A stretch of DNA of 64,000 bases, from assembly GCF_900110505.1 (NCBI RefSeq), contig NZ_FODZ01000003.1, positions 311,975-375,974 of the forward strand, given 5' to 3'. Below are positions 1 through 64,000 of the stretch, piece after piece; positions within the stretch are counted from its first letter, which is position 1, and every line of letters begins with the position of its first letter. A program made the translations under genes and the position numbers. The DNA comes from Luteibacter sp. UNC138MFCol5.1 (GTDB taxonomy: Bacteria; Pseudomonadota; Gammaproteobacteria; Xanthomonadales; Rhodanobacteraceae). Under the pieces are notes generated by a model. It was not told the DNA's origin, ran no database searches, and worked only from the letters and a program-made list of their open reading frames with translations.

Positions 1-450
1 CGCGAAAACCGTGCACCGAGGCCGTGGATACCGGCGTACGCCGGTATGACGGTGAGGGATGCCGTGACGTTCCGCTTGTGCCGCCATGACGTAGCGGGTG
101 CCGCAACTATCCGGCTCGTCACCCCGGCGCACGCCGGCGTCCACGGCGAGACGATCGGTTGTCGCGGTGACGTTTCCGGCGTGTGGCCCACCGCGAAAAC
201 CGTGCACCGAGGCCGTGGATACTGGCGTGCGCCGGTATGACGGTGAGGGGTGCCGCGACGTTCCGCTTGTGCCGGCATGACGTAGCGGGTGCCGCAACTC
301 TCCGGCTCGTCACCCCGGCGCACGCCGGGGTCCACGGCGAGACGATCGGTTGTCGCGGTGACGTTTCCGGCGTGTGGCATGTCGCGAAAACCGCGAACCG
401 AGGCCGTGGATACCGGCGTGCGCCGGTACGACGGTGTGGGTGCTGGGACT
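1..450. repeat. 191-bp tandem repeat array built from inverted 30-bp intergenic repeat units
   Basis: Two near-identical 191-bp copies (1-191 and 192-382) and the start of a third (383 to about 450) lie in tandem; the first may continue left of the window. Each copy holds two inverted versions of one short unit: CCGTGGATACCGGCG with its continuation near 22-51, and CACCCCGGCGCACGCCGG near 121-138. Read on the minus strand this unit gives the spurious peptide 'PAHAGIHG' common in Xanthomonadales intergenic repeats. I see no credible gene in this stretch. Confidence 0.85.
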
Positions 451-482
451 CTCGCGCTTGCGGTTTCGGCGAGGATGAAACG

Positions 483-513
483 AAAAGGGGGCGCCTCGCG
501 GCGCCCCCTTTTT
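483..513 (-). terminator. Rho-independent terminator after nuoN
   Basis: A perfect 9-bp GC stem (487-495 with 500-508) closes a 4-nt TCGC loop. It is flanked by AAAA (483-486) and TTTTT (509-513), so it can stop transcription in either direction. It lies about 20 bp past the nuoN stop and ends the 14-gene nuo operon. Confidence 0.85.
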
Positions 514-530
514 CGACATTGGCGGATCGA

Positions 531-1991
531 TCAGCCGCCGAACGCGCGCTGGCACCAGGCCAGGAGCGGTGCCCACGTGAAGCCGAGGATCAGCAGCGCG
601 AGGGCGTTGATCGACAGCACCCAGCGGGCCGGAGCATCGGCGGTGGCGCGGACGTCGGTGCCTTCGGCCGGCGCGTCGAAGTACATGACCTTGACCACGC
701 GCAGGTAGTAGTAGAGACCGATGATGGCCGCGACGGCGCCGACGATGGCGAGCCACAACATGCCCGCGTCGACGGCGGCCTTGAGGACCAGCAGCTTGCC
801 GAAGAAGCCGAACAGCGGCGGCACGCCGGCGAGCGAGAACATCACCAGCAGCATCATGAAGGCGAACCACGGCGAACGCTGGTTCAGGCCACGCAGATCG
901 TCGATCTCCTCGCACTCGAAGCCCGAGCGCGAGAGCACGAGGATCATGCCGAACGCGGCGGCGCTGGTCAGCGCGTAGCTCACGGCGTAGAACATCGCGG
1001 CCGAATAGCCCTCCGGACCGGCGTTCACCAGGCCGAGCAGGAGGTAACCCATGTGCGAGATGGTCGAATAAGCCAGCAGGCGCTTCAGGTTGGTCTGCAC
1101 GATGGCGACGAGGTTACCGATCGCGAGCGACAGGACCGCGAGCACGGCCAGCATCAGCTGCCACTGCGGCGCGAGACCCGACGTGCCGCCGGCGATGTCG
1201 CCCATGCCGGTCGACAGCAGGCGGTAGGCCATGCCGAACGCGGCCAGCTTCTGCGCCGAACCGATGAACACGGTGACGGCGGTCGGCGAGCCCTGGTAGA
1301 CGTCCGGGATCCACATGTGGAACGGGGCCGCGCCGAGCTTGAAGCCGATGCCGACGATCATGAAGACCAGGCCGAACAGCAGCAGCGTCTTCCACTCGGC
1401 GCCAACGATCGCGGCGTGGATCGCGTGCAGATCGAGGCTGTGGGTGGCGCCATACACCATCGACATGCCGTACAGCAGCATGCCCGAGGCGAGCGCGCCC
1501 AGAACGAAGTACTTGATCGCCGCTTCGGACGACAGGCGCGAATCGCGGTTGAGCGCGACCAGGGCGTACGACGACAGCGTCAGGAGTTCGAGGCCCAGGT
1601 AGACGGTGACCAGGCTACCGGCGGACACCAGGAACATGATGCCGACGGTGGCGAAGATCGTCAGCGTGTAGAACTCGCCGAACGGGATCGCCCGCTCCTT
1701 CAGGTACGGACGCGCGTAGACGAAGATCACCGCGGTGATCAGCAGCGAGAACAGCTTCAGCACCTCCGCGACACCGTCGCGGACGAACATGCCGCTGAAC
1801 GCGGTGACCGGCGTCGTCGGCGACCCGCTGACGACCAGATACGCGCCGACCAGCAGCACGAGGATGGAGAGCCAGTGAACCGTGCCCTTCTGGCCCGGCT
1901 TGAGGTACGCATCCAGCAGGAGCAGCACGCAGGCCGCGACCACGAGGTAGACCTCGGGGAGCAGGATCAGGATGTCGTTGATACTCGGCAT
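531..1991 (-). CDS. nuoN: NADH-quinone oxidoreductase subunit N
   Basis: This is one of the three antiporter-like, proton-pumping membrane subunits of respiratory complex I. The 486-residue protein has the expected length and is almost wholly hydrophobic, in keeping with the family's 14 transmembrane helices. The charged residues of the proton path are present: Glu135 in LGLELL, Lys160, Lys218 in the broken helix before AAPFHMW, and Lys248. They match the essential positions known from the E. coli protein. It is the last gene of the operon, 12 bp after nuoM, and is followed by a strong terminator. The start is an ATG at 1991. Confidence 0.98.
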   Translation of the reverse strand: MPSINDILILLPEVYLVVAACVLLLLDAYLKPGQKGTVHWLSILVLLVGAYLVVSGSPTTPVTAFSGMFVRDGVAEVLKLFSLLITAVIFVYARPYLKERAIPFGEFYTLTIFATVGIMFLVSAGSLVTVYLGLELLTLSSYALVALNRDSRLSSEAAIKYFVLGALASGMLLYGMSMVYGATHSLDLHAIHAAIVGAEWKTLLLFGLVFMIVGIGFKLGAAPFHMWIPDVYQGSPTAVTVFIGSAQKLAAFGMAYRLLSTGMGDIAGGTSGLAPQWQLMLAVLAVLSLAIGNLVAIVQTNLKRLLAYSTISHMGYLLLGLVNAGPEGYSAAMFYAVSYALTSAAAFGMILVLSRSGFECEEIDDLRGLNQRSPWFAFMMLLVMFSLAGVPPLFGFFGKLLVLKAAVDAGMLWLAIVGAVAAIIGLYYYLRVVKVMYFDAPAEGTDVRATADAPARWVLSINALALLILGFTWAPLLAWCQRAFGG

Positions 1992-2003
1992 GATTATTCC
2001 CGA

Positions 2004-3515
2004 TCAGACTTTGGTGATGGCCAGCTGCTCGACGATACGAGCGACCGAGGCGTCCATCAGGTGGACCAGCGGTTCGGGCCAGATGCCGAAGAGCAGCACG
2101 CCCGCGGCGAACGCGCTCAGCATGAAGATCTCGCGACCGTTGACGTCCTTCAGTTCCGCCACATGCTTGTTGGTGATGTCGCCCCAGAGGACGCGCTTCA
2201 CCATCCACAGCGTGTACGCGGCGCCGATGATCAGCGTGAAAGCGGCGAACAGCGCGATCCACGGATTGGCACTGAAGGCGGCCAGGATGACCATGAACTC
2301 GCCGACGAAGCCGCTCGTACCCGGCAGACCGCTGTTGGCCATGGCGAACAGGACGTAGAACGGGGCGAAGACCGGCATCACGTTGATGACGCCGCCGTAG
2401 TCCTTGATCTGGCGCGAATGCAGGCGGTCGTAGAGCACGCCGATGCAGCTGAACATCGCGCCGGAGATGAAGCCGTGCGAGATCATCTGGACCATCGCAC
2501 CCTGCATGCCGAGACGCGCGGCATCCGGATCGTTGGTCTCACGGACCAGCAGGAAGCCCATGAAGATGCCCAGGGTGACGAAACCCATGTGCGCGATGGA
2601 CGAGTACGCCACCAGCTTCTTCATGTCCTGCTGCACGAGCGCGATGTAGCCGATGTAGCAGACGGCGATCAGGCTGAGCACGATGATCAGCCACGCGAAC
2701 TCGTGCGAGGCGTCCGGCGTGATCGGCAGGCTGAAGCGCAGGAAGCCGTAGCCACCGATCTTCAGCATCACGGCCGCCAGCACCACCGAACCGCCGGTCG
2801 GCGCTTCGACGTGGGCGTCGGGCAGCCAGGTGTGCACCGGCACCATCGGCACCTTGATCGCGAAGCCCAGCAGGAAGGCGAAGAACAGCCAGGTCTGCTC
2901 GGTCATCGTCAGGTGGACGTTGGCCATGTCCGACATGGCGAAGCTGCCGCCGGTCTTATGATACAGGTAGATCAGGCCGATCAGCATGAAGATCGAGCCG
3001 AAGAACGTGTAGATGAAGAACTTCAGCGTCGCGTAGACGCGGCGCGGGCCGCCCCAGATACCGATGAGGATGAACATCGGGATCAGCATCGCTTCGAAGA
3101 ACACGTAGAACAGCATCGCGTCCGTCGCGCAGAACACGCCGACCATCGCGCCTTCGAGAACCAGCATCGCGGCCATGTACTGGTGCGGCTTGTTCTGGAT
3201 GACTTCCCACGCGCCGACGATGACCAGGATCTGGACGAAGGTGGTGAGGACGATCAGGGCGACGGAGATGCCGTCGACGGCGAGCGAGTAATTGATGCCC
3301 AGCGACGGGATCCAGCTCATCGATTCCGAGAGCTGGAGCGTGCCGGTGGCGGCATCGTAGGCAGGCAGGAGGGCCAGGCTGGCGGCGAACGTGGCGACCG
3401 CGACCAGGAGCGAGATCCAGCGGGCGAGGCCTGGGCGACCGGCGCCGGCCAGCAGCACCGGGATGGCGCCGACGACCGGAAGCCAGATCAGCAGGCTGAG
3501 CAAGTGATTCGACAT
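2004..3515 (-). CDS. nuoM: NADH-quinone oxidoreductase subunit M
   Basis: This is the second antiporter-like proton-pumping subunit of complex I in the inner membrane. The 503-residue product carries the family's key acidic residue Glu141 (FFEAMLIP), Lys221 ahead of VPMVPVHTWLPDAH, and Lys252. These correspond to the proton-channel residues established for NuoM. It is hydrophobic throughout and lies between nuoL, 14 bp upstream, and nuoN in the usual operon order. Nothing is truncated or unusual. Confidence 0.98.
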   Translation of the reverse strand: MSNHLLSLLIWLPVVGAIPVLLAGAGRPGLARWISLLVAVATFAASLALLPAYDAATGTLQLSESMSWIPSLGINYSLAVDGISVALIVLTTFVQILVIVGAWEVIQNKPHQYMAAMLVLEGAMVGVFCATDAMLFYVFFEAMLIPMFILIGIWGGPRRVYATLKFFIYTFFGSIFMLIGLIYLYHKTGGSFAMSDMANVHLTMTEQTWLFFAFLLGFAIKVPMVPVHTWLPDAHVEAPTGGSVVLAAVMLKIGGYGFLRFSLPITPDASHEFAWLIIVLSLIAVCYIGYIALVQQDMKKLVAYSSIAHMGFVTLGIFMGFLLVRETNDPDAARLGMQGAMVQMISHGFISGAMFSCIGVLYDRLHSRQIKDYGGVINVMPVFAPFYVLFAMANSGLPGTSGFVGEFMVILAAFSANPWIALFAAFTLIIGAAYTLWMVKRVLWGDITNKHVAELKDVNGREIFMLSAFAAGVLLFGIWPEPLVHLMDASVARIVEQLAITKV

Positions 3516-3529
3516 AGAGCTCGTTTCCC

Positions 3530-5584
3530 TTATTGCCCGATCAGCCAGTACCCGCCGAGAAGCAGGATGAGGCCGAGGATCATGGCGAAGGCGTAGTGGA
3601 AGAGGAATCCGGATTGCAGGCGGCGGGTGCCGCTCGCGATGCGCTGCACCAGGCCGGCCGAGCCGTTCACGATGGCACCGTCGATGATGGCGGCGTCGCC
3701 CACCTTCGAGAGGCCTTCGCCGAGCTTCACGCCACCCTTCGCGAACACCGCGAAGTAGAGTTCATCGATCCAGTACTTGTGGTTCAGCACCTCGTACACC
3801 GGCTTCAGCGCGCTCTTCGCCTTGTCGGCGACGGTCGGGTTGAAAAGGTACACGTAGGTCGCCACCGCGAAGCCGGCGAACGCCAGCCAGAACGGCGCGG
3901 CCGTGAAACCGTGGAGGCCCATGCCGAAGGCGCCGTGGAACTCGTGCGCGAGTTCGCCCAGGACGTTGTTCGCCTCGTCGACGTGGATCGCCTTGCCGAA
4001 CCAGTCGCCGAAGAGCATCGGGCCGACGGTGAAGAAGCCGATGAGGATCGACGGGATGGCCAGCAGCACCAGCGGCACCGTGACGACCCAGGGCGATTCG
4101 TGCGGCGCGTGCTCGAGGACGCCCGGCGTGTAATGGCCATGGTCGTCGTGCGCGTCGTCGTGATGGTCCGCATGGGCGTCGTGGCCGTGGCCGTGCGCCT
4201 TGTGCTCCACCGTGAAGCGCTCCTTGCCATGGAAGGTCATGTAGAGCAGGCGGAAGCTGTACAGCGAAGTGACGAACACACCCGCCAGCACGCAGAAGTA
4301 TGCGTAGTTCGCGCCCCAGCGGTGCGACTCGCCGACGGCCTCGATGATGGCGTCCTTCGAGTAGAAGCCCGAGAAGAACGGCGTGCCGGCGAGGGCCAGC
4401 GAGCCGATCCACATCGTGATCCACGTGACCGGCATGTACTTGCGCAGGCCGCCCATGTAGCGCATGTCCTGCTCGTGGTGCATGCCGATGATGACCGAAC
4501 CCGCGCCGAGGAACAGCAGCGCCTTGAAGAAGGCGTGGGTCATCAGGTGGAACACGGCCCCGCTATAGGCGGACACGCCCAGCGCGACGGTCATGTAGCC
4601 CAGCTGCGAAAGCGTGGAGTACGCGATCACGCGCTTGATGTCGTTCTGCACGATGCCGATGAGGCCTGTGAACAGGGCGGTCGTGGAACCGATAACGAGG
4701 ATGAACGAGAGCGCGCCCTCGGTCAGCTCGAAGATCGGCGACATGCGCGCGACCATGAAGATGCCCGCGGTCACCATCGTGGCGGCATGGATCAGCGCCG
4801 AGATGGGGGTCGGGCCTTCCATGGAGTCCGGCAGCCACACGTGCAGTGGGACCTGGGCGGATTTGCCCATGGCGCCGATGAACAGCAGGATGCCGATCAC
4901 GGTGGCGGCATCCCACGCGTGGTTCTGCGTGATCTGCAGCGTCTTGCCGACCAGCGTCGGCGCCGCGTCGAACGCGGTCTGGTAGTCGAGCGTCTTCAGG
5001 AAGAAGAGGATCGCGGCGATGCCGAGCAGGAAGCCGAAGTCGCCGACGCGGTTGACCAGGAACGCCTTGAGGTTCGCGAAGATCGCCGTCGGGCGCTTGT
5101 ACCAGAAGCCGATCAGCAGGTACGACACCAGGCCCACCGCTTCCCAGCCGAAGAACAGCTGCATGAAGTTGTTGCTCATGACGAGCATCAGCATCGAGAA
5201 GGTGAACAGGGAGATGTAGCTGAAGAAACGCTGGTAGCCCGGGTCGTCCGACATGTAGCCGATGGTGTACAGGTGCACCAGCAGCGACACGAAGGTGACC
5301 ACCACCATCATCATGGCGGTGAGGCGATCGACCATGAAGCCGACCGACGCGTGGAAGTTGCCGATCTCGAACCAGGTGTAGACGTCCTGGTTGAAGTTCT
5401 GCGCGCCGCCCCAGACGAGCTGGTAGAGCACGTGGAACGACAGGCCGCAGGCGATGGCGACACCGAGGATGGTCGCGGTGTGCGCCCCTGCCCGGCCGAT
5501 CAGCTTGCCGAAGAGGCCGGCCAGGATCGAGCCCACCAGCGGTGCGAGCGCGATCGTCAGCAGGATTGAAAGCGAGAGACTCAT
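3530..5584 (-). CDS. nuoL: NADH-quinone oxidoreductase subunit L, with a His/Asp-rich loop
   Basis: This is the largest antiporter-like subunit of complex I; its C-terminal lateral helix clamps the other pumping subunits. The 684-residue protein has Glu148 in FFGWEAVGLVSY and Lys241 before SAQVPLHVWLPD, the expected proton-path residues. Around residues 461-485, after the core helices, is a hydrophilic stretch with about ten histidines and several aspartates (HGHGHDAHADHHDDAHDDHG). NuoL is known to vary in this loop, and the composition suggests metal binding, which is untested. The gene ends 14 bp before nuoM. Confidence 0.98.
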   Translation of the reverse strand: MSLSLSILLTIALAPLVGSILAGLFGKLIGRAGAHTATILGVAIACGLSFHVLYQLVWGGAQNFNQDVYTWFEIGNFHASVGFMVDRLTAMMMVVVTFVSLLVHLYTIGYMSDDPGYQRFFSYISLFTFSMLMLVMSNNFMQLFFGWEAVGLVSYLLIGFWYKRPTAIFANLKAFLVNRVGDFGFLLGIAAILFFLKTLDYQTAFDAAPTLVGKTLQITQNHAWDAATVIGILLFIGAMGKSAQVPLHVWLPDSMEGPTPISALIHAATMVTAGIFMVARMSPIFELTEGALSFILVIGSTTALFTGLIGIVQNDIKRVIAYSTLSQLGYMTVALGVSAYSGAVFHLMTHAFFKALLFLGAGSVIIGMHHEQDMRYMGGLRKYMPVTWITMWIGSLALAGTPFFSGFYSKDAIIEAVGESHRWGANYAYFCVLAGVFVTSLYSFRLLYMTFHGKERFTVEHKAHGHGHDAHADHHDDAHDDHGHYTPGVLEHAPHESPWVVTVPLVLLAIPSILIGFFTVGPMLFGDWFGKAIHVDEANNVLGELAHEFHGAFGMGLHGFTAAPFWLAFAGFAVATYVYLFNPTVADKAKSALKPVYEVLNHKYWIDELYFAVFAKGGVKLGEGLSKVGDAAIIDGAIVNGSAGLVQRIASGTRRLQSGFLFHYAFAMILGLILLLGGYWLIGQ

Positions 5585-5588
5585 CGGA

Positions 5589-5894
5589 TCAACCCTTCAT
5601 GCTGTCGATTTCGGCGACGTTGATCGTGCTGCGATTGCGGAACAGCAGGACCAGGATCGCCAGGCCGATGGCGGATTCCGCCGCGGCCACGGTGAGGATG
5701 AAGAACACGAAGACCTGGCCGCCGACGTCGCCGAAGAAGCGCGAGAAGGCCACGAAGTTGGTGTTCACCGCCAGGAGCATCAGCTCGATCGCCATCAGCA
5801 GCACGATCACGTTCTTGCGGTTGATGAAGAGTCCGGCGACCGCGATACAGAAGAGGATCGCGCCGAGGACGATGTAATGGGAAAGCGTGATCAC
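5589..5894 (-). CDS. nuoK: NADH-quinone oxidoreductase subunit K
   Basis: This small three-helix membrane subunit of complex I is related to MrpC and helps couple quinone reduction to proton movement. The protein is 101 residues, the normal size. It has the two intramembrane glutamates Glu37 (MAIELM) and Glu73 (AAAESAIG), which match the essential residues of the E. coli protein. Its start overlaps the nuoJ stop by 4 bp, consistent with translational coupling, and nuoL begins 4 bp after its stop. Confidence 0.98.
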
Positions 5895-6544
5895 GGGGCA
5901 TTCTCCTGCGGGGGCGCGACGACCGGGGCCGGCGAGACCGAGGCCGGCTGTTCGACCGGGACCTTCACGACGCGGACGCGGTCGGTGGCCTGGACCACGA
6001 CCTGCTGCGACGCCGACTGATGACGGACGCCAAGGCGCTGGCGTAGCGTCAGGGCAACGGCGGCGACGATGCCCACGGTGAGGATCAGCGCGGCGATCTC
6101 GAACGGCAGCAGGAACTCGGTGTACAGCGCCTTGCCGAGCCAGGCCACGTTGGACTCGCCCGCCGGATTGGGGCCCAGCGTGTGGGCATGCATCGACTTA
6201 ACACCGATCATCGCCAGCATCTCGACCAGCATGACCACGGCCACGACGATGCCGACCGGCAGGTAGCGGATGAAGCCCTCGCGGACGACCTCCTGCTTGA
6301 TGTCGAGCATCATGACCACGAACAGGAACAGCACCATCACGGCGCCCACGTAGACGACCACGAGGGCGATGGCGAGGAACTCGGCTTCGGCCAGCAGCCA
6401 GACGCAGGCCATGCTGAAGAAGGTCAGCACCAGCGAGAGCACGGCGTGGACCGAGTTCTTCACGGCAATGACCATCAGGGCGCCGATGACGGCCACCCCA
6501 CCGAAAAGGTAGAAACAGATGAGTTGGAGCAGATCGGTATTCAT
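5891..6544 (-). CDS. nuoJ: NADH-quinone oxidoreductase subunit J
   Basis: This membrane subunit of complex I contributes to the E-channel near the quinone site. I place the start at the ATG at 6544 (MNTDLLQ), giving 217 residues. The frame stays open to 6622, but the extra part is hydrophilic, overlaps nuoI and looks unlike the family. Five hydrophobic helices fill residues 1-165. A Val/Pro/Ala-rich hydrophilic tail follows, which is typical of proteobacterial NuoJ. The 3' end overlaps nuoK by 4 bp. Confidence 0.96.
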
Positions 6545-6563
6545 CGCGTAGGTCTCCGTGCGC

Positions 6564-7055
6564 TCAGCGGTAAGCCGCGTCTTGCGCGCGGGCGGCGGCG
6601 ATGTCCTGCTCGAAGCGGTCACCGATGGCCAGCAGCTGGGCCTTGGTCACCACGTTCTCGCCACGGTGCTCGAAGTGGTACTCGTGCACGTGCGTCTCGA
6701 CGATCGAGTCGACCGGGCAGCTCTCTTCGCAGAAACCGCAGAAGATGCACTTGAACAGGTCGATGTCGTAACGCGTCGTGCGGCGCTGGCCGTCTTCCGG
6801 GCGCGGCGCCGAGTCGATGGTGATCGCCAGCGCGGGGCACACGGCCTCGCACAGCTTGCACGCGATGCAGCGTTCTTCACCGTTGGCGTAACGGCGAAGG
6901 GCATGCAGGCCACGGAAGCGGTTCGACTTCGGGATGTGCTCGAAGGGATAACGCATCGTGTACTTGGGGCTGAACATGTAGCGCATGGTCAGGCCCATGC
7001 CCTTGAACAGCTCGAGCAGCAGCAGGCTCTTGAAATAATGGGTTACGCGGGACAT
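6564..7055 (-). CDS. nuoI: NADH-quinone oxidoreductase subunit I (two [4Fe-4S] clusters)
   Basis: This is the peripheral-arm subunit that carries clusters N6a and N6b and passes electrons from NuoG to NuoB. The 163-residue protein has two ferredoxin-type motifs: Cys63, Cys66, Cys69 and Cys73 ([12 protein letters not shown]), and Cys103, Cys106, Cys109 and Cys113 ([12 protein letters not shown]). The amphipathic N-terminus fits membrane association next to NuoH. It starts with ATG 6 bp after nuoH, and nuoJ follows 19 bp after its stop. Confidence 0.98.
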
Positions 7056-7061
7056 GGCTCT

Positions 7062-8084
7062 TTAGGCTCCCGTGCCGATGTGGACCCAGCCGAAATACTT
7101 CATGCAGCCGGCGACGAGGACCCAGACGATGGTGATGGGGATGAAGACCTTCCAGCCGAGACGCATGATCTGGTCGTAGCGGTAGCGCGGGAAGCTCGCG
7201 CGGAACCACAGGAACAGGAAGGCGAAGACGAAGACCTTGGCGAAGAGCCACAGGAAGCTGGCGTGGCCGAGGACGCCCCACGACTCGGGGAACGGCGAGA
7301 GCCAGCCGCCGACGAACAGGATCGAGGCGAGGAAGCTCACGAGGATCATGTTGGCGTATTCGGCCAGGAAGAACAGCGCGAACGGCGAGCCGGAGTACTC
7401 CACGTGGAAACCGGCGACGATTTCCGATTCGCCTTCCGCGACGTCGAACGGCGCGCGGTTGGTTTCGGCCACGCCGGACACGAAGTAGATGACGAAGACC
7501 GGCAGCAGCGGGATCCAGTACCAGCTGAGCGCCCCGCCCGCCTGGGCGTCGACGATGGCCGTCAGGTTCAGGCTGCCCGTCAGCACCAGCACGCAGACGA
7601 TGGACATGCCCATCGCCAGCTCGTACGAGATCACCTGCGCCGCGGCGCGCATGGCGCCGAGCATGGCGTAACGCGAGTTGGACGCCCAGCCGGCCAGGAT
7701 GATGCCGTAGACGCCCATCGAGGTCATGGCCAGCAGGTAGAGCACGCCGGCGTTGACGTTGGCGAGCACCACGCCCGGGCTGAAGGGCACCACGGCCCAC
7801 GCGCACAGTGCCGGCACCAGGGCCAGCATCGGCGCCAGGTAGTACAGGAACTTGTTCGCGTTGGTCGGGAGGACCACTTCCTTCAGCAGCAGCTTGACGA
7901 CGTCCGCGAAGGCCTGCAGCAGGCCGGCGGGGCCGACCTTGTTGGGCCCCATGCGCACGTGCATCCAGCCCAGCACCTTGCGTTCCCACCAGACGTAGAG
8001 TGCGACGCCGATGACCAGCGGCAGCACGATCGCCAGGATGAAGAGCACCGGCAGCAAGAGGTGGTCGAAGAGTTGATCGGCCAT
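7062..8084 (-). CDS. nuoH: NADH-quinone oxidoreductase subunit H
   Basis: This membrane subunit forms the quinone-binding chamber at the junction between the peripheral and membrane arms of complex I. The 340-residue protein is largely hydrophobic (about eight helices). It keeps the conserved loop sequence [18 protein letters not shown] near residues 41-58 and the acidic cytoplasmic loop [22 protein letters not shown]. Both are hallmarks of the family. It sits 3 bp after nuoG and 6 bp before nuoI. Confidence 0.98.
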
Positions 8085-8087
8085 GGT

Positions 8088-10403
8088 TTACGCCTTGCTC
8101 AGGGTGATGGCCGCGCCGTACGGGGGCAGCATCGCGGTTTCGGAATGCGCGGCCTCGATCCACGCGGCGCCGTTGGGCACCGCGGCATCGATCGCCACCG
8201 GCAGGACGGCGTCGCCGATGCGGGCGTTGCCACCGGCGGCGAGGCCGAGCGTGGCAGCGTCGTCCGCGTTGATGCGGATGGCGGCCGGACGGTTCAGCGG
8301 ATGCGCGTTGAGCGCGCCGGCACGACGCAGCACCGCGTCGCCGCGGTAGATCGGCGTGGTGGCCAGGCGCGAGAACGTCACGCCGGACGCACGCGTCGCC
8401 AGCTGCGCGCGAGCCTCGGAAGCGCGCTCCGTGAGGCCCTCGCGCAGGCCCGCGAGGTCGTCGAACTCGAAGCCCGGCAGACCCAGCGAACCGCCCAGCG
8501 CACGCAGCACCTTCCAGCCCGCGCGTGCCTCGCCCGGCGCCTTCGCGCCGGCCACGACGGCCTGCGCGTTGCCTTCGACGTTGACCAGCGTGCCGTCGAT
8601 TTCCGGGGTGAGGCCGATCGGCAGGATGACGTCCGCGGAGTCCTTCAGCGCGTCGCTCGCATAGGCGGCAAACGCGACGACGGTCTGCGCGGAGTGCATC
8701 GCCTGCTGCGCGAGCGCGCCGTCGGCGAAGTCGTGCGGCGGCTCCACGTTGTAGAGGATGTAGCCCTTGCGCGGCTGCGCCAGCATGGCGCGCGCGTCGA
8801 GACCGCCCGCCGTCGGCAGCACGCCGACCGAGGCGAGACCGAGCGCGTTGGCCCCGACCGGGATCTCGTTGAACGCCGCGCCGGCGGCCTGCGCGATGAA
8901 GCGGGCGATGGCGCGCAGCCACGACGCTTCCGGATGCGTGACCGCGGCCTGGCCGAGGATCACGACCGCGCCGTCGGTCGACAGCGCCTTGAAGGCGTCG
9001 CGATGCGCGTCGGTGGTCTCGACGCCCGCGAGCGCGGCGGCGATCGACTCCGGCACGGTCGCGCCGTTCTCGCCGGCGGCCTTCGCCAGGACGAGGAGTT
9101 CGTTCACCAGCGCGTGCGGCGCGGCGACGGACTCACCGGCCAGCGGGTAGTTGAAGTTGAAGTGCGCCGGGTTGACGGCGTACACCTTCGCGCCCTTCTT
9201 CACCGCCTGACGGATGCGGTGGTTGAGGAGCGGGACCTCGTGGCGCAGGTCGGAGCCCACGAGCAGCGCGGACGTCACGGTGTCGAACGACGCGATGGTC
9301 GAGGCGAACGGCTTCGCGAACGCGTTGTCGGCGAAGTCGAGCTGACGCAGGCGATGGTCGACGTGCGCGCTGCCGAGGCCGCGCGCGAGACGGACGATGA
9401 GCTCGCCCTCCTCGTTCGAGGTGGCGCCGTGCACGAGCACGCCCAGGTCCGAACCGGCGACGCTCTTGAGCGCCTCGCGGGCGACGGACAGCGCGTCGTC
9501 CCACGTGGTGGTCGACCACTGGCCGTTGCGCTTGACCATCGGCGCCTTGACGCGATCCGCCGCGTACAGGCCCTGGTGGCTGTAGCGGTCACGGTCCGAG
9601 AGCCAGCACTCGTTGATCGTCTCGTTGTCGCGCGGCACGTTGCGCAGCACTTCACCGCGACGCGTGTGCATCCACAGGTTGGAGCCGAGCGCGTCGTGAT
9701 AACCGACGGAAGGGCGCGCGATCAGTTCCCAGGCGCGCGCCTGGAACTGGAACGGCTTGTTGGTCAGCGCGCCGACCGGGCAGACGTCGATGATGTTGCC
9801 CGACAGTTCGCTCTCGATCGTCTTGCCGATGTAGGTACCGATCTCCAGGCCCTCGCCACGGCTCATGCCACCGAGTTCGTACGTGCCGGCGATTTCGCTC
9901 GTGAAGCGGACGCAGCGCGTGCACTGGATGCAGCGCGTCATCTCGGTCGCGATCAGCGGCCCGATGTTCTCGTCGGCGACGGTGCGCTTGCGCTCGTTGT
10001 AGCGCGACACCGAACGGCCGTAACCGAGGGAGACGTCCTGCAGTTCGCACTCGCCGCCCTGGTCGCAGATCGGGCAGTCGAGCGGATGATTGATGAGCAG
10101 GAACTCCATCACGTTGCGCTGCGACTTGAGCGCCTTGTCCGAACGCGTGAAGACCTTCATGCCCTCGCCCACCGGCGTGGCGCAGGCCGGCGCGGGCTTC
10201 GGCATCTTCTCGATCTCCACCAGGCACATGCGGCAGTTGGCGGCGATCGGGAGCTTGCGGTGGTAGCAGAAGCGCGGGATGGGGATGCCGACGGCGTCCG
10301 CCGCCTGGATGATCATCGACCCCTTGGCTACCTGCACCGGAACGCCGTCGATCTCGATGTTGACGAGGTCCGGCGCGGCATTGGCTACGGGCTGCGCACT
10401 CAT
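8088..10403 (-). CDS. nuoG: NADH-quinone oxidoreductase subunit G (Fe-S, molybdopterin-like fold)
   Basis: This is the large peripheral-arm subunit that relays electrons from NuoF towards NuoI. The 771-residue protein starts with a plant-type [2Fe-2S] domain (Cys46, Cys57, Cys60, Cys74). Next comes the His/Cys cluster (His106, Cys110, Cys113, Cys119) and a [4Fe-4S] site (Cys158, Cys161, Cys164, Cys208). The remainder resembles molybdopterin oxidoreductases, a fold kept without the cofactor in complex I. It overlaps nuoF by 4 bp. Confidence 0.97.
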
Positions 10404-11743
10404 GCAGCGACTCCAGTGGTGACCGTGTCAGCCGGGCCGTCCACGATGGAACGGCCGTGCTTCACGTAGTATTCGAATTCGTGCCAGAAGTGGTACAGGA
10501 AGCCCTGCACCGGCCACGCGGCGGCTTCGCCGAACGCGCAGATGGTGTGGCCTTCGATCTGGCCGGCCACCGCCTTCAGGCGATGCAGGTCGTCTTCCGT
10601 GCCCTTGCCTTCCACGATGCGCGAGAGCACGCGGTACATCCAGCCGGTGCCTTCGCGGCACGGGGTGCACTGGCCGCACGACTCCGCCTTGTAGAAGCGC
10701 GAGATGCGATGGCAGGCACGGACCATGCAGGTCGTCTCGTCCATCACGATCACGGCGCCGGAACCGAGGCCCGAACCCGCCTTCTGCAGCGAGTCGTAGT
10801 CCATGGTGCATTCCATGATCTTCTCGGCCGGCAGCACCTTCATCGAGGAGCCGCCCGGAATGACCGCCTTGAGCTTGTTGCCGCCGCGGACGCCGCCGGC
10901 CAGCTGCAGCAGGTCGGCGAACGACGTGCCCAGCCTGATCTCGAAGTTGCCCGGGTTGTTGACGTGGCCGGAGACCGAGAAGATCTTCGGGCCGCCGTTG
11001 TTCGGCTTGCCGATGTTGAGGAACCACTCCGCGCCGTTGCGCAGGATGGCCGGCACCGAGGCGTACGTCTCGGTGTTGTTGATCGTGGTCGGACGGCCGT
11101 ACAGGCCGAAGCCGGCCGGGAACGGCGGCTTGAAGCGCGGCTGGCCCTTCTTGCCTTCCAGCGATTCCATCAACGCGGTTTCTTCGCCGCAGATGTACGC
11201 GCCGGCGCCGAGGGCGTTGTAGATGTCGACGTCGATGCCCGAACCGGCGATGTCCTTGCCGAGCAGGCCCGCGGCGTAGGCTTCCTTCAGCGCCTCTTCG
11301 ATGTGCTCGAACGGCTCGTGATGGAACTCGCCACGCAGGTAGTTGTAGGCGACGGTCGAGCCCGTGCAGTAGCACGCGATCGCCAGGCCTTCGATGACCG
11401 CGTGCGGATTGAACCGCAGGATGTCACGGTCCTTGCAGGTGCCCGGCTCGGATTCGTCCGAGTTGCACAGGATGTACTTCTGCCCCGGCGCGTTGCGCGG
11501 CATGAACGACCATTTCAGGCCCGTGGGGAAGCCTGCGCCGCCGCGACCGCGCAGCGAGCTCTTCTTGATCTCTTCGATCAGCGCGGCCGGATCCGGCTTC
11601 TCGGCCAGGATCTTGCGCCACGCCTTGTAACCGTCGACCTTCTCGTAGTTCTCGAGGGCCCAGGGCTTTTCGAAATGCAGGGTCGTGTAGACGACCTGGT
11701 GTTCCTGCGGAGCGGGTCCGACGGGACCGGTAGTGCTAGCCAT
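10400..11743 (-). CDS. nuoF: NADH-quinone oxidoreductase subunit F (NADH and FMN site)
   Basis: This is the entry point of complex I: it binds NADH and FMN and holds cluster N3. The 447-residue protein has the glycine-rich NADH-binding sequence [13 protein letters not shown] near residues 66-78 and the FMN-binding region [11 protein letters not shown] near 181-191. The [4Fe-4S] ligands are Cys356, Cys359 and Cys362 ([12 protein letters not shown]) plus Cys402. It partners NuoE, which is encoded 10 bp upstream, and overlaps nuoG by 4 bp. Confidence 0.98.
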
Positions 11744-11753
11744 TGCCCTTACC

Positions 11754-12281
11754 TCACTTCAGACCGTCGAGGATCGCGTCGACCGATTCGGTCGTCAGCT
11801 TCTCGTGGTAGTGACCGTTGACGACCATCATCGGGGCGCCGGCGCATGCCGCCAGGCACTCCTCTTCCTGCTTGAGGTAGATACGGCCGTCGGCCGTGCT
11901 CTCGCCGGTGCGGATGCCGAGCTTCTTCTCGCAATGGCGGACGAGGCCTTCGGCGCCGTTGAGCCAGCAGGAGATGTTGGTGCAGATGGCGACGTTGTTG
12001 CGGCCCACAGGCGTGGTCTCGAACATCGAGTAGAAGCTCGCGACTTCGTACGCCCAGATCGGCGGCAGGTCGAGGTACTTCGCGACCGCCGTGATCAGTT
12101 CATCGGTGAGGTAACCCTGGTTCTGTTCCTGCGCGCCCATGAGCGACTGGATCAGCGCCGAGCGCTTGCGATCCGGCGGGAACTTGGACACCCAGTGGTC
12201 GATGTGGCTGCGGGTGTGATCGTTGAGCGCGACGAGAGGATCGACGTCCTTCACCTGCTCGAAATGACCGGTGGCTTTCAT
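11754..12281 (-). CDS. nuoE: NADH-quinone oxidoreductase subunit E ([2Fe-2S])
   Basis: This thioredoxin-like [2Fe-2S] subunit of the NADH dehydrogenase module pairs with NuoF and carries cluster N1a. The 175-residue protein has the four expected ligands Cys100, Cys105, Cys142 and Cys146, in [10 protein letters not shown] and CLAACAGAP. Its N-terminal helical part (residues 1-90) is of normal length. It lies 21 bp downstream of nuoD. Confidence 0.98.
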
Positions 12282-12302
12282 GATTCAGTTCACTCCGTCG
12301 AC

Positions 12303-13556
12303 TTAGCGGTCGACTTCGCCGAAGACGAGATCGTAGGTGCCGATCATCGCGACGACGTCGGCGAGCATGTGGCCCCGTACGATCGCGTCCATCGAGGACA
12401 GGTGCGCGAAGCCGGGCGCGCGCAGGTGCACGCGGAAGGGCTTGTTCGCACCGTCGGACACGAGGTAGCAGCCGAATTCACCCTTCGGCGCCTCGACGGC
12501 GGAATACGTCTCGCCGGCCGGCACGCCATAGCCCTCGGTGAAGAGCTTGAAGTGGTGGATGAGCGCTTCCATGTCGTTTTTCATTTCTTCACGACTGGGC
12601 GGCGCGACCTTGTAGTTCTGCACCATGACCGGGCCCGGATTGGCCTTCAGCCACTCGACGCACTGGCGGATGATGCGGTTGGACTGGCGCATTTCCTCGA
12701 CGCGCACGAGGTAGCGGTCGTAGCAGTCGCCGTTGACGCCGACAGGGATGTCGAAGTCCATCTTGTCGTAGGCGGCGTAGGGCTGCTTCTTGCGCAGATC
12801 CCATGCGATGCCCGAACCGCGAAGCATCGCGCCGGTCATGCCCCAGGCCTGCGCCTTCTCGGGATCGATGACGCCGATGCCGACCGTGCGCTGCTTCCAG
12901 ATGCGGTTGTTGGTGAGCAGCGCCTCGTATTCGTCGACGCGCTTCGGGAAGTCGTTCGTGAACTCGGTGAGGTAATCGAGCATCGACCCCTCGCGCCACG
13001 CGTTCAGGCGCTTCAGGTCACCGCCCTTGTGCCACGGCGACTCGCGATACTGCGGCATCTGCTCCGGCAGGTCGCGGTAGACGCCGCCCGGCCGGTAGTA
13101 CGTGGCGTGCATGCGCGCGCCCGACACGGCCTCGTAGACGTCCATCAGTTCTTCGCGTTCGCGGAACGCGTAGAGGAACACGGCCATCGCGCCGAGATCG
13201 AGCGCGTTCGAGCCCACCCACATGAGGTGGTTCAGGATGCGGGTGATCTCGTCGAACATCGTGCGGATGTACTGCGCGCGGACGGGCGCCTCGATCCCCA
13301 GGAGGTTCTCGATGGCGCGCACGTAGGCGTGCTCGTTGCACATCATCGACACGTAGTCGAGGCGGTCCATGTAACCGATCGACTGGTTGAACGGCTTCGA
13401 CTCGGCAAGCTTCTCGGTGCCACGGTGCAGCAGGCCGATGTGCGGATCGGCACGGACGATCGTCTCGCCGTCCATTTCCAGCACGAGGCGCAGCACGCCG
13501 TGCGCAGCGGGATGCTGCGGACCGAAGTTCATCGTGTAATTGCGGATTTCTTCCAC
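12303..13556 (-). CDS. nuoD: NADH-quinone oxidoreductase subunit D (49-kDa type)
   Basis: This peripheral-arm subunit forms much of the quinone-binding pocket with NuoB. The 417-residue product starts [20 protein letters not shown]; the [10 protein letters not shown] segment is the diagnostic loop whose histidine and Tyr region contact the quinone head group. It is a separate polypeptide from NuoC, unlike the fused NuoCD of E. coli. The ATG follows the nuoC stop by 3 bp. Confidence 0.98.
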
Positions 13557-13559
13557 GGC

Positions 13560-14288
13560 TTAATTCTCCCGCCAGTGATCGGCGGATTCCGCCCTGGCCT
13601 GATCGAGGTCGGCGTCGTTGCGGATCGTGCGCGGCACCAGCACGCGCGGCTCGATCGAGACCGGTTCATAGACGACGCGCTTCTGCTCGGGGTCGTAGCG
13701 GACCTCGACGTTGCCGATCAGCGGGAAGTCCTTGCGGAACGGATGACCCACGAAACCGTAGTCGGTGAGGATGCGGCGAAGATCCGGATGGCCATCGAAG
13801 ATGATGCCGTACAGATCGAACGTCTCGCGCTCGAACCAGTCGGCGCCCGGCCAGATCGGCGTGATCGACGGCACGACCGGGAACGCGTCGTCCTCGCAGA
13901 ACGCGCGCAGGCGGATGCGCTGGTTGAGTTCGACGGACAGCAGGTGGATCACGGCGGCGTAGCGACGCGGCTGCTCGACGCCGCGCGGACGCTCGGCCCA
14001 CGTGAAGCGGCCGACGGCCTGGCCTTCGACGCCGCGGGAGAAGCTCTCGCCCTGCGCGGTATCGGTGTCCCACTCGGTCTGGCCGTAGCTGAGGTAGTCG
14101 ACGCCACAGACGTCGATGACGGTCGTGAAGCGGAAGCCCGCCTCGTCGCGCAGCGCCGTGGCGACGGCGATCAGGTCACGCGGGGCCACCTCGGCGGTGA
14201 CTTCGTTGCGCTCGACCTTCACCGTCAGCATGTCGCCGAAGCGCGCGCCGAGGCGTTCGACCAGCGAGGTCTCGTTAGTAACGCTCAT
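13560..14288 (-). CDS. nuoC: NADH-quinone oxidoreductase subunit C (30-kDa type)
   Basis: This structural subunit of the complex I peripheral arm binds NuoD. The 242-residue protein has the family signature [27 protein letters not shown] in its C-terminal half, a motif diagnostic for the 30-kDa subunit. It is not fused to NuoD; the two genes are 3 bp apart. It starts with ATG 13 bp after nuoB. Confidence 0.97.
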
Positions 14289-14301
14289 GTGCGAAGCCCT
14301 G

Positions 14302-14846
<545 letters not shown>

Positions 14847-14856
<10 letters not shown>

Positions 14857-15203
14857 TCGAGTGCTCCCTTCTTCCAGACGTAGGCGAAACCGACCACGAG
14901 CAGGGCCAGGAACAGGGCCATCTCGATCAGCGCGATCGCGCCGATCTTGTCGAACACCACCGCCCAGGGAAACAGGAAGGCAATTTCGAGGTCGAAAATG
15001 ATGAAGAGGATCGCGATCAGGTAGTAGCGCACGTCGAACTTCATGCGCGCGTCCTCGAAGGCCTCGAAGCCGCACTCGTAGGGCGAGAGCTTCTCGGCGT
15101 CGGGGCGGCGCGGCCCGGCGAGCATGCCGAGCACCATGAGGACGATACCTAGGCCTGCGGCCACGGCGATGAACAACAGGACGGGCCAATATTGGGCAAG
15201 CAC
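14847..15203 (-). CDS. nuoA: NADH-quinone oxidoreductase subunit A
   Basis: This is the first gene of the nuo operon and encodes the three-helix membrane subunit at the arm junction. The 118-residue protein has the conserved acidic loop [21 protein letters not shown] between helices 1 and 2. Translation appears to start at GTG (15203), about 11 nt after a GGAGG ribosome-binding site. The 282 bp upstream hold the operon leader. A TACAAT -10-like hexamer is readable at 15381-15386 on the minus strand, but I see no well-spaced -35, so the promoter is uncertain. Confidence 0.96.
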
Positions 15204-15485
15204 GATGCTGCGTACCTCCGCGCCTCACTGGGCGCATCAGTGACCGTCGGCGGGGACGAGCGGTCCGGCTAGTGTCGCCGGAGCTTTTATCGAATCGATC
15301 CAAATGGTCCGATCCGTGCCGGCGCAGGTTGCGCGCCAACGACTCCGGATATCCACAATCTCACGTTGGGGAACCGATCTATTGTACCAGTGCGTGCAGG
15401 TATCCCGACAAGCCTTAACGGCGGAAAAACTGCATCGGGATGGTGCAATCGCAGGGTTTTCGCCCCATCGGACGGACCGCCGCCG

Positions 15486-15845
15486 TCACATGGTCTGGGT
15501 CGGACGCTCCGAGGCGAGCGTTCCCGCGAGCAGCCCCTCGATGCGCTGCCGCGCGGCTTCGCTCTCGGGGGACTCGTTGAATTGCACGCCGACGCCGGCG
15601 GTGCGATTGCCCTGGGCACCCACCGGCGTGATCCAGACCACCCTGCCGGCCACGGAGAGGCGCTCGTTCTCGTCGATCAGGGTGACCAGCAGCGCGACCT
15701 CGTCGCCCAGGCTGTAACGCTGGGCCGTGGGGGCGAACAGGCCGCCGGTCTTCAGGTAGGGCATGTACGAGATGTACAGGGAATTCACGTCCTTGATCTT
15801 CAGCGAGAGGATGCCCTGTCGCGGCGAGGAGGCTGTGGCATTCAT
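15486..15845 (-). CDS. pilZ: PilZ-domain protein (type IV pilus assembly PilZ)
   Basis: This is a small single-domain PilZ protein of 119 residues. In pseudomonads and xanthomonads this family, encoded beside holB and tmk, is needed for type IV pilus assembly. The canonical RxxxR c-di-GMP motif is not obvious at the N-terminus, as is usual for this atypical subgroup. The beta-barrel segments GGLFAPT, LLVTLID, GRVVWITP and AGVGVQF are clear. Here a PIG-L deacetylase gene separates it from holB. It ends the fabF-to-pilZ gene run. Confidence 0.88.
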   Translation of the reverse strand: MNATASSPRQGILSLKIKDVNSLYISYMPYLKTGGLFAPTAQRYSLGDEVALLVTLIDENERLSVAGRVVWITPVGAQGNRTAGVGVQFNESPESEAARQRIEGLLAGTLASERPTQTM

Positions 15846-15879
15846 GGACGATGGATTCCCTGGAGTCGAGGCATGCTAA

Positions 15880-16842
15880 CTAGGCGGCGGGCCGGGCGAC
15901 AAGCCCGACCGGCTCGGGATCCGCCCCCACCCAGCCGTAGCGGTCGTAGATCCACGGGGTCGACAGGTCGGCCGTGAGTTTCACGAAGGCCGGGCCCGCC
16001 GCATGGCGCAGCGACAGCACCCAGTCCTCGCCGGAGCGTTCCAGCGGCGCGCGGCGCCATGGCCACACCGCCACGCCCTGCCCGTCCGCCAGCACGATCC
16101 GGACCCGGGCCCGGGCGAGCGGGCCGGGGCGCCACGGCAGCCGGACGGTACCGCCGGTCAGGGCGGGCGGCGGACGATCGAAGCGCTCGGGCCGCGACGC
16201 GACGCGGAGCATCCGCTTGCGGCTGAGCGCCATCTGCGTGTGATGCTCCAGCACGGCGGCCGTCTTGGTCGCCTGCCGCTGGGCGTCGGCATCCGGGACG
16301 ATCAGGTCCTCCGGAGCCGATCGCTCGGTACCGTGGACCATGTAGGTCAGCACGTCAGCGTTGCTGCCGGCGGCCGCCAGGGCCAGCCGCGCCAGCACGT
16401 GCGCCGAACCGTGGTCGGGGTGGCTGTCGCCGAGATCGGGGATGACGACGAGATTGGGACGGGTCCGCTCGACGACGCGGCGCACGGCGCTCAACGCCTG
16501 GCCATGCCGCTCGCGAAGCTCCGAAGTCACCTGCATGTCGTGCCACCCCAGCGCGTGGAGGTGATCGGGGCCGACACCGAGACGAGCGAGTGCCGCGGCG
16601 ACCTCGCGCCGACGACGGGCGCCCCAGCGCGCGCGGTCCGCCGCGCCCACGACGATCCGCCGTTCGAGCCAGCGCTGGGGCCACGGATTGTCGTCGCCGT
16701 CGGTCAGGAGGAGCACGTCCACCCGTCCGCCGGACGCGAGCGTGCGCTGGATCAGCAGACCGGCCGCCAGCGACTCGTCGTCCGGATGGGGCGCGACGAC
16801 GAGGAGACGGGTGCTGCCGTCGATGGTCGGGTGGCGGGACAC
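15880..16842 (-). CDS. PIG-L (LmbE-like) family deacetylase
   Basis: This is a zinc-dependent GlcNAc-deacetylase family protein that would remove an acetyl group from a sugar or sugar lipid. The substrate is unknown. The zinc motif APHPDDE lies near residue 20, and a DSHPDHGSAH segment further on would supply another histidine ligand. I start at GTG 16842, which has an AAGGA box 7 nt upstream (320 residues). A TTG at 16905, overlapping the holB stop, would give 341. The C-terminal 120 residues form a separate beta-rich part not typical of the minimal family. It sits between holB and pilZ, which are often adjacent in relatives. Confidence 0.82.
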   Translation of the reverse strand: MSRHPTIDGSTRLLVVAPHPDDESLAAGLLIQRTLASGGRVDVLLLTDGDDNPWPQRWLERRIVVGAADRARWGARRRREVAAALARLGVGPDHLHALGWHDMQVTSELRERHGQALSAVRRVVERTRPNLVVIPDLGDSHPDHGSAHVLARLALAAAGSNADVLTYMVHGTERSAPEDLIVPDADAQRQATKTAAVLEHHTQMALSRKRMLRVASRPERFDRPPPALTGGTVRLPWRPGPLARARVRIVLADGQGVAVWPWRRAPLERSGEDWVLSLRHAAGPAFVKLTADLSTPWIYDRYGWVGADPEPVGLVARPAA

Positions 16843-16901
16843 GGAGGGATCCTTGGGCGACACGTCGAGCCGATTAGGACCGAATACGCGATAAGGGCGC
16901 G

Positions 16902-17837
16902 TCAACGCCAGGCCGCGATCAGCTCGAGCAGCACCAGATCGGCGCGGAGCGGGCCGCGCAGCGCGTCGCGCGCGCGGTTGGCCTTGCCGTACCAGGTGTC
17001 GAGCGATTCGTCGTCGAGCTGACTGTCGAGCGGCGGCGGCGTGCCCGCGGCGCGGGCCCGAAGCTCATCGGTGGCCGCCTGCGCGGCGAACCACAGGTAG
17101 CGCGCCGGATCGGCGGCCTGCCAGCGTTTCACCACTTCCATGGCGTCGCCACGGCCGGCGGCGAGCGCCTTCAGGTCGTTCCGCACCTCGCCGCGCTGCT
17201 TCAGCGCGCCGTCCGTCGCCCACGCCCGCGCCATGCCGGGATTGCCGCCGGCGGCTTCCAGCGCCGCCGGCGCATCGGCGACGCCCTCCCCAAGCAGCCA
17301 CGCCAGCGAGGCATCCCGCGACGGGACGAGGAAATCGATGCGCTGGCAACGGCTGCGGATCGTCGCCGGCAGGCGCGCGGGCTCATCGGCCACGAGCACG
17401 AGCAGCGTCGACGGCGTCGGCTCTTCGAGTGTCTTCAGCAAGGCGTTTGCGGCGGCCGCGTTCATGGCGTCGGCCGGATCGATCGTCACGACCTGCCAGC
17501 CGCCGAACTGACTGGCCATCGACAGGCGTTGAGAAAGATCTCGTATCTGGTCGACCACGATCTCGCTGCGCGTGACGCCGTCCTTGCGCAGCCCGAACGA
17601 CAACGTGACGACGTCCGGATGCGTGCCGGCCGCGATCAACTGGCAACTGCGGCAGGTACCGCACGCCACGCCGTCGACGGGCCGCTGGCACAGCAGCCCC
17701 TTGACGAACGCGGCGAGAAAGTCGCGCTTGCCAAGCCCGGCGGGCCCTGCGAGCAGGAGCGCATGCGGCAGCGCATCGCGCTCGCGCCGCGACTGCAGCC
17801 GCGCCCAGGCGTCGGCATGCCACGGGCGCGGGCTCAC
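16902..17837 (-). CDS. holB: DNA polymerase III subunit delta'
   Basis: This is the clamp-loader subunit delta', which works with delta and the DnaX product to load the beta sliding clamp. The start is taken as GTG 17837, which overlaps the tmk stop as GTGA and gives 311 residues. Visible features are the P-loop-like GPAGLGKRDF, the zinc-binding run CGTCRSCQ, and LLKTLEEPTPSTLLVLVADEP with the following SRCQ, typical of delta'. A longer upstream reading would run back through tmk and is not believable. Confidence 0.95.
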   Translation of the reverse strand: MSPRPWHADAWARLQSRRERDALPHALLLAGPAGLGKRDFLAAFVKGLLCQRPVDGVACGTCRSCQLIAAGTHPDVVTLSFGLRKDGVTRSEIVVDQIRDLSQRLSMASQFGGWQVVTIDPADAMNAAAANALLKTLEEPTPSTLLVLVADEPARLPATIRSRCQRIDFLVPSRDASLAWLLGEGVADAPAALEAAGGNPGMARAWATDGALKQRGEVRNDLKALAAGRGDAMEVVKRWQAADPARYLWFAAQAATDELRARAAGTPPPLDSQLDDESLDTWYGKANRARDALRGPLRADLVLLELIAAWR

Positions 17838-18484
17838 GGCGCCACCCGCGCGAAGAGGCCGGCGAGGCCGGCCACGGCCTGGTCGAGAACGGCTTCGGCG
17901 GGCGCGCTGGCGTCGAGCACGCGGAACCGCGCGGGCTCCGCCGCGGCGCGCGCGCGATAGGTGTCGCGCACGCGCTCGAAAAACGCGTCGCTCTCGACTT
18001 CGATGCGATCGACCTCGCCGCGACCCGCGGCTCGCGCACGGCCGGTGGCCACCGGCAGGTCGAGCAGGAGCGTCACGTCGGGCACGAGGCCTTCGGCCGC
18101 CCAACGCTCGAGATCCGCGATGCGCTCGACCGGCTGGCGACGCCCGCCGCCCTGGTAGGCGTAGCTGGCATCCGTGAAGCGGTCGCACAGCACCCAGCGG
18201 CCCGCCGCGAGCGCGGGCTCAATCACCTGCCGCACGAGCTGCGCCCGGGAGGCGAACATGAGAAGCAACTCGGCCTCGGCCGTCAGTTCGTTGTTCGCCG
18301 CGTCGAGCACGAGGGCGCGCACGGATTCACCGACGGCCGTGCCGCCCGGCTCGCGCGTCACGACCAGGTCGACGCCCTGCGCGCGCAGATGGGCTTCGAG
18401 CCCGCGCAGCAGCGTGCTCTTGCCGGCGCCTTCGCCTCCTTCGAGGGTGATCAAACGGCCGCGCTGGAGAGTGGTCACTGGCAT
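17834..18484 (-). CDS. tmk: Thymidylate kinase
   Basis: This enzyme phosphorylates dTMP to dTDP for DNA synthesis. The 216-residue protein has the P-loop GGEGAGKST at about 16-24, the DR motif in CDRFTDASYAYQGGGR for substrate binding, and the LLLDLPVATGRARAAGRG segment of the lid region. The ATG at 18484 overlaps the mltG stop by 10 bp, and the 3' end overlaps holB by 4 bp. The mltG-tmk-holB order is common in gammaproteobacteria. Confidence 0.97.
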   Translation of the reverse strand: MPVTTLQRGRLITLEGGEGAGKSTLLRGLEAHLRAQGVDLVVTREPGGTAVGESVRALVLDAANNELTAEAELLLMFASRAQLVRQVIEPALAAGRWVLCDRFTDASYAYQGGGRRQPVERIADLERWAAEGLVPDVTLLLDLPVATGRARAAGRGEVDRIEVESDAFFERVRDTYRARAAAEPARFRVLDASAPAEAVLDQAVAGLAGLFARVAP

Positions 18485-19503
18485 CGCTTCAACTGGTAGC
18501 AGGCCACGGCCCGGTTATGGTCGGAGAGGGACGACGAGAAGACATGGCTGCCATCGCCACGCGCCACGAAGTACAGCTCGTCACCCGCCGCCGGATGCAG
18601 CGCCGCCTGGATCGCCGCGCGCCCCGGGAGGGCGATCGGCGTCGGCGGCAGGCCGGCGCGCGTGTACGTATTGTAGGGAGTGTCGGTGGTCAGGTCGCTC
18701 TTGTGGATGTTCCCGGAATACCCGGCGCCCATGCCGTAGATCACCGTGGGATCGGTCTGCAGGAGGATGTGCTGCCGCAGCCGGCGCACGAACACGCCGG
18801 CGATGCGCGGGCGCTCGTCCGCCCTGCCCGTCTCCTTCTCGACGATGGACGCGAGGATCAGCGCCTCGTAAGGCGTCGCGAGCGGCACGTCCTTGTCGCG
18901 GTCGTTCCACGCGGCATCCAGCGTCTTCGTCATCGCGGCGTACGAGCGCTTGAGGATGCTCGATTCCGCATCGCCCTTCACATAGGCATACGTTTCGGGG
19001 AGGAAGCGCCCTTCGGGATGTTCGCCAGGCGCGCCCAGCGACGTCATGAGCGCGGCGTCGTCCACGTCCGCCGTGTCGTGCCTGAGCGTTTCGACCGCGG
19101 CGAGCGCACGGCGCAGGTCGGCGAACGTCCAGCCATCGACGATGGTGAAATTGCGCTGCATGACCTTGCCGCTGGCCATGTCCGCGATCAGGTCGCGCGG
19201 CGTCATGCCGGGCCGCAACGCGTATTCGCCCGCGTGCAGGCGACCCGACGCGTGCATCTGCGTCGCGAGCACGCGCCAGTAGAGCGGCGAGGCCTGCGTG
19301 GCCTTGCGGTTGCGCAGGTCGCGCACGATGTCCTTGAAGGAGGCGCCACGCGCGACATCGATGCTCTGCCCCGCCACCGGAACGTTCAGCGGCGAACGGG
19401 CGAACCGCGCCCAGTCGAACCAGAGCCACGCTCCCGCGACGATCGCGGCGAGCACCACCACCAGCAGAATGACACGCCAGAGGGCGATGCCGCGCACTTT
19501 CAT
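18475..19503 (-). CDS. mltG: Endolytic peptidoglycan transglycosylase MltG
   Basis: This inner-membrane lytic transglycosylase cuts nascent peptidoglycan strands and is thought to end glycan synthesis. I start at ATG 19503 (MKVRGIAL), giving 342 residues; the longer open frame overlaps pabC. A single membrane anchor spans about residues 8-28. A LysM-like region follows, and then the YceG domain with the catalytic glutamate Glu222 in ASIVEKETGRADERP. The start overlaps the pabC stop by 4 bp and the 3' end overlaps tmk. Confidence 0.96.
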   Translation of the reverse strand: MKVRGIALWRVILLVVVLAAIVAGAWLWFDWARFARSPLNVPVAGQSIDVARGASFKDIVRDLRNRKATQASPLYWRVLATQMHASGRLHAGEYALRPGMTPRDLIADMASGKVMQRNFTIVDGWTFADLRRALAAVETLRHDTADVDDAALMTSLGAPGEHPEGRFLPETYAYVKGDAESSILKRSYAAMTKTLDAAWNDRDKDVPLATPYEALILASIVEKETGRADERPRIAGVFVRRLRQHILLQTDPTVIYGMGAGYSGNIHKSDLTTDTPYNTYTRAGLPPTPIALPGRAAIQAALHPAAGDELYFVARGDGSHVFSSSLSDHNRAVACYQLKRCQ

Positions 19504-20336
19504 CGATCGGAGTCCTTGCGTCCTGTGGGCGACGGCAGGCCGATGTCCCGCCAGTGCGCCTGCAGCGCACGCGCGGCGGGACCGGCCTGCCATGTCCGGC
19601 CCTCGCAGGCCCGGACGGGGAGGATGCCGCGAACGGCCGACGTGAGGAAGACCTCGTCGGCCTCCAGGAGTCGGGCGAGGTTCATCCGGACCACCCGGAC
19701 GTCGCGCACCGCGAGCACCTCGGCACGCGCGACGCCCGCCACGCCGGCGCGGTCCACGACGGGCGTCACGAGCGCGCCATCGAACACGGCGAAGAGGTTC
19801 GCGGCGGTCGCGCTGACGATGTCCCCGTCGATGTCCCGGAGCAGGCCTTCGCCGATCTCGGGATCGCTCCATTCGGCCCGCGCCAGCACCTGCTCGAGGC
19901 GATTGATGTGCTTCAGTCCGGCCAGCAACGGTTGCGCGGCGAGGCGCGTGTCGCAAACGCGCACCGCGATGCCGTCCAAAGCGGCCCGCGCGTCGAGCGC
20001 GAGCGGCGAGACCGCGACGACCACGGTGGGCCGCGGCGACGGAGGCGGAGCGTAGCCACGCTCGCCGCTGCCGCGGGTCACCGTCACGCGGGCGACCGCA
20101 TCGGTGAGTCCCGCCACGAGCCGCCCGACCTCGGCACGCAGCCTCGTCGTATCGGGCGGCGGAAAGCGCAGCCGTTCACAGCCCGCGAGAAGGCGTGCGG
20201 CGTGACGCTCCCACAACGGCATGCGCCCATCGACGATGCGCAGCGTCTCGAAAAGCCCGTCGCCATAGAGCAGTCCGCGATCGGTCGCCGGCACCGAGCC
20301 GGCGTCGACGAAATCGACGGACAACCGCGGCGTCAT
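19500..20336 (-). CDS. pabC: Aminodeoxychorismate lyase
   Basis: This PLP enzyme turns aminodeoxychorismate into p-aminobenzoate for folate synthesis. The ATG at 20336 (MTPRLSVDFV) gives 278 residues and overlaps the pabB stop by 4 bp. It has the fold-type IV transaminase signature, with Lys142 in GLKHINRLEQVLA as the probable Schiff-base lysine. GDGLFETLRI lies near the N-terminus. An in-frame extension upstream to 21221 only mirrors pabB and is not coding. Confidence 0.94.
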   Translation of the reverse strand: MTPRLSVDFVDAGSVPATDRGLLYGDGLFETLRIVDGRMPLWERHAARLLAGCERLRFPPPDTTRLRAEVGRLVAGLTDAVARVTVTRGSGERGYAPPPSPRPTVVVAVSPLALDARAALDGIAVRVCDTRLAAQPLLAGLKHINRLEQVLARAEWSDPEIGEGLLRDIDGDIVSATAANLFAVFDGALVTPVVDRAGVAGVARAEVLAVRDVRVVRMNLARLLEADEVFLTSAVRGILPVRACEGRTWQAGPAARALQAHWRDIGLPSPTGRKDSDR

Positions 20337-21682
20337 GCCCCCTGCCCGAACACGCGCAACAGGCCGCGCGCCTTCGCACGCGTTTCGTCGAGTTCGCGCT
20401 CGGCGACGGAGTCGGTGACGATGCCCGCTCCCGCGCGCAGCGAGACGGTCGTGCCGTCCACCGCGAAGGTGCGGATGAGGATGTTGAGGTCCATGTCGCC
20501 ATCGTCGTCGAGATAACCGAGCGCGCCGGTGTACGCACCCCGCGGCTCCTGCTCGATGGCGCCGATGATTTCCATGCAGCGCACTTTCGGGCACCCCGTG
20601 ATGGTGCCGCCCGGGAACGTCGCGGCGATGACCTGGCCGGGCGTGACGTCGGCACGCGCGCGGCCACGGACGTTCGACACGATGTGGTGCACGTGCGCGT
20701 AGCTTTCGACGACCATGAGTTCGTCGACCTTCACGCTGCCCGGTACGCAGACGCGCCCGAGGTCGTTGCGCTCCAGGTCGATCAGCATCACGTGCTCCGC
20801 GCGCTCCTTCGGATGCGTCGTGAGTTCGCGGATGCGCGCCGCGTCGTTGTCGCCGGCCACGCGTGGACGCGTGCCCGCGATGGGCCGCGTCTGCAACACG
20901 CCGTCGCGCGATTCGACCAGGCGTTCGGGCGACGAGCTGACGACCGCCCAGCCAGGCCGCTGGATCATCCCCGCGAACGGTGCCGGGTTCGCGGCACGTA
21001 GCGCCCGCATGAGGCTCGCGGGTGCCGGCGGCGTGGCGAAGCGCGCGGTCCAGCGGCGCGACAGGTTGACTTGGAAGACATCGCCCGCGCGCAGGTGCTC
21101 GTGCACGCGCCGCACGCCATCGAGGAAACGCCCGGGGGCGTCTTCGTCGACCGCGTCGGGCAGCGCGAGCGGCATGTCTGGCATCACGACGTCGAGATCC
21201 GCCGCGAGCACATCGAGCCATGCTTCCGCCCCCTCCTCCACCACGAGGATCGTGCGCTGCTCGACGTGATCCACGATGGCGGCCGCCGGTGCGCGCATCG
21301 CGAAGGCGATCGGTGCGGAACCGGTCGACACGGGAAGGCGCAACGTCGGCTCGATCTGGCCGACGAGTTCATACGCGAGGTAGACGATCCAGCCGCCATG
21401 GAAAGGCAGGCCGTCGTCGACGCGCGGGCGACGGCGATCGCTCCATGCGGCATCGAGCGCGTCGAGGAAGCCTCCAGGGACGGCCACGCCACGCGCGTCG
21501 CGCGTCACGCCGTCACGCGACAGCGTGAGCGACGCGTCACCGGCGGCGAAGAGGATGTCGAAGCGGGACTGGGGCGTGCCCGTGACGGCGCTGGCGAGCA
21601 GCGCGGGATAGCGCTCCGGATACGACGCGGCCGGCGCGAGGAGATCGCGCCGGCCGGCCAGGGTTCGCGTGACGAAAGCCAA
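20333..21682 (-). CDS. pabB: Aminodeoxychorismate synthase component I
   Basis: The protein aminates chorismate in the p-aminobenzoate branch of folate synthesis, using ammonia from a PabA-type partner that is not in this window. The 449-residue sequence has the chorismate-binding core: DVFQVNLSRRW, TRPIAGTRPR, HVMLIDLERNDLGRV and TGCPKVRCMEIIGAIE. Pairing with pabC and the 4-bp overlap argue for PabB rather than anthranilate synthase. It follows fabF by 4 bp. Confidence 0.93.
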   Translation of the reverse strand: MAFVTRTLAGRRDLLAPAASYPERYPALLASAVTGTPQSRFDILFAAGDASLTLSRDGVTRDARGVAVPGGFLDALDAAWSDRRRPRVDDGLPFHGGWIVYLAYELVGQIEPTLRLPVSTGSAPIAFAMRAPAAAIVDHVEQRTILVVEEGAEAWLDVLAADLDVVMPDMPLALPDAVDEDAPGRFLDGVRRVHEHLRAGDVFQVNLSRRWTARFATPPAPASLMRALRAANPAPFAGMIQRPGWAVVSSSPERLVESRDGVLQTRPIAGTRPRVAGDNDAARIRELTTHPKERAEHVMLIDLERNDLGRVCVPGSVKVDELMVVESYAHVHHIVSNVRGRARADVTPGQVIAATFPGGTITGCPKVRCMEIIGAIEQEPRGAYTGALGYLDDDGDMDLNILIRTFAVDGTTVSLRAGAGIVTDSVAERELDETRAKARGLLRVFGQGA

Positions 21683-21686
21683 CGCG

Positions 21687-22976
21687 TCAGACGCGACGGA
21701 AGACGAGCGTGCCGTTCGTGCCGCCGAAACCGAACGAGTTCGACATCACCACGTCGAGGTCGGCCTTCTCGGCCTTGCCCGGCACAAGGTCCATGCCCAG
21801 CGCGGCGACTTCCGGATCGACGTCGACCAGGTTCATGGTCGGCGGGATGATGCCGTCGCGGATCGCGAGGATCGAGAAGATCGCCTCGACGCCGCCGGCG
21901 GCACCCAGCAGGTGGCCGGTGACCGACTTGGTCGAGCTGACCGCGAACTCGCCCTTCTTCGTGGCGTGGTCACCGAACACGTTGCGGATGGCCTTCGCTT
22001 CGCCAAGGTCGCCGACCGGCGTCGACGTGCCGTGCGCGTTGACGTACTGCACGTCTTCCGGCTTCAGGCCGGCGTCGTGAAGCGCGTTGCGCATGGCCAG
22101 CTCCGCGCCGTCGCCGCTCGGCGCGGTGATGTGATACGCGTCGCCACTCATGCCGAAGCCGACGAGCTCCGCCAGGATGTTCGCCCCACGCGCCTTCGCG
22201 AATTCGTACTCCTCGAGCATCAGCATGCCCGCGCCGTTCGACAGCAGGAAGCCGTCGCGGCCCGTGTCCCACGGACGGCTGGCGTGCGTCGGGTCGTCGT
22301 TGCGCGTGGACATGGCCTTGGCCGAGCAGAAACCCGCCATCGCCGTCGGCGTGGTGGCGAATTCGGCACCGCCCGCGAGCATCGCGTCGGCGTCGCCGTA
22401 CTGGATGAGGCGCATCGCCATGCCGATGTTGTGCGCGGCGGTGGTGCATGCGGACACGAGGGCGATGTTCGGACCCTTCATGCCGTGGTAGATGGAGAGA
22501 TTGCCGGCGACCATGTTGATGATCGAGCTCGGCACGTAGAACGGCGACACCTTGCGCGGACCCTTCTCGGCCAGTTCGAGCGCGGTGCCTTCGATCGTGT
22601 GCAGGCCGCCGATACCGGCGCCCGCCGCGATGCCGATACGGCCCGCGTTCTCGTCGGTGACGACGAGGCCCGACTGACGGAAAGCATGCGTGCCGGCGAC
22701 GATGCCGTAGTGGATGAACGGGTCCATCCGCTTGAAATCTTTCGCGATGGCGCGACGTTCGTCGTCCGGCGTGTCGGTGCCGGCGAAATACGCGTCGACG
22801 GGATCGAAATCCCTCACCTCGCCCGCGATGCGGGTGGTGTAGGCGCTGGCGTCGAAATCGGTGACAGGGCCGATGCCGCTGTTGCCTTCGACGACGTTCT
22901 TCCAGGCGGTGGCGAGATCGTTGCCGACCGGCGAGATGATTCCCATGCCGGTCACTACCACACGTCGCTTACTCAT
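21687..22976 (-). CDS. fabF: 3-oxoacyl-ACP synthase II
   Basis: This condensing enzyme elongates acyl-ACP with malonyl-ACP and is important for long-chain and unsaturated fatty acids. The 429-residue protein has the catalytic triad Cys177 (VSACTTAAHN), His315 (NAHGTSTP) and His355 (TGHLLGAAG). It is some 15 residues longer than the E. coli enzyme, mostly before the active site. It lies downstream of acpP, separated by about 150 bp that contain a terminator-like hairpin. Confidence 0.97.
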   Translation of the reverse strand: MSKRRVVVTGMGIISPVGNDLATAWKNVVEGNSGIGPVTDFDASAYTTRIAGEVRDFDPVDAYFAGTDTPDDERRAIAKDFKRMDPFIHYGIVAGTHAFRQSGLVVTDENAGRIGIAAGAGIGGLHTIEGTALELAEKGPRKVSPFYVPSSIINMVAGNLSIYHGMKGPNIALVSACTTAAHNIGMAMRLIQYGDADAMLAGGAEFATTPTAMAGFCSAKAMSTRNDDPTHASRPWDTGRDGFLLSNGAGMLMLEEYEFAKARGANILAELVGFGMSGDAYHITAPSGDGAELAMRNALHDAGLKPEDVQYVNAHGTSTPVGDLGEAKAIRNVFGDHATKKGEFAVSSTKSVTGHLLGAAGGVEAIFSILAIRDGIIPPTMNLVDVDPEVAALGMDLVPGKAEKADLDVVMSNSFGFGGTNGTLVFRRV

Positions 22977-23034
22977 GCGTTCTCATCCTTCACTTGTTCC
23001 GCGCAACCATACGCGGGCGCAGGTTGCGTTAGAC

Positions 23035-23063
23035 GCAAACGAAAACTGCGCCTATAGGCGCAG
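23035..23063 (-). terminator. Terminator or attenuator hairpin between acpP and fabF
   Basis: A 7-bp stem (23046-23052 with 23057-23063, CTGCGCC/GGCGCAG) with a TATA loop is followed on the minus strand by TTTTCGTTTGC. It would partly end the abundant acpP transcript before fabF. Confidence 0.6.
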
Positions 23064-23125
23064 CTTCCGTGTCGCTCGGAGATCGACGGGAGGCGCGCCT
23101 CCGATCGACGACCAGTCGGTTTCGA

Positions 23126-23365
23126 TCAGGCCTTGACGTGGGCCTTGACGTAGTCGACCGCCTGCTGGACCGTCGTGATCTTCTCGGCTTCTTCGTCCGG
23201 GATCTCGCACTCGAACTCTTCTTCGAGAGCCATCACCAGCTCGACGGTGTCGAGCGAGTCGGCGCCCAGATCGTCAACGAACGAAGCGTTGGGGTTCACT
23301 TCGTCTTCCTTCACGCCCAGCTGCTCAACGACGATCTTCTTGACGCGCTCTTCGATGGTGCTCAT
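23126..23365 (-). CDS. acpP: Acyl carrier protein
   Basis: This small acidic carrier holds growing acyl chains on a phosphopantetheine arm. The 79-residue protein is of standard length. Ser37 in [10 protein letters not shown] is the attachment site. A purine-rich ribosome-binding site lies just upstream of the ATG at 23365. Hairpins on both sides (23496-23526 and 23046-23063) suggest it is transcribed partly as its own unit, as expected for such an abundant protein. Confidence 0.98.
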
Positions 23366-23489
23366 GTTGCCTTTACCTCCCGAGGGGAAAATCCGGCGGC
23401 ATTGTAGTGGCTAAGGCGGGGGCCCGCCACACACCGCCGTTACGTGGATGGCGCCCGATTTGGTTCGCCGGGCGCGAAATGACGATTGT

Positions 23490-23526
23490 CTCTCAAAAAC
23501 GGGCCGGTGGCGACTGCCGCCGGCCC
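23490..23526 (-). terminator. Terminator after fabG
   Basis: A GC-rich hairpin begins 9 bp past the fabG stop (stem from GGGCCGG at 23501-23507 and CCGGCCC at 23520-23526, extended inward with one G-T pair). It is followed on the minus strand by GTTTTTGAGAG. It separates fabH-fabD-fabG from acpP. Confidence 0.7.
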
Positions 23527-23534
23527 CAGGCCCG

Positions 23535-24278
23535 TCAGGGCATGTACATGCCGCCGTTGACGTGCAGGGTCTCGCCCGTGATGTAGCGGGCGGCCGGCGA
23601 CGCCAGGAAGGCCACGGCTTCGGCGATGTCGCTGGCCTCGCCAAGGTGGCCCAGCGCGATGCCCGCCAGCAGCGCTTCACGCTGCTCCTCCGGCAGGGCG
23701 CGCGTCATGTCGGTGTCGATGAAGCCCGGCGCGACGACGTTCACGGTGATGCCGCGGGAGCCGATCTCACGCGCCAGCGATTTGGAGAACGCGATGATGC
23801 CGGCCTTCGCCGCCGCGTAGTTGGCCTGACCCGGGTTGCCGGTGACGCCGACGACCGACGCGATGCTGATGATGCGGCCCTTGCGCGCCTTCATCATGCC
23901 GCGCATCACGGCCTTGGAGGTTCGGAACACCGACGTGAGGTTCGTGTCCATGATCGCGCTCCAGTCGTCTTCCTTCATGCGCATGAGGAGCTGGTCACGC
24001 GTGATGCCCGCATTGTTCACGAGCACGGAAACCGCGCCGCTCTCCTTCGCGATGCCGTCGATCAGCGCCTCGATCGCGGCCGGGTCCGTCACGTCGAGCA
24101 CGCGACCGTGGCCGCCGTGGGCGGCAAGGCGCTCGCCGATGGCCTTCGCGCCGGATTCACTGGTGGCGGTGCCGTAGACGGTGGCGCCAAGGGCGGCGAG
24201 GCGGTCGGCGATGGCGGCGCCGATGCCGCGGCTCGCGCCGGTGACGAGGGCGATTTCACCCTGCAGGGTTGCTGTCAT
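23535..24278 (-). CDS. fabG: 3-oxoacyl-ACP reductase
   Basis: This enzyme reduces 3-oxoacyl-ACP to 3-hydroxyacyl-ACP with NADPH. The 247-residue short-chain dehydrogenase has the dinucleotide motif TGASRGIG (13-20), NNAG (88-91), and the catalytic Ser141, Tyr154 and Lys158 in ANYAAAKAG. The gene sits between fabD, 23 bp upstream, and acpP, the classic fab order. It is followed by a strong hairpin. Confidence 0.97.
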   Translation of the reverse strand: MTATLQGEIALVTGASRGIGAAIADRLAALGATVYGTATSESGAKAIGERLAAHGGHGRVLDVTDPAAIEALIDGIAKESGAVSVLVNNAGITRDQLLMRMKEDDWSAIMDTNLTSVFRTSKAVMRGMMKARKGRIISIASVVGVTGNPGQANYAAAKAGIIAFSKSLAREIGSRGITVNVVAPGFIDTDMTRALPEEQREALLAGIALGHLGEASDIAEAVAFLASPAARYITGETLHVNGGMYMP

Positions 24279-24301
24279 GGGGGATGTCCTGTTGTACGTG
24301 A

Positions 24302-25249
24302 TCAGGCGGAGGGCGCGAGCGCCGCGTCGAGTTCGGCGGGCGTGCCGATGGCCTTGCCCTCGATCGACTTGTCGATGCGCTTGATGAGGCCGGTGAGGAC
24401 CTTACCGGGGCCACATTCGATGGTCTGGACGATTCCTGCCGCGGCGAGCGCCTGCACGCACTCGGTCCAGCGGACCGGCAGGTACAGCTGGCGCATCAGC
24501 GCTCCACGGATGTCCTCGACGGTGCCGTGCACCTTCGCGTCGGCGTTCTGCACCACGGGGATCGACGGCATGGACCACGCGATGGCGGCCATGCGCTCGC
24601 CGAGCGCGTCCGCGGCGTCGCGCATGAGCATGCAATGCGAGGGTACGGACACCGCGAGCTTCACGGCCTTCTTCACGCCGAGTTCGGCGAGGCGCGCGAT
24701 GACCCGGTCCACGGCGTCGGCGTGTCCCGCGATCACCAGCTGGCCCGGCGAATTGAAGTTGGCGGGCGCCACGATCTGGCCTTGCGCCACCTCCTCGCAC
24801 ACCTGCGCGATCTGGGCGTCGTCGCCTCCCAGGATGGCGGCCATGGCTCCGACGCCCGGCGGCACCGCGGCCTGCATCAGTCGGCCACGCTCGGCCACGA
24901 GGCCCGCGGCATCCTTCAGCGAGAGCGCGCCCGCGGCGACCAGCGCGCTGTATTCACCAAGGCTATGGCCCGAAAGGTACGCCGGCAGGGCGCCGCCCTG
25001 CTTCACCCACACGCGCCACACGGCGACGCTGGCCGCCAGCAGGGCCGGCTGCGTGTTCTCGGTGCTGTTGAGGAGGTCTTGCGGGCCATCCTGGCTGATG
25101 GCCCAGAGATCGACGCCGGCACCTTCCGACGCTTCGTCGAAGGTGGCCTTCACTTCCGGATGGATGGCCGCGAGCTCGGCGAGCATGCCGATGGACTGCG
25201 AGCCCTGGCCGGGAAACACGAAGGCGAGCGAGGCGCTGGATGAGGTCAT
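24302..25249 (-). CDS. fabD: Malonyl-CoA:ACP transacylase
   Basis: This enzyme loads malonate from CoA onto AcpP. I start at ATG 25249 (MTSSSASLAFVFPGQGSQ), giving 315 residues; an upstream in-frame ATG would add 29 residues of unlike sequence. The catalytic serine is Ser96 in SGHSLGEYSAL, and SVPSHCMLM holds the active-site histidine. About 210 bp with a large palindrome separate it from fabH. Confidence 0.97.
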   Translation of the reverse strand: MTSSSASLAFVFPGQGSQSIGMLAELAAIHPEVKATFDEASEGAGVDLWAISQDGPQDLLNSTENTQPALLAASVAVWRVWVKQGGALPAYLSGHSLGEYSALVAAGALSLKDAAGLVAERGRLMQAAVPPGVGAMAAILGGDDAQIAQVCEEVAQGQIVAPANFNSPGQLVIAGHADAVDRVIARLAELGVKKAVKLAVSVPSHCMLMRDAADALGERMAAIAWSMPSIPVVQNADAKVHGTVEDIRGALMRQLYLPVRWTECVQALAAAGIVQTIECGPGKVLTGLIKRIDKSIEGKAIGTPAELDAALAPSA

Positions 25250-25299
25250 GCGAAACGGTTCCGGGACTTCAAACCGCGCATGGTGCCAGCAACCCATGG

Positions 25300-25316
25300 G
25301 CGAATGCACCATTCGC
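25300..25316. repeat. Short inverted repeat upstream of fabD
   Basis: GCGAATG at 25300-25306 and CATTCGC at 25310-25316 form a perfect 7-bp hairpin with a 3-nt loop. It lies in the same fabD-fabH gap as the larger palindrome and may be part of a second REP-like unit. Confidence 0.55.
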
Positions 25317-25369
25317 GGGCGTGTGGTGGGCGGCACCGCCTTGATCCTGGAAGCACGGCTTCGCAGGGT

Positions 25370-25445
25370 TCGCCGATACGATCGGCTCCCACACCTCCGG
25401 TAGAAGGGTCACTACCGGAGGTGTGGGAGCCGATCGTATCGGCGA
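25370..25445. repeat. 34-bp perfect inverted repeat of GTGGGAGC type (REP-like element)
   Basis: Arms 25370-25403 and 25412-25445 are exact reverse complements around an 8-nt loop. Each arm contains GTGTGGGAGCCGATCG. This looks like two head-to-head REP units of the kind found in Pseudomonas and Xanthomonadales. The transcript between fabH and fabD would form a very stable hairpin, without a T-run. Confidence 0.88.
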
Positions 25446-25457
25446 TTTCATGCCGCC

Positions 25458-26426
25458 TCAGTAACGCAGCAGCGCCGAGGCCCACGTGAAACCGCCGCCG
25501 AACGCCTCGAGCAGCAGGTTCTGGCCGCGCTGGACCTTGCCCGAACGCACCGCGTAATCGAGCGCGAGCGGCACCGAACCGGCCGACGTGTTGGCGTGCT
25601 TGTCGACGGTCACGATCACGCGGTCCATCGACATGTTCAGGCGCTTGGCCGTGGCTTCGATGATGCGCAGGTTCGCCTGGTGGGGGATCAGCCAGTCGAT
25701 CTCGTCTTCCTTCATGCCGGCGTCCTCGAGGGTTTCGCCGACGAGGGAGTCGAGCGTCTTCACGGCGACCTTGAACACTTCGCGGCCGAGCATGTTGATG
25801 CGCACGCCGTGGTTCGGCTCGTCCTTGAATCCGGCGGACACGCCGACCGGATTGAACAGGAGGTGCTTGAACCCGCCGTCCGCGCGCAGGCGCGTGGTGA
25901 AGATGCCCGGCTCGTCCGAGGCTTCCAGCACGACCGCACCGGCGCCGTCGCCGAACAGCACGCACGTCTCGCGCTCCGTCCAGTCGACCATGCGGGTCAG
26001 CGTCTCCGCACCGATCACGAGCGCCCGCTTCGACTGGCCGCTGCGGATGAACGCGTTGGCGACGCCGAGGGCATAGACGAAGCCGGAACAGGCGGCGTTG
26101 ACGTCGAACGCCGCGCAGCCGTTGGCGCCGAGACGGTGCTGCACGAGGCAGGCGGTGGACGGGAAAATGATGTCGGGCGTGGTGGTGCCGAGGACGATCA
26201 GGTCGATCTCGGACGCCTTGACGCCGGCCGCCTCGAGCGCGCGCTGCGCGGCGAGGAAGGCGAGATCGCCGGTGGTTTCGCCGTCGGCCGCGACGTGGCG
26301 CTCGGTGATGCCGGTGCGCGTGCGGATCCACTCGTCGCTCGTTTCGACGATTTTTTCGAGGTCGGCGTTGGTCAGCACCTTGTCGGGAAGTGCGCTGCCG
26401 GTACCGATGATGCGTGCGTATTTCAG
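25458..26426 (-). CDS. fabH: 3-oxoacyl-ACP synthase III, probable CTG start
   Basis: This enzyme starts fatty acid synthesis by condensing acetyl-CoA with malonyl-ACP. Catalytic Cys113 lies in NAACSGF, and the partner residues are in IPHQANLRI and DKHANTSAG. The conserved first strand (KYARIIGTGSALPDKV) is encoded upstream of the first canonical start, GTG 26378. The only plausible initiator ahead of it is CTG 26426, before the in-frame stop at 26442-26444. This gives 322 residues, the normal size, with a weak GGGGA box 7 nt away. The CTG overlaps the stop of a 5-codon ATG ORF (26440-26423). Starting at GTG would leave 306 residues and remove a core strand. Confidence 0.9.
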   Translation of the reverse strand: MKYARIIGTGSALPDKVLTNADLEKIVETSDEWIRTRTGITERHVAADGETTGDLAFLAAQRALEAAGVKASEIDLIVLGTTTPDIIFPSTACLVQHRLGANGCAAFDVNAACSGFVYALGVANAFIRSGQSKRALVIGAETLTRMVDWTERETCVLFGDGAGAVVLEASDEPGIFTTRLRADGGFKHLLFNPVGVSAGFKDEPNHGVRINMLGREVFKVAVKTLDSLVGETLEDAGMKEDEIDWLIPHQANLRIIEATAKRLNMSMDRVIVTVDKHANTSAGSVPLALDYAVRSGKVQRGQNLLLEAFGGGFTWASALLRY

Positions 26427-26499
26427 GACCGTATCCCCATGTCAGGGAGGATTCGCCCGGACGCGATCAACGGGCCCGGGGCCGGGATGAATCGGTATG

Positions 26500-26532
26500 C
26501 CACAAACGCAAAGCGGCGCGTCACCGCGCCGC
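26500..26532 (-). terminator. Terminator-like hairpin between rpmF and fabH
   Basis: An 8-bp perfect stem (26513-26520 with 26525-26532, GCGGCGCG/CGCGCCGC) with a TCAC loop is followed on the minus strand by TTTGCGTTTG. It may reduce read-through from yceD-rpmF into fabH. Confidence 0.6.
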
Positions 26533-26562
26533 CTGCGTCGAGATCGTCCCTAGGCGGGAAGA

Positions 26563-26757
26563 TCAGTCCTCGACTTCAACCGCACCGCGGGTGTCGATGA
26601 CCTTCTTGCCACGGTAGAAACCGTCCTTCGTCACGTGGTGACGCAGGTGGACTTCACCGCTGGTCGGGTCGGTCGACAGCTGCACGGACTTCAGCGCGTC
26701 GTGCGAACGGCGCATGCCGCGGGTGGACGGGGTCTTGCGGCTCTTGGCAACGGCCAT
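26563..26757 (-). CDS. rpmF: 50S ribosomal protein L32
   Basis: This small basic protein of the large ribosomal subunit has 64 residues and starts [22 protein letters not shown], which is diagnostic. The family's zinc-binding cysteines are absent, as in many proteobacterial L32 proteins. It follows yceD by 18 bp, the widespread arrangement. In many bacteria plsX comes next, but here a hairpin and fabH follow. Confidence 0.97.
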
Positions 26758-26775
26758 GGCAAATCTCCAGCGAAA

Positions 26776-27294
26776 TTACTTTTTCATGAGTTCGCGGAGT
26801 GCCGCGAACGGGTTTTCGGTCGTTTCCTGCGAGGGCTCGTCGTCCTCACCGGGTCCAGTCACGTCGTCGGGCAACTCGTAGGCCGGATTGACCGGAACCA
26901 GGGGCAGCGCCAACAGCAGTTCATCTTCGATCGTCACGGAGGGGTCGAGCTTGCCGTCCTCTTCGAGGAGCAGCGGCTCGTATCCCGGGGGAAGGCCGGC
27001 TTCCTCCTCTTCCCGCTTGATCAGTCCGAGGCGTGTGTCGACGGCCACCGGGAGCACGAAGGGCTCCAGCGAGCGCTGACAGATGACCGTCAGCGAGGCG
27101 TTCGCACGCACCGCCACGTAGGCCACACCCAGTTCGTCACGTCCGAAGTCCAGCTCGTAGGCGACATCGCCTTCCGGCGACGCGACCACTTCGCCGAGGC
27201 GGGCAAGCGCCGACACGGGAAGATGGCCCTGGAACGAACGCCGCGCACGAACTTCGCGCCAAGCGTCCACGGACGATGGCAAGGTCACGGACAT
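26776..27294 (-). CDS. yceD: YceD family protein (DUF177), 23S rRNA accumulation protein
   Basis: YceD proteins are linked to 23S rRNA or large-subunit maturation in bacteria and plants and are typically encoded just before rpmF, as here. The 172-residue product has the N-terminal LPSSVDAWREVRARRSFQG and the acidic core with DLGRDELG-like and LPLVPVNPAYELPDD segments. The C-terminus is FAALRELMKK. The ATG at 27294 lies only 9 nt from a good -10 hexamer, so the message may be nearly leaderless. Confidence 0.9.
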   Translation of the reverse strand: MSVTLPSSVDAWREVRARRSFQGHLPVSALARLGEVVASPEGDVAYELDFGRDELGVAYVAVRANASLTVICQRSLEPFVLPVAVDTRLGLIKREEEEAGLPPGYEPLLLEEDGKLDPSVTIEDELLLALPLVPVNPAYELPDDVTGPGEDDEPSQETTENPFAALRELMKK

Positions 27295-27303
27295 AATCGT
27301 GAA

Positions 27304-27332
27304 ATGGTAGGCATCAACATCCCTGAAGTCAA
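27304..27332 (-). promoter_or_regulatory. Sigma-70-type promoter of yceD-rpmF
   Basis: Minus-strand -35 TTGACT (27327-27332) and -10 TACCAT (27304-27309) are separated by exactly 17 bp. The start codon begins 9 nt after the -10, so transcription should begin within 0-3 nt of the ATG. Confidence 0.65.
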
Positions 27333-27451
27333 CCGGTTAGGCGCCTTCACGCGCATGCGCGGCCGCTTTTGCGCGGCCTGCCGCGTTTCGGGCAGACTGC
27401 CGAGGTTCGGGGAATTCTGCCGCAACACGCCTGCGAGGGAGAAGAGGAAGC

Positions 27452-27898
27452 GTGTTTTCCGTTGCGTATTATGCACTTGCCGGGGTCATCCTGGTGGCCG
27501 CCGCGCTGTGCGTGTGGATCCTCCGCCATCAGCGCTCGCGCCGGCGGCATGGCGCGTTGCAGGACCTCATGGACAACGCGGACCGTCTCGAGTCCGATCT
27601 CAAGGACTGTCGCGACCGGCTCCAGCGAGCCCATGCCGTGATGTCGGTCAGTCCGGACCTACCCGCCGCGGGGGAGGTCGAGGCCCAGCAGGCCGTCGAC
27701 TCCGGACTCCGCGCCCTGCTCCAGCAACGGCTCTGGATCCGCGACCGCGCCCCGGACGCGAGCCAGCGCGAACTCGACCAGGCGGTGGACGCCCTCGTCC
27801 GCGCCCGCCACCAGCTCGAGCCGCGCCTGCGCGCGCTCGACGACGCGCAGACGGCCCTCGATACCGCCGTCCGCGAACACATCCACAAGGATTTCTAG
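27452..27898 (+). CDS. Hypothetical single-span membrane protein with helical cytoplasmic part
   Basis: I do not recognise a family. The 148-residue product starts at GTG 27452 after a GAGGAAG-type ribosome-binding site. A membrane segment covers about residues 5-24, followed by a basic cluster (RHQRSRRRHG), so the rest probably lies in the cytoplasm. Residues 35-148 are charged and helix-prone with heptad-like spacing (MDNADRLESDLKDCRDRL), suggesting a coiled coil. It lies 1 bp upstream of the maf-like gene, so the two are probably co-transcribed. Confidence 0.75.
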   Translation: MFSVAYYALAGVILVAAALCVWILRHQRSRRRHGALQDLMDNADRLESDLKDCRDRLQRAHAVMSVSPDLPAAGEVEAQQAVDSGLRALLQQRLWIRDRAPDASQRELDQAVDALVRARHQLEPRLRALDDAQTALDTAVREHIHKDF

Positions 27899-27899
27899 C

Positions 27900-28484
27900 G
27901 TGTCACCGCAGCCGACCATCGTCCTCGCCTCCACGTCGCCCTACCGCGCCGCCCTGCTGCGCCGGCTGCTCGATCATTTCGAGCAGGCGGCGCCTGGCAC
28001 CGACGAGGCGCCGCTACCGGACGAGCCACCGGCGGATCGCGCCGCCCGGCTCGCCGAAGCCAAGGCGCGGGCCGTGGCGGCGTCGCATCCGGGCGCGGTG
28101 GTCATCGGCTCCGACCAGGTAGCGGACCTCGACGGGCGCGTGCTCGACAAGCCCGGCACGGTGCACGTGGCGCACCGGCAACTTGCCGCGAGTTCCGGTC
28201 GGGAGGTGGTCTTCCATACCGCCGTCTGCGTGATCGACCTGCGCGGCGACGCGACCACGCATGTGGACGAAACCCGCGTGCGCTTCCGCGACCTCTCGGC
28301 GGAAGACATCGCGCGCTACGTGGAGCGCGAGCGCCCGCTCGACTGCGCAGGCAGCTTCAAGTGCGAAGGCCTGGGCATCGTGCTGTTCGAACGCATCGAC
28401 AACGAAGATCCCACGGCGCTGGTCGGCCTGCCCCTGATCGCGACCGCACGACTGCTGCGCGCGGCGGGAGTGGTATTGCCCTAG
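27900..28484 (+). CDS. Maf family nucleoside triphosphate pyrophosphatase (YceF type)
   Basis: Maf proteins hydrolyse non-canonical or methylated nucleoside triphosphates. The YceF subgroup prefers 7-methyl-GTP, while the YhdE subgroup acts on dTTP/UTP. The 194-residue protein has the N-terminal STSPYRAALLRRL motif, GSDQVADLDG with the catalytic acid, and the DCAGSFKCEGLG segment, which fits YceF rather than YhdE. In E. coli yceF lies next to yceD-rpmF; here it is divergent from them, which supports the assignment. It starts at GTG 27900. Confidence 0.9.
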   Translation: MSPQPTIVLASTSPYRAALLRRLLDHFEQAAPGTDEAPLPDEPPADRAARLAEAKARAVAASHPGAVVIGSDQVADLDGRVLDKPGTVHVAHRQLAASSGREVVFHTAVCVIDLRGDATTHVDETRVRFRDLSAEDIARYVERERPLDCAGSFKCEGLGIVLFERIDNEDPTALVGLPLIATARLLRAAGVVLP

Positions 28485-28489
28485 GCCGC

Positions 28490-30079
28490 CTAGCGGTCGT
28501 AGGCGGCGCGGTAGGCCGTCCACACCGGACAGGCTTCGGGGTCCATCGACGCGTGCCCCGCCCTTGCCCTGGCGTCGTAGAGCGCGAACCGTCGACGGCC
28601 GCCGAAGAGATCGATGCGCGATACCGGCGCGACGTCGGCGACCCGTGAGCAGATCGAGCCCAGCCATGCCGGACGCTCGCGCTCGCGGAGCGATGTCTCG
28701 TCGACCACGAGGAGCACGCGTCGCCCCTCGTGCACCGCCAGGCCCCGCTCGTCGTCGCCCCACGCCGCGAGTTGCGGCGCGCGACCGTGCTTCACGTTCA
28801 ACGGGCTGTCCAGCGAGTACACGGTCGCCGACGCGCCCAGCACGAAACGCAGTTCCGCGGCGAGCATGAAGTTGTCCGCGACGACGATCGCACCGGGTCG
28901 CGCCGCGAGACGGGCACGCACCTCCTCCGACGCTTCGCGCCAGCCCGTGAAGTTCGACGGAAACGCCTTGACGTCCGCGAGCACGCCGGCCCCATGCGTC
29001 GAGGCGGCGAGACCCAGCCAGGCGAAACCCGCGGCCAGTCCGATGCCCGCGAGCGCGAAACCCGCCAGCGCCGCGCGACGCCAGCCGCTTCCGGCCTCCT
29101 GCAGCAGCGACGGCAGCACCGCGCACGCCAGGATCCAGCCGGGCAGCGGCCAGTGCACGCGGAAGCGCACGTCGTCGGCGAACAGGCCCAGCACGAAGTA
29201 GCCCAGCACGAAGGTGCCGCCGATGACGCCGATCGCGTCGAACGGCGCCACCGCGCGCCGGCGCCACGCCTGCCACAGCGCCCAGAGCATGACGACCCAG
29301 GCGATCGGCGTGCAGGTCAGCGCCTGCTCGAGCGGCTGCACGAGCGCGTCGGCCTGGAATCGCCAGGGATTGCGCTCGACCACCTGGAACGCGACACCCG
29401 CGCCGCGCGCTTCGATGTTGTAGAGCGCGATCGGAACGAGACCGATCGCGGCGATCGCCAGGGCGAACCAGAGGCCCGGGCGTCGCCAGAGCGCGCGGCC
29501 GCGCGCGGTGATCAGGAGGAACACGAGCCCGGCAAGCATCGGCATGGCCGCCCGGTAGTGCGTCGTCCAGGCGATGGCGAGGCCGGCGCCCAGGAGGCAC
29601 CAGTCGACCAGGCGGTCGCGGTCGAGCGCCGCCACCAGCCCCTGCGTCGCGAGGAGAATGGCGAAGGTGAGCGGCACGTCGGGCAAGGCGAGCACGCCGA
29701 GGCTTCCCGCCAGCGGAAGCAGCGTCACGCCGATCGCCGCCTGCCACCGGGCGGTTTCGCCACCGACACGCGCCGCGATGGCGCCGGCCTGCCAGGGCAG
29801 CAGCGCGCCGATGAGCAGGAACGGCAAACGCATGGCCAGCAGGCCGTGACCGAAGCAGGCTTCCGAGAGCGCGATCAGCCACGCGGTCGCCGGGGGAAGA
29901 TCGCTATAGCCCCACGCCGGCCGAAGGCTCTCCTGCCAGTAGAACGCCTCGTCACCGAAAGGCGACAACGTGCACGCTATCACCAGCTTCACAACGCACG
30001 TCAGCGCGAACAGGACGAGGAAAGCGCCTCGCCACGAACGCGCGCGCGCGGCTACACTCGAACGCTCAACCATCGACAT
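28490..30079 (-). CDS. ArnT-like glycosyltransferase (GT39/GT83 type)
   Basis: This is a polytopic inner-membrane glycosyltransferase that probably moves a sugar from a polyprenyl-phosphate donor to a lipid or surface glycan. The acceptor is unknown. The N-terminus has the GDEAFYWQ motif with the catalytic acid pair in the first periplasmic loop, then DLPPATAWLIAL. About ten hydrophobic helices cover residues 18-370, with a soluble C-terminal domain. Starts at 30103, 30079 and 30073 are all possible; I use 30079. It is divergent from moxR, only 29 bp away. Confidence 0.85.
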   Translation of the reverse strand: MSMVERSSVAARARSWRGAFLVLFALTCVVKLVIACTLSPFGDEAFYWQESLRPAWGYSDLPPATAWLIALSEACFGHGLLAMRLPFLLIGALLPWQAGAIAARVGGETARWQAAIGVTLLPLAGSLGVLALPDVPLTFAILLATQGLVAALDRDRLVDWCLLGAGLAIAWTTHYRAAMPMLAGLVFLLITARGRALWRRPGLWFALAIAAIGLVPIALYNIEARGAGVAFQVVERNPWRFQADALVQPLEQALTCTPIAWVVMLWALWQAWRRRAVAPFDAIGVIGGTFVLGYFVLGLFADDVRFRVHWPLPGWILACAVLPSLLQEAGSGWRRAALAGFALAGIGLAAGFAWLGLAASTHGAGVLADVKAFPSNFTGWREASEEVRARLAARPGAIVVADNFMLAAELRFVLGASATVYSLDSPLNVKHGRAPQLAAWGDDERGLAVHEGRRVLLVVDETSLRERERPAWLGSICSRVADVAPVSRIDLFGGRRRFALYDARARAGHASMDPEACPVWTAYRAAYDR

Positions 30080-30108
30080 GGCCACGCCGGGGGGCAAACG
30101 CATCGCTC

Positions 30109-31050
30109 ATGTCCGCGCCGAATCCGCTCCACGATGAAATGCTGAAGCACCGCCTCGACGCCGCGCTCGCGCAGGTCAACGGCGTGCTGCTGGGCAAGCC
30201 GCGCCAGGTGAAGCTCGCCTTCACCTGCCTGATCGCGGGCGGCCACCTGCTGCTCGAAGACGTGCCCGGCGTGGGCAAGACCACGCTCGCGCACGCGCTC
30301 GCCGCGACGTTCGATCTCGATTTCCAGCGCATCCAGTTCACCAGCGACCTCCTGCCTTCCGACATTATCGGAGTCAGCGTCTACGAGCGCGAGACCGGCG
30401 AGTTCCGCTTCCATCCCGGCCCGATCTTCACCAGCCTCCTGCTCGCCGACGAGATCAACCGTGCGACGCCGAAATCGCAGAGCGCGCTGCTCGAGGCCAT
30501 GGCCGAAGGCCAGACGACCGTCGACGGCACGACGCACGAACTGCCGAAGCCTTTCTTCGTCGTCGCGACGCAGAATCCGCTGGATCTCGCCGGCACGTTC
30601 CCCCTGCCGGATTCGCAGCTCGACCGATTCATGCTGCGCCTGAGCCTCGACTACCCGGACCCGGCCGCGGAACGTGCGCTGCTCACGGGCGAGGACCGTC
30701 GGGACATGATGGCCGGTCTCTCGCCTCGCCTCGACATGGCGGCGATCGGACAACTGCATGCCGCGGCCCAGTCCGTGACGACCAGCGGCACCCTGCTCGA
30801 CTACCTCCAGGCGCTGCTCGCCGCGAGCCGCAAGCACAACGAGGTGCGGGTCGGCCTGTCGCCGCGCGCGGGACTCGCGCTGCTCGCGGCGGCGCGTGCC
30901 TGGGCGCTGGTCAGCGGCCGCGATTACGTGATTCCGGAAGACTTGCAGACCGTGTTCGTCCCCGCCGCGGCGCATCGACTCGTGCCCGCGCGTGGAAGCC
31001 ACCGAGAAGCGATCGCGCGCGCGATCCTGGCCGAAACGCCGGTACCCTGA
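30109..31050 (+). CDS. MoxR family AAA+ ATPase
   Basis: This is a chaperone-like AAA+ ATPase of the MoxR group, which often activates or assembles partner proteins encoded next to it. The 313-residue protein has Walker A DVPGVGKTT (51-59), Walker B LLLADEINR near 106-114, and the sensor region FFVVATQNP. The C-terminal lid contains VRVGLSPRAGLAL. Its stop overlaps the start of the DUF58 gene by 1 bp. The trio moxR / DUF58 / transglutaminase is a recurrent cluster whose precise role is not settled. Confidence 0.93.
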   Translation: MSAPNPLHDEMLKHRLDAALAQVNGVLLGKPRQVKLAFTCLIAGGHLLLEDVPGVGKTTLAHALAATFDLDFQRIQFTSDLLPSDIIGVSVYERETGEFRFHPGPIFTSLLLADEINRATPKSQSALLEAMAEGQTTVDGTTHELPKPFFVVATQNPLDLAGTFPLPDSQLDRFMLRLSLDYPDPAAERALLTGEDRRDMMAGLSPRLDMAAIGQLHAAAQSVTTSGTLLDYLQALLAASRKHNEVRVGLSPRAGLALLAAARAWALVSGRDYVIPEDLQTVFVPAAAHRLVPARGSHREAIARAILAETPVP

Positions 31051-32006
31051 TGCTCGCCAGCGCGCAGCGCGTCGTCGCCTGGGCGGAGCGGCGCCTGCCC
31101 TCGCTCACCCGTCTGCGCCAGCGGGAGCCGCTACCGATTCTCCTGCACCGGCGCCGCATCTACATCGTCCCCACGGCGTTCGGGGTCGGCTTCGCGATCC
31201 TGCTTGCCGTCATGCTGGTCGGCTCGCTGAATTATTCGAACAACGCGGCGCTCGTGCTCACCTGCCTGCTGGGTGCCTCGACCGCCGGCAGCATGCTCGT
31301 CGCGTTCCGCGTGCTCAATGGCCTGACGATCGGCGGCCTCCGCGCAGGCACGGCGCGTGCCGGCGAAACGATCCGCGTGTCCCTCGACATCGGCGCGAGC
31401 CAGCGCGACCGGATGGCCGTACGACTCGACGTGGCGCAACGCGAGTTCGTCTTCGCCGTGCCGGGCGGACGCTCGACCACGATCGAATTCGACCTGCCCA
31501 CGGAGTTCCGCGGCTGGCTCGACCTGCCCCGTATGCGCGTCCACAGCCGCTGGCCGTTCGGCATGTTCCGCGCGTGGAGCTGGCTGAACCCCGACCGCGC
31601 CGTGCTCGTCTACCCCCGCCCGGAAGCGCTCGGCCCCAAGCCGTACGAGCCTGAGGGCGACGCGGACCGTGGCCGTCCCCGTCCCGGCGACGAACTCGCC
31701 GCGCTGCGCGAATACCGGCCGGGCGATCCGCGACGGCAGATCGCCTGGAAGCTCAGCGCCCGCCATCATGGCCTGCTGGTGAAGGACCTCGAGCAACCCG
31801 CGCCGCAGGAAGACTGGCGGCTCGACTGGGACGGCATGCATGGACTCGACGACGAATCGCGCATCGCGCGGCTCGCGCGCTGGGTCGACGAGGCGCGGGA
31901 ATCCGGTCGTCGCTGGAGCCTGCGACTCCCCGACGGCTATTTCGACATCGCGCAGGGCGACGAGCATTACCACCGCTGCATGACCGCACTGGCGCTCCGG
32001 CCATGA
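31050..32006 (+). CDS. DUF58 domain protein
   Basis: This 318-residue protein has two membrane helices near residues 28-70 and then a soluble part with the DUF58 signature DELAALREYRPGDPRRQIAWKLSARH. Such proteins pair with MoxR ATPases and carry a vWA-like fold. Their molecular role is poorly defined. It overlaps moxR by 1 bp and the transglutaminase gene by 4 bp, so the three are translationally coupled. Confidence 0.9.
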   Translation: MLASAQRVVAWAERRLPSLTRLRQREPLPILLHRRRIYIVPTAFGVGFAILLAVMLVGSLNYSNNAALVLTCLLGASTAGSMLVAFRVLNGLTIGGLRAGTARAGETIRVSLDIGASQRDRMAVRLDVAQREFVFAVPGGRSTTIEFDLPTEFRGWLDLPRMRVHSRWPFGMFRAWSWLNPDRAVLVYPRPEALGPKPYEPEGDADRGRPRPGDELAALREYRPGDPRRQIAWKLSARHHGLLVKDLEQPAPQEDWRLDWDGMHGLDDESRIARLARWVDEARESGRRWSLRLPDGYFDIAQGDEHYHRCMTALALRP

Positions 32007-33991
32007 CGGGCTTCCGCCGCTCCGTCGCGACCGTCGCCGATCCCCTCCTCGCGCGGCGCTCATTCGACCTTCTGGCCGTGACGATGGCCTTCGTCGTGCT
32101 GGTGCACGCGACGCACCTGCCGTGGTGGCTGACGCTCTCCCTCGCGGTGCTGCTCGGCGCCCGCTGGTGGCAACGCCGCCGCGGCGGACGCAATGCGCCC
32201 ACCTGGCTGAAGCTGCCGTTGATCGGCCTGCTGCTCGGCGCCGTGATCGCGCAGAACGGCACGTTGTTCGGGCGCGAACCCGGCAGCGCGTTCGCCGTGG
32301 GCCTGCTCGTGCTGAAGCTTCTGGAAAGCGAGCACCGGCGCGACGCGCGCGTGGGCGTGGCGTTCGCCTGCTTCGCCCTCATGAGCGCCCTGCTCTTCGA
32401 TCAGGGCCTGGTCGCGACGGTCGTGGTCAGCCTCGGCATCGTGCCGGCGCTGGCGACCCTGCGCTCGCTCGAGGAGATCGATCCGCAATCGACGCCCTGG
32501 TCGCGCGAATTCACGCCGGTGCTGATCGCGCTGCTGGCGGCCGTCCCGCTTTCGTTGTTCGCGTTCCTGTTCGTGCCGCGCCTCAGTTCCCCGCTGTGGG
32601 GCACGCCGCAGGACAACCAGGCGAAGGTCGGGCTGTCGAACCAGCTGTCGCCCGGCGAGATGCTCGACATCATGACCGACGACACGCCCGCGATGCGGGT
32701 GACGGTCGACGGCGGAACGCTGCCGCCGGGCGCGCGCTACTTCCGCGCCTTCACGATGCAGGTCTTCGACGGCACCGCGTGGCGTCCCTCGTTCCGCGGC
32801 ACGCGGCGACCGCCGGCGCTCGTCGAGACCGCACGGACGATCCGCTACCAGGCGTCGCTGGAGCCGACCCACGACCGAGTCGTGCCGATGCTCGACCTCC
32901 CGCTCTCGGCGCCGCCCGGCGTTCGCATCCGGCCCGATCAGACCGCCGTCGCCGATCGCCCGATCGATGAAACGCTGGCCTTCAGCGCGACGGCCGCCAC
33001 GGCGTATCGACTGGAGGCGTCGCTCGACGAGGGCGTTCGCGCCGAGAACCTCAGGCTGCCCCCGAAGACGGGACCCCGCGCGCGCGCGCTGGCCGCGTCC
33101 TGGGCGCAGCGCTACGGCAGCGATCACGCGGCGATCGCCGCCGCGGCACTGGCGCTTTTCCACGACGACTTCTCGTACTCGCTCGCCGCCCCACCCCTCG
33201 GACGCGACCGCATCGACGATTTCCTGTTCGGCACGCGCGAAGGCTACTGCGAGCACTTCGCCTCGTCCTTCACGTTCCTGATGCGCGCGGCCGGACTGCC
33301 GGCACGCGTGGTCACCGGATATCAGGGCGGCTACTGGAACGCGTCCGGCAGGTACCTTCTCGTTCGACACTCGGATGCCCATGCGTGGTCGGAGGTGTGG
33401 CTCGATGGCCGGGGATGGGTCCGCTTCGATCCGACGGGCGCGGTGCGACCCGAACGCGTGCAACTGGGCGCGGCCGCCGCCGCGGCGGGTCACGGCGCGG
33501 GCGACGGCCTGTTCGACATGGCCTGGCTGCGCGACCTGCGCAATCGCTGGGACATCGTCAACCAATGGTGGAACCAGGGCGTTATCGGTTTCGATGCGTT
33601 GCGCCAGCAGGGATTGCTGCAACCGTTCGGCGTGCCCCGCGCCGAGGTATCCGACCTCGCCCTCGTGTTCGCGATCGGGTGCGCGCTGCTGGCCGCCGCC
33701 GCGCTGGGCTGGGCGCTGTTCCAGCGGCGTGAAGGCGATGCCCTGGATGCGTGGATGAGACGTCTACAGCGGAAACTTGCTCGGGCCGGCGTCTTGCGCC
33801 GGGCGGGTGAAGGACCGAAGCACTATCTGGCACGCGCGGCGCGCGCGTTGCCCGGACATAGAAATGCACTGGAAAGGTTGAGCGGGCTTTACTTGCGGTC
33901 GCGTTACGGGCATGACGAACCGCCGCCTGAATCGGTCGCCGAATTCGGGCGTGCGGTGAAGGAATTAAAGCCGCGCCGCGTGGTCAAATAA
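32003..33991 (+). CDS. TgpA-like transmembrane transglutaminase (DUF3488)
   Basis: This inner-membrane protein has a periplasmic transglutaminase-like domain; Pseudomonas TgpA is an essential relative of unknown substrate. The 662-residue product has several N-terminal helices (about residues 20-190), the soluble domain and one more helix near residues 550-570. The catalytic triad is intact: Cys416 (REGYCEHFASSF), His460 (DAHAWSEVW) and Asp476 (RFDPTGA). It closes the moxR / DUF58 operon. Confidence 0.92.
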   Translation: MTGFRRSVATVADPLLARRSFDLLAVTMAFVVLVHATHLPWWLTLSLAVLLGARWWQRRRGGRNAPTWLKLPLIGLLLGAVIAQNGTLFGREPGSAFAVGLLVLKLLESEHRRDARVGVAFACFALMSALLFDQGLVATVVVSLGIVPALATLRSLEEIDPQSTPWSREFTPVLIALLAAVPLSLFAFLFVPRLSSPLWGTPQDNQAKVGLSNQLSPGEMLDIMTDDTPAMRVTVDGGTLPPGARYFRAFTMQVFDGTAWRPSFRGTRRPPALVETARTIRYQASLEPTHDRVVPMLDLPLSAPPGVRIRPDQTAVADRPIDETLAFSATAATAYRLEASLDEGVRAENLRLPPKTGPRARALAASWAQRYGSDHAAIAAAALALFHDDFSYSLAAPPLGRDRIDDFLFGTREGYCEHFASSFTFLMRAAGLPARVVTGYQGGYWNASGRYLLVRHSDAHAWSEVWLDGRGWVRFDPTGAVRPERVQLGAAAAAAGHGAGDGLFDMAWLRDLRNRWDIVNQWWNQGVIGFDALRQQGLLQPFGVPRAEVSDLALVFAIGCALLAAAALGWALFQRREGDALDAWMRRLQRKLARAGVLRRAGEGPKHYLARAARALPGHRNALERLSGLYLRSRYGHDEPPPESVAEFGRAVKELKPRRVVK

Positions 33992-34034
33992 GAGCATGGT
34001 GTCGGCCGTGCCCGGCACCTGAAGGAGACGTGAC

Positions 34035-34637
34035 ATGTCGATGTATAAACCGCTGGTCCTCGCCGCCGCGACACTCGCGCTCGGCGCATGCGCCACGGTG
34101 CCCCAACCGTTGCAGGGCCAGTTCAACGACGTTTCCACCGCCGGGGCCCAGCAGGGCGGCGCGCCGGGGGCGAAGGTGCGCTGGGGTGGCGAGATCATCA
34201 AGACCGAGCCGGGTCCGCAGCAGACCTGCTTCTTCGTCCTGTCCGAGCCGCTGGACAGCGAGGCGCGCCCGACCGCCAGCAAGAACGAAACGCAGGGGCG
34301 CTTCGTCGCCTGCCGCGACGGCTTCTACGATCCAGAAGTGTTCACGCGCGGTCGCGAGATCACGGTGACCGGCACGCTGCATGGCGCCGTCACCCAGAAG
34401 GTCGGCGACTTCGATTACGCCTATCCGCGCGTCGAGGCCGATGTCGTCTACCTGTGGCCCAAGCGCGTCCCGGTGACGCGTTACCCGCCAGGTTTCTACG
34501 ACCCGTTCTGGGGTCCGGGCTGGGGTCCGGGTTGGGGCCCGTACGGCTATGGTCCGTGGGGCGACCCGTTCTGGTACCGCCCGCGCACGATCATCGTGCC
34601 GCGTCCCGTGCCGCACCCGCCACCGCGGGCTCGCTAA
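34035..34637 (+). CDS. Slp family outer-membrane lipoprotein with Trp/Gly/Pro-rich tail
   Basis: This 200-residue lipoprotein has a signal peptide and lipobox LALGAC with the lipidated Cys19. The middle part matches the Slp family, known for starvation or carbon-limitation-inducible lipoproteins in E. coli (EVFTRGREITVTG and the FDYAYPRVEAD segment). Residues 155-200 are unusual: tandem GPGWGPGW, YGYGPWG and a basic proline-rich end (RPVPHPPPRAR). It lies 43 bp after the transglutaminase gene, with its own GGAG ribosome-binding site, and ends at a strong terminator. Confidence 0.85.
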   Translation: MSMYKPLVLAAATLALGACATVPQPLQGQFNDVSTAGAQQGGAPGAKVRWGGEIIKTEPGPQQTCFFVLSEPLDSEARPTASKNETQGRFVACRDGFYDPEVFTRGREITVTGTLHGAVTQKVGDFDYAYPRVEADVVYLWPKRVPVTRYPPGFYDPFWGPGWGPGWGPYGYGPWGDPFWYRPRTIIVPRPVPHPPPRAR

Positions 34638-34645
34638 GGGAAAAG

Positions 34646-34673
34646 AAAAAGCCGGCGAAAGCCGGCTTTTTTT
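34646..34673 (+). terminator. Rho-independent terminator after the Slp lipoprotein gene
   Basis: The stem AGCCGGC (34650-34656) and GCCGGCT (34661-34667) enclose a GAAA loop, with AAAAA before and TTTTTTT after. It is located 9 bp past the stop codon. Confidence 0.9.
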
Positions 34674-34703
34674 CGTTGGAGCGGACCTGGCCGCGATGGA
34701 ACG
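34673..34703. repeat. Partial REP-like repeat (GGAGCGGACCTGGCCGCGA type)
   Basis: TCGTTGGAGCGGACCTGGCC here matches a repeat seen again at 38078-38100 (TCGTGGGAGCGGACCCGGCC) and, as a variant, at 40748-40768. It sits between the Slp terminator and the HIT gene. Confidence 0.6.
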
Positions 34704-34715
34704 CTCGGTCGGATT

Positions 34716-35060
34716 TCAGCCCGGCGGCCAGGTCATTTGTCGTCCCGCCAAAAGATGCACATGAATGTGGAACACGGTCTGGCCGCCATGGCCGTTGGTG
34801 TTGATCACCGTGCGGTAGCCGTCGTTCGCGAATCCCTGGGCGCGCGCATACGCCGCCGCGGCGAGGAGCAGCTTGCCCAGCAGGGTCGCGTCGTCGGGCC
34901 GGGCGTCATCCAGCGTCGCGATCGCGCGCTTGGGAATGAACAGCACGTGCACCGGTGCCTGCGGATTGAGGTCGCGGAAGGCGAGCACGTCGTCGTCCTC
35001 GTAGACGATGTCGGCCGGGATCTCGCGGCGCACGATCTTCGCGAAGATGGTGTCGGTCAT
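34716..35060 (-). CDS. HIT family nucleotide hydrolase (HinT-like)
   Basis: HinT-type proteins hydrolyse purine nucleoside phosphoramidates. I start at ATG 35060 (MTDTIFAKIVRREIPADIVYEDDD), giving 114 residues, the usual length. An upstream extension to 35204 has no resemblance to the family. The histidine triad His98, His100 and His102 is in FHIHVHLLAGR, and the end TWPPG is typical. recR lies 19 bp upstream on the same strand. Confidence 0.95.
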   Translation of the reverse strand: MTDTIFAKIVRREIPADIVYEDDDVLAFRDLNPQAPVHVLFIPKRAIATLDDARPDDATLLGKLLLAAAAYARAQGFANDGYRTVINTNGHGGQTVFHIHVHLLAGRQMTWPPG

Positions 35061-35079
35061 CGAAGGTTTCCTTGCATGG

Positions 35080-35682
35080 TTAGCCGAGCGATTGCCGGCT
35101 GCCGAACGCGTGGGCGAGCGTGCCCCGGTCGACGAACTCCAGCTCGCCGCCCAGCGGCACGCCGTGCGCGAGGCGCGTGGCGCGAATTCCCGCCGCCCTG
35201 GCAAGCTGGCCGATGTAATGCGCGGTGGCCTCGCCTTCGACGGTGGGGTTGGTCGCGATGATCATTTCCTCGACCTCGCCCTCCCCCAGCCGCTCGGCCA
35301 GGAGCGGAAGGCCGAGCTCGTCGGGACCCAGGCCGTCGAGCGGCGACAGGCGGCCGAGCAGCACGAAATAATGGCCGCGATAACCGGTGGCCTGCTCGAT
35401 CGCCGCCAGGTCGGAGGGCGACTCGACGACGCAGAGCACCTGCTTGTCGCGGCTGGCGGCCGCGCACAGCGTGCACACGGGCGTCTCGCTGAAATTCCGG
35501 CAGCGGGTGCAGTTGCCGACGTCGCGCATGGCGGATTCCAGTGCCGACGCCAGGCGCAGGCCACCCTGCCGCTCGCGTTCGAGCAGATGGAAGGCCATGC
35601 GCTGCGCGCTCTTCGCGCCGACGCCGGGGAGGCAGCGCAGCGCGTCGATCAATTCACCGAGGAGGCGGGAGCCGTTGCTCAT
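35080..35682 (-). CDS. recR: Recombination protein RecR
   Basis: RecR acts with RecO and RecF to load RecA at DNA gaps. The 200-residue protein has the helix-hairpin-helix region [18 protein letters not shown] and a zinc finger with Cys58, Cys61, Cys70 and Cys73. The Toprim domain contains [12 protein letters not shown]. It lies in the standard dnaX-ebfC-recR cluster, 19 bp after ebfC. Confidence 0.98.
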
Positions 35683-35701
35683 CGTGGGTGGCGGTCAGCC
35701 G

Positions 35702-36025
35702 TCAGAACGGCATCTTGAAACCGGGGGGCAGATTCAGCCCCGCGGTGACGCCGCCGAGGCGGGTGCGGCTCATTTCGGCGATCTTGTTCACCGCGTCGTT
35801 CACGGCCGCGGCGACGAGGTCTTCCGCCATCTCCGGATCGTCGGCGAACGCCTGGCGATCGATGTGCACCGCGCGCACCTCGTGGCCGCCCGTCATCGTC
35901 ACGGTGACGAGGCCACCGCCGGCGCTGCCGGTGATTTCCGTCTTGGCGAGTTCGTCCTGCGCACGCTTCATTTCGTCCTGCATGCGCTGGGCCTGCTGCA
36001 TCAGCTGACCGATTTGACCTTTCAC
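35702..36025 (-). CDS. ebfC: YbaB/EbfC family nucleoid-associated protein
   Basis: This small DNA-binding nucleoid protein is usually encoded between dnaX and recR. The 107-residue product has the helical start IGQLMQQAQRMQDEMKRAQDEL and the conserved VTVTMTGGHEVRAVHID and DLVAAAVNDA segments. It overlaps the dnaX stop by 4 bp, so translation is probably coupled. Confidence 0.95.
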   Translation of the reverse strand: MKGQIGQLMQQAQRMQDEMKRAQDELAKTEITGSAGGGLVTVTMTGGHEVRAVHIDRQAFADDPEMAEDLVAAAVNDAVNKIAEMSRTRLGGVTAGLNLPPGFKMPF

Positions 36026-37692
36026 GTTCCTGGCTCCACGGGTTTGATCGATTGCGGGATGACGCGCGCGTCGAATTCACGCTTGAGCGTCTGTACGAGC
36101 GGATCGGCTTCCATCGAAGCCTCCGCGTTGGCCTGCAGGTCGCTCTGCGCCTGCGCGCGACGCTCGGCGGGGGTACCGAGGTTGCCCCGGTCCGCCACGA
36201 AGCGGAAGCGCACGCGGCGGCCGAGCGCCTGCGAGACCTTTTCTTCCATCTGGCTGGTGAGCGGTTCCACGGCCAGGTGCATGTGCGAAGGCGTCAGCGC
36301 CAGCACCATGCCTTCACCGTCCATCTCGCGCAGCGAGCAGTTCTGCGCCAGCTGGCCGATCGGGCCGCGCAGGTTGGCGCGCTCCACGATCTCGTGCCAG
36401 TCCGGCAGGCCGTTCGCGCCGACGGAGAGCGGGCGCTGCGCCGCCGGCGCCGGGACCGGAGCCGGCGGCGGAGCGGGCGCGGGCGCCGGAGCGGTGGCCT
36501 GCGCCCGCGGTGCCGGCGCGGGTGCCGCGGCGGCGGGAGCGGCCACCGGCCGGGCCGGCGCGGGCTGCGACGGAGCGGCGGCGGACCGTGGCGCGGAAGC
36601 GCCCTGCCCGGCCTCTGCCGGTCGGAACGCGTGCATGCGCAGCAGCACCATCTCGAAGCCGATGCGTGCGTCGGGCGCCATCGGCAACTCGCGACGGCCG
36701 TTGGTGGCGATCTGGTAATACAGCTGCACGTCTTCCGGCGCGAAGCGCTCGGCCAGCGCCGCGAGGCCAGCGTCGCTCTCCTCGCCACGATAGCCCGGCA
36801 CGAGCTGGATCAGCTGGACGCGATGCAGCACGGTCGCCAGGTCGTCGAGCACGCCGCCGAAATCGGGCGAGAACGAAGCGATGCGATCCGCTTCGGCCAT
36901 CAACGCCGCGCCGTCGCCCGAGGCGAGCGCGTCGAGCACGCCGAGCACCTGGCCGCGCTCGACGCTGCCGAGCATGGCGCGGACGTCCGCGGCGCGCAGC
37001 GAGCCACCGCCGTAGGCGATGGCCTGGTCGAGCAGCGAGAGGCCGTCGCGCAACGAACCGTCGGCACCGTGCGCGAGTTCGCCGATGGCCTCTTCTTCGT
37101 ACTCGATGGCTTCGGCGCCGAGGATGTGGCGCATCTGGCCGGAGATCTGTTCGGGCAGAAGTCGCTTCAGGTTGAACTTCAGGCAGCGCGACAGCACCGT
37201 CACCGGCAGCTTCTGCGGGTCGGTGGTGGCGAGCAGGAACTTCACGTGCGGCGGCGGCTCTTCGAGCGTCTTCAGCAGCGCGTTGAACGCCGGCTTCGAC
37301 AGCATGTGCACCTCGTCGACGAGGTACACCTTGAAGCGCCCCCGCGACGGCGCGTACTGCGCGTTCTCGATGACTTCGCGCACGTCGTCGACGCCGGTGT
37401 TGCTCGCCGCGTCGATCTCGAGCAGATCGACGAAGCGACCGGCGTCCACGGCGGTGCAGACGGCGCACTCGCCGCAGGGATCGGCCGATTCACCGCGCTC
37501 GCAGTTGAGCGACTTGGCGAAGATGCGCGCGATCGTCGTCTTGCCGACGCCGCGCGTGCCGGTGAAAAGATAGGCATGGTGCATGCGCCCGGAGTCGAGC
37601 GCGTTGGTGAGCGCGCGGACCACGTGCTCCTGCCCCACGAGTTCGGCGAACTTGCGCGGGCGCCACTTGCGTGCGAGGACCTGATAGGACAT
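36022..37692 (-). CDS. dnaX: DNA polymerase III subunits gamma/tau
   Basis: This is the clamp-loader ATPase; tau also binds the polymerase core and DnaB. I start at ATG 37692 (MSYQVLARKWRPRKFAELVGQ), giving 556 residues. Walker A is GTRGVGKT (45-52), zinc ligands are Cys64, Cys73, Cys76 and Cys79, and the HMLSKPAFNALLKTLEEPP region follows. An Ala/Pro-rich linker (about residues 355-425) precedes the C-terminal tau domain. I see no A-rich slippery site of the E. coli kind, so a separate gamma form is not evident. Confidence 0.97.
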   Translation of the reverse strand: MSYQVLARKWRPRKFAELVGQEHVVRALTNALDSGRMHHAYLFTGTRGVGKTTIARIFAKSLNCERGESADPCGECAVCTAVDAGRFVDLLEIDAASNTGVDDVREVIENAQYAPSRGRFKVYLVDEVHMLSKPAFNALLKTLEEPPPHVKFLLATTDPQKLPVTVLSRCLKFNLKRLLPEQISGQMRHILGAEAIEYEEEAIGELAHGADGSLRDGLSLLDQAIAYGGGSLRAADVRAMLGSVERGQVLGVLDALASGDGAALMAEADRIASFSPDFGGVLDDLATVLHRVQLIQLVPGYRGEESDAGLAALAERFAPEDVQLYYQIATNGRRELPMAPDARIGFEMVLLRMHAFRPAEAGQGASAPRSAAAPSQPAPARPVAAPAAAAPAPAPRAQATAPAPAPAPPPAPVPAPAAQRPLSVGANGLPDWHEIVERANLRGPIGQLAQNCSLREMDGEGMVLALTPSHMHLAVEPLTSQMEEKVSQALGRRVRFRFVADRGNLGTPAERRAQAQSDLQANAEASMEADPLVQTLKREFDARVIPQSIKPVEPGT

Positions 37693-37766
37693 GCCGTATA
37701 CCTTGAGGCGACAGGGGATTGTGCCAAGGTCCGGAGGGGTACGAAAGCGTGCCCCGAAAAGGCGAT

Positions 37767-37871
37767 GACCCTGCCAGCCACACCCCGGCACCCGAATCGT
37801 CCGCTACCGTTGCTTCCTTCCGGACCTGGCGGGGTTTACGGACTATCGTCGCGGGGGGACCGACAGGGCCA
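37767..37871 (-). ncRNA. ffs: 4.5S signal recognition particle RNA
   Basis: The minus strand carries the universal SRP RNA tip CCAGGTCCGGAAGGAAGCAA, with complementary flanks. The ends GGCCCTGTC and GGCTGGCAGGGTC pair to form the long hairpin. The RNA binds Ffh and targets membrane proteins. Ends are estimated from pairing. Its place beside dnaX and tRNA-Ser is typical for xanthomonads. Confidence 0.92.
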
Positions 37872-37890
37872 CCATAAAAGATAGTGAAAC

Positions 37891-37981
37891 TGGCGGAGAG
37901 GGCGGGATTCGAACCCGCGATACGCTATTAACGTATACACACTTTCCAGGCGTGCTCCTTAAACCACTCGGACACCTCTCC
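37891..37981 (-). tRNA. tRNA-Ser (anticodon GGA)
   Basis: This is a class II tRNA of 91 nt with a long variable arm. The acceptor stem GGAGAGG pairs with CCTCTCC, and discriminator G and an encoded CCA follow. The anticodon loop is CTGGAAA, reading serine UCC/UCU codons. The T-arm is GCGGGTTCGAATCCCGC. Confidence 0.97.
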
Positions 37982-38077
37982 GCACTGGTACATCCTTCTT
38001 TCCCGGCTTCCGGTTCCGGCAAAGAAGCGGAAGGATAGCCGGAGCGCCGAAACGAGACAAGCGCCGTGCCGCTTTTT

Positions 38078-38120
38078 CGTGGGAGCGGACCCGGCCGCGA
38101 CAGCCGTTCGCGGCGGACCC
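38078..38120. repeat. REP-like repeat (GTGGGAGCGGACC type)
   Basis: CGTGGGAGCGGACCCGGCCG is followed by a small inverted repeat CCGCGA (38095-38100) / TCGCGG (38108-38113). It resembles the copy at 34673 and lies just past the stop of the beta-lactamase-fold gene. Confidence 0.65.
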
Positions 38121-38132
38121 GCCAGGCCCCGC

Positions 38133-38891
38133 TCAGCCCGCCGTCGGCCGCGGCGGATGCGGTTCGGGCAGGGCCAGCGCCTCGCCGGGCCGCGCGATCC
38201 GGTAGCCGCGCGAGACCAGCGTCTCGCCGTCCTCCGCGCTCCCGTAGTGATACAGCGCCATTCGCCCGCGAACCTCGTCCGGATACTCGCGTTCGAGGTC
38301 GTCGACCCCCGTATGGGAAGGGTTGCCGATCACGCCGCAGTCGTGCGCGACCAGCTCGCCCTCGGCACCGTGCAGCGCCAGCGCCTCGGGCACCGGCCGC
38401 GTATCGCCGGTGAAGACGAAGCTGCCGCGCAGGGCGATCCCGTAAGACGTGCCCTGAACATGATGACGGGTCGGGAAGACGTCGAACCAGAGGCCGTCGT
38501 GCCAGAAGCCCCGGGTGCACGGGATGAGGTGGAAGGCTTCCCAATAATTCACACCCCCTTCCGCCAGCGCGCCCGGATAGTCGGCGACGCGACCCTGCAG
38601 CCAGGGCAGCAGCGCCGCGTGCAGGAAGACCCGGGTCTTGCCGCGCAGCGCCTCGTCGAACCAGAGGCGGAAGAACAGCCGTTCCATGCCCGCGACGTGG
38701 TCCATGTGCACGTGGGTGACATACAGCGCCCGTGGCGGCTCACCGTAGGTGGCCATGTAGCGGTCCAGCGTGTCCGGACCGCAATCCACCAGCAGCACCG
38801 GCCCGCCGTCGCGTTCGAGCACCACGGCGGACGAACCGAGCTCCACCGCGTGCGCGGCGCCGGTACCGAGGAAACGCAGGTTCCAGCTCAT
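38133..38891 (-). CDS. Metallo-beta-lactamase fold hydrolase (RNase Z-like)
   Basis: This 252-residue metal hydrolase starts at ATG 38891 (MSWNLRFLGTGAAHAVELGSS), as in RNase Z-like proteins. The metal motif THVHMDHVAG gives His60, His62, Asp64 and His65, with FTGDTRP and HDCG supplying later ligands. The substrate is unknown; it is shorter than tRNA 3'-processing RNase Z and lacks an obvious exosite arm. It overlaps the kdkA stop by 4 bp, so a link to LPS core synthesis is possible but unproven. Confidence 0.88.
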   Translation of the reverse strand: MSWNLRFLGTGAAHAVELGSSAVVLERDGGPVLLVDCGPDTLDRYMATYGEPPRALYVTHVHMDHVAGMERLFFRLWFDEALRGKTRVFLHAALLPWLQGRVADYPGALAEGGVNYWEAFHLIPCTRGFWHDGLWFDVFPTRHHVQGTSYGIALRGSFVFTGDTRPVPEALALHGAEGELVAHDCGVIGNPSHTGVDDLEREYPDEVRGRMALYHYGSAEDGETLVSRGYRIARPGEALALPEPHPPRPTAG

Positions 38892-39616
38892 TCGCGCATG
38901 CTCCGTTCGTACTGTTCCTCCAGCGCGGGCCACCATTCGGCATCGAACGTGTCGCCGGCGGCATCGCGCGCGCCGAGCTTCACCAGCGAGCGTTTCAGTC
39001 GCGCCAGATTGGCGCGCCGCCAGCCCGCCGACGGCCGACGCAGGCGTCCCCGGTCGAAGTCGATCAGATACAGCCCGTCGCCGTTGACGAGGATGTTGTG
39101 CGCGTTGAGGTCCGCATGCCATGCCCCTTCGCGGTGGAACGCGGCCACGAGCGCGCCCACCTTCGCGGCGAGCGTCGCGTTGAACGCGCCGTCCGCTAGT
39201 CGCTCGGCGAGCGTGGCGGCCTCCGGGATGAGGGCGGTGATGAGGTCGGCGGAGTACCGCCAACCCTGGCGAACGTAACGCGAGGCGATCGGGGCGGGAA
39301 CCGGAAGGCCTCGCTTTGCCAGCTCGGCGAGCAGCCGGAATTCGCGCGCGCTTCGCGTCCTTCGGCCGCCCATGAACAGATAGTGGTCGCCAAACAGACG
39401 CGCGACCATGCCGCCGCGGCGATAATGGCGCAGGACGGCCTCGCCGGCCGGGGTCCCGATGATCGCGACCCCGCCGCGCCCACCCGCCTGCGAGCGCAGC
39501 GCACCGCGTTCGCGCCAACGGTGGGGCGAGAACCAGTCGGCGTCGACTTGAGGTGCACGGGCGGCGTCGAACAGAATCGTGCCGCCCGCACCCGCATCCA
39601 GTTGCTGCTCTGTCAT
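38888..39616 (-). CDS. kdkA: 3-deoxy-D-manno-octulosonate (Kdo) kinase
   Basis: KdkA phosphorylates the Kdo residue of the LPS inner core at position 4. The ATG at 39616 (MTEQQLDAGAGGTILFDAARA) gives 242 residues. The kinase-like fold shows GEAVLRHYRRGGMVARLFGDHYLF, the catalytic Asp169 in HADLNAHNILV, and Asp186 in LIDFDRGRLR. The divergent family-9 glycosyltransferase gene fits an LPS core cluster. Confidence 0.93.
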   Translation of the reverse strand: MTEQQLDAGAGGTILFDAARAPQVDADWFSPHRWRERGALRSQAGGRGGVAIIGTPAGEAVLRHYRRGGMVARLFGDHYLFMGGRRTRSAREFRLLAELAKRGLPVPAPIASRYVRQGWRYSADLITALIPEAATLAERLADGAFNATLAAKVGALVAAFHREGAWHADLNAHNILVNGDGLYLIDFDRGRLRRPSAGWRRANLARLKRSLVKLGARDAAGDTFDAEWWPALEEQYERSMRE

Positions 39617-39659
39617 TTGCCCGGCCGCCTTCCGCGGCCACCTGTCCGGTAATCCGATC

Positions 39660-40739
39660 GTGTCCAGTCTAACAAGCCGCCCCCTCCCGCCGGGAGACTC
39701 CAGCCTCTGCATCATGCGGACATCGGCCATTGGTGATGTCACCCATGTGGTGCCGCTGGTGCGCACCTTGCAGGAAAAGTCGCCCGGCACCCGTCTGACA
39801 TGGATCGTCGGCAAGCTGGAGCGCAAGCTGGTGGGCGATCTGCCGGGAGTGGAGTTCGTCACGTTCGACAAGGGCGCGGGCAAGGCCGGCGTCCGTGCCG
39901 TCCGCGACGCGCTGGCCGGTCGCCGCTTCGACGCCCTCCTGCACATGCAGGTCGCGCTGCGCTCCAACCTCCTCAGCCTCGCCGTGAAGGCCGATCGGCG
40001 CATCGGCTACGACCGCGCGCGCTCGAAGGACCTGCACGGCCTGTTCGTCAACGAGCGGATCCCGGCACGAAGCGGTGAGCACGTGCTGGATGCCATGGCG
40101 AGTTTCATCGAACCGCTGGGCCTGAAGCAGACCGAGGTGCGCTGGGACATTCCGGTACCGGCCGAGGCCCACGAATGGGCCGCGGCGCAGCTTCCCGGCG
40201 ACGCGCCGACGTTGCTGGTCAGTCCGATGTCGAGCCATACCGTCCGTAACTGGCGCGTGGAACGCTACGCCGCGCTGATCGACCACGCCATGGCGCGAGG
40301 TGCGCGCGTGGCGCTCGTGGGCGGGCCGTCGGAACCGGAGCGTGCGCTGGCGGACGCGATCCTCGCGGCCGTGCGCGAGGCGCCCATGGACCTCACGGGC
40401 AAGGACACCCTCAAGCGCTTCATGGCGCTGCTCGCGCGCAGCCACATGATCCTGACGCCGGATTCCGGCCCGATGCACATGGCCAACGCGGCCGGCATAA
40501 AGGTGCTCGGGCTGCATGCCGCCAGCAACCCGGACCGGTCGGGCCCGTACTCCGACCGTCGCTGGTGTGTCGACAAGTACGACGCGGCGTCACGGAAGTT
40601 CTTCGGCAAGCCGGCCTCGGAGATTCCCTGGGGCACCAAGATCGAGAAGCCCGGCGTCATGGACCTGGTGCAGGTCGACGAGATGATCGACCGCTTCGAG
40701 GCATGCTCGGCGCACCTGAAGCTCGCGCTGAACCGCTAA
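39660..40739 (+). CDS. Glycosyltransferase family 9 (LPS heptosyltransferase-like)
   Basis: The protein probably adds heptose or a related sugar to the LPS inner core in the cytoplasm. The family signature is clear: LCIMRTSAIGDVTHVVPLVR near the N-terminus and TPDSGPMHMANAAGI with donor-binding residues near the C-terminus. The GTG at 39660 gives 359 residues and keeps the first beta strand. The ATG at 39714 would begin in the middle of it. It is divergent from kdkA and followed by a palindromic repeat. Confidence 0.9.
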   Translation: MSSLTSRPLPPGDSSLCIMRTSAIGDVTHVVPLVRTLQEKSPGTRLTWIVGKLERKLVGDLPGVEFVTFDKGAGKAGVRAVRDALAGRRFDALLHMQVALRSNLLSLAVKADRRIGYDRARSKDLHGLFVNERIPARSGEHVLDAMASFIEPLGLKQTEVRWDIPVPAEAHEWAAAQLPGDAPTLLVSPMSSHTVRNWRVERYAALIDHAMARGARVALVGGPSEPERALADAILAAVREAPMDLTGKDTLKRFMALLARSHMILTPDSGPMHMANAAGIKVLGLHAASNPDRSGPYSDRRWCVDKYDAASRKFFGKPASEIPWGTKIEKPGVMDLVQVDEMIDRFEACSAHLKLALNR

Positions 40740-40749
40740 TGCCGTCGTT

Positions 40750-40811
40750 GGAGCGCACCTGGGCGCGATTGGGGGCTTGCCGCGAGCAGCTGTCGCGCCC
40801 AGGTGCGCTCC
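40750..40811. repeat. Palindromic REP-like element between convergent genes
   Basis: Perfect 19-bp arms, GGAGCGCACCTGGGCGCGA at 40750-40768 and its reverse complement at 40793-40811, flank a 24-nt loop. It lies between the convergent glycosyltransferase and DUF6165 genes and could end or protect both transcripts. Confidence 0.85.
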
Positions 40812-40827
40812 TACGAAAACGCCCGCC

Positions 40828-41232
40828 TCAGGCCTGCGGCGCGCGGTAATCCTGGTACGACTTCTCCTCGATCAGCGTGGAACCGAGCTTGACGTTGATC
40901 TCGCGCTTGATGGCCGCGCGCTCGTCGTTCTCGATGTACACCGAACGGGCCAGCTGGATGAACTCGGCGTCGAAGGCCTGCGCCTTTTCCTTGAGGCGGA
41001 TGTCGTCCTCGATCTTCCAGAGGCGCTGGTTCACGGCGAGCAGGCGCGCCGTTTCGTCGGCGATGTCCGTGTCGGAAGCGGAGTCGTTCTTCCACGTGGC
41101 GTCGAGCAGCTCGAGTTCGTTGCGGACGTTCGCCAGCTTCGCCTCGTCCTTGATCTCCTGCAGCTTGATCTGGAGGATCGTGATCTTGTCGATCAGCTCG
41201 CCGTAGGAAACGGGGGTCTGGATGAGGCTCAT
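40828..41232 (-). CDS. DUF6165 family protein
   Basis: This 134-residue soluble protein starts at ATG 41232 (MSLIQTPVSYGELIDKITIL) with GGAGA 8 nt upstream; a TTG two codons earlier is less likely. It is rich in charged helices, probably forming coiled coils over residues 10-110. It has the family's N-terminal TPVSYGELIDKI motif. Relatives are often encoded near surface-polysaccharide glycosyltransferases, which fits its neighbour here. No biochemical role is known to me. Confidence 0.8.
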   Translation of the reverse strand: MSLIQTPVSYGELIDKITILQIKLQEIKDEAKLANVRNELELLDATWKNDSASDTDIADETARLLAVNQRLWKIEDDIRLKEKAQAFDAEFIQLARSVYIENDERAAIKREINVKLGSTLIEEKSYQDYRAPQA

Positions 41233-41296
41233 GGGCAAAATCTCCGGTTCGTCAGACCGCGCAGGTTAGCAGTTTCACGGCCCGCCCGGCGTGCCC

Positions 41297-42586
41297 TCAG
41301 AGCGCCACCACCCCGAAGGTATCGAGCAGGAGCACGACGTTGAGGGCCAGCACGACCAGCGCCGCGACGACCGCGGCGACGCTGACCGCCGGCCGGTTGC
41401 GGAAGTCCCCCATGACCGCCCGGCGACTGGTGAACCAGACCAGCGCGATCATGGGGAACGGCAACGCGATGCTCAGCGCGATCTGGCTGAGCACCAGGGC
41501 ACGGGTCGCGTCGACACCGGCGATGACGACCGCGAAGCTCGGAATCATCGTGATGGCGCGACGCAGCCAGAGCGGAATGCTGAAGGACACGAAGCCCTGC
41601 ATGATCATCTGGCCCGCCATCGTGCCCACCACGGAACTGGAAAAGCCCGAGGCGATCAGCGAGATGAGGAAGATCGTGGCGGCGGCCCCACCGAGCAGCG
41701 GCACGAGCGTCTGGTAGGCGGTCTCGATCTTCGCCACGTCCGGATGGCTGCCGTGGAAGGCGCCTGCCGCCATCACCACCATCGCGAGGTTGATCAGACC
41801 CGCGACCGACAGCGCCAGCACCACTTCGAGGTTCGACAGCCGGATGATGCGCCGGCGTTCGTCGGTCGTCTTCGGCCGCGCGCGGCGCTCGGTGAGACCG
41901 GAGTGCAGGAACAACGCATGCGGCATCACGGTGGCGCCGATGATGCCGACGGCGATGGCCACGGCCGCGCCGTCCGGCAGGTTCGGCACGAAGATCTGCC
42001 GACCCAGCGACGCCCAGCCGACCGGCGCGATGAACAGTTCCGCGAGGTACGACAGCCCGACGACTCCGACCAGCGCGCCGATCGTCAGCTCCAGCCGGCG
42101 ATACCCCTTCCCCTCCAGCAACAGCAGGCCATAGGTGACCACCGCCGTGATGCCCATGCCGACGAGCAGCGGAAGGTGGAAGAGCAAGGCGAGACCGATC
42201 GCGCCGCCGAGGAACTCCGCCAGGTCGGTCGCCATGGCGGCGAGCTCGCTGACCACCCACATCACGTACACCAGCGGCTTCGGCAGATTCTCGCGGCACA
42301 CCTCGGCGAGGCTGTAGCCCGTGACGATGCCGAGGCGCGCGGAAAGGCTCTGGAACAGCATGGCCACCAGGTTGGCCATCACCACCACCCAGAGCAGCGC
42401 GTATCCGTAGCGCGCGCCGGCCTGGATGTTCGTGGCGAAGTTGCCGGGATCGATGTATGCCACCGACACGACCACCGCCGGCCCGGCGAACGGCAGCAGG
42501 GCCGACAGGCCCCGGCGACGCCCATCGAGGACCTCGCGCATGGCCGGCTCTTCGGTCCGCTCCGGAGTGACCTTCTGGAGCACCAT
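41297..42586 (-). CDS. mntH: Nramp family divalent metal transporter (MntH-like)
   Basis: This proton-coupled importer of Mn2+ or Fe2+ sits in the inner membrane. The 429-residue protein has about 11 helices. The metal-binding motif on helix 1 is DPGN (46-49) in YIDPGNFATNI, and helix 6 carries TVMPHALFLHSG. Both are defining for Nramp. I keep ATG 42586, although the ATG at 42541 is also possible. No MntR box was recognised upstream. Confidence 0.93.
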   Translation of the reverse strand: MVLQKVTPERTEEPAMREVLDGRRRGLSALLPFAGPAVVVSVAYIDPGNFATNIQAGARYGYALLWVVVMANLVAMLFQSLSARLGIVTGYSLAEVCRENLPKPLVYVMWVVSELAAMATDLAEFLGGAIGLALLFHLPLLVGMGITAVVTYGLLLLEGKGYRRLELTIGALVGVVGLSYLAELFIAPVGWASLGRQIFVPNLPDGAAVAIAVGIIGATVMPHALFLHSGLTERRARPKTTDERRRIIRLSNLEVVLALSVAGLINLAMVVMAAGAFHGSHPDVAKIETAYQTLVPLLGGAAATIFLISLIASGFSSSVVGTMAGQMIMQGFVSFSIPLWLRRAITMIPSFAVVIAGVDATRALVLSQIALSIALPFPMIALVWFTSRRAVMGDFRNRPAVSVAAVVAALVVLALNVVLLLDTFGVVAL

Positions 42587-42631
42587 CAGCTCCCGTCGAC
42601 GGCGGTGGCGCCGTCCTGCGCGATCAACATA

Positions 42632-43543
42632 CTACGAATGCCCCGCCGGTTCGGTCCGTGGCGACGCGGAAATCTCGGCGGGCGCCGCCTCGATCTCGAC
42701 CGCATGCGCGCTGGGCCGGATGGGCTTGCCGCGCGCATCGGCGACGCCCCGGGTCAGTTCGGCGCCGAGCAGCACGATGATCGACGAGTAATAGGTCCAC
42801 GTCAGCAGCACGATGAAAGCGCCCGCCGGGCCGTACGCACCGCCGACGTCCGAGTACTGGATGTACAGGCCGATGGCGTACTTGCCCAGCAGGAACAGCG
42901 CCGTAGTCAGGATGGCGCCGATGATCGCCTCGTTCCAGTCGATCACGGCGTCCGGCAGCACCTTGTACATCGTCGCGAAGGCGGCGATGAAGACGACGAC
43001 GGAGATCGCGTATTCGACGATCTTCCACGCGGTGCCGTCGCCGCGTACGAGAGTCTGGATGGCGGCGCTGACGACGAAGGAAATGATCATCATGAACGCG
43101 ATGCCACCCAGCAACGCGAACGCGCGGGCACGGGCACGAAGCCATGCGCTCAGTGCGGCACCGGGCTTCGGCTTGACGCGCCAGACACGATCCAGCGTGC
43201 CCTGAAGCTGCGCGAACACGGCCGACGCACCGAACAGCGTCACGCCGATGCCGATAATGCCGGCGATATCGCCGAGCTTCGGATGCGACTTCGCGCTCGC
43301 GATGACGGCATTCAGCGCCTCGGCCGCCTTGGTGCCTACGACGCCTGCCAGCGCCTCGGAGAGTTCGCCCTGCCATGCGGGATGGAGCATGGATACGGTC
43401 CACACGAGCAGGAGCAACAACGGGGCGAACGACAGCGCCGCGTAGAACGACAACGCCGCCGCGCGGGTGATCAGTTCGTCGTCGCTGAATCCGTCGACCG
43501 CCGACATCACCGTGCGTTTGACGCCGCCCCATGCCGCTTTCAT
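42632..43543 (-). CDS. YihY/BrkB family inner-membrane protein
   Basis: This is a 303-residue polytopic membrane protein of the YihY (formerly 'ribonuclease BN' or BrkB) family, whose function is unclear. The family signature RAAALSFYAALSFAPLLLLL is near residues 27-46 and VLLTWTYYSSIIVLLGAELTR near the C-terminus. Six hydrophobic spans are visible. It is followed by mntH 45 bp downstream on the same strand. Confidence 0.92.
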   Translation of the reverse strand: MKAAWGGVKRTVMSAVDGFSDDELITRAAALSFYAALSFAPLLLLLVWTVSMLHPAWQGELSEALAGVVGTKAAEALNAVIASAKSHPKLGDIAGIIGIGVTLFGASAVFAQLQGTLDRVWRVKPKPGAALSAWLRARARAFALLGGIAFMMIISFVVSAAIQTLVRGDGTAWKIVEYAISVVVFIAAFATMYKVLPDAVIDWNEAIIGAILTTALFLLGKYAIGLYIQYSDVGGAYGPAGAFIVLLTWTYYSSIIVLLGAELTRGVADARGKPIRPSAHAVEIEAAPAEISASPRTEPAGHS

Positions 43544-43647
43544 CGCACTGCCTCCGTCATCTCGTCGGCCACACCATCGGTGGACGTCGATAAAGACGGG
43601 GCGCAGGCGATGTGAAGGGGACGCGGACGATCGCCCCGGGAGACGGG

Positions 43648-43809
43648 TCAGCGGACCCCTTCGTCGCGCTTGCCGATCTCGTCCATCTTCTCCTCCCCCT
43701 CCTTTATCTCCCGGTCGCGCTTTTCCTGCTGCGGCTTGTCGTTGTTCGCGACGTAGTCGTTGTTACGGTCACCCGATTGCGGGCGATGATCGCGGGACGT
43801 GTCGTTCAT
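43648..43809 (-). CDS. Small highly charged hydrophilic protein (53 aa)
   Basis: The ORF encodes MNDTSRDHRPQSGDRNNDYV at its N-terminus and a C-terminal half dominated by Lys, Glu, Arg and Asp (KRDREIKEGEEKMDEIGKRD). The ATG at 43809 has a GGAG ribosome-binding site 8 nt upstream. It is about 40% charged, has no hydrophobic segment and is likely disordered or helical. It resembles small stress-type hydrophilic proteins in composition only. It accounts for the roughly 390-bp gap between yihY and the next gene. Confidence 0.65.
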   Translation of the reverse strand: MNDTSRDHRPQSGDRNNDYVANNDKPQQEKRDREIKEGEEKMDEIGKRDEGVR

Positions 43810-43933
43810 GGCGTTATCTCCGGGCGGTGGGTACAGGTGAGGCTCCGCCGTCCCGCCTGCCCGCGCCGTGGTCGCGATGTCACGACGCCCGTCACGCCGG
43901 TGCCGCCCGCTAAAGTCCGGGCGTGCGGCGCCG

Positions 43934-44206
43934 ATGACTCATTACCTTGCCGAGCGACCGCCCATGCCCGTCCAGCACGCCCGTCACGCCAACCTGCGCG
44001 CCATCCTCGACCAGCTCGGGAAGGACGGCATCTCCGGCTACGAAGCGCAGGCCGCCCACCTCGGCAACGTCACGGGCCATCGGCTCGAGGCGATGGACCA
44101 GGGCGGCCACATCGATGTCCTCTTCTCCGAGCATGTGGAATGGGTGTTCCATCGCCGCCGTGGATGGATGGACGAACTGCACGAGGACGACCCGCTGGAG
44201 GCGTAG
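43934..44206 (+). CDS. Small protein resembling a Cro/C1-type DNA-binding domain
   Basis: The product is 90 residues from ATG 43934, or 80 from ATG 43964. The order HANLRAILDQLGKDGISGYEAQAAHLG, then HVEWVFHRRRGWMDE, resembles the helix-turn-helix domain and 'RGWMDE' end of phage-type repressors without their protease half. The resemblance comes from memory of the family and is weak. It stands alone between a small gene on the other strand and a terminator plus tRNA-Ser. Confidence 0.6.
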   Translation: MTHYLAERPPMPVQHARHANLRAILDQLGKDGISGYEAQAAHLGNVTGHRLEAMDQGGHIDVLFSEHVEWVFHRRRGWMDELHEDDPLEA

Positions 44207-44250
44207 TGCCGCGAGCGCCGTTCAGCGTGGCAAGCAGGTAGACGAAGGCA

Positions 44251-44290
44251 AAAAACAAAAGCCCCGCATCGCTGCGGGGCTTTTGTTTTT
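44251..44290. terminator. Strong bidirectional terminator
   Basis: GCCCCGCA (44261-44268) and TGCGGGGC (44273-44280) form the stem around a TCGC loop, flanked by AAAAACAAAA and TTTTGTTTTT, which extend it. It serves the plus-strand small gene and the minus-strand tRNA-Ser. Confidence 0.92.
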
Positions 44291-44292
44291 TA

Positions 44293-44383
<91 letters not shown>

Positions 44384-44529
44384 GTGAACGGTCGACGGCA
44401 GTGGTTGAGCACTGCCGGGCCCGCAATGATAGTGGGTCTTCACGGCCGTGACAACAGGCTTTTGATGGGGCATCCTGCCCGGGCATCGAGGCGCTTCCCG
44501 CGCCCTTCCCCTCGCATTCCAGGCCCCAC

Positions 44530-45234
44530 ATGATCGAGTTCGGACATGGCACGCATACGGGACTTCGCCGTACGCGCAACGAGGACACCTACTATGCCGA
44601 CGCCTCGTTGGGCCTGTTCCTGGTGGTGGACGGCATGGGCGGGCATCGGCACGGCGAGGTGGCCTCGGCCACGGCCCGCGACGGCGTCGTGGCGCAGGTG
44701 TCCGCCGGTCAGTCGCTCGTCGATGCGATCCAGCGGGTGAACGAGGCGCTGCTGGCGCGTTCCAGCGGCCTGGCCGAGTCGCGCCCGATGGGCACGACCA
44801 TCGCGGCCGTGCGGATCGTCGGTCGCTCGTACGAGGCGGCATGGGTCGGCGACAGCCGGATCTATCGTTGGGATGGCGAGCTTCGCCGCCTGTCGCACGA
44901 TCATTCCATCGTCGAGGCGCTCGTCGAGTCGGGCGAGCTGACCGAGGAGCAGGCGCGTGCGCATCCGCAGCGGAGCGTGCTGACGCAGGCACTGGGCATC
45001 ACGTCGCCGGCGCAGCTGCACATCGGCCTCGCGCGCGGCGAACTGGCGCCCGGCGCGCGGTTGTTGCTGTGCACCGACGGGCTCACCGACGAAATCACCG
45101 ACGCGCGGATCGGCGAGATCGTGGCGCGCACCGACATCGCGGCCCAGGAGAGCGTGGATCATCTGCTGCTCGAGGCGCTCGGCGGCAGCGCGCGCGACAA
45201 CGTGACGGTGATCCTGCTGCGCGCGGCGGCGTGA
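44530..45234 (+). CDS. PP2C-type Ser/Thr protein phosphatase
   Basis: This soluble Mn/Mg-dependent phosphatase has 234 residues, so it is a stand-alone catalytic domain. The metal-binding motifs are present: RNEDTYY with Asp19, VVDGMGGHRHGE with Asp34, MGTTIAAVRI, and WVGDSRIYRW. Further on are CTDGLTDEI and a C-terminal DNVTVILLR. No Ser/Thr kinase gene is in the window, so its partner is unknown. Confidence 0.93.
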   Translation: MIEFGHGTHTGLRRTRNEDTYYADASLGLFLVVDGMGGHRHGEVASATARDGVVAQVSAGQSLVDAIQRVNEALLARSSGLAESRPMGTTIAAVRIVGRSYEAAWVGDSRIYRWDGELRRLSHDHSIVEALVESGELTEEQARAHPQRSVLTQALGITSPAQLHIGLARGELAPGARLLLCTDGLTDEITDARIGEIVARTDIAAQESVDHLLLEALGGSARDNVTVILLRAAA

Positions 45235-45307
45235 TCGGCGATTCGCTGGCATAGCGGCGCTGTTCGCGCGCGAGCGCGCTCCCCCCGTGGACAGGAGCGC
45301 GGCGGGG

Positions 45308-46030
45308 TCAGTGCAGCGTTTCGGATTCCAGCTTGCGCCAGATGCTCTGGCCGCCCGACGACTTGTCGAGCGCGTCGAGGCGTTTCGTGTGCAGTTCGAG
45401 TTCGTGCGCATCCGCGCGACGCACGATGGGTCGACGCGTGATCACGATCTCGCCCAGATGGCTCGGGCCACGATGGTCTGCACCCGCATCGAGGGCGAAG
45501 TCGAGCGTCACCTGGCCCGAGGTCATCGCGATATAGACTTCGGCGAGCAGCTGGGCGTCGAGCAGGCCGCCGTGGAGGTCGCGCTTCGTGTTGTCGACAC
45601 CGAGGCGCTTGCACAGCGCATCGAGGCTGTTGCGCTGCCCTGGATACATCTGCCGCGCCATGAGCAGCGTGTCGAGCACCGTGGCGTGATCGCTCACCGT
45701 GCCGTACGCGTCGCCCATCCGTTTCAGCTCGGCGTTGATGAAGCCGACGTCGAACGCCGCGTTGTGGATGATCAGTTCCGCGCCGCGGATGAACTCGATG
45801 AACTCGTCCACCTTGTCGCGGAAGAACGGCTTGTCGACGAGGTCGGCGTCCTTGATGCCGGTGACCGCGCTCGCCTCCGCGTCGATCGCGCGCTCGGGGT
45901 TCAGGTACGTGTGGAAGTGGCGGCCCGTGGGGCGCCGGCCGATCATCTCGACCGCGCCGATTTCGATGAGCCGGTGACCGAGGTGCGCTTCGAGGCCGGT
46001 GGTTTCCGTATCGAGGACGATCTGCCTCAT
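45308..46030 (-). CDS. dnaQ: DNA polymerase III subunit epsilon
   Basis: This is the 3'-5' proofreading exonuclease of the replicative polymerase. The 240-residue protein has the DnaQ motifs: ExoI LDTETTG (Asp7, Glu9), Exo[12 protein letters not shown], and ExoIII with [14 protein letters not shown]. The C-terminal part would bind the alpha subunit. Its start overlaps the rnhA stop by 4 bp, the usual rnhA-dnaQ coupling, although in E. coli the two are divergent. Confidence 0.97.
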
Positions 46031-46488
46031 GCCACCTTCCCCTTCGCCTTGTAGATGATCGCCTGGTCGCGCGCCGCGACATCCACGCGCTCGTTCTCGA
46101 CGTGGCCGTTATGCCCCTTGACCCATTCCCACGTGACCGTGTGCGCCGCGGCGGCCTGGTCGAGGCGGATCCAGAGGTCCTGGTTCTTCACCGGCTTCTT
46201 GTCGGCCGTCTTCCAGCCGTTGCGGCGCCATTTCGGCACCCACTCCTGCACGCCCTGCATGACGTACTTCGAATCGGTCATCAGGTGCACGTTGCAGCGG
46301 CGCGTGAGCGCTTCGAGCGCGCAGATCGCGGCCATCATCTCCATGCGGTTGTTCGTGGTGTCCGCCTCGCCGCCGGAGAGCATCTTTTCCACGCCCTTCG
46401 CGCGCAGCAGCGCGGCCCAGCCGCCGGGGCCGGGGTTACCCAGGCAGGCGCCGTCGGTGAAGGCTTCAACGGTATCGGTGTCGGTCAT
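46027..46488 (-). CDS. rnhA: Ribonuclease HI
   Basis: This enzyme degrades RNA in RNA-DNA hybrids. The 153-residue protein has catalytic Asp12 ([15 protein letters not shown]), Glu50 ([10 protein letters not shown]), Asp72 ([10 protein letters not shown]) and the later acidic residue in [11 protein letters not shown]. It is of standard size. It sits between the methyltransferase gene and dnaQ on the minus strand. Confidence 0.98.
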
Positions 46489-46491
46489 AGG

Positions 46492-47184
46492 TCAGCTGAT
46501 GGATTCACGGGCATGGCGACGCGCGCCGGAGGCGAGCGTGCCGGGCATGGGGGTCGGCACGGCGACCTCGCGGGTGCGCAAGGGTACCGCCGACGGACGC
46601 TTTTTGCGCGCCACGAGGAAGTAACCGCCGCCGAAGATCGACTCCGCCATCGCGGTGCCACCGGCGCGGGGCCAGGCGCTGCCGAGGCGGCGCGGCATCG
46701 AGAGCTCGAATTCGTCGCGCACCAGGCGCTGGCTCCACCACCATGGCCACGTGAGGCGCGGCCGGGAACCGCGACTCTGTCGCGCGACCCACGGCGACCA
46801 GAGTCCCACGGGGTGGATGCCGGTGATCGCCAGCATACCTCCGGGCGCCAGCACGCGGATCGCCTCGTCGAGGAGGTTGTCCTGGCGCGCCGTGGTTTCC
46901 AGCGCGTGCCGGAGCAGGACGACCCCGAACGCTTCGTCGGCGAACGGGAGCGGCTCCAGGCCACTCGCGCGGATATCCCCGCCCAGCGTCGCTCCCGCGA
47001 CCCGGACGGTCGCCCAGTGGCCCAGCAGCGGAATGGCGGGCGGTTCGGCCGGCGCCGACGTGGTCAGGTGCAGGCCGTGCTCCCCGGTACAGCGGGACAG
47101 CAGGGGGCCGAGCACGCGCGCCTCGTCGGCGAGCAGCTTGCCGATCTGCGGCGTGGCGTAGATGTCGTGGGCGAAATGCGGCAT
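46492..47184 (-). CDS. YafS-like putative SAM-dependent methyltransferase
   Basis: This 230-residue protein resembles class I methyltransferases in its second half (LPFADEAFGVVLLRHALE, then IRVLAPGGMLAITGIHP). The first glycine-rich SAM motif is not recognisable, as in E. coli YafS. The place next to rnhA and gloB is the same as yafS in E. coli, which supports that assignment. The substrate is unknown. It is divergent from gloB. Confidence 0.82.
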   Translation of the reverse strand: MPHFAHDIYATPQIGKLLADEARVLGPLLSRCTGEHGLHLTTSAPAEPPAIPLLGHWATVRVAGATLGGDIRASGLEPLPFADEAFGVVLLRHALETTARQDNLLDEAIRVLAPGGMLAITGIHPVGLWSPWVARQSRGSRPRLTWPWWWSQRLVRDEFELSMPRRLGSAWPRAGGTAMAESIFGGGYFLVARKKRPSAVPLRTREVAVPTPMPGTLASGARRHARESIS

Positions 47185-47352
47185 GCACGGGGAGTGTAGT
47201 GGGGTTGAACGGGGGGCGCATGGGTTAACGACTTGCTAACGAGCGAGATATACCCGGCTGATATAGTCCGGCCGCCCCGCCCGGTCCGCATCACTGCCCG
47301 GCGGCCATTCCTTGGGTGTTCGCGCCCAATCGTTCGTCACGGAGTCCGCCCG

Positions 47353-48120
47353 ATGCATTGGGTCCCCGTCGCGGCTTTGAGCGACAACTACATCTGGCTG
47401 GTCGCCGATGACGAGGGCAACGCCTTCGTCGTGGATCCCGGTGAAGCCGCCCCCGTGGAAGCCGCGCTGAAGGAGCGAGGCTGGACGCTGCGGGCGATCC
47501 TGCTGACACACCATCACGCCGATCACATCGGCGGCGTGTCGGACCTCGTCCGCGAGCACGACGTCGAGGTGTACGCCACCGACGACCCCCGCATCCAGCC
47601 GAAGAACCACTTCGTCGCGGATGGCGACATCGTCGAGCTCGAATCGCCGAAGGCGAGCTTCCGCGTGATCGCGGTGCCGGGCCACACGCGCTCGCACGTG
47701 GCGTATTACGGCGAAGGATTCCTGTTCTGCGGCGACACGCTGTTCAGCGTCGGCTGCGGGCGCCTGTTCGAGGGCACCCCGGCGCAGATGCTGGCCTCGC
47801 TCGATCGCTTCGCCGACCTGCCGCCGGAGACCAAGGTCTGCTGCGCGCACGAGTACACCGCGTCCAACATCCGGTTCGCCCTCACCGTCGACCCGGACAA
47901 CGATGCCCTGCGCCGCCGTCGGGACGAGGTGGCGCGCCTTCGCGAGGAGGCCCGGCCGAGCGTGCCGAGCACCCTGGGCGACGAGTTCGCCACCAATCCC
48001 TTCCTGCGCGTCGACAGCGACGCGATCGCGCGCTGGTTCGCGCCGCAGGCCGGGAACGTCGACGACCGGGTGGAGCGCTTCGCCGCGCTCCGCCGTGCCA
48101 AGGACACGTTCGCCGCATGA
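47353..48120 (+). CDS. gloB: Hydroxyacylglutathione hydrolase (glyoxalase II)
   Basis: This enzyme hydrolyses S-D-lactoylglutathione in methylglyoxal detoxification. The ATG at 47353 (MHWVPVAALSDNYIWLVADD) gives 255 residues. Metal ligands are in LTHHHADHIGG (His53, His55, Asp57, His58), followed by VPGHTRSHVAYY, FCGDTLFSVGCGRLFEG and CCAHEYTASNIRFAL. The stop overlaps mltD by 4 bp. Confidence 0.96.
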   Translation: MHWVPVAALSDNYIWLVADDEGNAFVVDPGEAAPVEAALKERGWTLRAILLTHHHADHIGGVSDLVREHDVEVYATDDPRIQPKNHFVADGDIVELESPKASFRVIAVPGHTRSHVAYYGEGFLFCGDTLFSVGCGRLFEGTPAQMLASLDRFADLPPETKVCCAHEYTASNIRFALTVDPDNDALRRRRDEVARLREEARPSVPSTLGDEFATNPFLRVDSDAIARWFAPQAGNVDDRVERFAALRRAKDTFAA

Positions 48121-49379
48121 ATGCTTTCACCCGCCGGTTGCTGCCCACCCTGATCCCGATGCTGCTGACGGCCTGCGCCGCCGGCATGCCGAAGCCCCTG
48201 CCCCACCCGCTCCCCGTCGTCGCGCCGCCGGCGCCCGTCGAGGATGTCACGGTGTCGCCGAAGATGATGCGCCCAGCGCAGCAGGCGGATTTCTGGTCGG
48301 GCATGCGCGACAGCTTCGCGATGCCCGGCTGCGAGGCCGATCCGCAGGTGCTGGCCTGGGCCCGCACCTATACGAAGATGCCCAACCGCTTCGAGCAGCA
48401 GGTCAACGAAGTGCTGCCGCTGATCGTCTACGCGCACAAGGCGGCGATGAAGCACAGCGTCGCCGGCGAGTTCGCGCTGCTTCCGTGGGTGGAAAGCCAG
48501 TACCGCCACGTACCGGGCCAGAAGAACCGGCCGGCGGGCATGTGGCAGATCATGCCGCAGACGGCGCGCACCCTCGGCCTGCGGGTGGAGAAGAACTACG
48601 ACGAGCGCCTCGACATCACGAAGTCGACCGAGTCGGTGATGAACATGATGCGCCGTTACTACGACGACCTGGGCGACTGGCGCCTGGTCGACGTCGCGTA
48701 CAACGCCGGCGAATTCGGTCTCAAGAAGACGATCGATCGCCACGGCGGACCCTCGGACGACGACGGCCTGCCCGACGTGCCGATGAAGGCGAACACGAAG
48801 GAACACCTCGTCAAGCTGATGGCGATCGCCTGCATCGTGCGCGACCCGGGCCGTTTCAACGTCAGCCTCCCGCGCCAGGACGGCGACGACGCCCTGCAGG
48901 TGGTGAAGGTCTCCACCCCGCAGTCGCTCGCGCAGGCGGCGAAGCAGTCGGGCCTGTCGATGAACGACCTGCGCGGCTTCAATCCCGCCTTCCGGACGAC
49001 CTCGGGCACGGTGAGCGCGAGCCTGCTGTTGCCGAAATCGGCGGCCGACCAGTACAAGCTCGGCCCCGTCGATCCCGTGGCCGACCCGGCCGATCCCATC
49101 GTCGACGAACTGACCACGGCGCAGGCGCCGGCGAAGGGAAAGAAGGCCAGGACATCGAAGGACACCGCCGTCGCGAAGGCGAAGACGACGTCCCGTTCGA
49201 AGTCGAAGTCCGCTGCCGCGGACGAGCCGCTCGTGGTCCACAAGGTGAACAACGGCGAGTCGCTCTGGTCGATCGCTCGCCGGCATCAGGTGAGCGTCGA
49301 GCAGCTCATGAAATGGAACGACCTGCAGACCCAGGCGGTGAAGCCGGGTCAGGTGCTGAAGCTGACCGCGTCGCGCTGA
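48117..49379 (+). CDS. mltD: Membrane-bound lytic murein transglycosylase D
   Basis: This outer-membrane lipoprotein cuts peptidoglycan glycan strands. The signal peptide ends in a lipobox with Cys20 (MLLTAC). The SLT domain (about residues 95-250) has catalytic Glu126 in LPWVESQYRH and GMWQIMPQTA. A degenerate LysM-like region at about 258-315 is followed by a Lys/Ser/Ala-rich linker (330-370) and a clear C-terminal LysM (HKVNNGESLWSIARRHQVSV). The ATG overlaps gloB, as is common in gammaproteobacteria. Confidence 0.95.
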   Translation: MNAFTRRLLPTLIPMLLTACAAGMPKPLPHPLPVVAPPAPVEDVTVSPKMMRPAQQADFWSGMRDSFAMPGCEADPQVLAWARTYTKMPNRFEQQVNEVLPLIVYAHKAAMKHSVAGEFALLPWVESQYRHVPGQKNRPAGMWQIMPQTARTLGLRVEKNYDERLDITKSTESVMNMMRRYYDDLGDWRLVDVAYNAGEFGLKKTIDRHGGPSDDDGLPDVPMKANTKEHLVKLMAIACIVRDPGRFNVSLPRQDGDDALQVVKVSTPQSLAQAAKQSGLSMNDLRGFNPAFRTTSGTVSASLLLPKSAADQYKLGPVDPVADPADPIVDELTTAQAPAKGKKARTSKDTAVAKAKTTSRSKSKSAAADEPLVVHKVNNGESLWSIARRHQVSVEQLMKWNDLQTQAVKPGQVLKLTASR

Positions 49380-49398
49380 CGCCGACGCGGTCGCCGTC

Positions 49399-50616
49399 TC
49401 AGAGCTGCACCACGTCCCACTGCACGTCGGCGCTCACGTCCGCGTCGTAATCGACGCCGGACGCCTCGAAGCCGAACAGCTTGATGAAATCGTGCTTGTA
49501 ACCGGCGTAGTCGGTCACGTCCCAGAGATTCGCGGTGGTGACGGTCGGCCAGAGCGCCTTGCACTCGCCCTGCACGTCGTCGCGCAGTTCCCAGTCATCG
49601 AGGCGCAGGCGGCCTTCGGCGTCGGTCTCGGCCTTCGCGCCATCGGCGCGGTAGAGGCGATCGTGGAACAGGCGGTTGATCTGCTCGATCGTGCCCTCGT
49701 GGATGCCCTTCGCCTTCATGATCTTGAACACCATGGAGACGTAGAGCGGGATCACCGGAATCGCCGAGCTCGCCTGCGTCACGACGGACTTCATAACGCC
49801 GACGTACGAACGCAGCCCCTTGTGACGCTCGCCGAGCTCCTTCGCGGTGCGATCGAGGTGCTGCTTCGCCTGGCCGAGCGTGCCGTGCCAGTAGATGGGC
49901 CACGTGATCGACGTGCCGACGTAGCTGTAGGCGATGGTCGTCGCGTTCTCGGCGAGCACGCCCGCCTCGGCCAGCGCGTCGATCCACATCGCCCAGTCTT
50001 CGCCACCCATCACGGTGACGGTATCCTTGACCTCCTGCTCCGTCGCCGGCTCGACGGTGGCCTGCACGACTTCGTTCTTGTTCGTGTCCACCGAGGACGC
50101 CGTGAACGTGTCGCCCATGGTCTTGAGCGCCGAGCGCACCACCGTGCCGGGCTCACCCATCTTCGTGCCTTCCGGCAGCTTGCGCACCGGCGAGGCGAGC
50201 GAATACACGACGAGATCGACCTTACCGCCCATTTCCTCGCGGATGATCTCGATCGCCTTCGCGCGCGTCTCGTTCGCGAACGCGTCGCCGTTGATCGACT
50301 TCGCGAAGAGACCCGCCTTGCGTGCGGCCTTGTCGAACGCGTAGGCGTTGTACCAGCCGGCCGTGCCGGTCTTGGCCTCGCTCGAGGGCTTCTCGAAGAA
50401 CACGCCGAGCGTGGCGGCACCATGACCGAACGCGGCGGTGATGCGCGAGGCCAGGCCGTAGCCGGTCGAGGCGCCGATCACGAGCACATTCTTCGGACCG
50501 GCGGCGAACGTGCCGCTGGCCTTCGTGATGGCGATCTGTTCTTCGACGTTCTTCGCGCAGCCGACCGGATGAGCGGTGGTGCAGATGAAGCCACGAACCT
50601 TGGGCTGGATGATCAC
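49399..50616 (-). CDS. fabV: Enoyl-ACP reductase FabV (trans-2-enoyl-CoA/ACP reductase)
   Basis: FabV completes each cycle of fatty acid elongation with NADH and is naturally insensitive to triclosan. The GTG at 50616 gives 405 residues with the family start [26 protein letters not shown] lies 8 nt upstream. The dinucleotide-binding stretch [17 protein letters not shown] and the Tyr/Lys active site in [21 protein letters not shown] are intact. No fabI or fabK is present in the window. Confidence 0.96.
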
Positions 50617-50703
50617 GGGTTGTCCCTTCGACGCAATGAAGGGCCCATTGTAATAAAGGTCGTGGGCCATGCGCTTCCGCATGGAGCACGGGACGACCCG
50701 CAT

Positions 50704-50732
50704 GAAAAAACCCCTCCGGAGAGGGGTTTCTT
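50704..50732 (-). terminator. Rho-independent terminator after ppiD
   Basis: The stem AACCCCTC / GAGGGGTT encloses a 4-nt loop, with TTTT following on the minus strand. It overlaps the upstream region of fabV (start 50616) and separates it from ppiD. Confidence 0.85.
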
Positions 50733-50733
50733 G

Positions 50734-52644
50734 TTACATGCGGTCCTGGGCGATCTTTATCTCGGTACGCTTCTTGAGCGCCTCGATGTATTCGAGCGTG
50801 GCGGCCTGGGCCATCGCGTCCATCATCTGGCCGCGGAGCGCGTCGCGCTGCGCCTTCTCGACCTTCGACGGATCGCCGTCCACGACCTTGTTCACGGCGA
50901 CCAGCGCGTAGGTGCCGTTGCCGGTCTGGACGGTCGTCCAGGCGGGCTTCCCGTCGACCGGATGCGGCAGCGTGAAGGCCTGCTGCAGGATCGCCGGCGA
51001 CACGTCGGTGATCGACGCGAGCTTGCTGCGATCGAGACCGGCCAGCGTGCGCACCGGCGCCTTGGCCAGCGCGGCCACATCGCCACCCTTGGCGAGCTGC
51101 GCGGCGATGTCCTCGGCCTGCTTCTTCGCCTGCGCGTCGACGCGCTCGTCGAGGATGCGCTGGCGAACGGCGTCCTTCACATCGGCCAGGGCCTTCGGCG
51201 CGGCGGCGTTGTGCTTCGCCAGATGCATCACCACCGCGTCGCCCTTGCCGAGCTGCACGAGCGAGGAGTTGTTGCCCTGCGCGAGCACGTCGTCCTGGAA
51301 CGCGGCCAGCGCGAACTTCGGATCCGACGGGATGCCCTCGCCGCCCTCGCGACCGAACAGCGGCGAGGTCTTGATCTCGAGACCGAGCTCCTTCGCGGCC
51401 GGCTCCAGCGAGCCCGGATTGCGCTCCGTGAGATCGGCGAGCTGACCGGCGCGCTCGTTGTACAGACGCTCGCCCTCGTTCTTCGCCCAGTCGGACGCGA
51501 GCTGGCCGCGCACTTCGGCGAACGGCTTCGCATCACCCTCGCGGGCGTCGCGCAGCCAGATGATGTGGTAGCCCTCTTCCGGCGACAGGACGGGTTCCTT
51601 CGTGACTTCGCCCTTCTTCATGCCGAACAGCGCGGTATCGAACGCCGCGTTCGCGACGCCCTTCTCGAGCCAGCCGAGGTCGCCACCCGTGCGCTTCGAA
51701 CCCAGGTCGTCCGAGTTTTCCGCGGCGAGCCTGGCGAAGTTTTCCGGCGTCGCTTCGGCGGCGATCTTCTTCGCCTTGTCGAGCGCGGCCTTCTGCTGCT
51801 CCGGCGTGGCGTTCTTGGGCACGTTGACGAGGATGTGCGACGCCTCGCGCTGCTCGGGCTGCGCGTAGCGCTGCTTGAACTTGTCGTAATAGGCGTGCAG
51901 CTGCTCGTCGGTGGGTTCACCGACCTTGAGGTCGGCCTGCTTCACTTCGAGGTACTGCACCGAGACCTGCTCAGGCGTCGTGTAGTCGGCGATATGCGAC
52001 TTGTAGAACGCGTCGATGTCGGCATCGGACACCGTGGCGTCCGTCAGCGAGGGACGCGGCAGTTCGACGAAGCTCAGGTCGCGCTGCTGGAGACGGAGGC
52101 GGAAGAACGCGTCGACGTCGGCATCGCTGACCAGCGTGGTATTCGAAATCGCCTCGGGAATGAGCTGCGTCGCGAGCGACGCGCGCACCTTCTGCTCGTA
52201 CATGCCCGGGCTCATGCCCTGCATCGAGAGGATGGCGCGATAGGCCTCGGGGCTGAACTGGCCGTTGACCTGGAAACCCGGATCGCTGCCGATCGCGCTG
52301 CGCACGCTGGCATCGGCGACCGTGAGGCCGAGGTCGACGTTCGCCTGCTGCAGCAGCTGCTGGCTGATCATGCCGTCGAGCACGCGCTGCTTCAGTTCCG
52401 GCTTTTCGAGATCCGCCGCCGTGAACGGCGACTGCGGATTCTGCGCCGCCTGCTGGCGCAGCTCGTTCATGCGATTCTGCCAGTCCTGCTGCGAGATCTC
52501 GTGATCGCCTACCTTCGCCACGTACGTGTCGACGTGCGAGACGAAATACGACTCGATGCCGAAGAACGCGACGGCAAACACGCAGACACCGAGGACGATG
52601 GCGGCAGGCCATCCATGGATCTTGTTGCGCAGGGCTTGCAGCAT
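50734..52644 (-). CDS. ppiD: Periplasmic peptidyl-prolyl isomerase PpiD
   Basis: This inner-membrane-anchored folding factor acts on proteins leaving the Sec translocon. The ATG at 52644 (MLQALRNKIHGWPAAIVLGV) gives 636 residues. An N-terminal helix spans about 13-32, then comes a SurA-like chaperone region. A parvulin domain follows around 260-365 (EQREASHILVNVP, GSKRTGGDLGWLEKG), and a further helical region ends the protein. It lies downstream of the tRNA-Val/tRNA-Asp and hupB genes, the typical lon-hupB-ppiD neighbourhood. Confidence 0.95.
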   Translation of the reverse strand: MLQALRNKIHGWPAAIVLGVCVFAVAFFGIESYFVSHVDTYVAKVGDHEISQQDWQNRMNELRQQAAQNPQSPFTAADLEKPELKQRVLDGMISQQLLQQANVDLGLTVADASVRSAIGSDPGFQVNGQFSPEAYRAILSMQGMSPGMYEQKVRASLATQLIPEAISNTTLVSDADVDAFFRLRLQQRDLSFVELPRPSLTDATVSDADIDAFYKSHIADYTTPEQVSVQYLEVKQADLKVGEPTDEQLHAYYDKFKQRYAQPEQREASHILVNVPKNATPEQQKAALDKAKKIAAEATPENFARLAAENSDDLGSKRTGGDLGWLEKGVANAAFDTALFGMKKGEVTKEPVLSPEEGYHIIWLRDAREGDAKPFAEVRGQLASDWAKNEGERLYNERAGQLADLTERNPGSLEPAAKELGLEIKTSPLFGREGGEGIPSDPKFALAAFQDDVLAQGNNSSLVQLGKGDAVVMHLAKHNAAAPKALADVKDAVRQRILDERVDAQAKKQAEDIAAQLAKGGDVAALAKAPVRTLAGLDRSKLASITDVSPAILQQAFTLPHPVDGKPAWTTVQTGNGTYALVAVNKVVDGDPSKVEKAQRDALRGQMMDAMAQAATLEYIEALKKRTEIKIAQDRM

Positions 52645-52690
52645 GATGCGACTCGCGATGGTTGCACCGGTAACCCTTACCGGCGATCGA

Positions 52691-52720
52691 TAAAACAAAG
52701 GCGCCACGCGGGCGCCTTTG
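52691..52720 (-). terminator. Terminator after the tRNA pair
   Basis: A perfect 10-bp stem CAAAGGCGCC (52696-52705) / GGCGCCTTTG (52711-52720) with a 5-nt loop is followed by TTTTA on the minus strand. It ends the tRNA-Val/tRNA-Asp transcript before ppiD. Confidence 0.85.
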
Positions 52721-52728
52721 TGGATGAC

Positions 52729-52805
52729 TGGCGGAGTGGACGGGACTCGAACCCGCGACCTCCGGCGTGACAGGCCAGCATTCTAACCGACTGAACTACC
52801 ACTCC
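52729..52805 (-). tRNA. tRNA-Asp (anticodon GTC)
   Basis: This is a 77-nt cloverleaf with acceptor stem GGAGTGG/CCACTCC, discriminator G and an encoded CCA. The anticodon loop CTGTCAC holds GTC. The T-arm is GCGGGTTCGAGTCCCGT. Confidence 0.96.
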
Positions 52806-52814
52806 ACTTTCCGT

Positions 52815-52889
52815 TGGTGGGTGCTGAGGGGATCGAACCCCCGACCAGCGCCGTGTAAAGGCGACGCTCTACCGCTGAGCTAAGCACCC
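52815..52889 (-). tRNA. tRNA-Val (anticodon TAC)
   Basis: This is a 75-nt cloverleaf with acceptor stem GGGTGCT/AGCACCC, discriminator A and an encoded CCA. The anticodon loop TTTACAC holds TAC. It lies 9 bp upstream of tRNA-Asp and 16 bp after hupB. Confidence 0.96.
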
Positions 52890-52905
52890 CCGACGGCAAG
52901 ACGGA

Positions 52906-53178
52906 TTAGTTTACGTGATCCTTGAGCGCCTTGCCAGCGGTGAAGGCCGGGACCTTCGACGCCGGGATCTTGATCTCTTCGTTCGTGCGCGGGTTGCGGC
53001 CGGTGCGCGCGGCGCGGCTGCGCAGCTTGAAGGTACCGAAGCCGACGAGGGCAACGTCTTCGCCCTTCTTCAGAGTCTCGGACACCACCTTGATCAGGGC
53101 ATCGAGCGCCTTGCCGGCGTCAGCCTTCGAGAGCTCTGCCATTTCTGCGATGGCGGCGGTCAGGTCGGTCTTATTCAT
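52906..53178 (-). CDS. hupB: DNA-binding protein HU
   Basis: This is a small nucleoid protein that bends DNA. I start at ATG 53178 ([20 protein letters not shown]), giving 90 residues, the normal length. The core [20 protein letters not shown] is the HU/IHF signature. The start has an AAGGGAG box upstream. The 280 bp to lon hold its promoter region and the lon terminator; no other gene is visible there. Confidence 0.97.
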
Positions 53179-53457
53179 TACGTAACTCCCTTCATAGGTA
53201 ATTCGAAGCGCCGGTCGGCGATTCATGGCGAAGACGTCAGGTCGCAGGTGCCGCGCCGATTCGGCATGGCGAATGCAACCCCGCGATCCAGCGCGCCCTT
53301 GCGGCGCGGGCGAAGGCGGAGCCGACTTTATACCAGCGCCCTCCCCCCATCGCAATACAAGGAATACCAAGGCTTTCAGGCCATATGCATGGTCTTTGGA
53401 GGCTTGCGCGCGACATCGAAAAGGATTATCGCGGCGTGTCGATGACAGGACGACGAA

Positions 53458-53487
53458 AACGAAAAGGGCGCACTTGCGTGCGCCCTT
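53458..53487 (-). terminator. Rho-independent terminator after lon
   Basis: The 10-bp stem AAGGGCGCAC (53464-53473) / GTGCGCCCTT (53478-53487) with a TTGC loop is followed on the minus strand by TTTTCG. It lies 33 bp past the lon stop. Confidence 0.85.
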
Positions 53488-53520
53488 GTTCGTGACACGA
53501 AACGATGCGGTGTCGTTACG

Positions 53521-56028
53521 TCAATGCGTCAGCGACGGCGATGCCTTGCCCTTGCCACGCTTGCCCTGCGTGCGCGGCACGTCGACCTTCTCGCCGCCGT
53601 TGCCGGTCTTCGCCTGCCCGATCGGGCGCTCCAGCGCGAGATCGAGTACCTCGTCGATCCACTTCACCGCGTGGATGTCGAGCGAGCCGGTGATGTTTTC
53701 CGGCAGGTCGACCAGATCCTTGCGATTCTCCTCAGGGATGATCACCGTGGTGATGCCGCCGCGATGCGCCGCCAGCAGCTTCTCCTTCAGGCCACCGATG
53801 GGCAGCACGCGACCGCGCAAGGTGATCTCGCCCGTCATCGCGACCTCGGATCGCACCGGCACCTTCGTCAGGGCCGACACGAGCGCCGTGCACATCGCGA
53901 TACCCGCGCTCGGACCGTCCTTCGGCGTCGCACCCTCCGGCACGTGGATGTGGATGTCGAGCTTCTCGTGGAAGTCCGGCTCGATGCCCAGACCCGCGGC
54001 GCGCGCGCGAACGACGCTGAGCGCGGCCTGGATCGATTCCTTCATCACGTCGCCCAGCTGGCCCGTGTGGACCAGGCGACCCTTGCCCGGCACCACGGAA
54101 GCCTCGATGCTCAACAGATCGCCGCCGACCTGCGTCCAGGCGAGGCCGGTGACGAGACCGACTTCGTTCTGCTGCTCCGCGCGACCGAAGTCGAAGCGGC
54201 GCACGCCCAGGTAATGATCGAGGTTGCCGCCGTCGACGTGCACGTGGTCGGGCGCGAGCGCCTTGCCCTTCGCCGCCTTCGCCGGCTTCTTCACCTTGGC
54301 CTTCGCCTGCGCGGGCACCGTGCCCAGCGCGATCTCCTTCACCACCTTACGGCAGATCTTCGAGATTTCGCGCTCGAGGTTGCGGACGCCCGACTCGCGC
54401 GTGTAGTAACGCACGATGTCGCGCAGCGCGTCTTCGCCCACCACCAGCTCGTCGGCCTTCAGACCGTTGGCCTTCAGCTGCTTCGGCAACAGGTACTTCT
54501 GCGCGATGTTGAGCTTCTCGTCCTCGGTGTAACCGGGGATGCGGATGACTTCCATGCGATCGAGCAGCGGACCCGGAATGTTCAGCGAGTTCGCGGTGGC
54601 GATCCACATCACTTCCGAAAGGTCGAGGTCGACTTCGAGGTAGTGGTCGTTGAACGCGTTGTTCTGCTCCGGATCGAGCACCTCGAGCAACGCCGACGAC
54701 GGGTCGCCGCGGAAATCCATCGACATCTTGTCGATCTCGTCCAGCACGAACAGCGGGTTCTTGCTGCCGACCTTGTTGAGGTTCTGCACGATGCGACCCG
54801 GCATCGAACCGATGTAGGTGCGGCGATGACCGCGAATCTCGGCCTCGTCGCGCACGCCACCCAGGCTCATGCGGACGAACTTGCGGTTCGTCGCCTTCGC
54901 GATCGACTGGCCGAGCGACGTCTTGCCTACGCCGGGCGGACCGACGAGGCACAGGATCGGGCCCTTCATCGTGTTCACGCGCTGCTGGACCGCGAGGTAT
55001 TCGAGGATGCGCTCCTTGACCTTCTCGAGCCCGAAGTGATCGGCGTCGAGGGTTTCCTGCGCGAGCGCGAGGTCCTTGCGCACCTTCGTGCGCTTCTTCC
55101 ACGGCACGCCCACCACCCAGTCGAGGTAGTTGCGCACCACCGTGGCCTCGGCGGACATCGGCGACATCTGCTTGAGCTTGTTGAACTCCTGGCGCGCCTT
55201 CGCGAGCACGGCCTTGGGCATGCCGGCGCCGTCGATCTTCTTCTGGAGTTCCTCGATCTCGTTCGCGCCCTCCTCGCCCTCACCCAGTTCCTTCTGGATA
55301 GCCTTCATCTGCTCGTTGAGGTAGTACTCGCGCTGGCTCTTCTCCATCTGCGACTTCACGCGGCCGCGGATGCGCTTCTCGACCTGCTGCAGGTCCATCT
55401 CGCCGTCGACCAGACCGATGAGGAGCTCGAGGCGCTGACCGACGTCCGCGGTTTCGAGCACGCGCTGCTTGTCGGCCATGCGGACCGAAAGATGGGCGGC
55501 GATCGAGTCGGCCAGGCGCGACGGATCGTCGATGCCCGAGAGCGTCGCCAGGATCTCCGGCGGCAGCTTGCGGCTCTGCTTGACCAGCTGTTCGAACAGC
55601 GAGACGAGCGAACGCGACACGACGTCGAGCTCGCGCTCGTTGTTGCTGTAGATCGGCTCGATGACGTGCGCGCGGCCGCTCATCATGCCGGCCTCGTCTT
55701 CGAACGCGTCGATCTGCACGCGCGACTGCCCTTCGACGAGCACCTTCACGGTGCCGTCCGGCAGCTTCAGCAGCTGCAGCACGCCCGCGAGCGTGCCGAC
55801 GTTGTGCAGGTCGGCGATGGCCGGATCGTCGATGTCGGGGCTCTTCTGCGCGACGAGCAGGATCTGCCGTTCGCCTTCCATCGCGCGTTCGAGCGCGCGC
55901 ATGGACTTGTCGCGCCCGACGAACAACGGGATGACCATGTGCGGATAGACGACGACATCGCGCAAGGGCAGGACCGGCAACAGGTCCAGCTCGGATCCGC
56001 TCGTGGTTTGGCTGCGATTCTTCGCCAT
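53521..56028 (-). CDS. lon: ATP-dependent protease La (Lon)
   Basis: Lon is the cytoplasmic AAA+ protease that removes damaged and regulatory proteins. I start at ATG 56028 ([20 protein letters not shown]), giving 835 residues. The N-terminal LON domain is at about 15-210, Walker A is GPPGVGKTS, and the Ser-Lys dyad is Ser707 ([11 protein letters not shown]) and Lys750 ([14 protein letters not shown]). About 30 residues of extra C-terminal tail end [14 protein letters not shown] and are basic. It follows clpX in the normal tig-clpP-clpX-lon order. Confidence 0.98.
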
Positions 56029-56147
56029 GTTCTTGGGGTTTCCCTCGGATGGATGGGGCTCGCCCCGACACTGCGCCGGAGCCGCCATACACGTCAAGTG
56101 GTGGTTCGCGAAGGAACGATCAAGGGAGACGCGAGAGCGCCCTCGCA

Positions 56148-56186
56148 AAGAAAAACGGCCCCGGCGCCGAGTGGACGCCGGGGCCG
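56148..56186 (-). terminator. Terminator after clpX
   Basis: The 11-bp stem CGGCCCCGGCG (56156-56166) / CGCCGGGGCCG (56176-56186) with a 9-nt loop is followed on the minus strand by TTTTTCTTT. It separates clpX from lon. Confidence 0.85.
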
Positions 56187-56211
56187 CCATAAGGGGCCTT
56201 GGACGACGCGA

Positions 56212-57507
56212 TCAGGCCGCGTCGCCACCCTCGCCCGCGATGCGCTGCTGCTGCAGGTTGCCGCGGTAGATAAGGTAAGGCTCAGCCTGACCGTCGATCA
56301 CGGCGTCGTCGACCACGACCTTGCTGACATGCTCCAGCGAGGGCAGTTCGAACATCGTGTCGAGCAGCACCTGCTCCAGGATCGTGCGCAGGCCGCGCGC
56401 GCCGGTCTTGCGCTTGAGCGCGCGACGGGCGATGGCGGACAACGCTTCCGGACGGAACTCCAGCTCGGCGCCTTCCATGTCGAAGAGCTTGCGGAACTGC
56501 TTGGTGACCGCGTTCTTCGGCTCGGTGAGGATCTGCACCAGGGCGGCCTCGTCGAGCTCGTCGAGCGTGGCGACCACCGGCAGGCGGCCGACGAACTCCG
56601 GAATCAGGCCGAAACGGACCAGATCGGCCGGCTCGACTTCCGAAAGCGTCTTGCCGACGTTCTCCGTGCGCTCCTTCGAGCGGACTTCGGCCTTGAAGCC
56701 GATGCCCGTGGTCTCCGAACGCTGCTGGATCACCTTGTCGAGGCCCGCGAACGCGCCGCCGCAGATGAACAGGATGTTGCGCGTGTCGACCTGCAGGAAT
56801 TCCTGCTGCGGGTGCTTGCGACCGCCCTGCGGCGGCACGGAAGCCAGCGTGCCTTCGATCAGCTTCAGAAGCGCCTGCTGCACGCCTTCGCCGGACACGT
56901 CGCGGGTGATCGACGGGTTCTCGCTCTTGCGCGAGATCTTGTCGATTTCATCGATGTAGACGATACCGCTCTGCGCCTTTTCGACGTCGTAGTCGCACTT
57001 CTGCAGAAGCTTCTGGATGATGTTCTCGACATCCTCGCCCACGTAACCGGCTTCGGTCAGCGTGGTGGCATCCGCGATCGTGAACGGCACGTTGAGCAGG
57101 CGCGCCAGCGTCTCGGCCAGCAGCGTCTTGCCCGAACCGGTCGGACCGATCAGGAGGATGTTGGACTTGCCGAGTTCGACCTCGTCGTTCTTCTGGCGCG
57201 ATTCCATGCGCTTGTAGTGGTTGTAGACCGCGACGGAGAGCGCCTTCTTGGCGCGCGTCTGGCCGACCACGTACTGATCGAGGGCTTCCATGATCTCGCG
57301 CGGCTTCGGAAGGTGCGTGCGACCGGAGGCCGCCTTTTCTTCCAGTTCCTCGCGGATGATGTCGTTGCACAGTTCAACGCACTCATCGCAGATGAACACG
57401 CTGGGGCCTGCGATCAGCTTTCGCACTTCATGCTGGCTCTTGCCGCAGAAAGAGCAGTAAAGAATCTTGCCGCCGTCGTTGGAACGGCTCTGCCGCTCGT
57501 CGCTCAT
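56212..57507 (-). CDS. clpX: ATP-dependent Clp protease ATP-binding subunit ClpX
   Basis: ClpX unfolds tagged proteins and feeds them to ClpP. The ATG at 57507 ([20 protein letters not shown]) gives 431 residues. The N-terminal zinc-binding domain has Cys18, Cys21, Cys40 and Cys43. Walker A is GPTGSGKT, and the IGF loop that docks on ClpP is present as [10 protein letters not shown]. clpP lies 103 bp upstream, separated by a short leader. Confidence 0.98.
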
Positions 57508-57610
57508 GCTTTGGGCCCTACTGAGAATCCAGGTGCGCTTTGAGAATAGCACAGCGCTCCGCCCCGGGAATGAGGGGCGAAGTGCCGGTTTTCACAAGCG
57601 AAAAGTACAA

Positions 57611-58243
57611 TCAAGCTGAACGGACGGTATCGACCAGACGCTTGTCGAGCACCGAGTCGATCAGGCCATAGGCCTGGGCTTCCGCGCCGCTCATGAAGCG
57701 GTCGCGCTCGGTGTCGCGGGCGATCTCTTCCACCGTCTTGCCGCTGTGGTGGGCGAGGATCGCGTTGAGACGCTCACGCATGGTGAGGATCTCGCGCGCG
57801 TGGATCTCGATGTCCGTCGCCTGGCCGGAGATACCGCCCGCCCACGGCTGATGGATCATGATGCGCGAATGCGGCAGCGAGTAACGCTTGCCGGCCGCGC
57901 CCGCGGCGAGCAGGAGCGCGCCCATCGAGGCCGCCTGGCCGATGCACATCGTGCTGACGTCCGGCTTCACGAACTGCATCGTGTCGTAGATCGCCATGCC
58001 CGCGGTGACGGAACCACCGGGGCTGTTGATGTACAGGCTGATGTCCTTGTCCGGGTTCTCCGACTCGAGGAACAGCAGCTGGGCGACGATCACATTGGCC
58101 ATGTAATCGTCGACCGGGCCGACGGCGAAGATCACGCGCTCCTTGAGGAGGCGCGAGTAGATATCGTACGAACGCTCGCCGCGCGAGGTCTGTTCGACGA
58201 CGATGGGCACCAGGTTGAGGTTCTGGATCGGAGCCATGGACAT
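57611..58243 (-). CDS. clpP: ATP-dependent Clp protease proteolytic subunit
   Basis: This serine protease forms the barrel that works with ClpX. The 210-residue protein has the catalytic triad Ser106 ([11 protein letters not shown]), His131 ([11 protein letters not shown]) and Asp181 (ERDRFMSG). The start at 58243 ([20 protein letters not shown]) allows a short N-terminal leader, which is removed in this family. tig lies 47 bp upstream. Confidence 0.98.
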
Positions 58244-58290
58244 GGGGTCTCTCCTTCGTGTGGGGCCCGGTTATTGCCAGCGAACGGCGC

Positions 58291-59583
58291 TCAGGCGCCG
58301 ATCGGCCGCATCACTTCGTCGAAGCTCAGGTTCTGGTCCGTGGTCTTGGCGTTGTCGGCCACCCACTCCGCCACCTGGTCTTCCATCACGCGGTTCTGCA
58401 GTCCCTGCATCAGTTGGGGGTCGCTGTTATACAGTTCAATGACCTTTTCCGGCTCTTCATAGGTGGAGGCAATCGCCGCCAGCATGTCGCCGGTGCGCTT
58501 GCGGTCCAGACGGAGCTCGTTCTTGCGGGCGATCTCGCCCATCAGGAGCGCGGCGATCACGCGCTTGCGCGCGAACGGCAGGGCCTCGGCCACCATCTCC
58601 GGCGACGGCTGCTGGCCGCGCGGGAGGTTGCCGGCGGCAAGGCTCTGGGCCTCGGCGTTGGCCATGAGTTCCGGCACGTCGAGATCCGGGAAGGCGCCGG
58701 CCAGCTTTTCGGCCACTTCGGACTTCAGGCGGGCCATCACCGTCGCCTTGAGCTCGCGCTCGAGGTTGGCGCGGACTTCCTTGCGGAAGGTCTCGATGTC
58801 GCCGTCGGCGACACCGAACATCTTCACGAAGTCGGCGTCGACGGCCGGCAGGTTCGGCTCCTGCACCTTCACGATCTTCAGCGTGACCTTCGCGGTCTTG
58901 CCGGCGAGGTCCGGGTTGCGGAAGTCTTCCGGGAAGGCGACGTCCTGGACCAGGTCGTCACCCGCGGTGCGGCCGGTCAGGGCGTCGTCGAGCGCCTTGA
59001 ACAGGGTGCCCGAACCCAGCACGCTGCCGGCGCGCTCGAGGCCTTCGGCCGGGAAGCGGTAGTCGCCCGCCTCGGCGGAGTATTCGAACATCACGAAATC
59101 GCCTTCCTTCGAGGCGCGGCTGACTTCGTCGAAGCTGCGACGCTGCGTGCGCAGGGTCTCGATCATCTTGTCGATGTCGGCGTCGGTCACTTCGGCCTTC
59201 GGACGGGAGATCTCCAGGGCGGCGACGTCGATCGCCGGGAATTCCGGCATCACCTCGAAGGTGGCCGTGTAGGCGATCTCGCCGTTCTCGGCGTTGCCCG
59301 TGGTGTCGACGGACGGGTTGGCGATCGGCTGGAGCTTTTCCTGCGTGAAGGCCTCGCGCAGCGTGCTGCCGATCAGGTCCGACAGCGCCTCGCCACGGAC
59401 CTGCGCGCCGAAGCGCTGCTTGATCACGTTGGTGGGCACCTTGCCCGGACGGAAGCCCTTCAGGCGCACCGTGCGGCCCATTTCCGCGATGCGCTCGCTG
59501 ACCTGCGTCTCCAGACGCTCAGCCGGGAACTTCACCGTGAGCTTGCGCCCGAGCTTGCCGACATTCTCAACCGAAACCTGCAT
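58291..59583 (-). CDS. tig: Trigger factor
   Basis: This ribosome-bound chaperone and peptidyl-prolyl isomerase meets nascent chains. The ATG at 59583 (MQVSVENVGKLGRKLTVKF) gives 430 residues; an upstream in-frame extension does not look like the family. The ribosome-binding signature GFRPGKVP is at about 43-50. An FKBP-like domain follows (about 150-240), then the helical substrate-binding arms. It is the first gene of the tig-clpP-clpX-lon series. Confidence 0.97.
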   Translation of the reverse strand: MQVSVENVGKLGRKLTVKFPAERLETQVSERIAEMGRTVRLKGFRPGKVPTNVIKQRFGAQVRGEALSDLIGSTLREAFTQEKLQPIANPSVDTTGNAENGEIAYTATFEVMPEFPAIDVAALEISRPKAEVTDADIDKMIETLRTQRRSFDEVSRASKEGDFVMFEYSAEAGDYRFPAEGLERAGSVLGSGTLFKALDDALTGRTAGDDLVQDVAFPEDFRNPDLAGKTAKVTLKIVKVQEPNLPAVDADFVKMFGVADGDIETFRKEVRANLERELKATVMARLKSEVAEKLAGAFPDLDVPELMANAEAQSLAAGNLPRGQQPSPEMVAEALPFARKRVIAALLMGEIARKNELRLDRKRTGDMLAAIASTYEEPEKVIELYNSDPQLMQGLQNRVMEDQVAEWVADNAKTTDQNLSFDEVMRPIGA

Positions 59584-59760
59584 GACCTCTCCTGAAACCA
59601 CCACGGACGTGGCGCGATGGCGACCATCCGTCGCCGTAACCGAACACAAGGGTTCCACCGCATGGGCCGGGGCGATGGCCGCGACCTGCCTCCCGGCGGT
59701 GAAAAACCCCGCAAATGACTGCCCATTCTACGTTTTGCCTTCACGCCGCCGCAACCTGCC

Positions 59761-60195
59761 TCAACCGGGTGCCAGGCGCCTCGGACCGGCCCCTTCGGCT
59801 GCCAGCCGATCTTCCGGATTGGCGAGGGCGCAGGCCTTGAGGGACAGGCAGCCGCAGCCGATGCAACCAGTCAGCCGGTCCTTCAGTTCGGTCAGCTGGG
59901 CGATCCGATCTTCGAGCTCCGCGCGCCAGGCGGCGGACATCGTGGCCCAGTCCTCCACCGAGGGCGTACGCTGGTCCGGCAGGCACGCGAGCGCCTGCCG
60001 GACCGATTCCAGCGGCATGCCGACGCGTTGGGCGACCCGGATGACCGCGATCCGGCGGAGCACGTCCGCCGCGTAGCGTCGCTGGTTCCCGGCCGTCCTG
60101 AGACTGCGGATCAACCCCTTGCGCTCATAGAAGTGGAGAGCGGACACCGCAACCCCGGCGCGCTTCGCCACCTCGCCGACGCTGAATTCCCGCAT
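59761..60195 (-). CDS. soxR: Redox-sensitive transcriptional activator SoxR
   Basis: This MerR-family regulator senses redox-cycling compounds with a [2Fe-2S] cluster. The 144-residue protein has the N-terminal winged helix (FSVGEVAKRAGVAVSALHFYERKGLI), a dimerisation helix and the cluster motif CIGCGCLSLKAC (Cys111, Cys114, Cys116, Cys122), identical in spacing to E. coli SoxR. No soxS gene is near; a divergent MFS gene lies behind a SoxR-like operator. Outside enterics SoxR usually controls such genes directly. Confidence 0.96.
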   Translation of the reverse strand: MREFSVGEVAKRAGVAVSALHFYERKGLIRSLRTAGNQRRYAADVLRRIAVIRVAQRVGMPLESVRQALACLPDQRTPSVEDWATMSAAWRAELEDRIAQLTELKDRLTGCIGCGCLSLKACALANPEDRLAAEGAGPRRLAPG

Positions 60196-60198
60196 TGC

Positions 60199-60229
60199 TT
60201 GACCTCAACATTAGTTTAGGTCGCATGGT
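60199..60229 (+). promoter_or_regulatory. SoxR-type promoter and operator of the MFS gene
   Basis: A -35 TTGACC (60199-60204) and a weak -10 CATGGT (60224-60229) are separated by 19 bp, the stretched spacer typical of MerR-family targets. The spacer holds an imperfect palindrome ACCTCAACAT/TAGTTTAGGT (60202-60221), close in layout to the E. coli soxS operator. It starts 6 bp from the soxR ATG, so it may also regulate soxR. Confidence 0.7.
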
Positions 60230-60287
60230 GCCCCCTCGGGTGCCCGTGGGCAACCGTGCGAGACTCCCCCTCCCCCAAGGAACCCGA

Positions 60288-61667
60288 ATGAACGTGGGCA
60301 CGTCCGATCCAGACCTCCTCGCCAACGCCGGTGCCGCGCGCGCTCCGGGCATCCTCTCGCCTCCCTACCGGGCCGCGACGGTCGGCATGGTCGCGCTGAT
60401 CTCCCTGATCGCCTTCGAGGCGCTGGCGGTGACGACGGCCATGCCGACCGTCGCCCGTGAGCTCGACGGCCTGCGCGCCTACGCGCTCGCGTTCGGCGGC
60501 GTCCTCGCGACGAGCGTGATCGGCATGACCCTGTCCGGCCGCTGGAGCGACAGGAAGGGGCCGGCACCCGCGATGTGGACGGGGTTGGCTGGCTTCGTGA
60601 TCGGGCTGCTCATCGCCGGCTTCGCCCGCGACATGCCGACGCTGCTCATCGGTCGGCTGGTCCAGGGACTCGGCGCCGGCTGCCTCTCGCCCGCGCTGTA
60701 CGTCATCGTCGGGCGCCTTTATCCGGACGCACTGCGGCCGAAGGTCTTCGCAGCCTTCTCCGCGGGATGGGTCGTCCCTGCCCTGATCGGTCCTGCCGTC
60801 AGCGGCGCGATCGTCGAGCACGTCGGCTGGCGCTGGGTATTCCTGGGCGTGCCGCTTCTCGCGGTGCCGGCCGCGGTCGCCCTGCGCGGTGCGCTGCGAT
60901 CGCTCGCGTCCCCGGAGGGCGCGGCCGCGGACGCACCCGGCCGCATGGGTTACTCGATCGGGGCGGCGGTCGGCGCCTGCCTCCTCTTCGTCGCGGGCCA
61001 GGAGCAAGGGTGGCGCGTCGCGGCCATTCTCTTGCCGGCCCTGGCCCTGCTCCTTTTCTGCGGCCGCCGTCTTCTGCCGGCCGGTACGCTTCGCGCCGCG
61101 CGCGGGCTTCCCGCCGTCGTCGCGCTGCGAGGTGTCGCCGCCTCCGCGTTCTTCGGCACGGAGGCCTTCCTGCCCCTCGCGTTCTCGACCCAGCACGGCC
61201 TCTCGCCGATGTGGGCGGGCGTCGCGATCAGCGTCGGCGCGATCGGCTGGTTCTCCGGCTCCTGGTACCAGGGGCACTACGCGAAGGTATCGCGGCGAAC
61301 GCTGCTCTTGCGCGGCACGGCGCTCATGGTGATCGGCAGCACGATCGCCGCGCTCTGCACGTTCGCGTGGATGCCGGTGATCGCCTCCGTCGCGGGCTGG
61401 CTGCTGACCGGTCTCGGCATGGGCATGCTCTACGGCACCGTCGCGGTGCTCGCGCTGTCGATATCGGAGGAACACGAACAGGGCAGGAATAGTTCGGCGT
61501 TGCAGCTGTGCGAATCGCTGATGGTCGCGACCACGCTCGCCATCGGCGGCTCGTTGTTCGCCGCGCTGCTCGCGACATCGCACACCGCGGCCTTCGCCGC
61601 GAACTTCGCGATCACCGTGCTGCTCGCGGTGCTCGGCACCGTGGTGGCGCGGCGCGCGGTGACCTGA
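60288..61667 (+). CDS. MFS efflux-type transporter, probable SoxR target
   Basis: This 459-residue inner-membrane protein of the major facilitator superfamily resembles the DHA drug:H+ antiporters. The start is ATG 60288 after AAGGA. About 12 to 14 hydrophobic spans are visible. The loop motif GRWSDRKGPAPAMW near residue 85 is the MFS motif A, and GRLVQGLGAGCLSPALYVIV fits motif B. The substrate is unknown; the SoxR-type promoter suggests redox-active toxins or drugs. Confidence 0.88.
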   Translation: MNVGTSDPDLLANAGAARAPGILSPPYRAATVGMVALISLIAFEALAVTTAMPTVARELDGLRAYALAFGGVLATSVIGMTLSGRWSDRKGPAPAMWTGLAGFVIGLLIAGFARDMPTLLIGRLVQGLGAGCLSPALYVIVGRLYPDALRPKVFAAFSAGWVVPALIGPAVSGAIVEHVGWRWVFLGVPLLAVPAAVALRGALRSLASPEGAAADAPGRMGYSIGAAVGACLLFVAGQEQGWRVAAILLPALALLLFCGRRLLPAGTLRAARGLPAVVALRGVAASAFFGTEAFLPLAFSTQHGLSPMWAGVAISVGAIGWFSGSWYQGHYAKVSRRTLLLRGTALMVIGSTIAALCTFAWMPVIASVAGWLLTGLGMGMLYGTVAVLALSISEEHEQGRNSSALQLCESLMVATTLAIGGSLFAALLATSHTAAFAANFAITVLLAVLGTVVARRAVT

Positions 61668-61870
61668 GCGCCGTCGACCTCGGGCCCGCGTGTTTCGCGA
61701 TGGTGCTCCAGAACCAAGGATGCCCCTGACTCCGAATCAACACACATGCGCACACACATGCCAGGGCGGCATGGCATCGGACCGACAGCCTTGCATCGCT
61801 AAACTAGCGCGCCACGCAGTTTGCCTGCGGTGCAACCGCTGGAAAGGGTTGGTAGGCTAGGAGCGAACAC

Positions 61871-62089
61871 ATGGAAGAGACACGAGCAATGAATGCCGAC
61901 GACATCGACGAGATCCGCGCGAACATTTCGAAGACCATGGCCGAGACGATGAAAATCGGCGCCGAAACCGCGAAGATCCAGGCAGAGTCCCGTTACTACC
62001 CGGTCGTCGCCTTCGGCGCGATCATCGTCAGCGCCGTCGGCGCCGCCACCGCCATCATCGTCAAGCTTTTCTTTTACGCGGATTCGTAA
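61871..62089 (+). CDS. Small single-span membrane protein (72 aa)
   Basis: I do not recognise a family. The ATG at 61871 has an AGGAG box 7 nt upstream. An acidic, helix-prone N-terminal half (residues 1-40, MNADDIDEIRANISKTMAET, then MKIGAETAKIQAES) precedes one membrane helix at about 44-66, ending in FFYADS. It looks like a membrane-anchored coiled-coil or small regulator. It lies 5 bp from the convergent tRNA-Leu, so it has no room for its own terminator. Confidence 0.65.
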   Translation: MEETRAMNADDIDEIRANISKTMAETMKIGAETAKIQAESRYYPVVAFGAIIVSAVGAATAIIVKLFFYADS

Positions 62090-62093
62090 GGGA

Positions 62094-62178
62094 TGGTGCG
62101 AGAGGCGGGACTCGAACCCGCACGGGTTGCCCCGTCAGAACCTAAATCTGGTGCGTCTACCAATTCCGCCACTCTCGC
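62094..62178 (-). tRNA. tRNA-Leu (anticodon TAG)
   Basis: This is a class II tRNA of 85 nt with a long variable arm. The acceptor stem is GCGAGAG/CTCTCGC with discriminator A and an encoded CCA. The anticodon loop TTTAGGT holds TAG. The T-arm is GCGGGTTCGAGTCCCGC. Confidence 0.96.
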
Positions 62179-62238
62179 GCGCCGCGTCATTCTAGGCGCG
62201 TGGGCCGCACCGGTCCACTGCGCCGGCCGGCGGGAGCG

Positions 62239-63906
62239 TCAGGCCCGGCAACCCGCCAGAAGATCCAGATCCGGCTTGTAGAGCGTCGTCCTCACGTCGA
62301 AGAAGCCCAGCAACGTGTGGAACAGATTGTCCTGGCTCGCGGGCTGGGTGCGGCGCTGCTCCATGCAGTCCAGGCGCACGCCGCTGTCGCGCGCCCAGCC
62401 GGGAGAAAGCCACATCAGCATCGGCACATGCTTCTGCTGGCTGGGCGCCGTGTCCCAGTCCGCGCCGTGCAGGTAGATGTCGTGCTCGCCGAGCGATTCG
62501 CCGTGGTCGGAGAGGTACATCATCGCGCTGTCGACGTCGGGCACCGCCTCGAGGGTGTCCACGACGCGCCCGAGGATGTGATCCGTGTAGAGGATCGTGT
62601 TGTCGTAGCTCGCCACCGCCTGCGCGTACGTGCAGGTCTGGACCTCGCCCGTATCGCAGCCCGGGCCGAACACATTGAACGCCGCCGGATAGCGCTGGAA
62701 GTAGTCCGGACCATGACTGCCCTTCAGGTGCAGCACCAGCAGTGCCGGCGAGCGCATGCGGGCGAGGCGTTCCGGAAGGTCGGTCAAGAGGACATCGTCG
62801 AAGCAGCCCTCGGCGTCGCACAGGCCCGCGACCCTGGCGTTGGTGAGGTCGTCGTTCGGTACGCGAGCGCAGACGTCCTTGCAGCCTTCGTCGTTGTCGC
62901 GCCAGAAGACGTCGACGCCGGCGTGCTGGAGCACGTCCAGCGCGTTCCAGTGCGATTTGGCGACGGGCTTGTCGAATCTTGCGCGCGTCATGTCCGAGAA
63001 CATGCAGGGCACCGAGATCGTCGTCGCCGTGCCGCACGACCAGGTATCGCTGAAATAAATGGCGCCGGCGCGCTTCATCTCCGGATTCGTCTCGCGCCCA
63101 TATCCCTGCAGCGACTGATTCTCCGCCCTCGCCGTCTCGCCCACCACGAGCACGACGACGCGCTTGCGGTCGTTCGTCGTCGGCGCGAGCGTCGCGTCGG
63201 TGCCGATCGGCGTCATGCTGCGCTTCGGACGGAAGACGTCGCGCTGCAGGTAATGAAAGGTGCCGCTGAGCGCCGCATACGGATTGAACACTTCATACAA
63301 CGCGCGATGGTTGCGCTCGAAGTACACGTAGTTGCGGCCGGCCAGCATCGACGGCACCACCATCAGCAACGCGGCGCCGAACACGATGGCGGCGCGCTGA
63401 CCGAGGCTGCGCCACATCGACGGGAAACGCACCGGCACGAGGAGGACGAGCACCGCCGGCAGCACGCCGAACGCGAGCATCCAGCCGACGGAGCCGAACG
63501 TGACCAGCGCGAGCGCTTCCGCGCGCTGCGTCTCGAAGATGCTCTGGATGATTTCTTCGTTGAGGTGCACGCCGAACGCGTCGGCGTAGTAAGCGCTCGC
63601 AGCCGCGACGAGGATGAGCAACGCGAGGATGGGCTTGCCGATGCGCGGCCACGTCACCAGGGCGAGGGTCAGCACCAGGTTGCCGACGAGCCGACAGCAA
63701 ACGGTCACACTCAGCAGCCAGAATCCTGGGGTGCCGCGCGATGCGGTCAGCGCGTCATGGACCTGCGTCCACAGCTCCCGGTTGAGCACCGTGAGGATGT
63801 AGAGGGCCACGATGGCCCCGAGCGCCCAGGCGGGCACGCCGCGCCGCGCGGCGCGCATACGGCTTCGCCCTGCCGACAGGACGGGCGAATGGGTGTGGAT
63901 CGACAT
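62239..63906 (-). CDS. EptA-type lipid A phosphoethanolamine transferase
   Basis: This inner-membrane enzyme transfers phosphoethanolamine to lipid A or LPS, a change that lowers polymyxin binding. The 555-residue protein has five N-terminal helices (to about residue 185) and a periplasmic alkaline-phosphatase-like domain. Zinc and catalytic residues are present: Glu257 (VVGETARAEN), Thr295 or a neighbouring threonine (CGTATTISVPCMFS) and Asp467-His468 (LSDHGESLGEHD). Paired cysteines typical of the domain are present. Its upstream region runs to the window end with no regulator visible. Confidence 0.93.
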   Translation of the reverse strand: MSIHTHSPVLSAGRSRMRAARRGVPAWALGAIVALYILTVLNRELWTQVHDALTASRGTPGFWLLSVTVCCRLVGNLVLTLALVTWPRIGKPILALLILVAAASAYYADAFGVHLNEEIIQSIFETQRAEALALVTFGSVGWMLAFGVLPAVLVLLVPVRFPSMWRSLGQRAAIVFGAALLMVVPSMLAGRNYVYFERNHRALYEVFNPYAALSGTFHYLQRDVFRPKRSMTPIGTDATLAPTTNDRKRVVVLVVGETARAENQSLQGYGRETNPEMKRAGAIYFSDTWSCGTATTISVPCMFSDMTRARFDKPVAKSHWNALDVLQHAGVDVFWRDNDEGCKDVCARVPNDDLTNARVAGLCDAEGCFDDVLLTDLPERLARMRSPALLVLHLKGSHGPDYFQRYPAAFNVFGPGCDTGEVQTCTYAQAVASYDNTILYTDHILGRVVDTLEAVPDVDSAMMYLSDHGESLGEHDIYLHGADWDTAPSQQKHVPMLMWLSPGWARDSGVRLDCMEQRRTQPASQDNLFHTLLGFFDVRTTLYKPDLDLLAGCRA

Positions 63907-64000
63907 CGGGCAACTCGTTCGCCCGGCGCGTTCGCGGGCAGGTCAAAGGCGTGGAATAAAGGGGCCATCATGGGCTCGCACGCCTTTCCGGGAACTGTCC

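Follow-up and report, generated by a model that had tools for sequence, protein, structure and literature searches.

The fabH gene of the Luteibacter genome studied here very probably starts at a CTG codon (positions 26424..26426, minus strand) standing 7 nt behind the Shine-Dalgarno-like motif GGGGA (26434..26438, minus strand). The non-canonical codon is kept in relatives, CTG standing at this place in 60 genomes in eight genera of the family. A CTG-started fabH belongs to a known kind of feature, the non-canonical start, of which infC and sigR are examples; here it concerns a new gene, CUG as the codon and an unusual depth of conservation; no prior paper on a CTG start of fabH was found among open-licence full texts, a body of literature outside which most subscription papers lie.

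In the window, i.e., the whole 64,000-nucleotide stretch of DNA that was analysed, the gene order on the minus strand is rpmF, fabH and fabD. Read from the CTG, fabH occupies positions 25458..26426 and comprises 322 codons and a stop; the upstream neighbour, rpmF, encoding ribosomal protein L32, lies at 26563..26757 (start coordinate deduced from the protein length), and the downstream neighbour, fabD, which has an ATG start, was located from the sequence at 24302..25249, all on the minus strand. The fabH product gave a PF08545 match with an E-value of 2.2e-34, the single match in the window's genome; the ACP_syn_III domains and the full-length alignment to solved FabH place it among the FabH proteins, and its identity as the condensing enzyme 3-oxoacyl-ACP synthase III is predicted from these domains and the alignment. 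The 5' part of the reading frame, traced back from the conserved GTGSALP motif, reads TGA CAT GGG GAT ACG GTC CTG AAA TAC GCA CGC ATC ATC GGT ACC GGC. The TGA stop (26442..26444, minus strand) lies six codons 5' of the CTG, and the minus-strand sequence contains no ATG, GTG or TTG in this frame between the stop and the GTG at 26376..26378 (minus strand), the first standard start. That GTG is residue 17 counting from the CTG, and a start there would drop the first 16 residues and with them the first strand of the fold; the earlier note had described both the lack of standard starts and the encoding of this strand 5' of the GTG, and its coordinates are exact. Residue 2 of the solved FabH chain 4ryb_A aligns with residue 2 of the window's protein, and residue 2 of 1hn9_A, which we take to be E. 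coli FabH, aligns with residue 3; since the alignment of the best solved chains sets in at query residue 2 or 3, the CTG stands where a fabH start is expected. The choice of this CTG behind GGGGA, already made in the earlier note, is thus backed by the solved chains as well as by the relatives considered below.

Inverted repeats were noticed on both sides of fabH. A long, near-perfect one, GGCTCCCACACCTCCGGTAG...CTACCGGAGGTGTGGGAGCC, lies between fabH and fabD (window positions 25371-25444) and resembles a terminator or a repeat element; another, GCGAATG...CATTCGC, precedes fabD (about 25250-25316) and is a possible fabD control site. The latter stretch is nearly identical in six Luteibacter genomes that lack fabH (L112-L117), and the window stretch begins alike. 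On the rpmF side, the segment 26504..26547 (minus strand) holds a strong hairpin with a TTT behind it, just past rpmF, which is terminator- or attenuator-like; a similar hairpin lies upstream of fabH in 16/16 Luteibacter genomes, and one was seen by eye behind rpmF in each of the six fabH-less ones. In six species, only about 23-32 nt separate the hairpin segment from the CTG, so that a fabH promoter would have little room there.

A FabH search of 23 Luteibacter genomes revealed matches at no less than 88% identity in 16 of them (88-98% identity to the window's protein); in six others the search hit nothing but other proteins, and those weakly (22-27% identity), and G012, an 80% complete draft, showed no match. 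The window's protein is 98% identical to FabH of a record named L. jiangsuensis, on which its assignment to the genus was based. All 16 fabH genes have CTG-AAA-TAY at the start position, and the control genes rpmF and fabD have an ATG start in 16/16 loci each. When variable columns are counted gap-free relative to the CTG, codons 1-15 of fabH have 1, 2 and 11 variable columns out of 15 at the first, second and third codon position, and the 30 nt upstream of the CTG have 8, 8 and 9 out of 10; codon-type variation starts right after the CTG, and therefore fabH coding begins at or right after it. Of the Shine-Dalgarno columns, -11 and -10 are invariant in the 16 genomes, -9 varies in 6% and -12 and -8 vary in 25%.

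The family consists mostly of soil-type bacteria. Its survey took in 233 genomes of 26 genera, 219 of which contain FabH at a cut-off of E <= 1e-80; G106 and G145, both 99% complete and belonging to other genera, gave no FabH match at this cut-off. Start regions were obtained for all 219, 217 being parsed by script and two, both TTG, by eye; the N-terminal motif was unmatched in about a quarter of 80 loci, mostly distant ones, which were left out of the counts. In nine genera (87 genomes), the position of the CTG is taken by CTG in 60 genomes, TTG in 18, ATG in 5, GTG in one and other codons in three (G024, G047 and G056), where a canonical start lies within two codons. The CTG genomes are distributed as g1 16/16, g4 9/10, g5 10/16, g18 2/2, g19 5/5, g21 2/2, g24 9/15 and g25 7/7; g2 has CTG in 0/14 genomes, with TTG in 12, GTG in one and another codon in one. 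An NTG codon was found in 82 of the 85 parsed genomes of the nine genera, to which the two genomes read by eye add TTG, and because this codon is confined to NTG while most neighbouring upstream codons span many triplets, it can be recognised as the start codon. The remaining genera have ATG two codons further upstream (119 genomes), apart from g17, in whose 13 genomes ATG lies one codon downstream of the CTG position; CTG stands at the position as well in three of the g17 genomes, which were excluded from the CTG count. Unlike in Luteibacter, the five fabH genes of the Lysobacterales outgroup carry an in-frame ATG at least three codons higher up.

The mean Shine-Dalgarno pairing is -7.4 kcal/mol at the CTG (n=60); at the same position it is -6.7 kcal/mol for TTG (n=16, the two genomes read by eye being left out) and -7.7 kcal/mol for ATG (n=5). 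For ATG two codons upstream, it is -3.4 kcal/mol (n=120, including the g5 genome G056), and for the g17 ATG one codon down, -6.7 kcal/mol (n=13). The idea of a Shine-Dalgarno compensation peculiar to CTG holds only partly, since TTG and ATG at the same position and the g17 ATG have strong pairing too; the comparison uses the means, p-values that disregard relatedness being set aside. Masking of the start by mRNA structure found no support, as shuffled sequences fold at least as well as the window region (z 1.28). An upstream stretch, AATCCTCC (region 26434-26455 in the window), which can pair with GGGGAT of the Shine-Dalgarno sequence, was seen by eye in just a part of the Luteibacter genomes.

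A FabH protein tree, built by a quick method, contained 122 rows (117 family genomes and five outgroup rows), leaving out 100 genomes with ATG at -2 for which only short loci were available and the truncated genes of G137 and G199. CTG is spread over the depth of the family in this tree, with a minimum of 12 switches into or out of CTG, and 41 of the 118 inner branches are open. The outgroup rows were labelled by hand as ATG at -2 despite an ATG at least three codons upstream, which can affect the 17 changes counted among all states, but not the 12 between CTG and the rest. The tree nests Luteibacter inside genera with ATG at -2; an alternative tree that groups 17 rows of g3, g6, g10, g22 and g23 and leaves Luteibacter outside has a score better by 3.48 log units (p-AU 0.559), and the stretch GGGGATACGGYTCTG is shared by several g1 genomes and the g21 genome G146. 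Because of the higher score of the alternative tree and the stretch common to g1 and G146, Luteibacter may simply have retained an older CTG, with regain as the alternative.

If the CTG is the start, the following mechanism can be proposed. In Luteibacter and seven related genera, the CUG in the fabH mRNA, some 7 nt downstream of a strong Shine-Dalgarno sequence, would serve as the start and would be decoded by the initiator tRNA as formyl-Met. Relative to AUG, initiation would be weak, and IF3 would restrain it; little FabH would then be made, and the strong Shine-Dalgarno sequence would offset part of the loss; a low FabH level would be tolerable owing to MadB, malonyl-ACP decarboxylase, as a second route into fatty-acid synthesis. 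According to the available text of PMC11497404, CUG is the least frequent of the four bacterial NUG starts, accounts for 0.024% of annotated starts and has an output of 0.86% of that of AUG. No change of the initiator tRNA that could turn CUG into a good start was found; its anticodon stem has the canonical form in 26/26 sampled family genomes. In the same 26 genomes (L355-L380), the apparent infC start, assigned by eye from the position behind GGAG-like sites and referring to that position, is ATC in 24 and ATA in two; such starts would escape prediction based on ATG, GTG and TTG. A non-canonical infC start is described in the accessible portion of PMC5472188 as the arrangement whereby IF3 limits its own synthesis. 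The host side of repression by IF3, an ordinary initiator tRNA and an IF3 gene, is thus present in 26/26 sampled genomes, and, because the initiator tRNA is canonical and infC apparently starts with ATC or ATA, discrimination against CUG is expected as in other cells. A regulated FabH level set through the CUG start is plausible; that FabH output is low and limited by IF3 through this codon is possible, if doubtful. It is unlikely that FabH is throttled on purpose by an IF3-repressed CUG retained from an early stage of the family, in which case the entry into fatty-acid synthesis that FabH primes would follow the stringency of initiation (IF3 relative to 30S).

The CTG could also be a start without any regulatory role, a poor codon that drift was allowed to leave in a gene of lesser importance. 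This reading, which is compatible with the CTG being the start, comes somewhat short of an even chance. It draws on the state of fabH in Luteibacter: in six of the 23 genomes (G022, G001, G015, G004, G003 and G009; L112-L117), rpmF is followed by fabD after a short spacer and fabH is gone from its site, which was inspected in these six of the 14 family genomes lacking a FabH match. The loss perhaps happened more than once, as in fabD the six genomes fall within a group of eight that includes two fabH-bearing ones, with three changes counted, and a single origin within Luteibacter is marginally disfavoured (p-AU 0.052). A PF08541 match was found in 0/6 of the fabH-less genomes, and since both fabH and this match are missing, their fatty-acid synthesis would need another way to start. 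The same reading is favoured by madB (PF09500), present in 22/23 Luteibacter genomes, including all six without fabH; according to the part of PMC12093956 available, Xanthomonas MadB restores growth to fabH mutants of E. coli and Ralstonia, and PMC5011732, in its accessible text, gives fabH as essential in X. campestris. A second entry route could allow a low FabH level or none. As the reason for CTG in some genera, madB is unsupported; it is nearly family-wide (224/233 genomes) and would therefore permit CTG rather than explain it. Against drift stand the fixation of CTG in g1 (16/16), g25 (7/7) and g19 (5/5), the good conservation of FabH in the genus at the identities given above, and the published direction of start switches, which favours AUG, with CUG very seldom gained (2 of 61,358 AUG starts and 1 of 2,468 UUG starts switched to CUG in the available text of PMC5622118).

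The readings that move the start away from independent initiation at the CTG fare much worse. One of them is termination-reinitiation, or coupling, with translation of fabH following on from a short ORF that ends in the CTGA. The earlier note had pointed to the geometry of termination-reinitiation in a five-codon ORF, ATG GGG ATA CGG TCC TGA (26423..26440, minus strand), and this ORF is indeed exactly as it described, overlapping the fabH start in a shared CTGA, so that the required geometry exists in the window. The five-codon ORF with ATG recurs in 6/16 Luteibacter genomes (8/16 with TTG counted), and ORFs of varying length ending in CTGA occur with an ATG start in 22/60 CTG genomes and with any canonical start in 35/60. 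Against this, the five-codon ATG ORF is missing from 10/16 Luteibacter and 53/60 CTG genomes (it is found in seven), and four of the 16 Luteibacter genomes examined have no canonical ORF ending in CTGA. A TGA overlapping the CTG is present in 53/60 CTG genomes and absent in seven, and by itself it is uninformative, because any A as the first base of codon 2 creates it. The analysis shows no conservation of an upstream ORF that overlaps the start; because no fixed one is kept, reinitiation is unlikely as a shared mechanism, and as the explanation of fabH translation it is very improbable, the mini-ORF probably being a bystander. The comparison with related genomes proposed in the earlier note therefore upheld the conserved CTG, in 16/16 Luteibacter and 60 family genomes, and not a conserved mini-ORF.

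It is still less credible that the real start is canonical, either the GTG at 26378 in the window or an upstream in-frame ATG, GTG or TTG elsewhere. The GTG owes its candidacy to being the first standard start in the window, and the earlier note had named it as the alternative; but its column reads GTG in 11, GTC in four and GTA in one of the 16 Luteibacter genomes, and its use would delete strand 1. Upstream, the in-frame stop lies six codons above the CTG in the window and five in G019, with no canonical codon between. Among the 60 CTG genomes, ATG, GTG and TTG are absent from the in-frame stop through codon +6 in 22, the window included, and a canonical start is absent within -15..+6 in 29. 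Canonical in-frame codons do occur upstream in the other 38 genomes, at scattered places; in two of these, G046 and G049, a TTG also directly follows the CTG. Across all CTG genomes with upstream canonical codons, 53 of the 60 such codons scored have a weaker Shine-Dalgarno sequence than the CTG, and seven, in G005, G049, G051, G059 and G215, have one at least as strong. In four of the five g19 genomes and in G222, the ATG at -5 has a Shine-Dalgarno energy of 0 to -1.7 kcal/mol versus -7.3 to -8.4 kcal/mol for the CTG; the CTG start is less certain there. The lack of a usable canonical start therefore applies to the window and 21 other genomes, and is less certain in the remaining 38.

Practically negligible is the chance of -1 frameshifting from ATG 26440, which lies one base out of the fabH frame and has an in-frame ATG at about its place in 4/5 g19 genomes, or of the CTG being a sequencing error, a possibility raised in the earlier note: the ATG is missing from 10/16 Luteibacter genomes, and both ideas were rejected because the CTG recurs in the same frame across many separate assemblies of independent genomes, which excludes an error.

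With the CTG as the start, fabH of 60 sampled genomes in eight genera offers a natural experiment on selection in favour of a poor start. If CUG does set the FabH level, the opening step of fatty-acid synthesis would be coupled to the condition of the translation apparatus, and if IF3 throttles FabH, lipid synthesis would be controlled through the choice of start codon. Start prediction relies on ATG, GTG and TTG (PMC5472188, available part), and therefore the fabH N-terminus of these genera is probably wrong in databases.

Among known systems, FabH of the related Xanthomonas starts both straight and branched chains according to the text available of PMC5011732 and PMC12093956, in which nothing was found about the start codon of fabH. 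The annotated bacterial CUG starts (20 ORFs, 0.024%, in 69 genomes) share the codon with fabH; the accessible portions of PMC9845219 and PMC11497404 deal with counts and reporter output, whereas the present case concerns one gene keeping CUG through a family. The gene infC, with AUU or AUC and autoregulation by IF3, resembles fabH in that a non-canonical start is kept on a core gene, but it is the regulator's own gene, whereas fabH is a metabolic gene with CUG (PMC5472188, available part). Streptomyces sigR, repressed by IF3, likewise combines a non-canonical start, GTC, with a strong ribosome-binding site, and its GTC is kept in 32/34 genomes of the genus; as presented in the same part of PMC5472188, sigR encodes a stress sigma factor and its case was demonstrated by experiment, whereas the CUG of fabH is read from sequence and extends over several genera.
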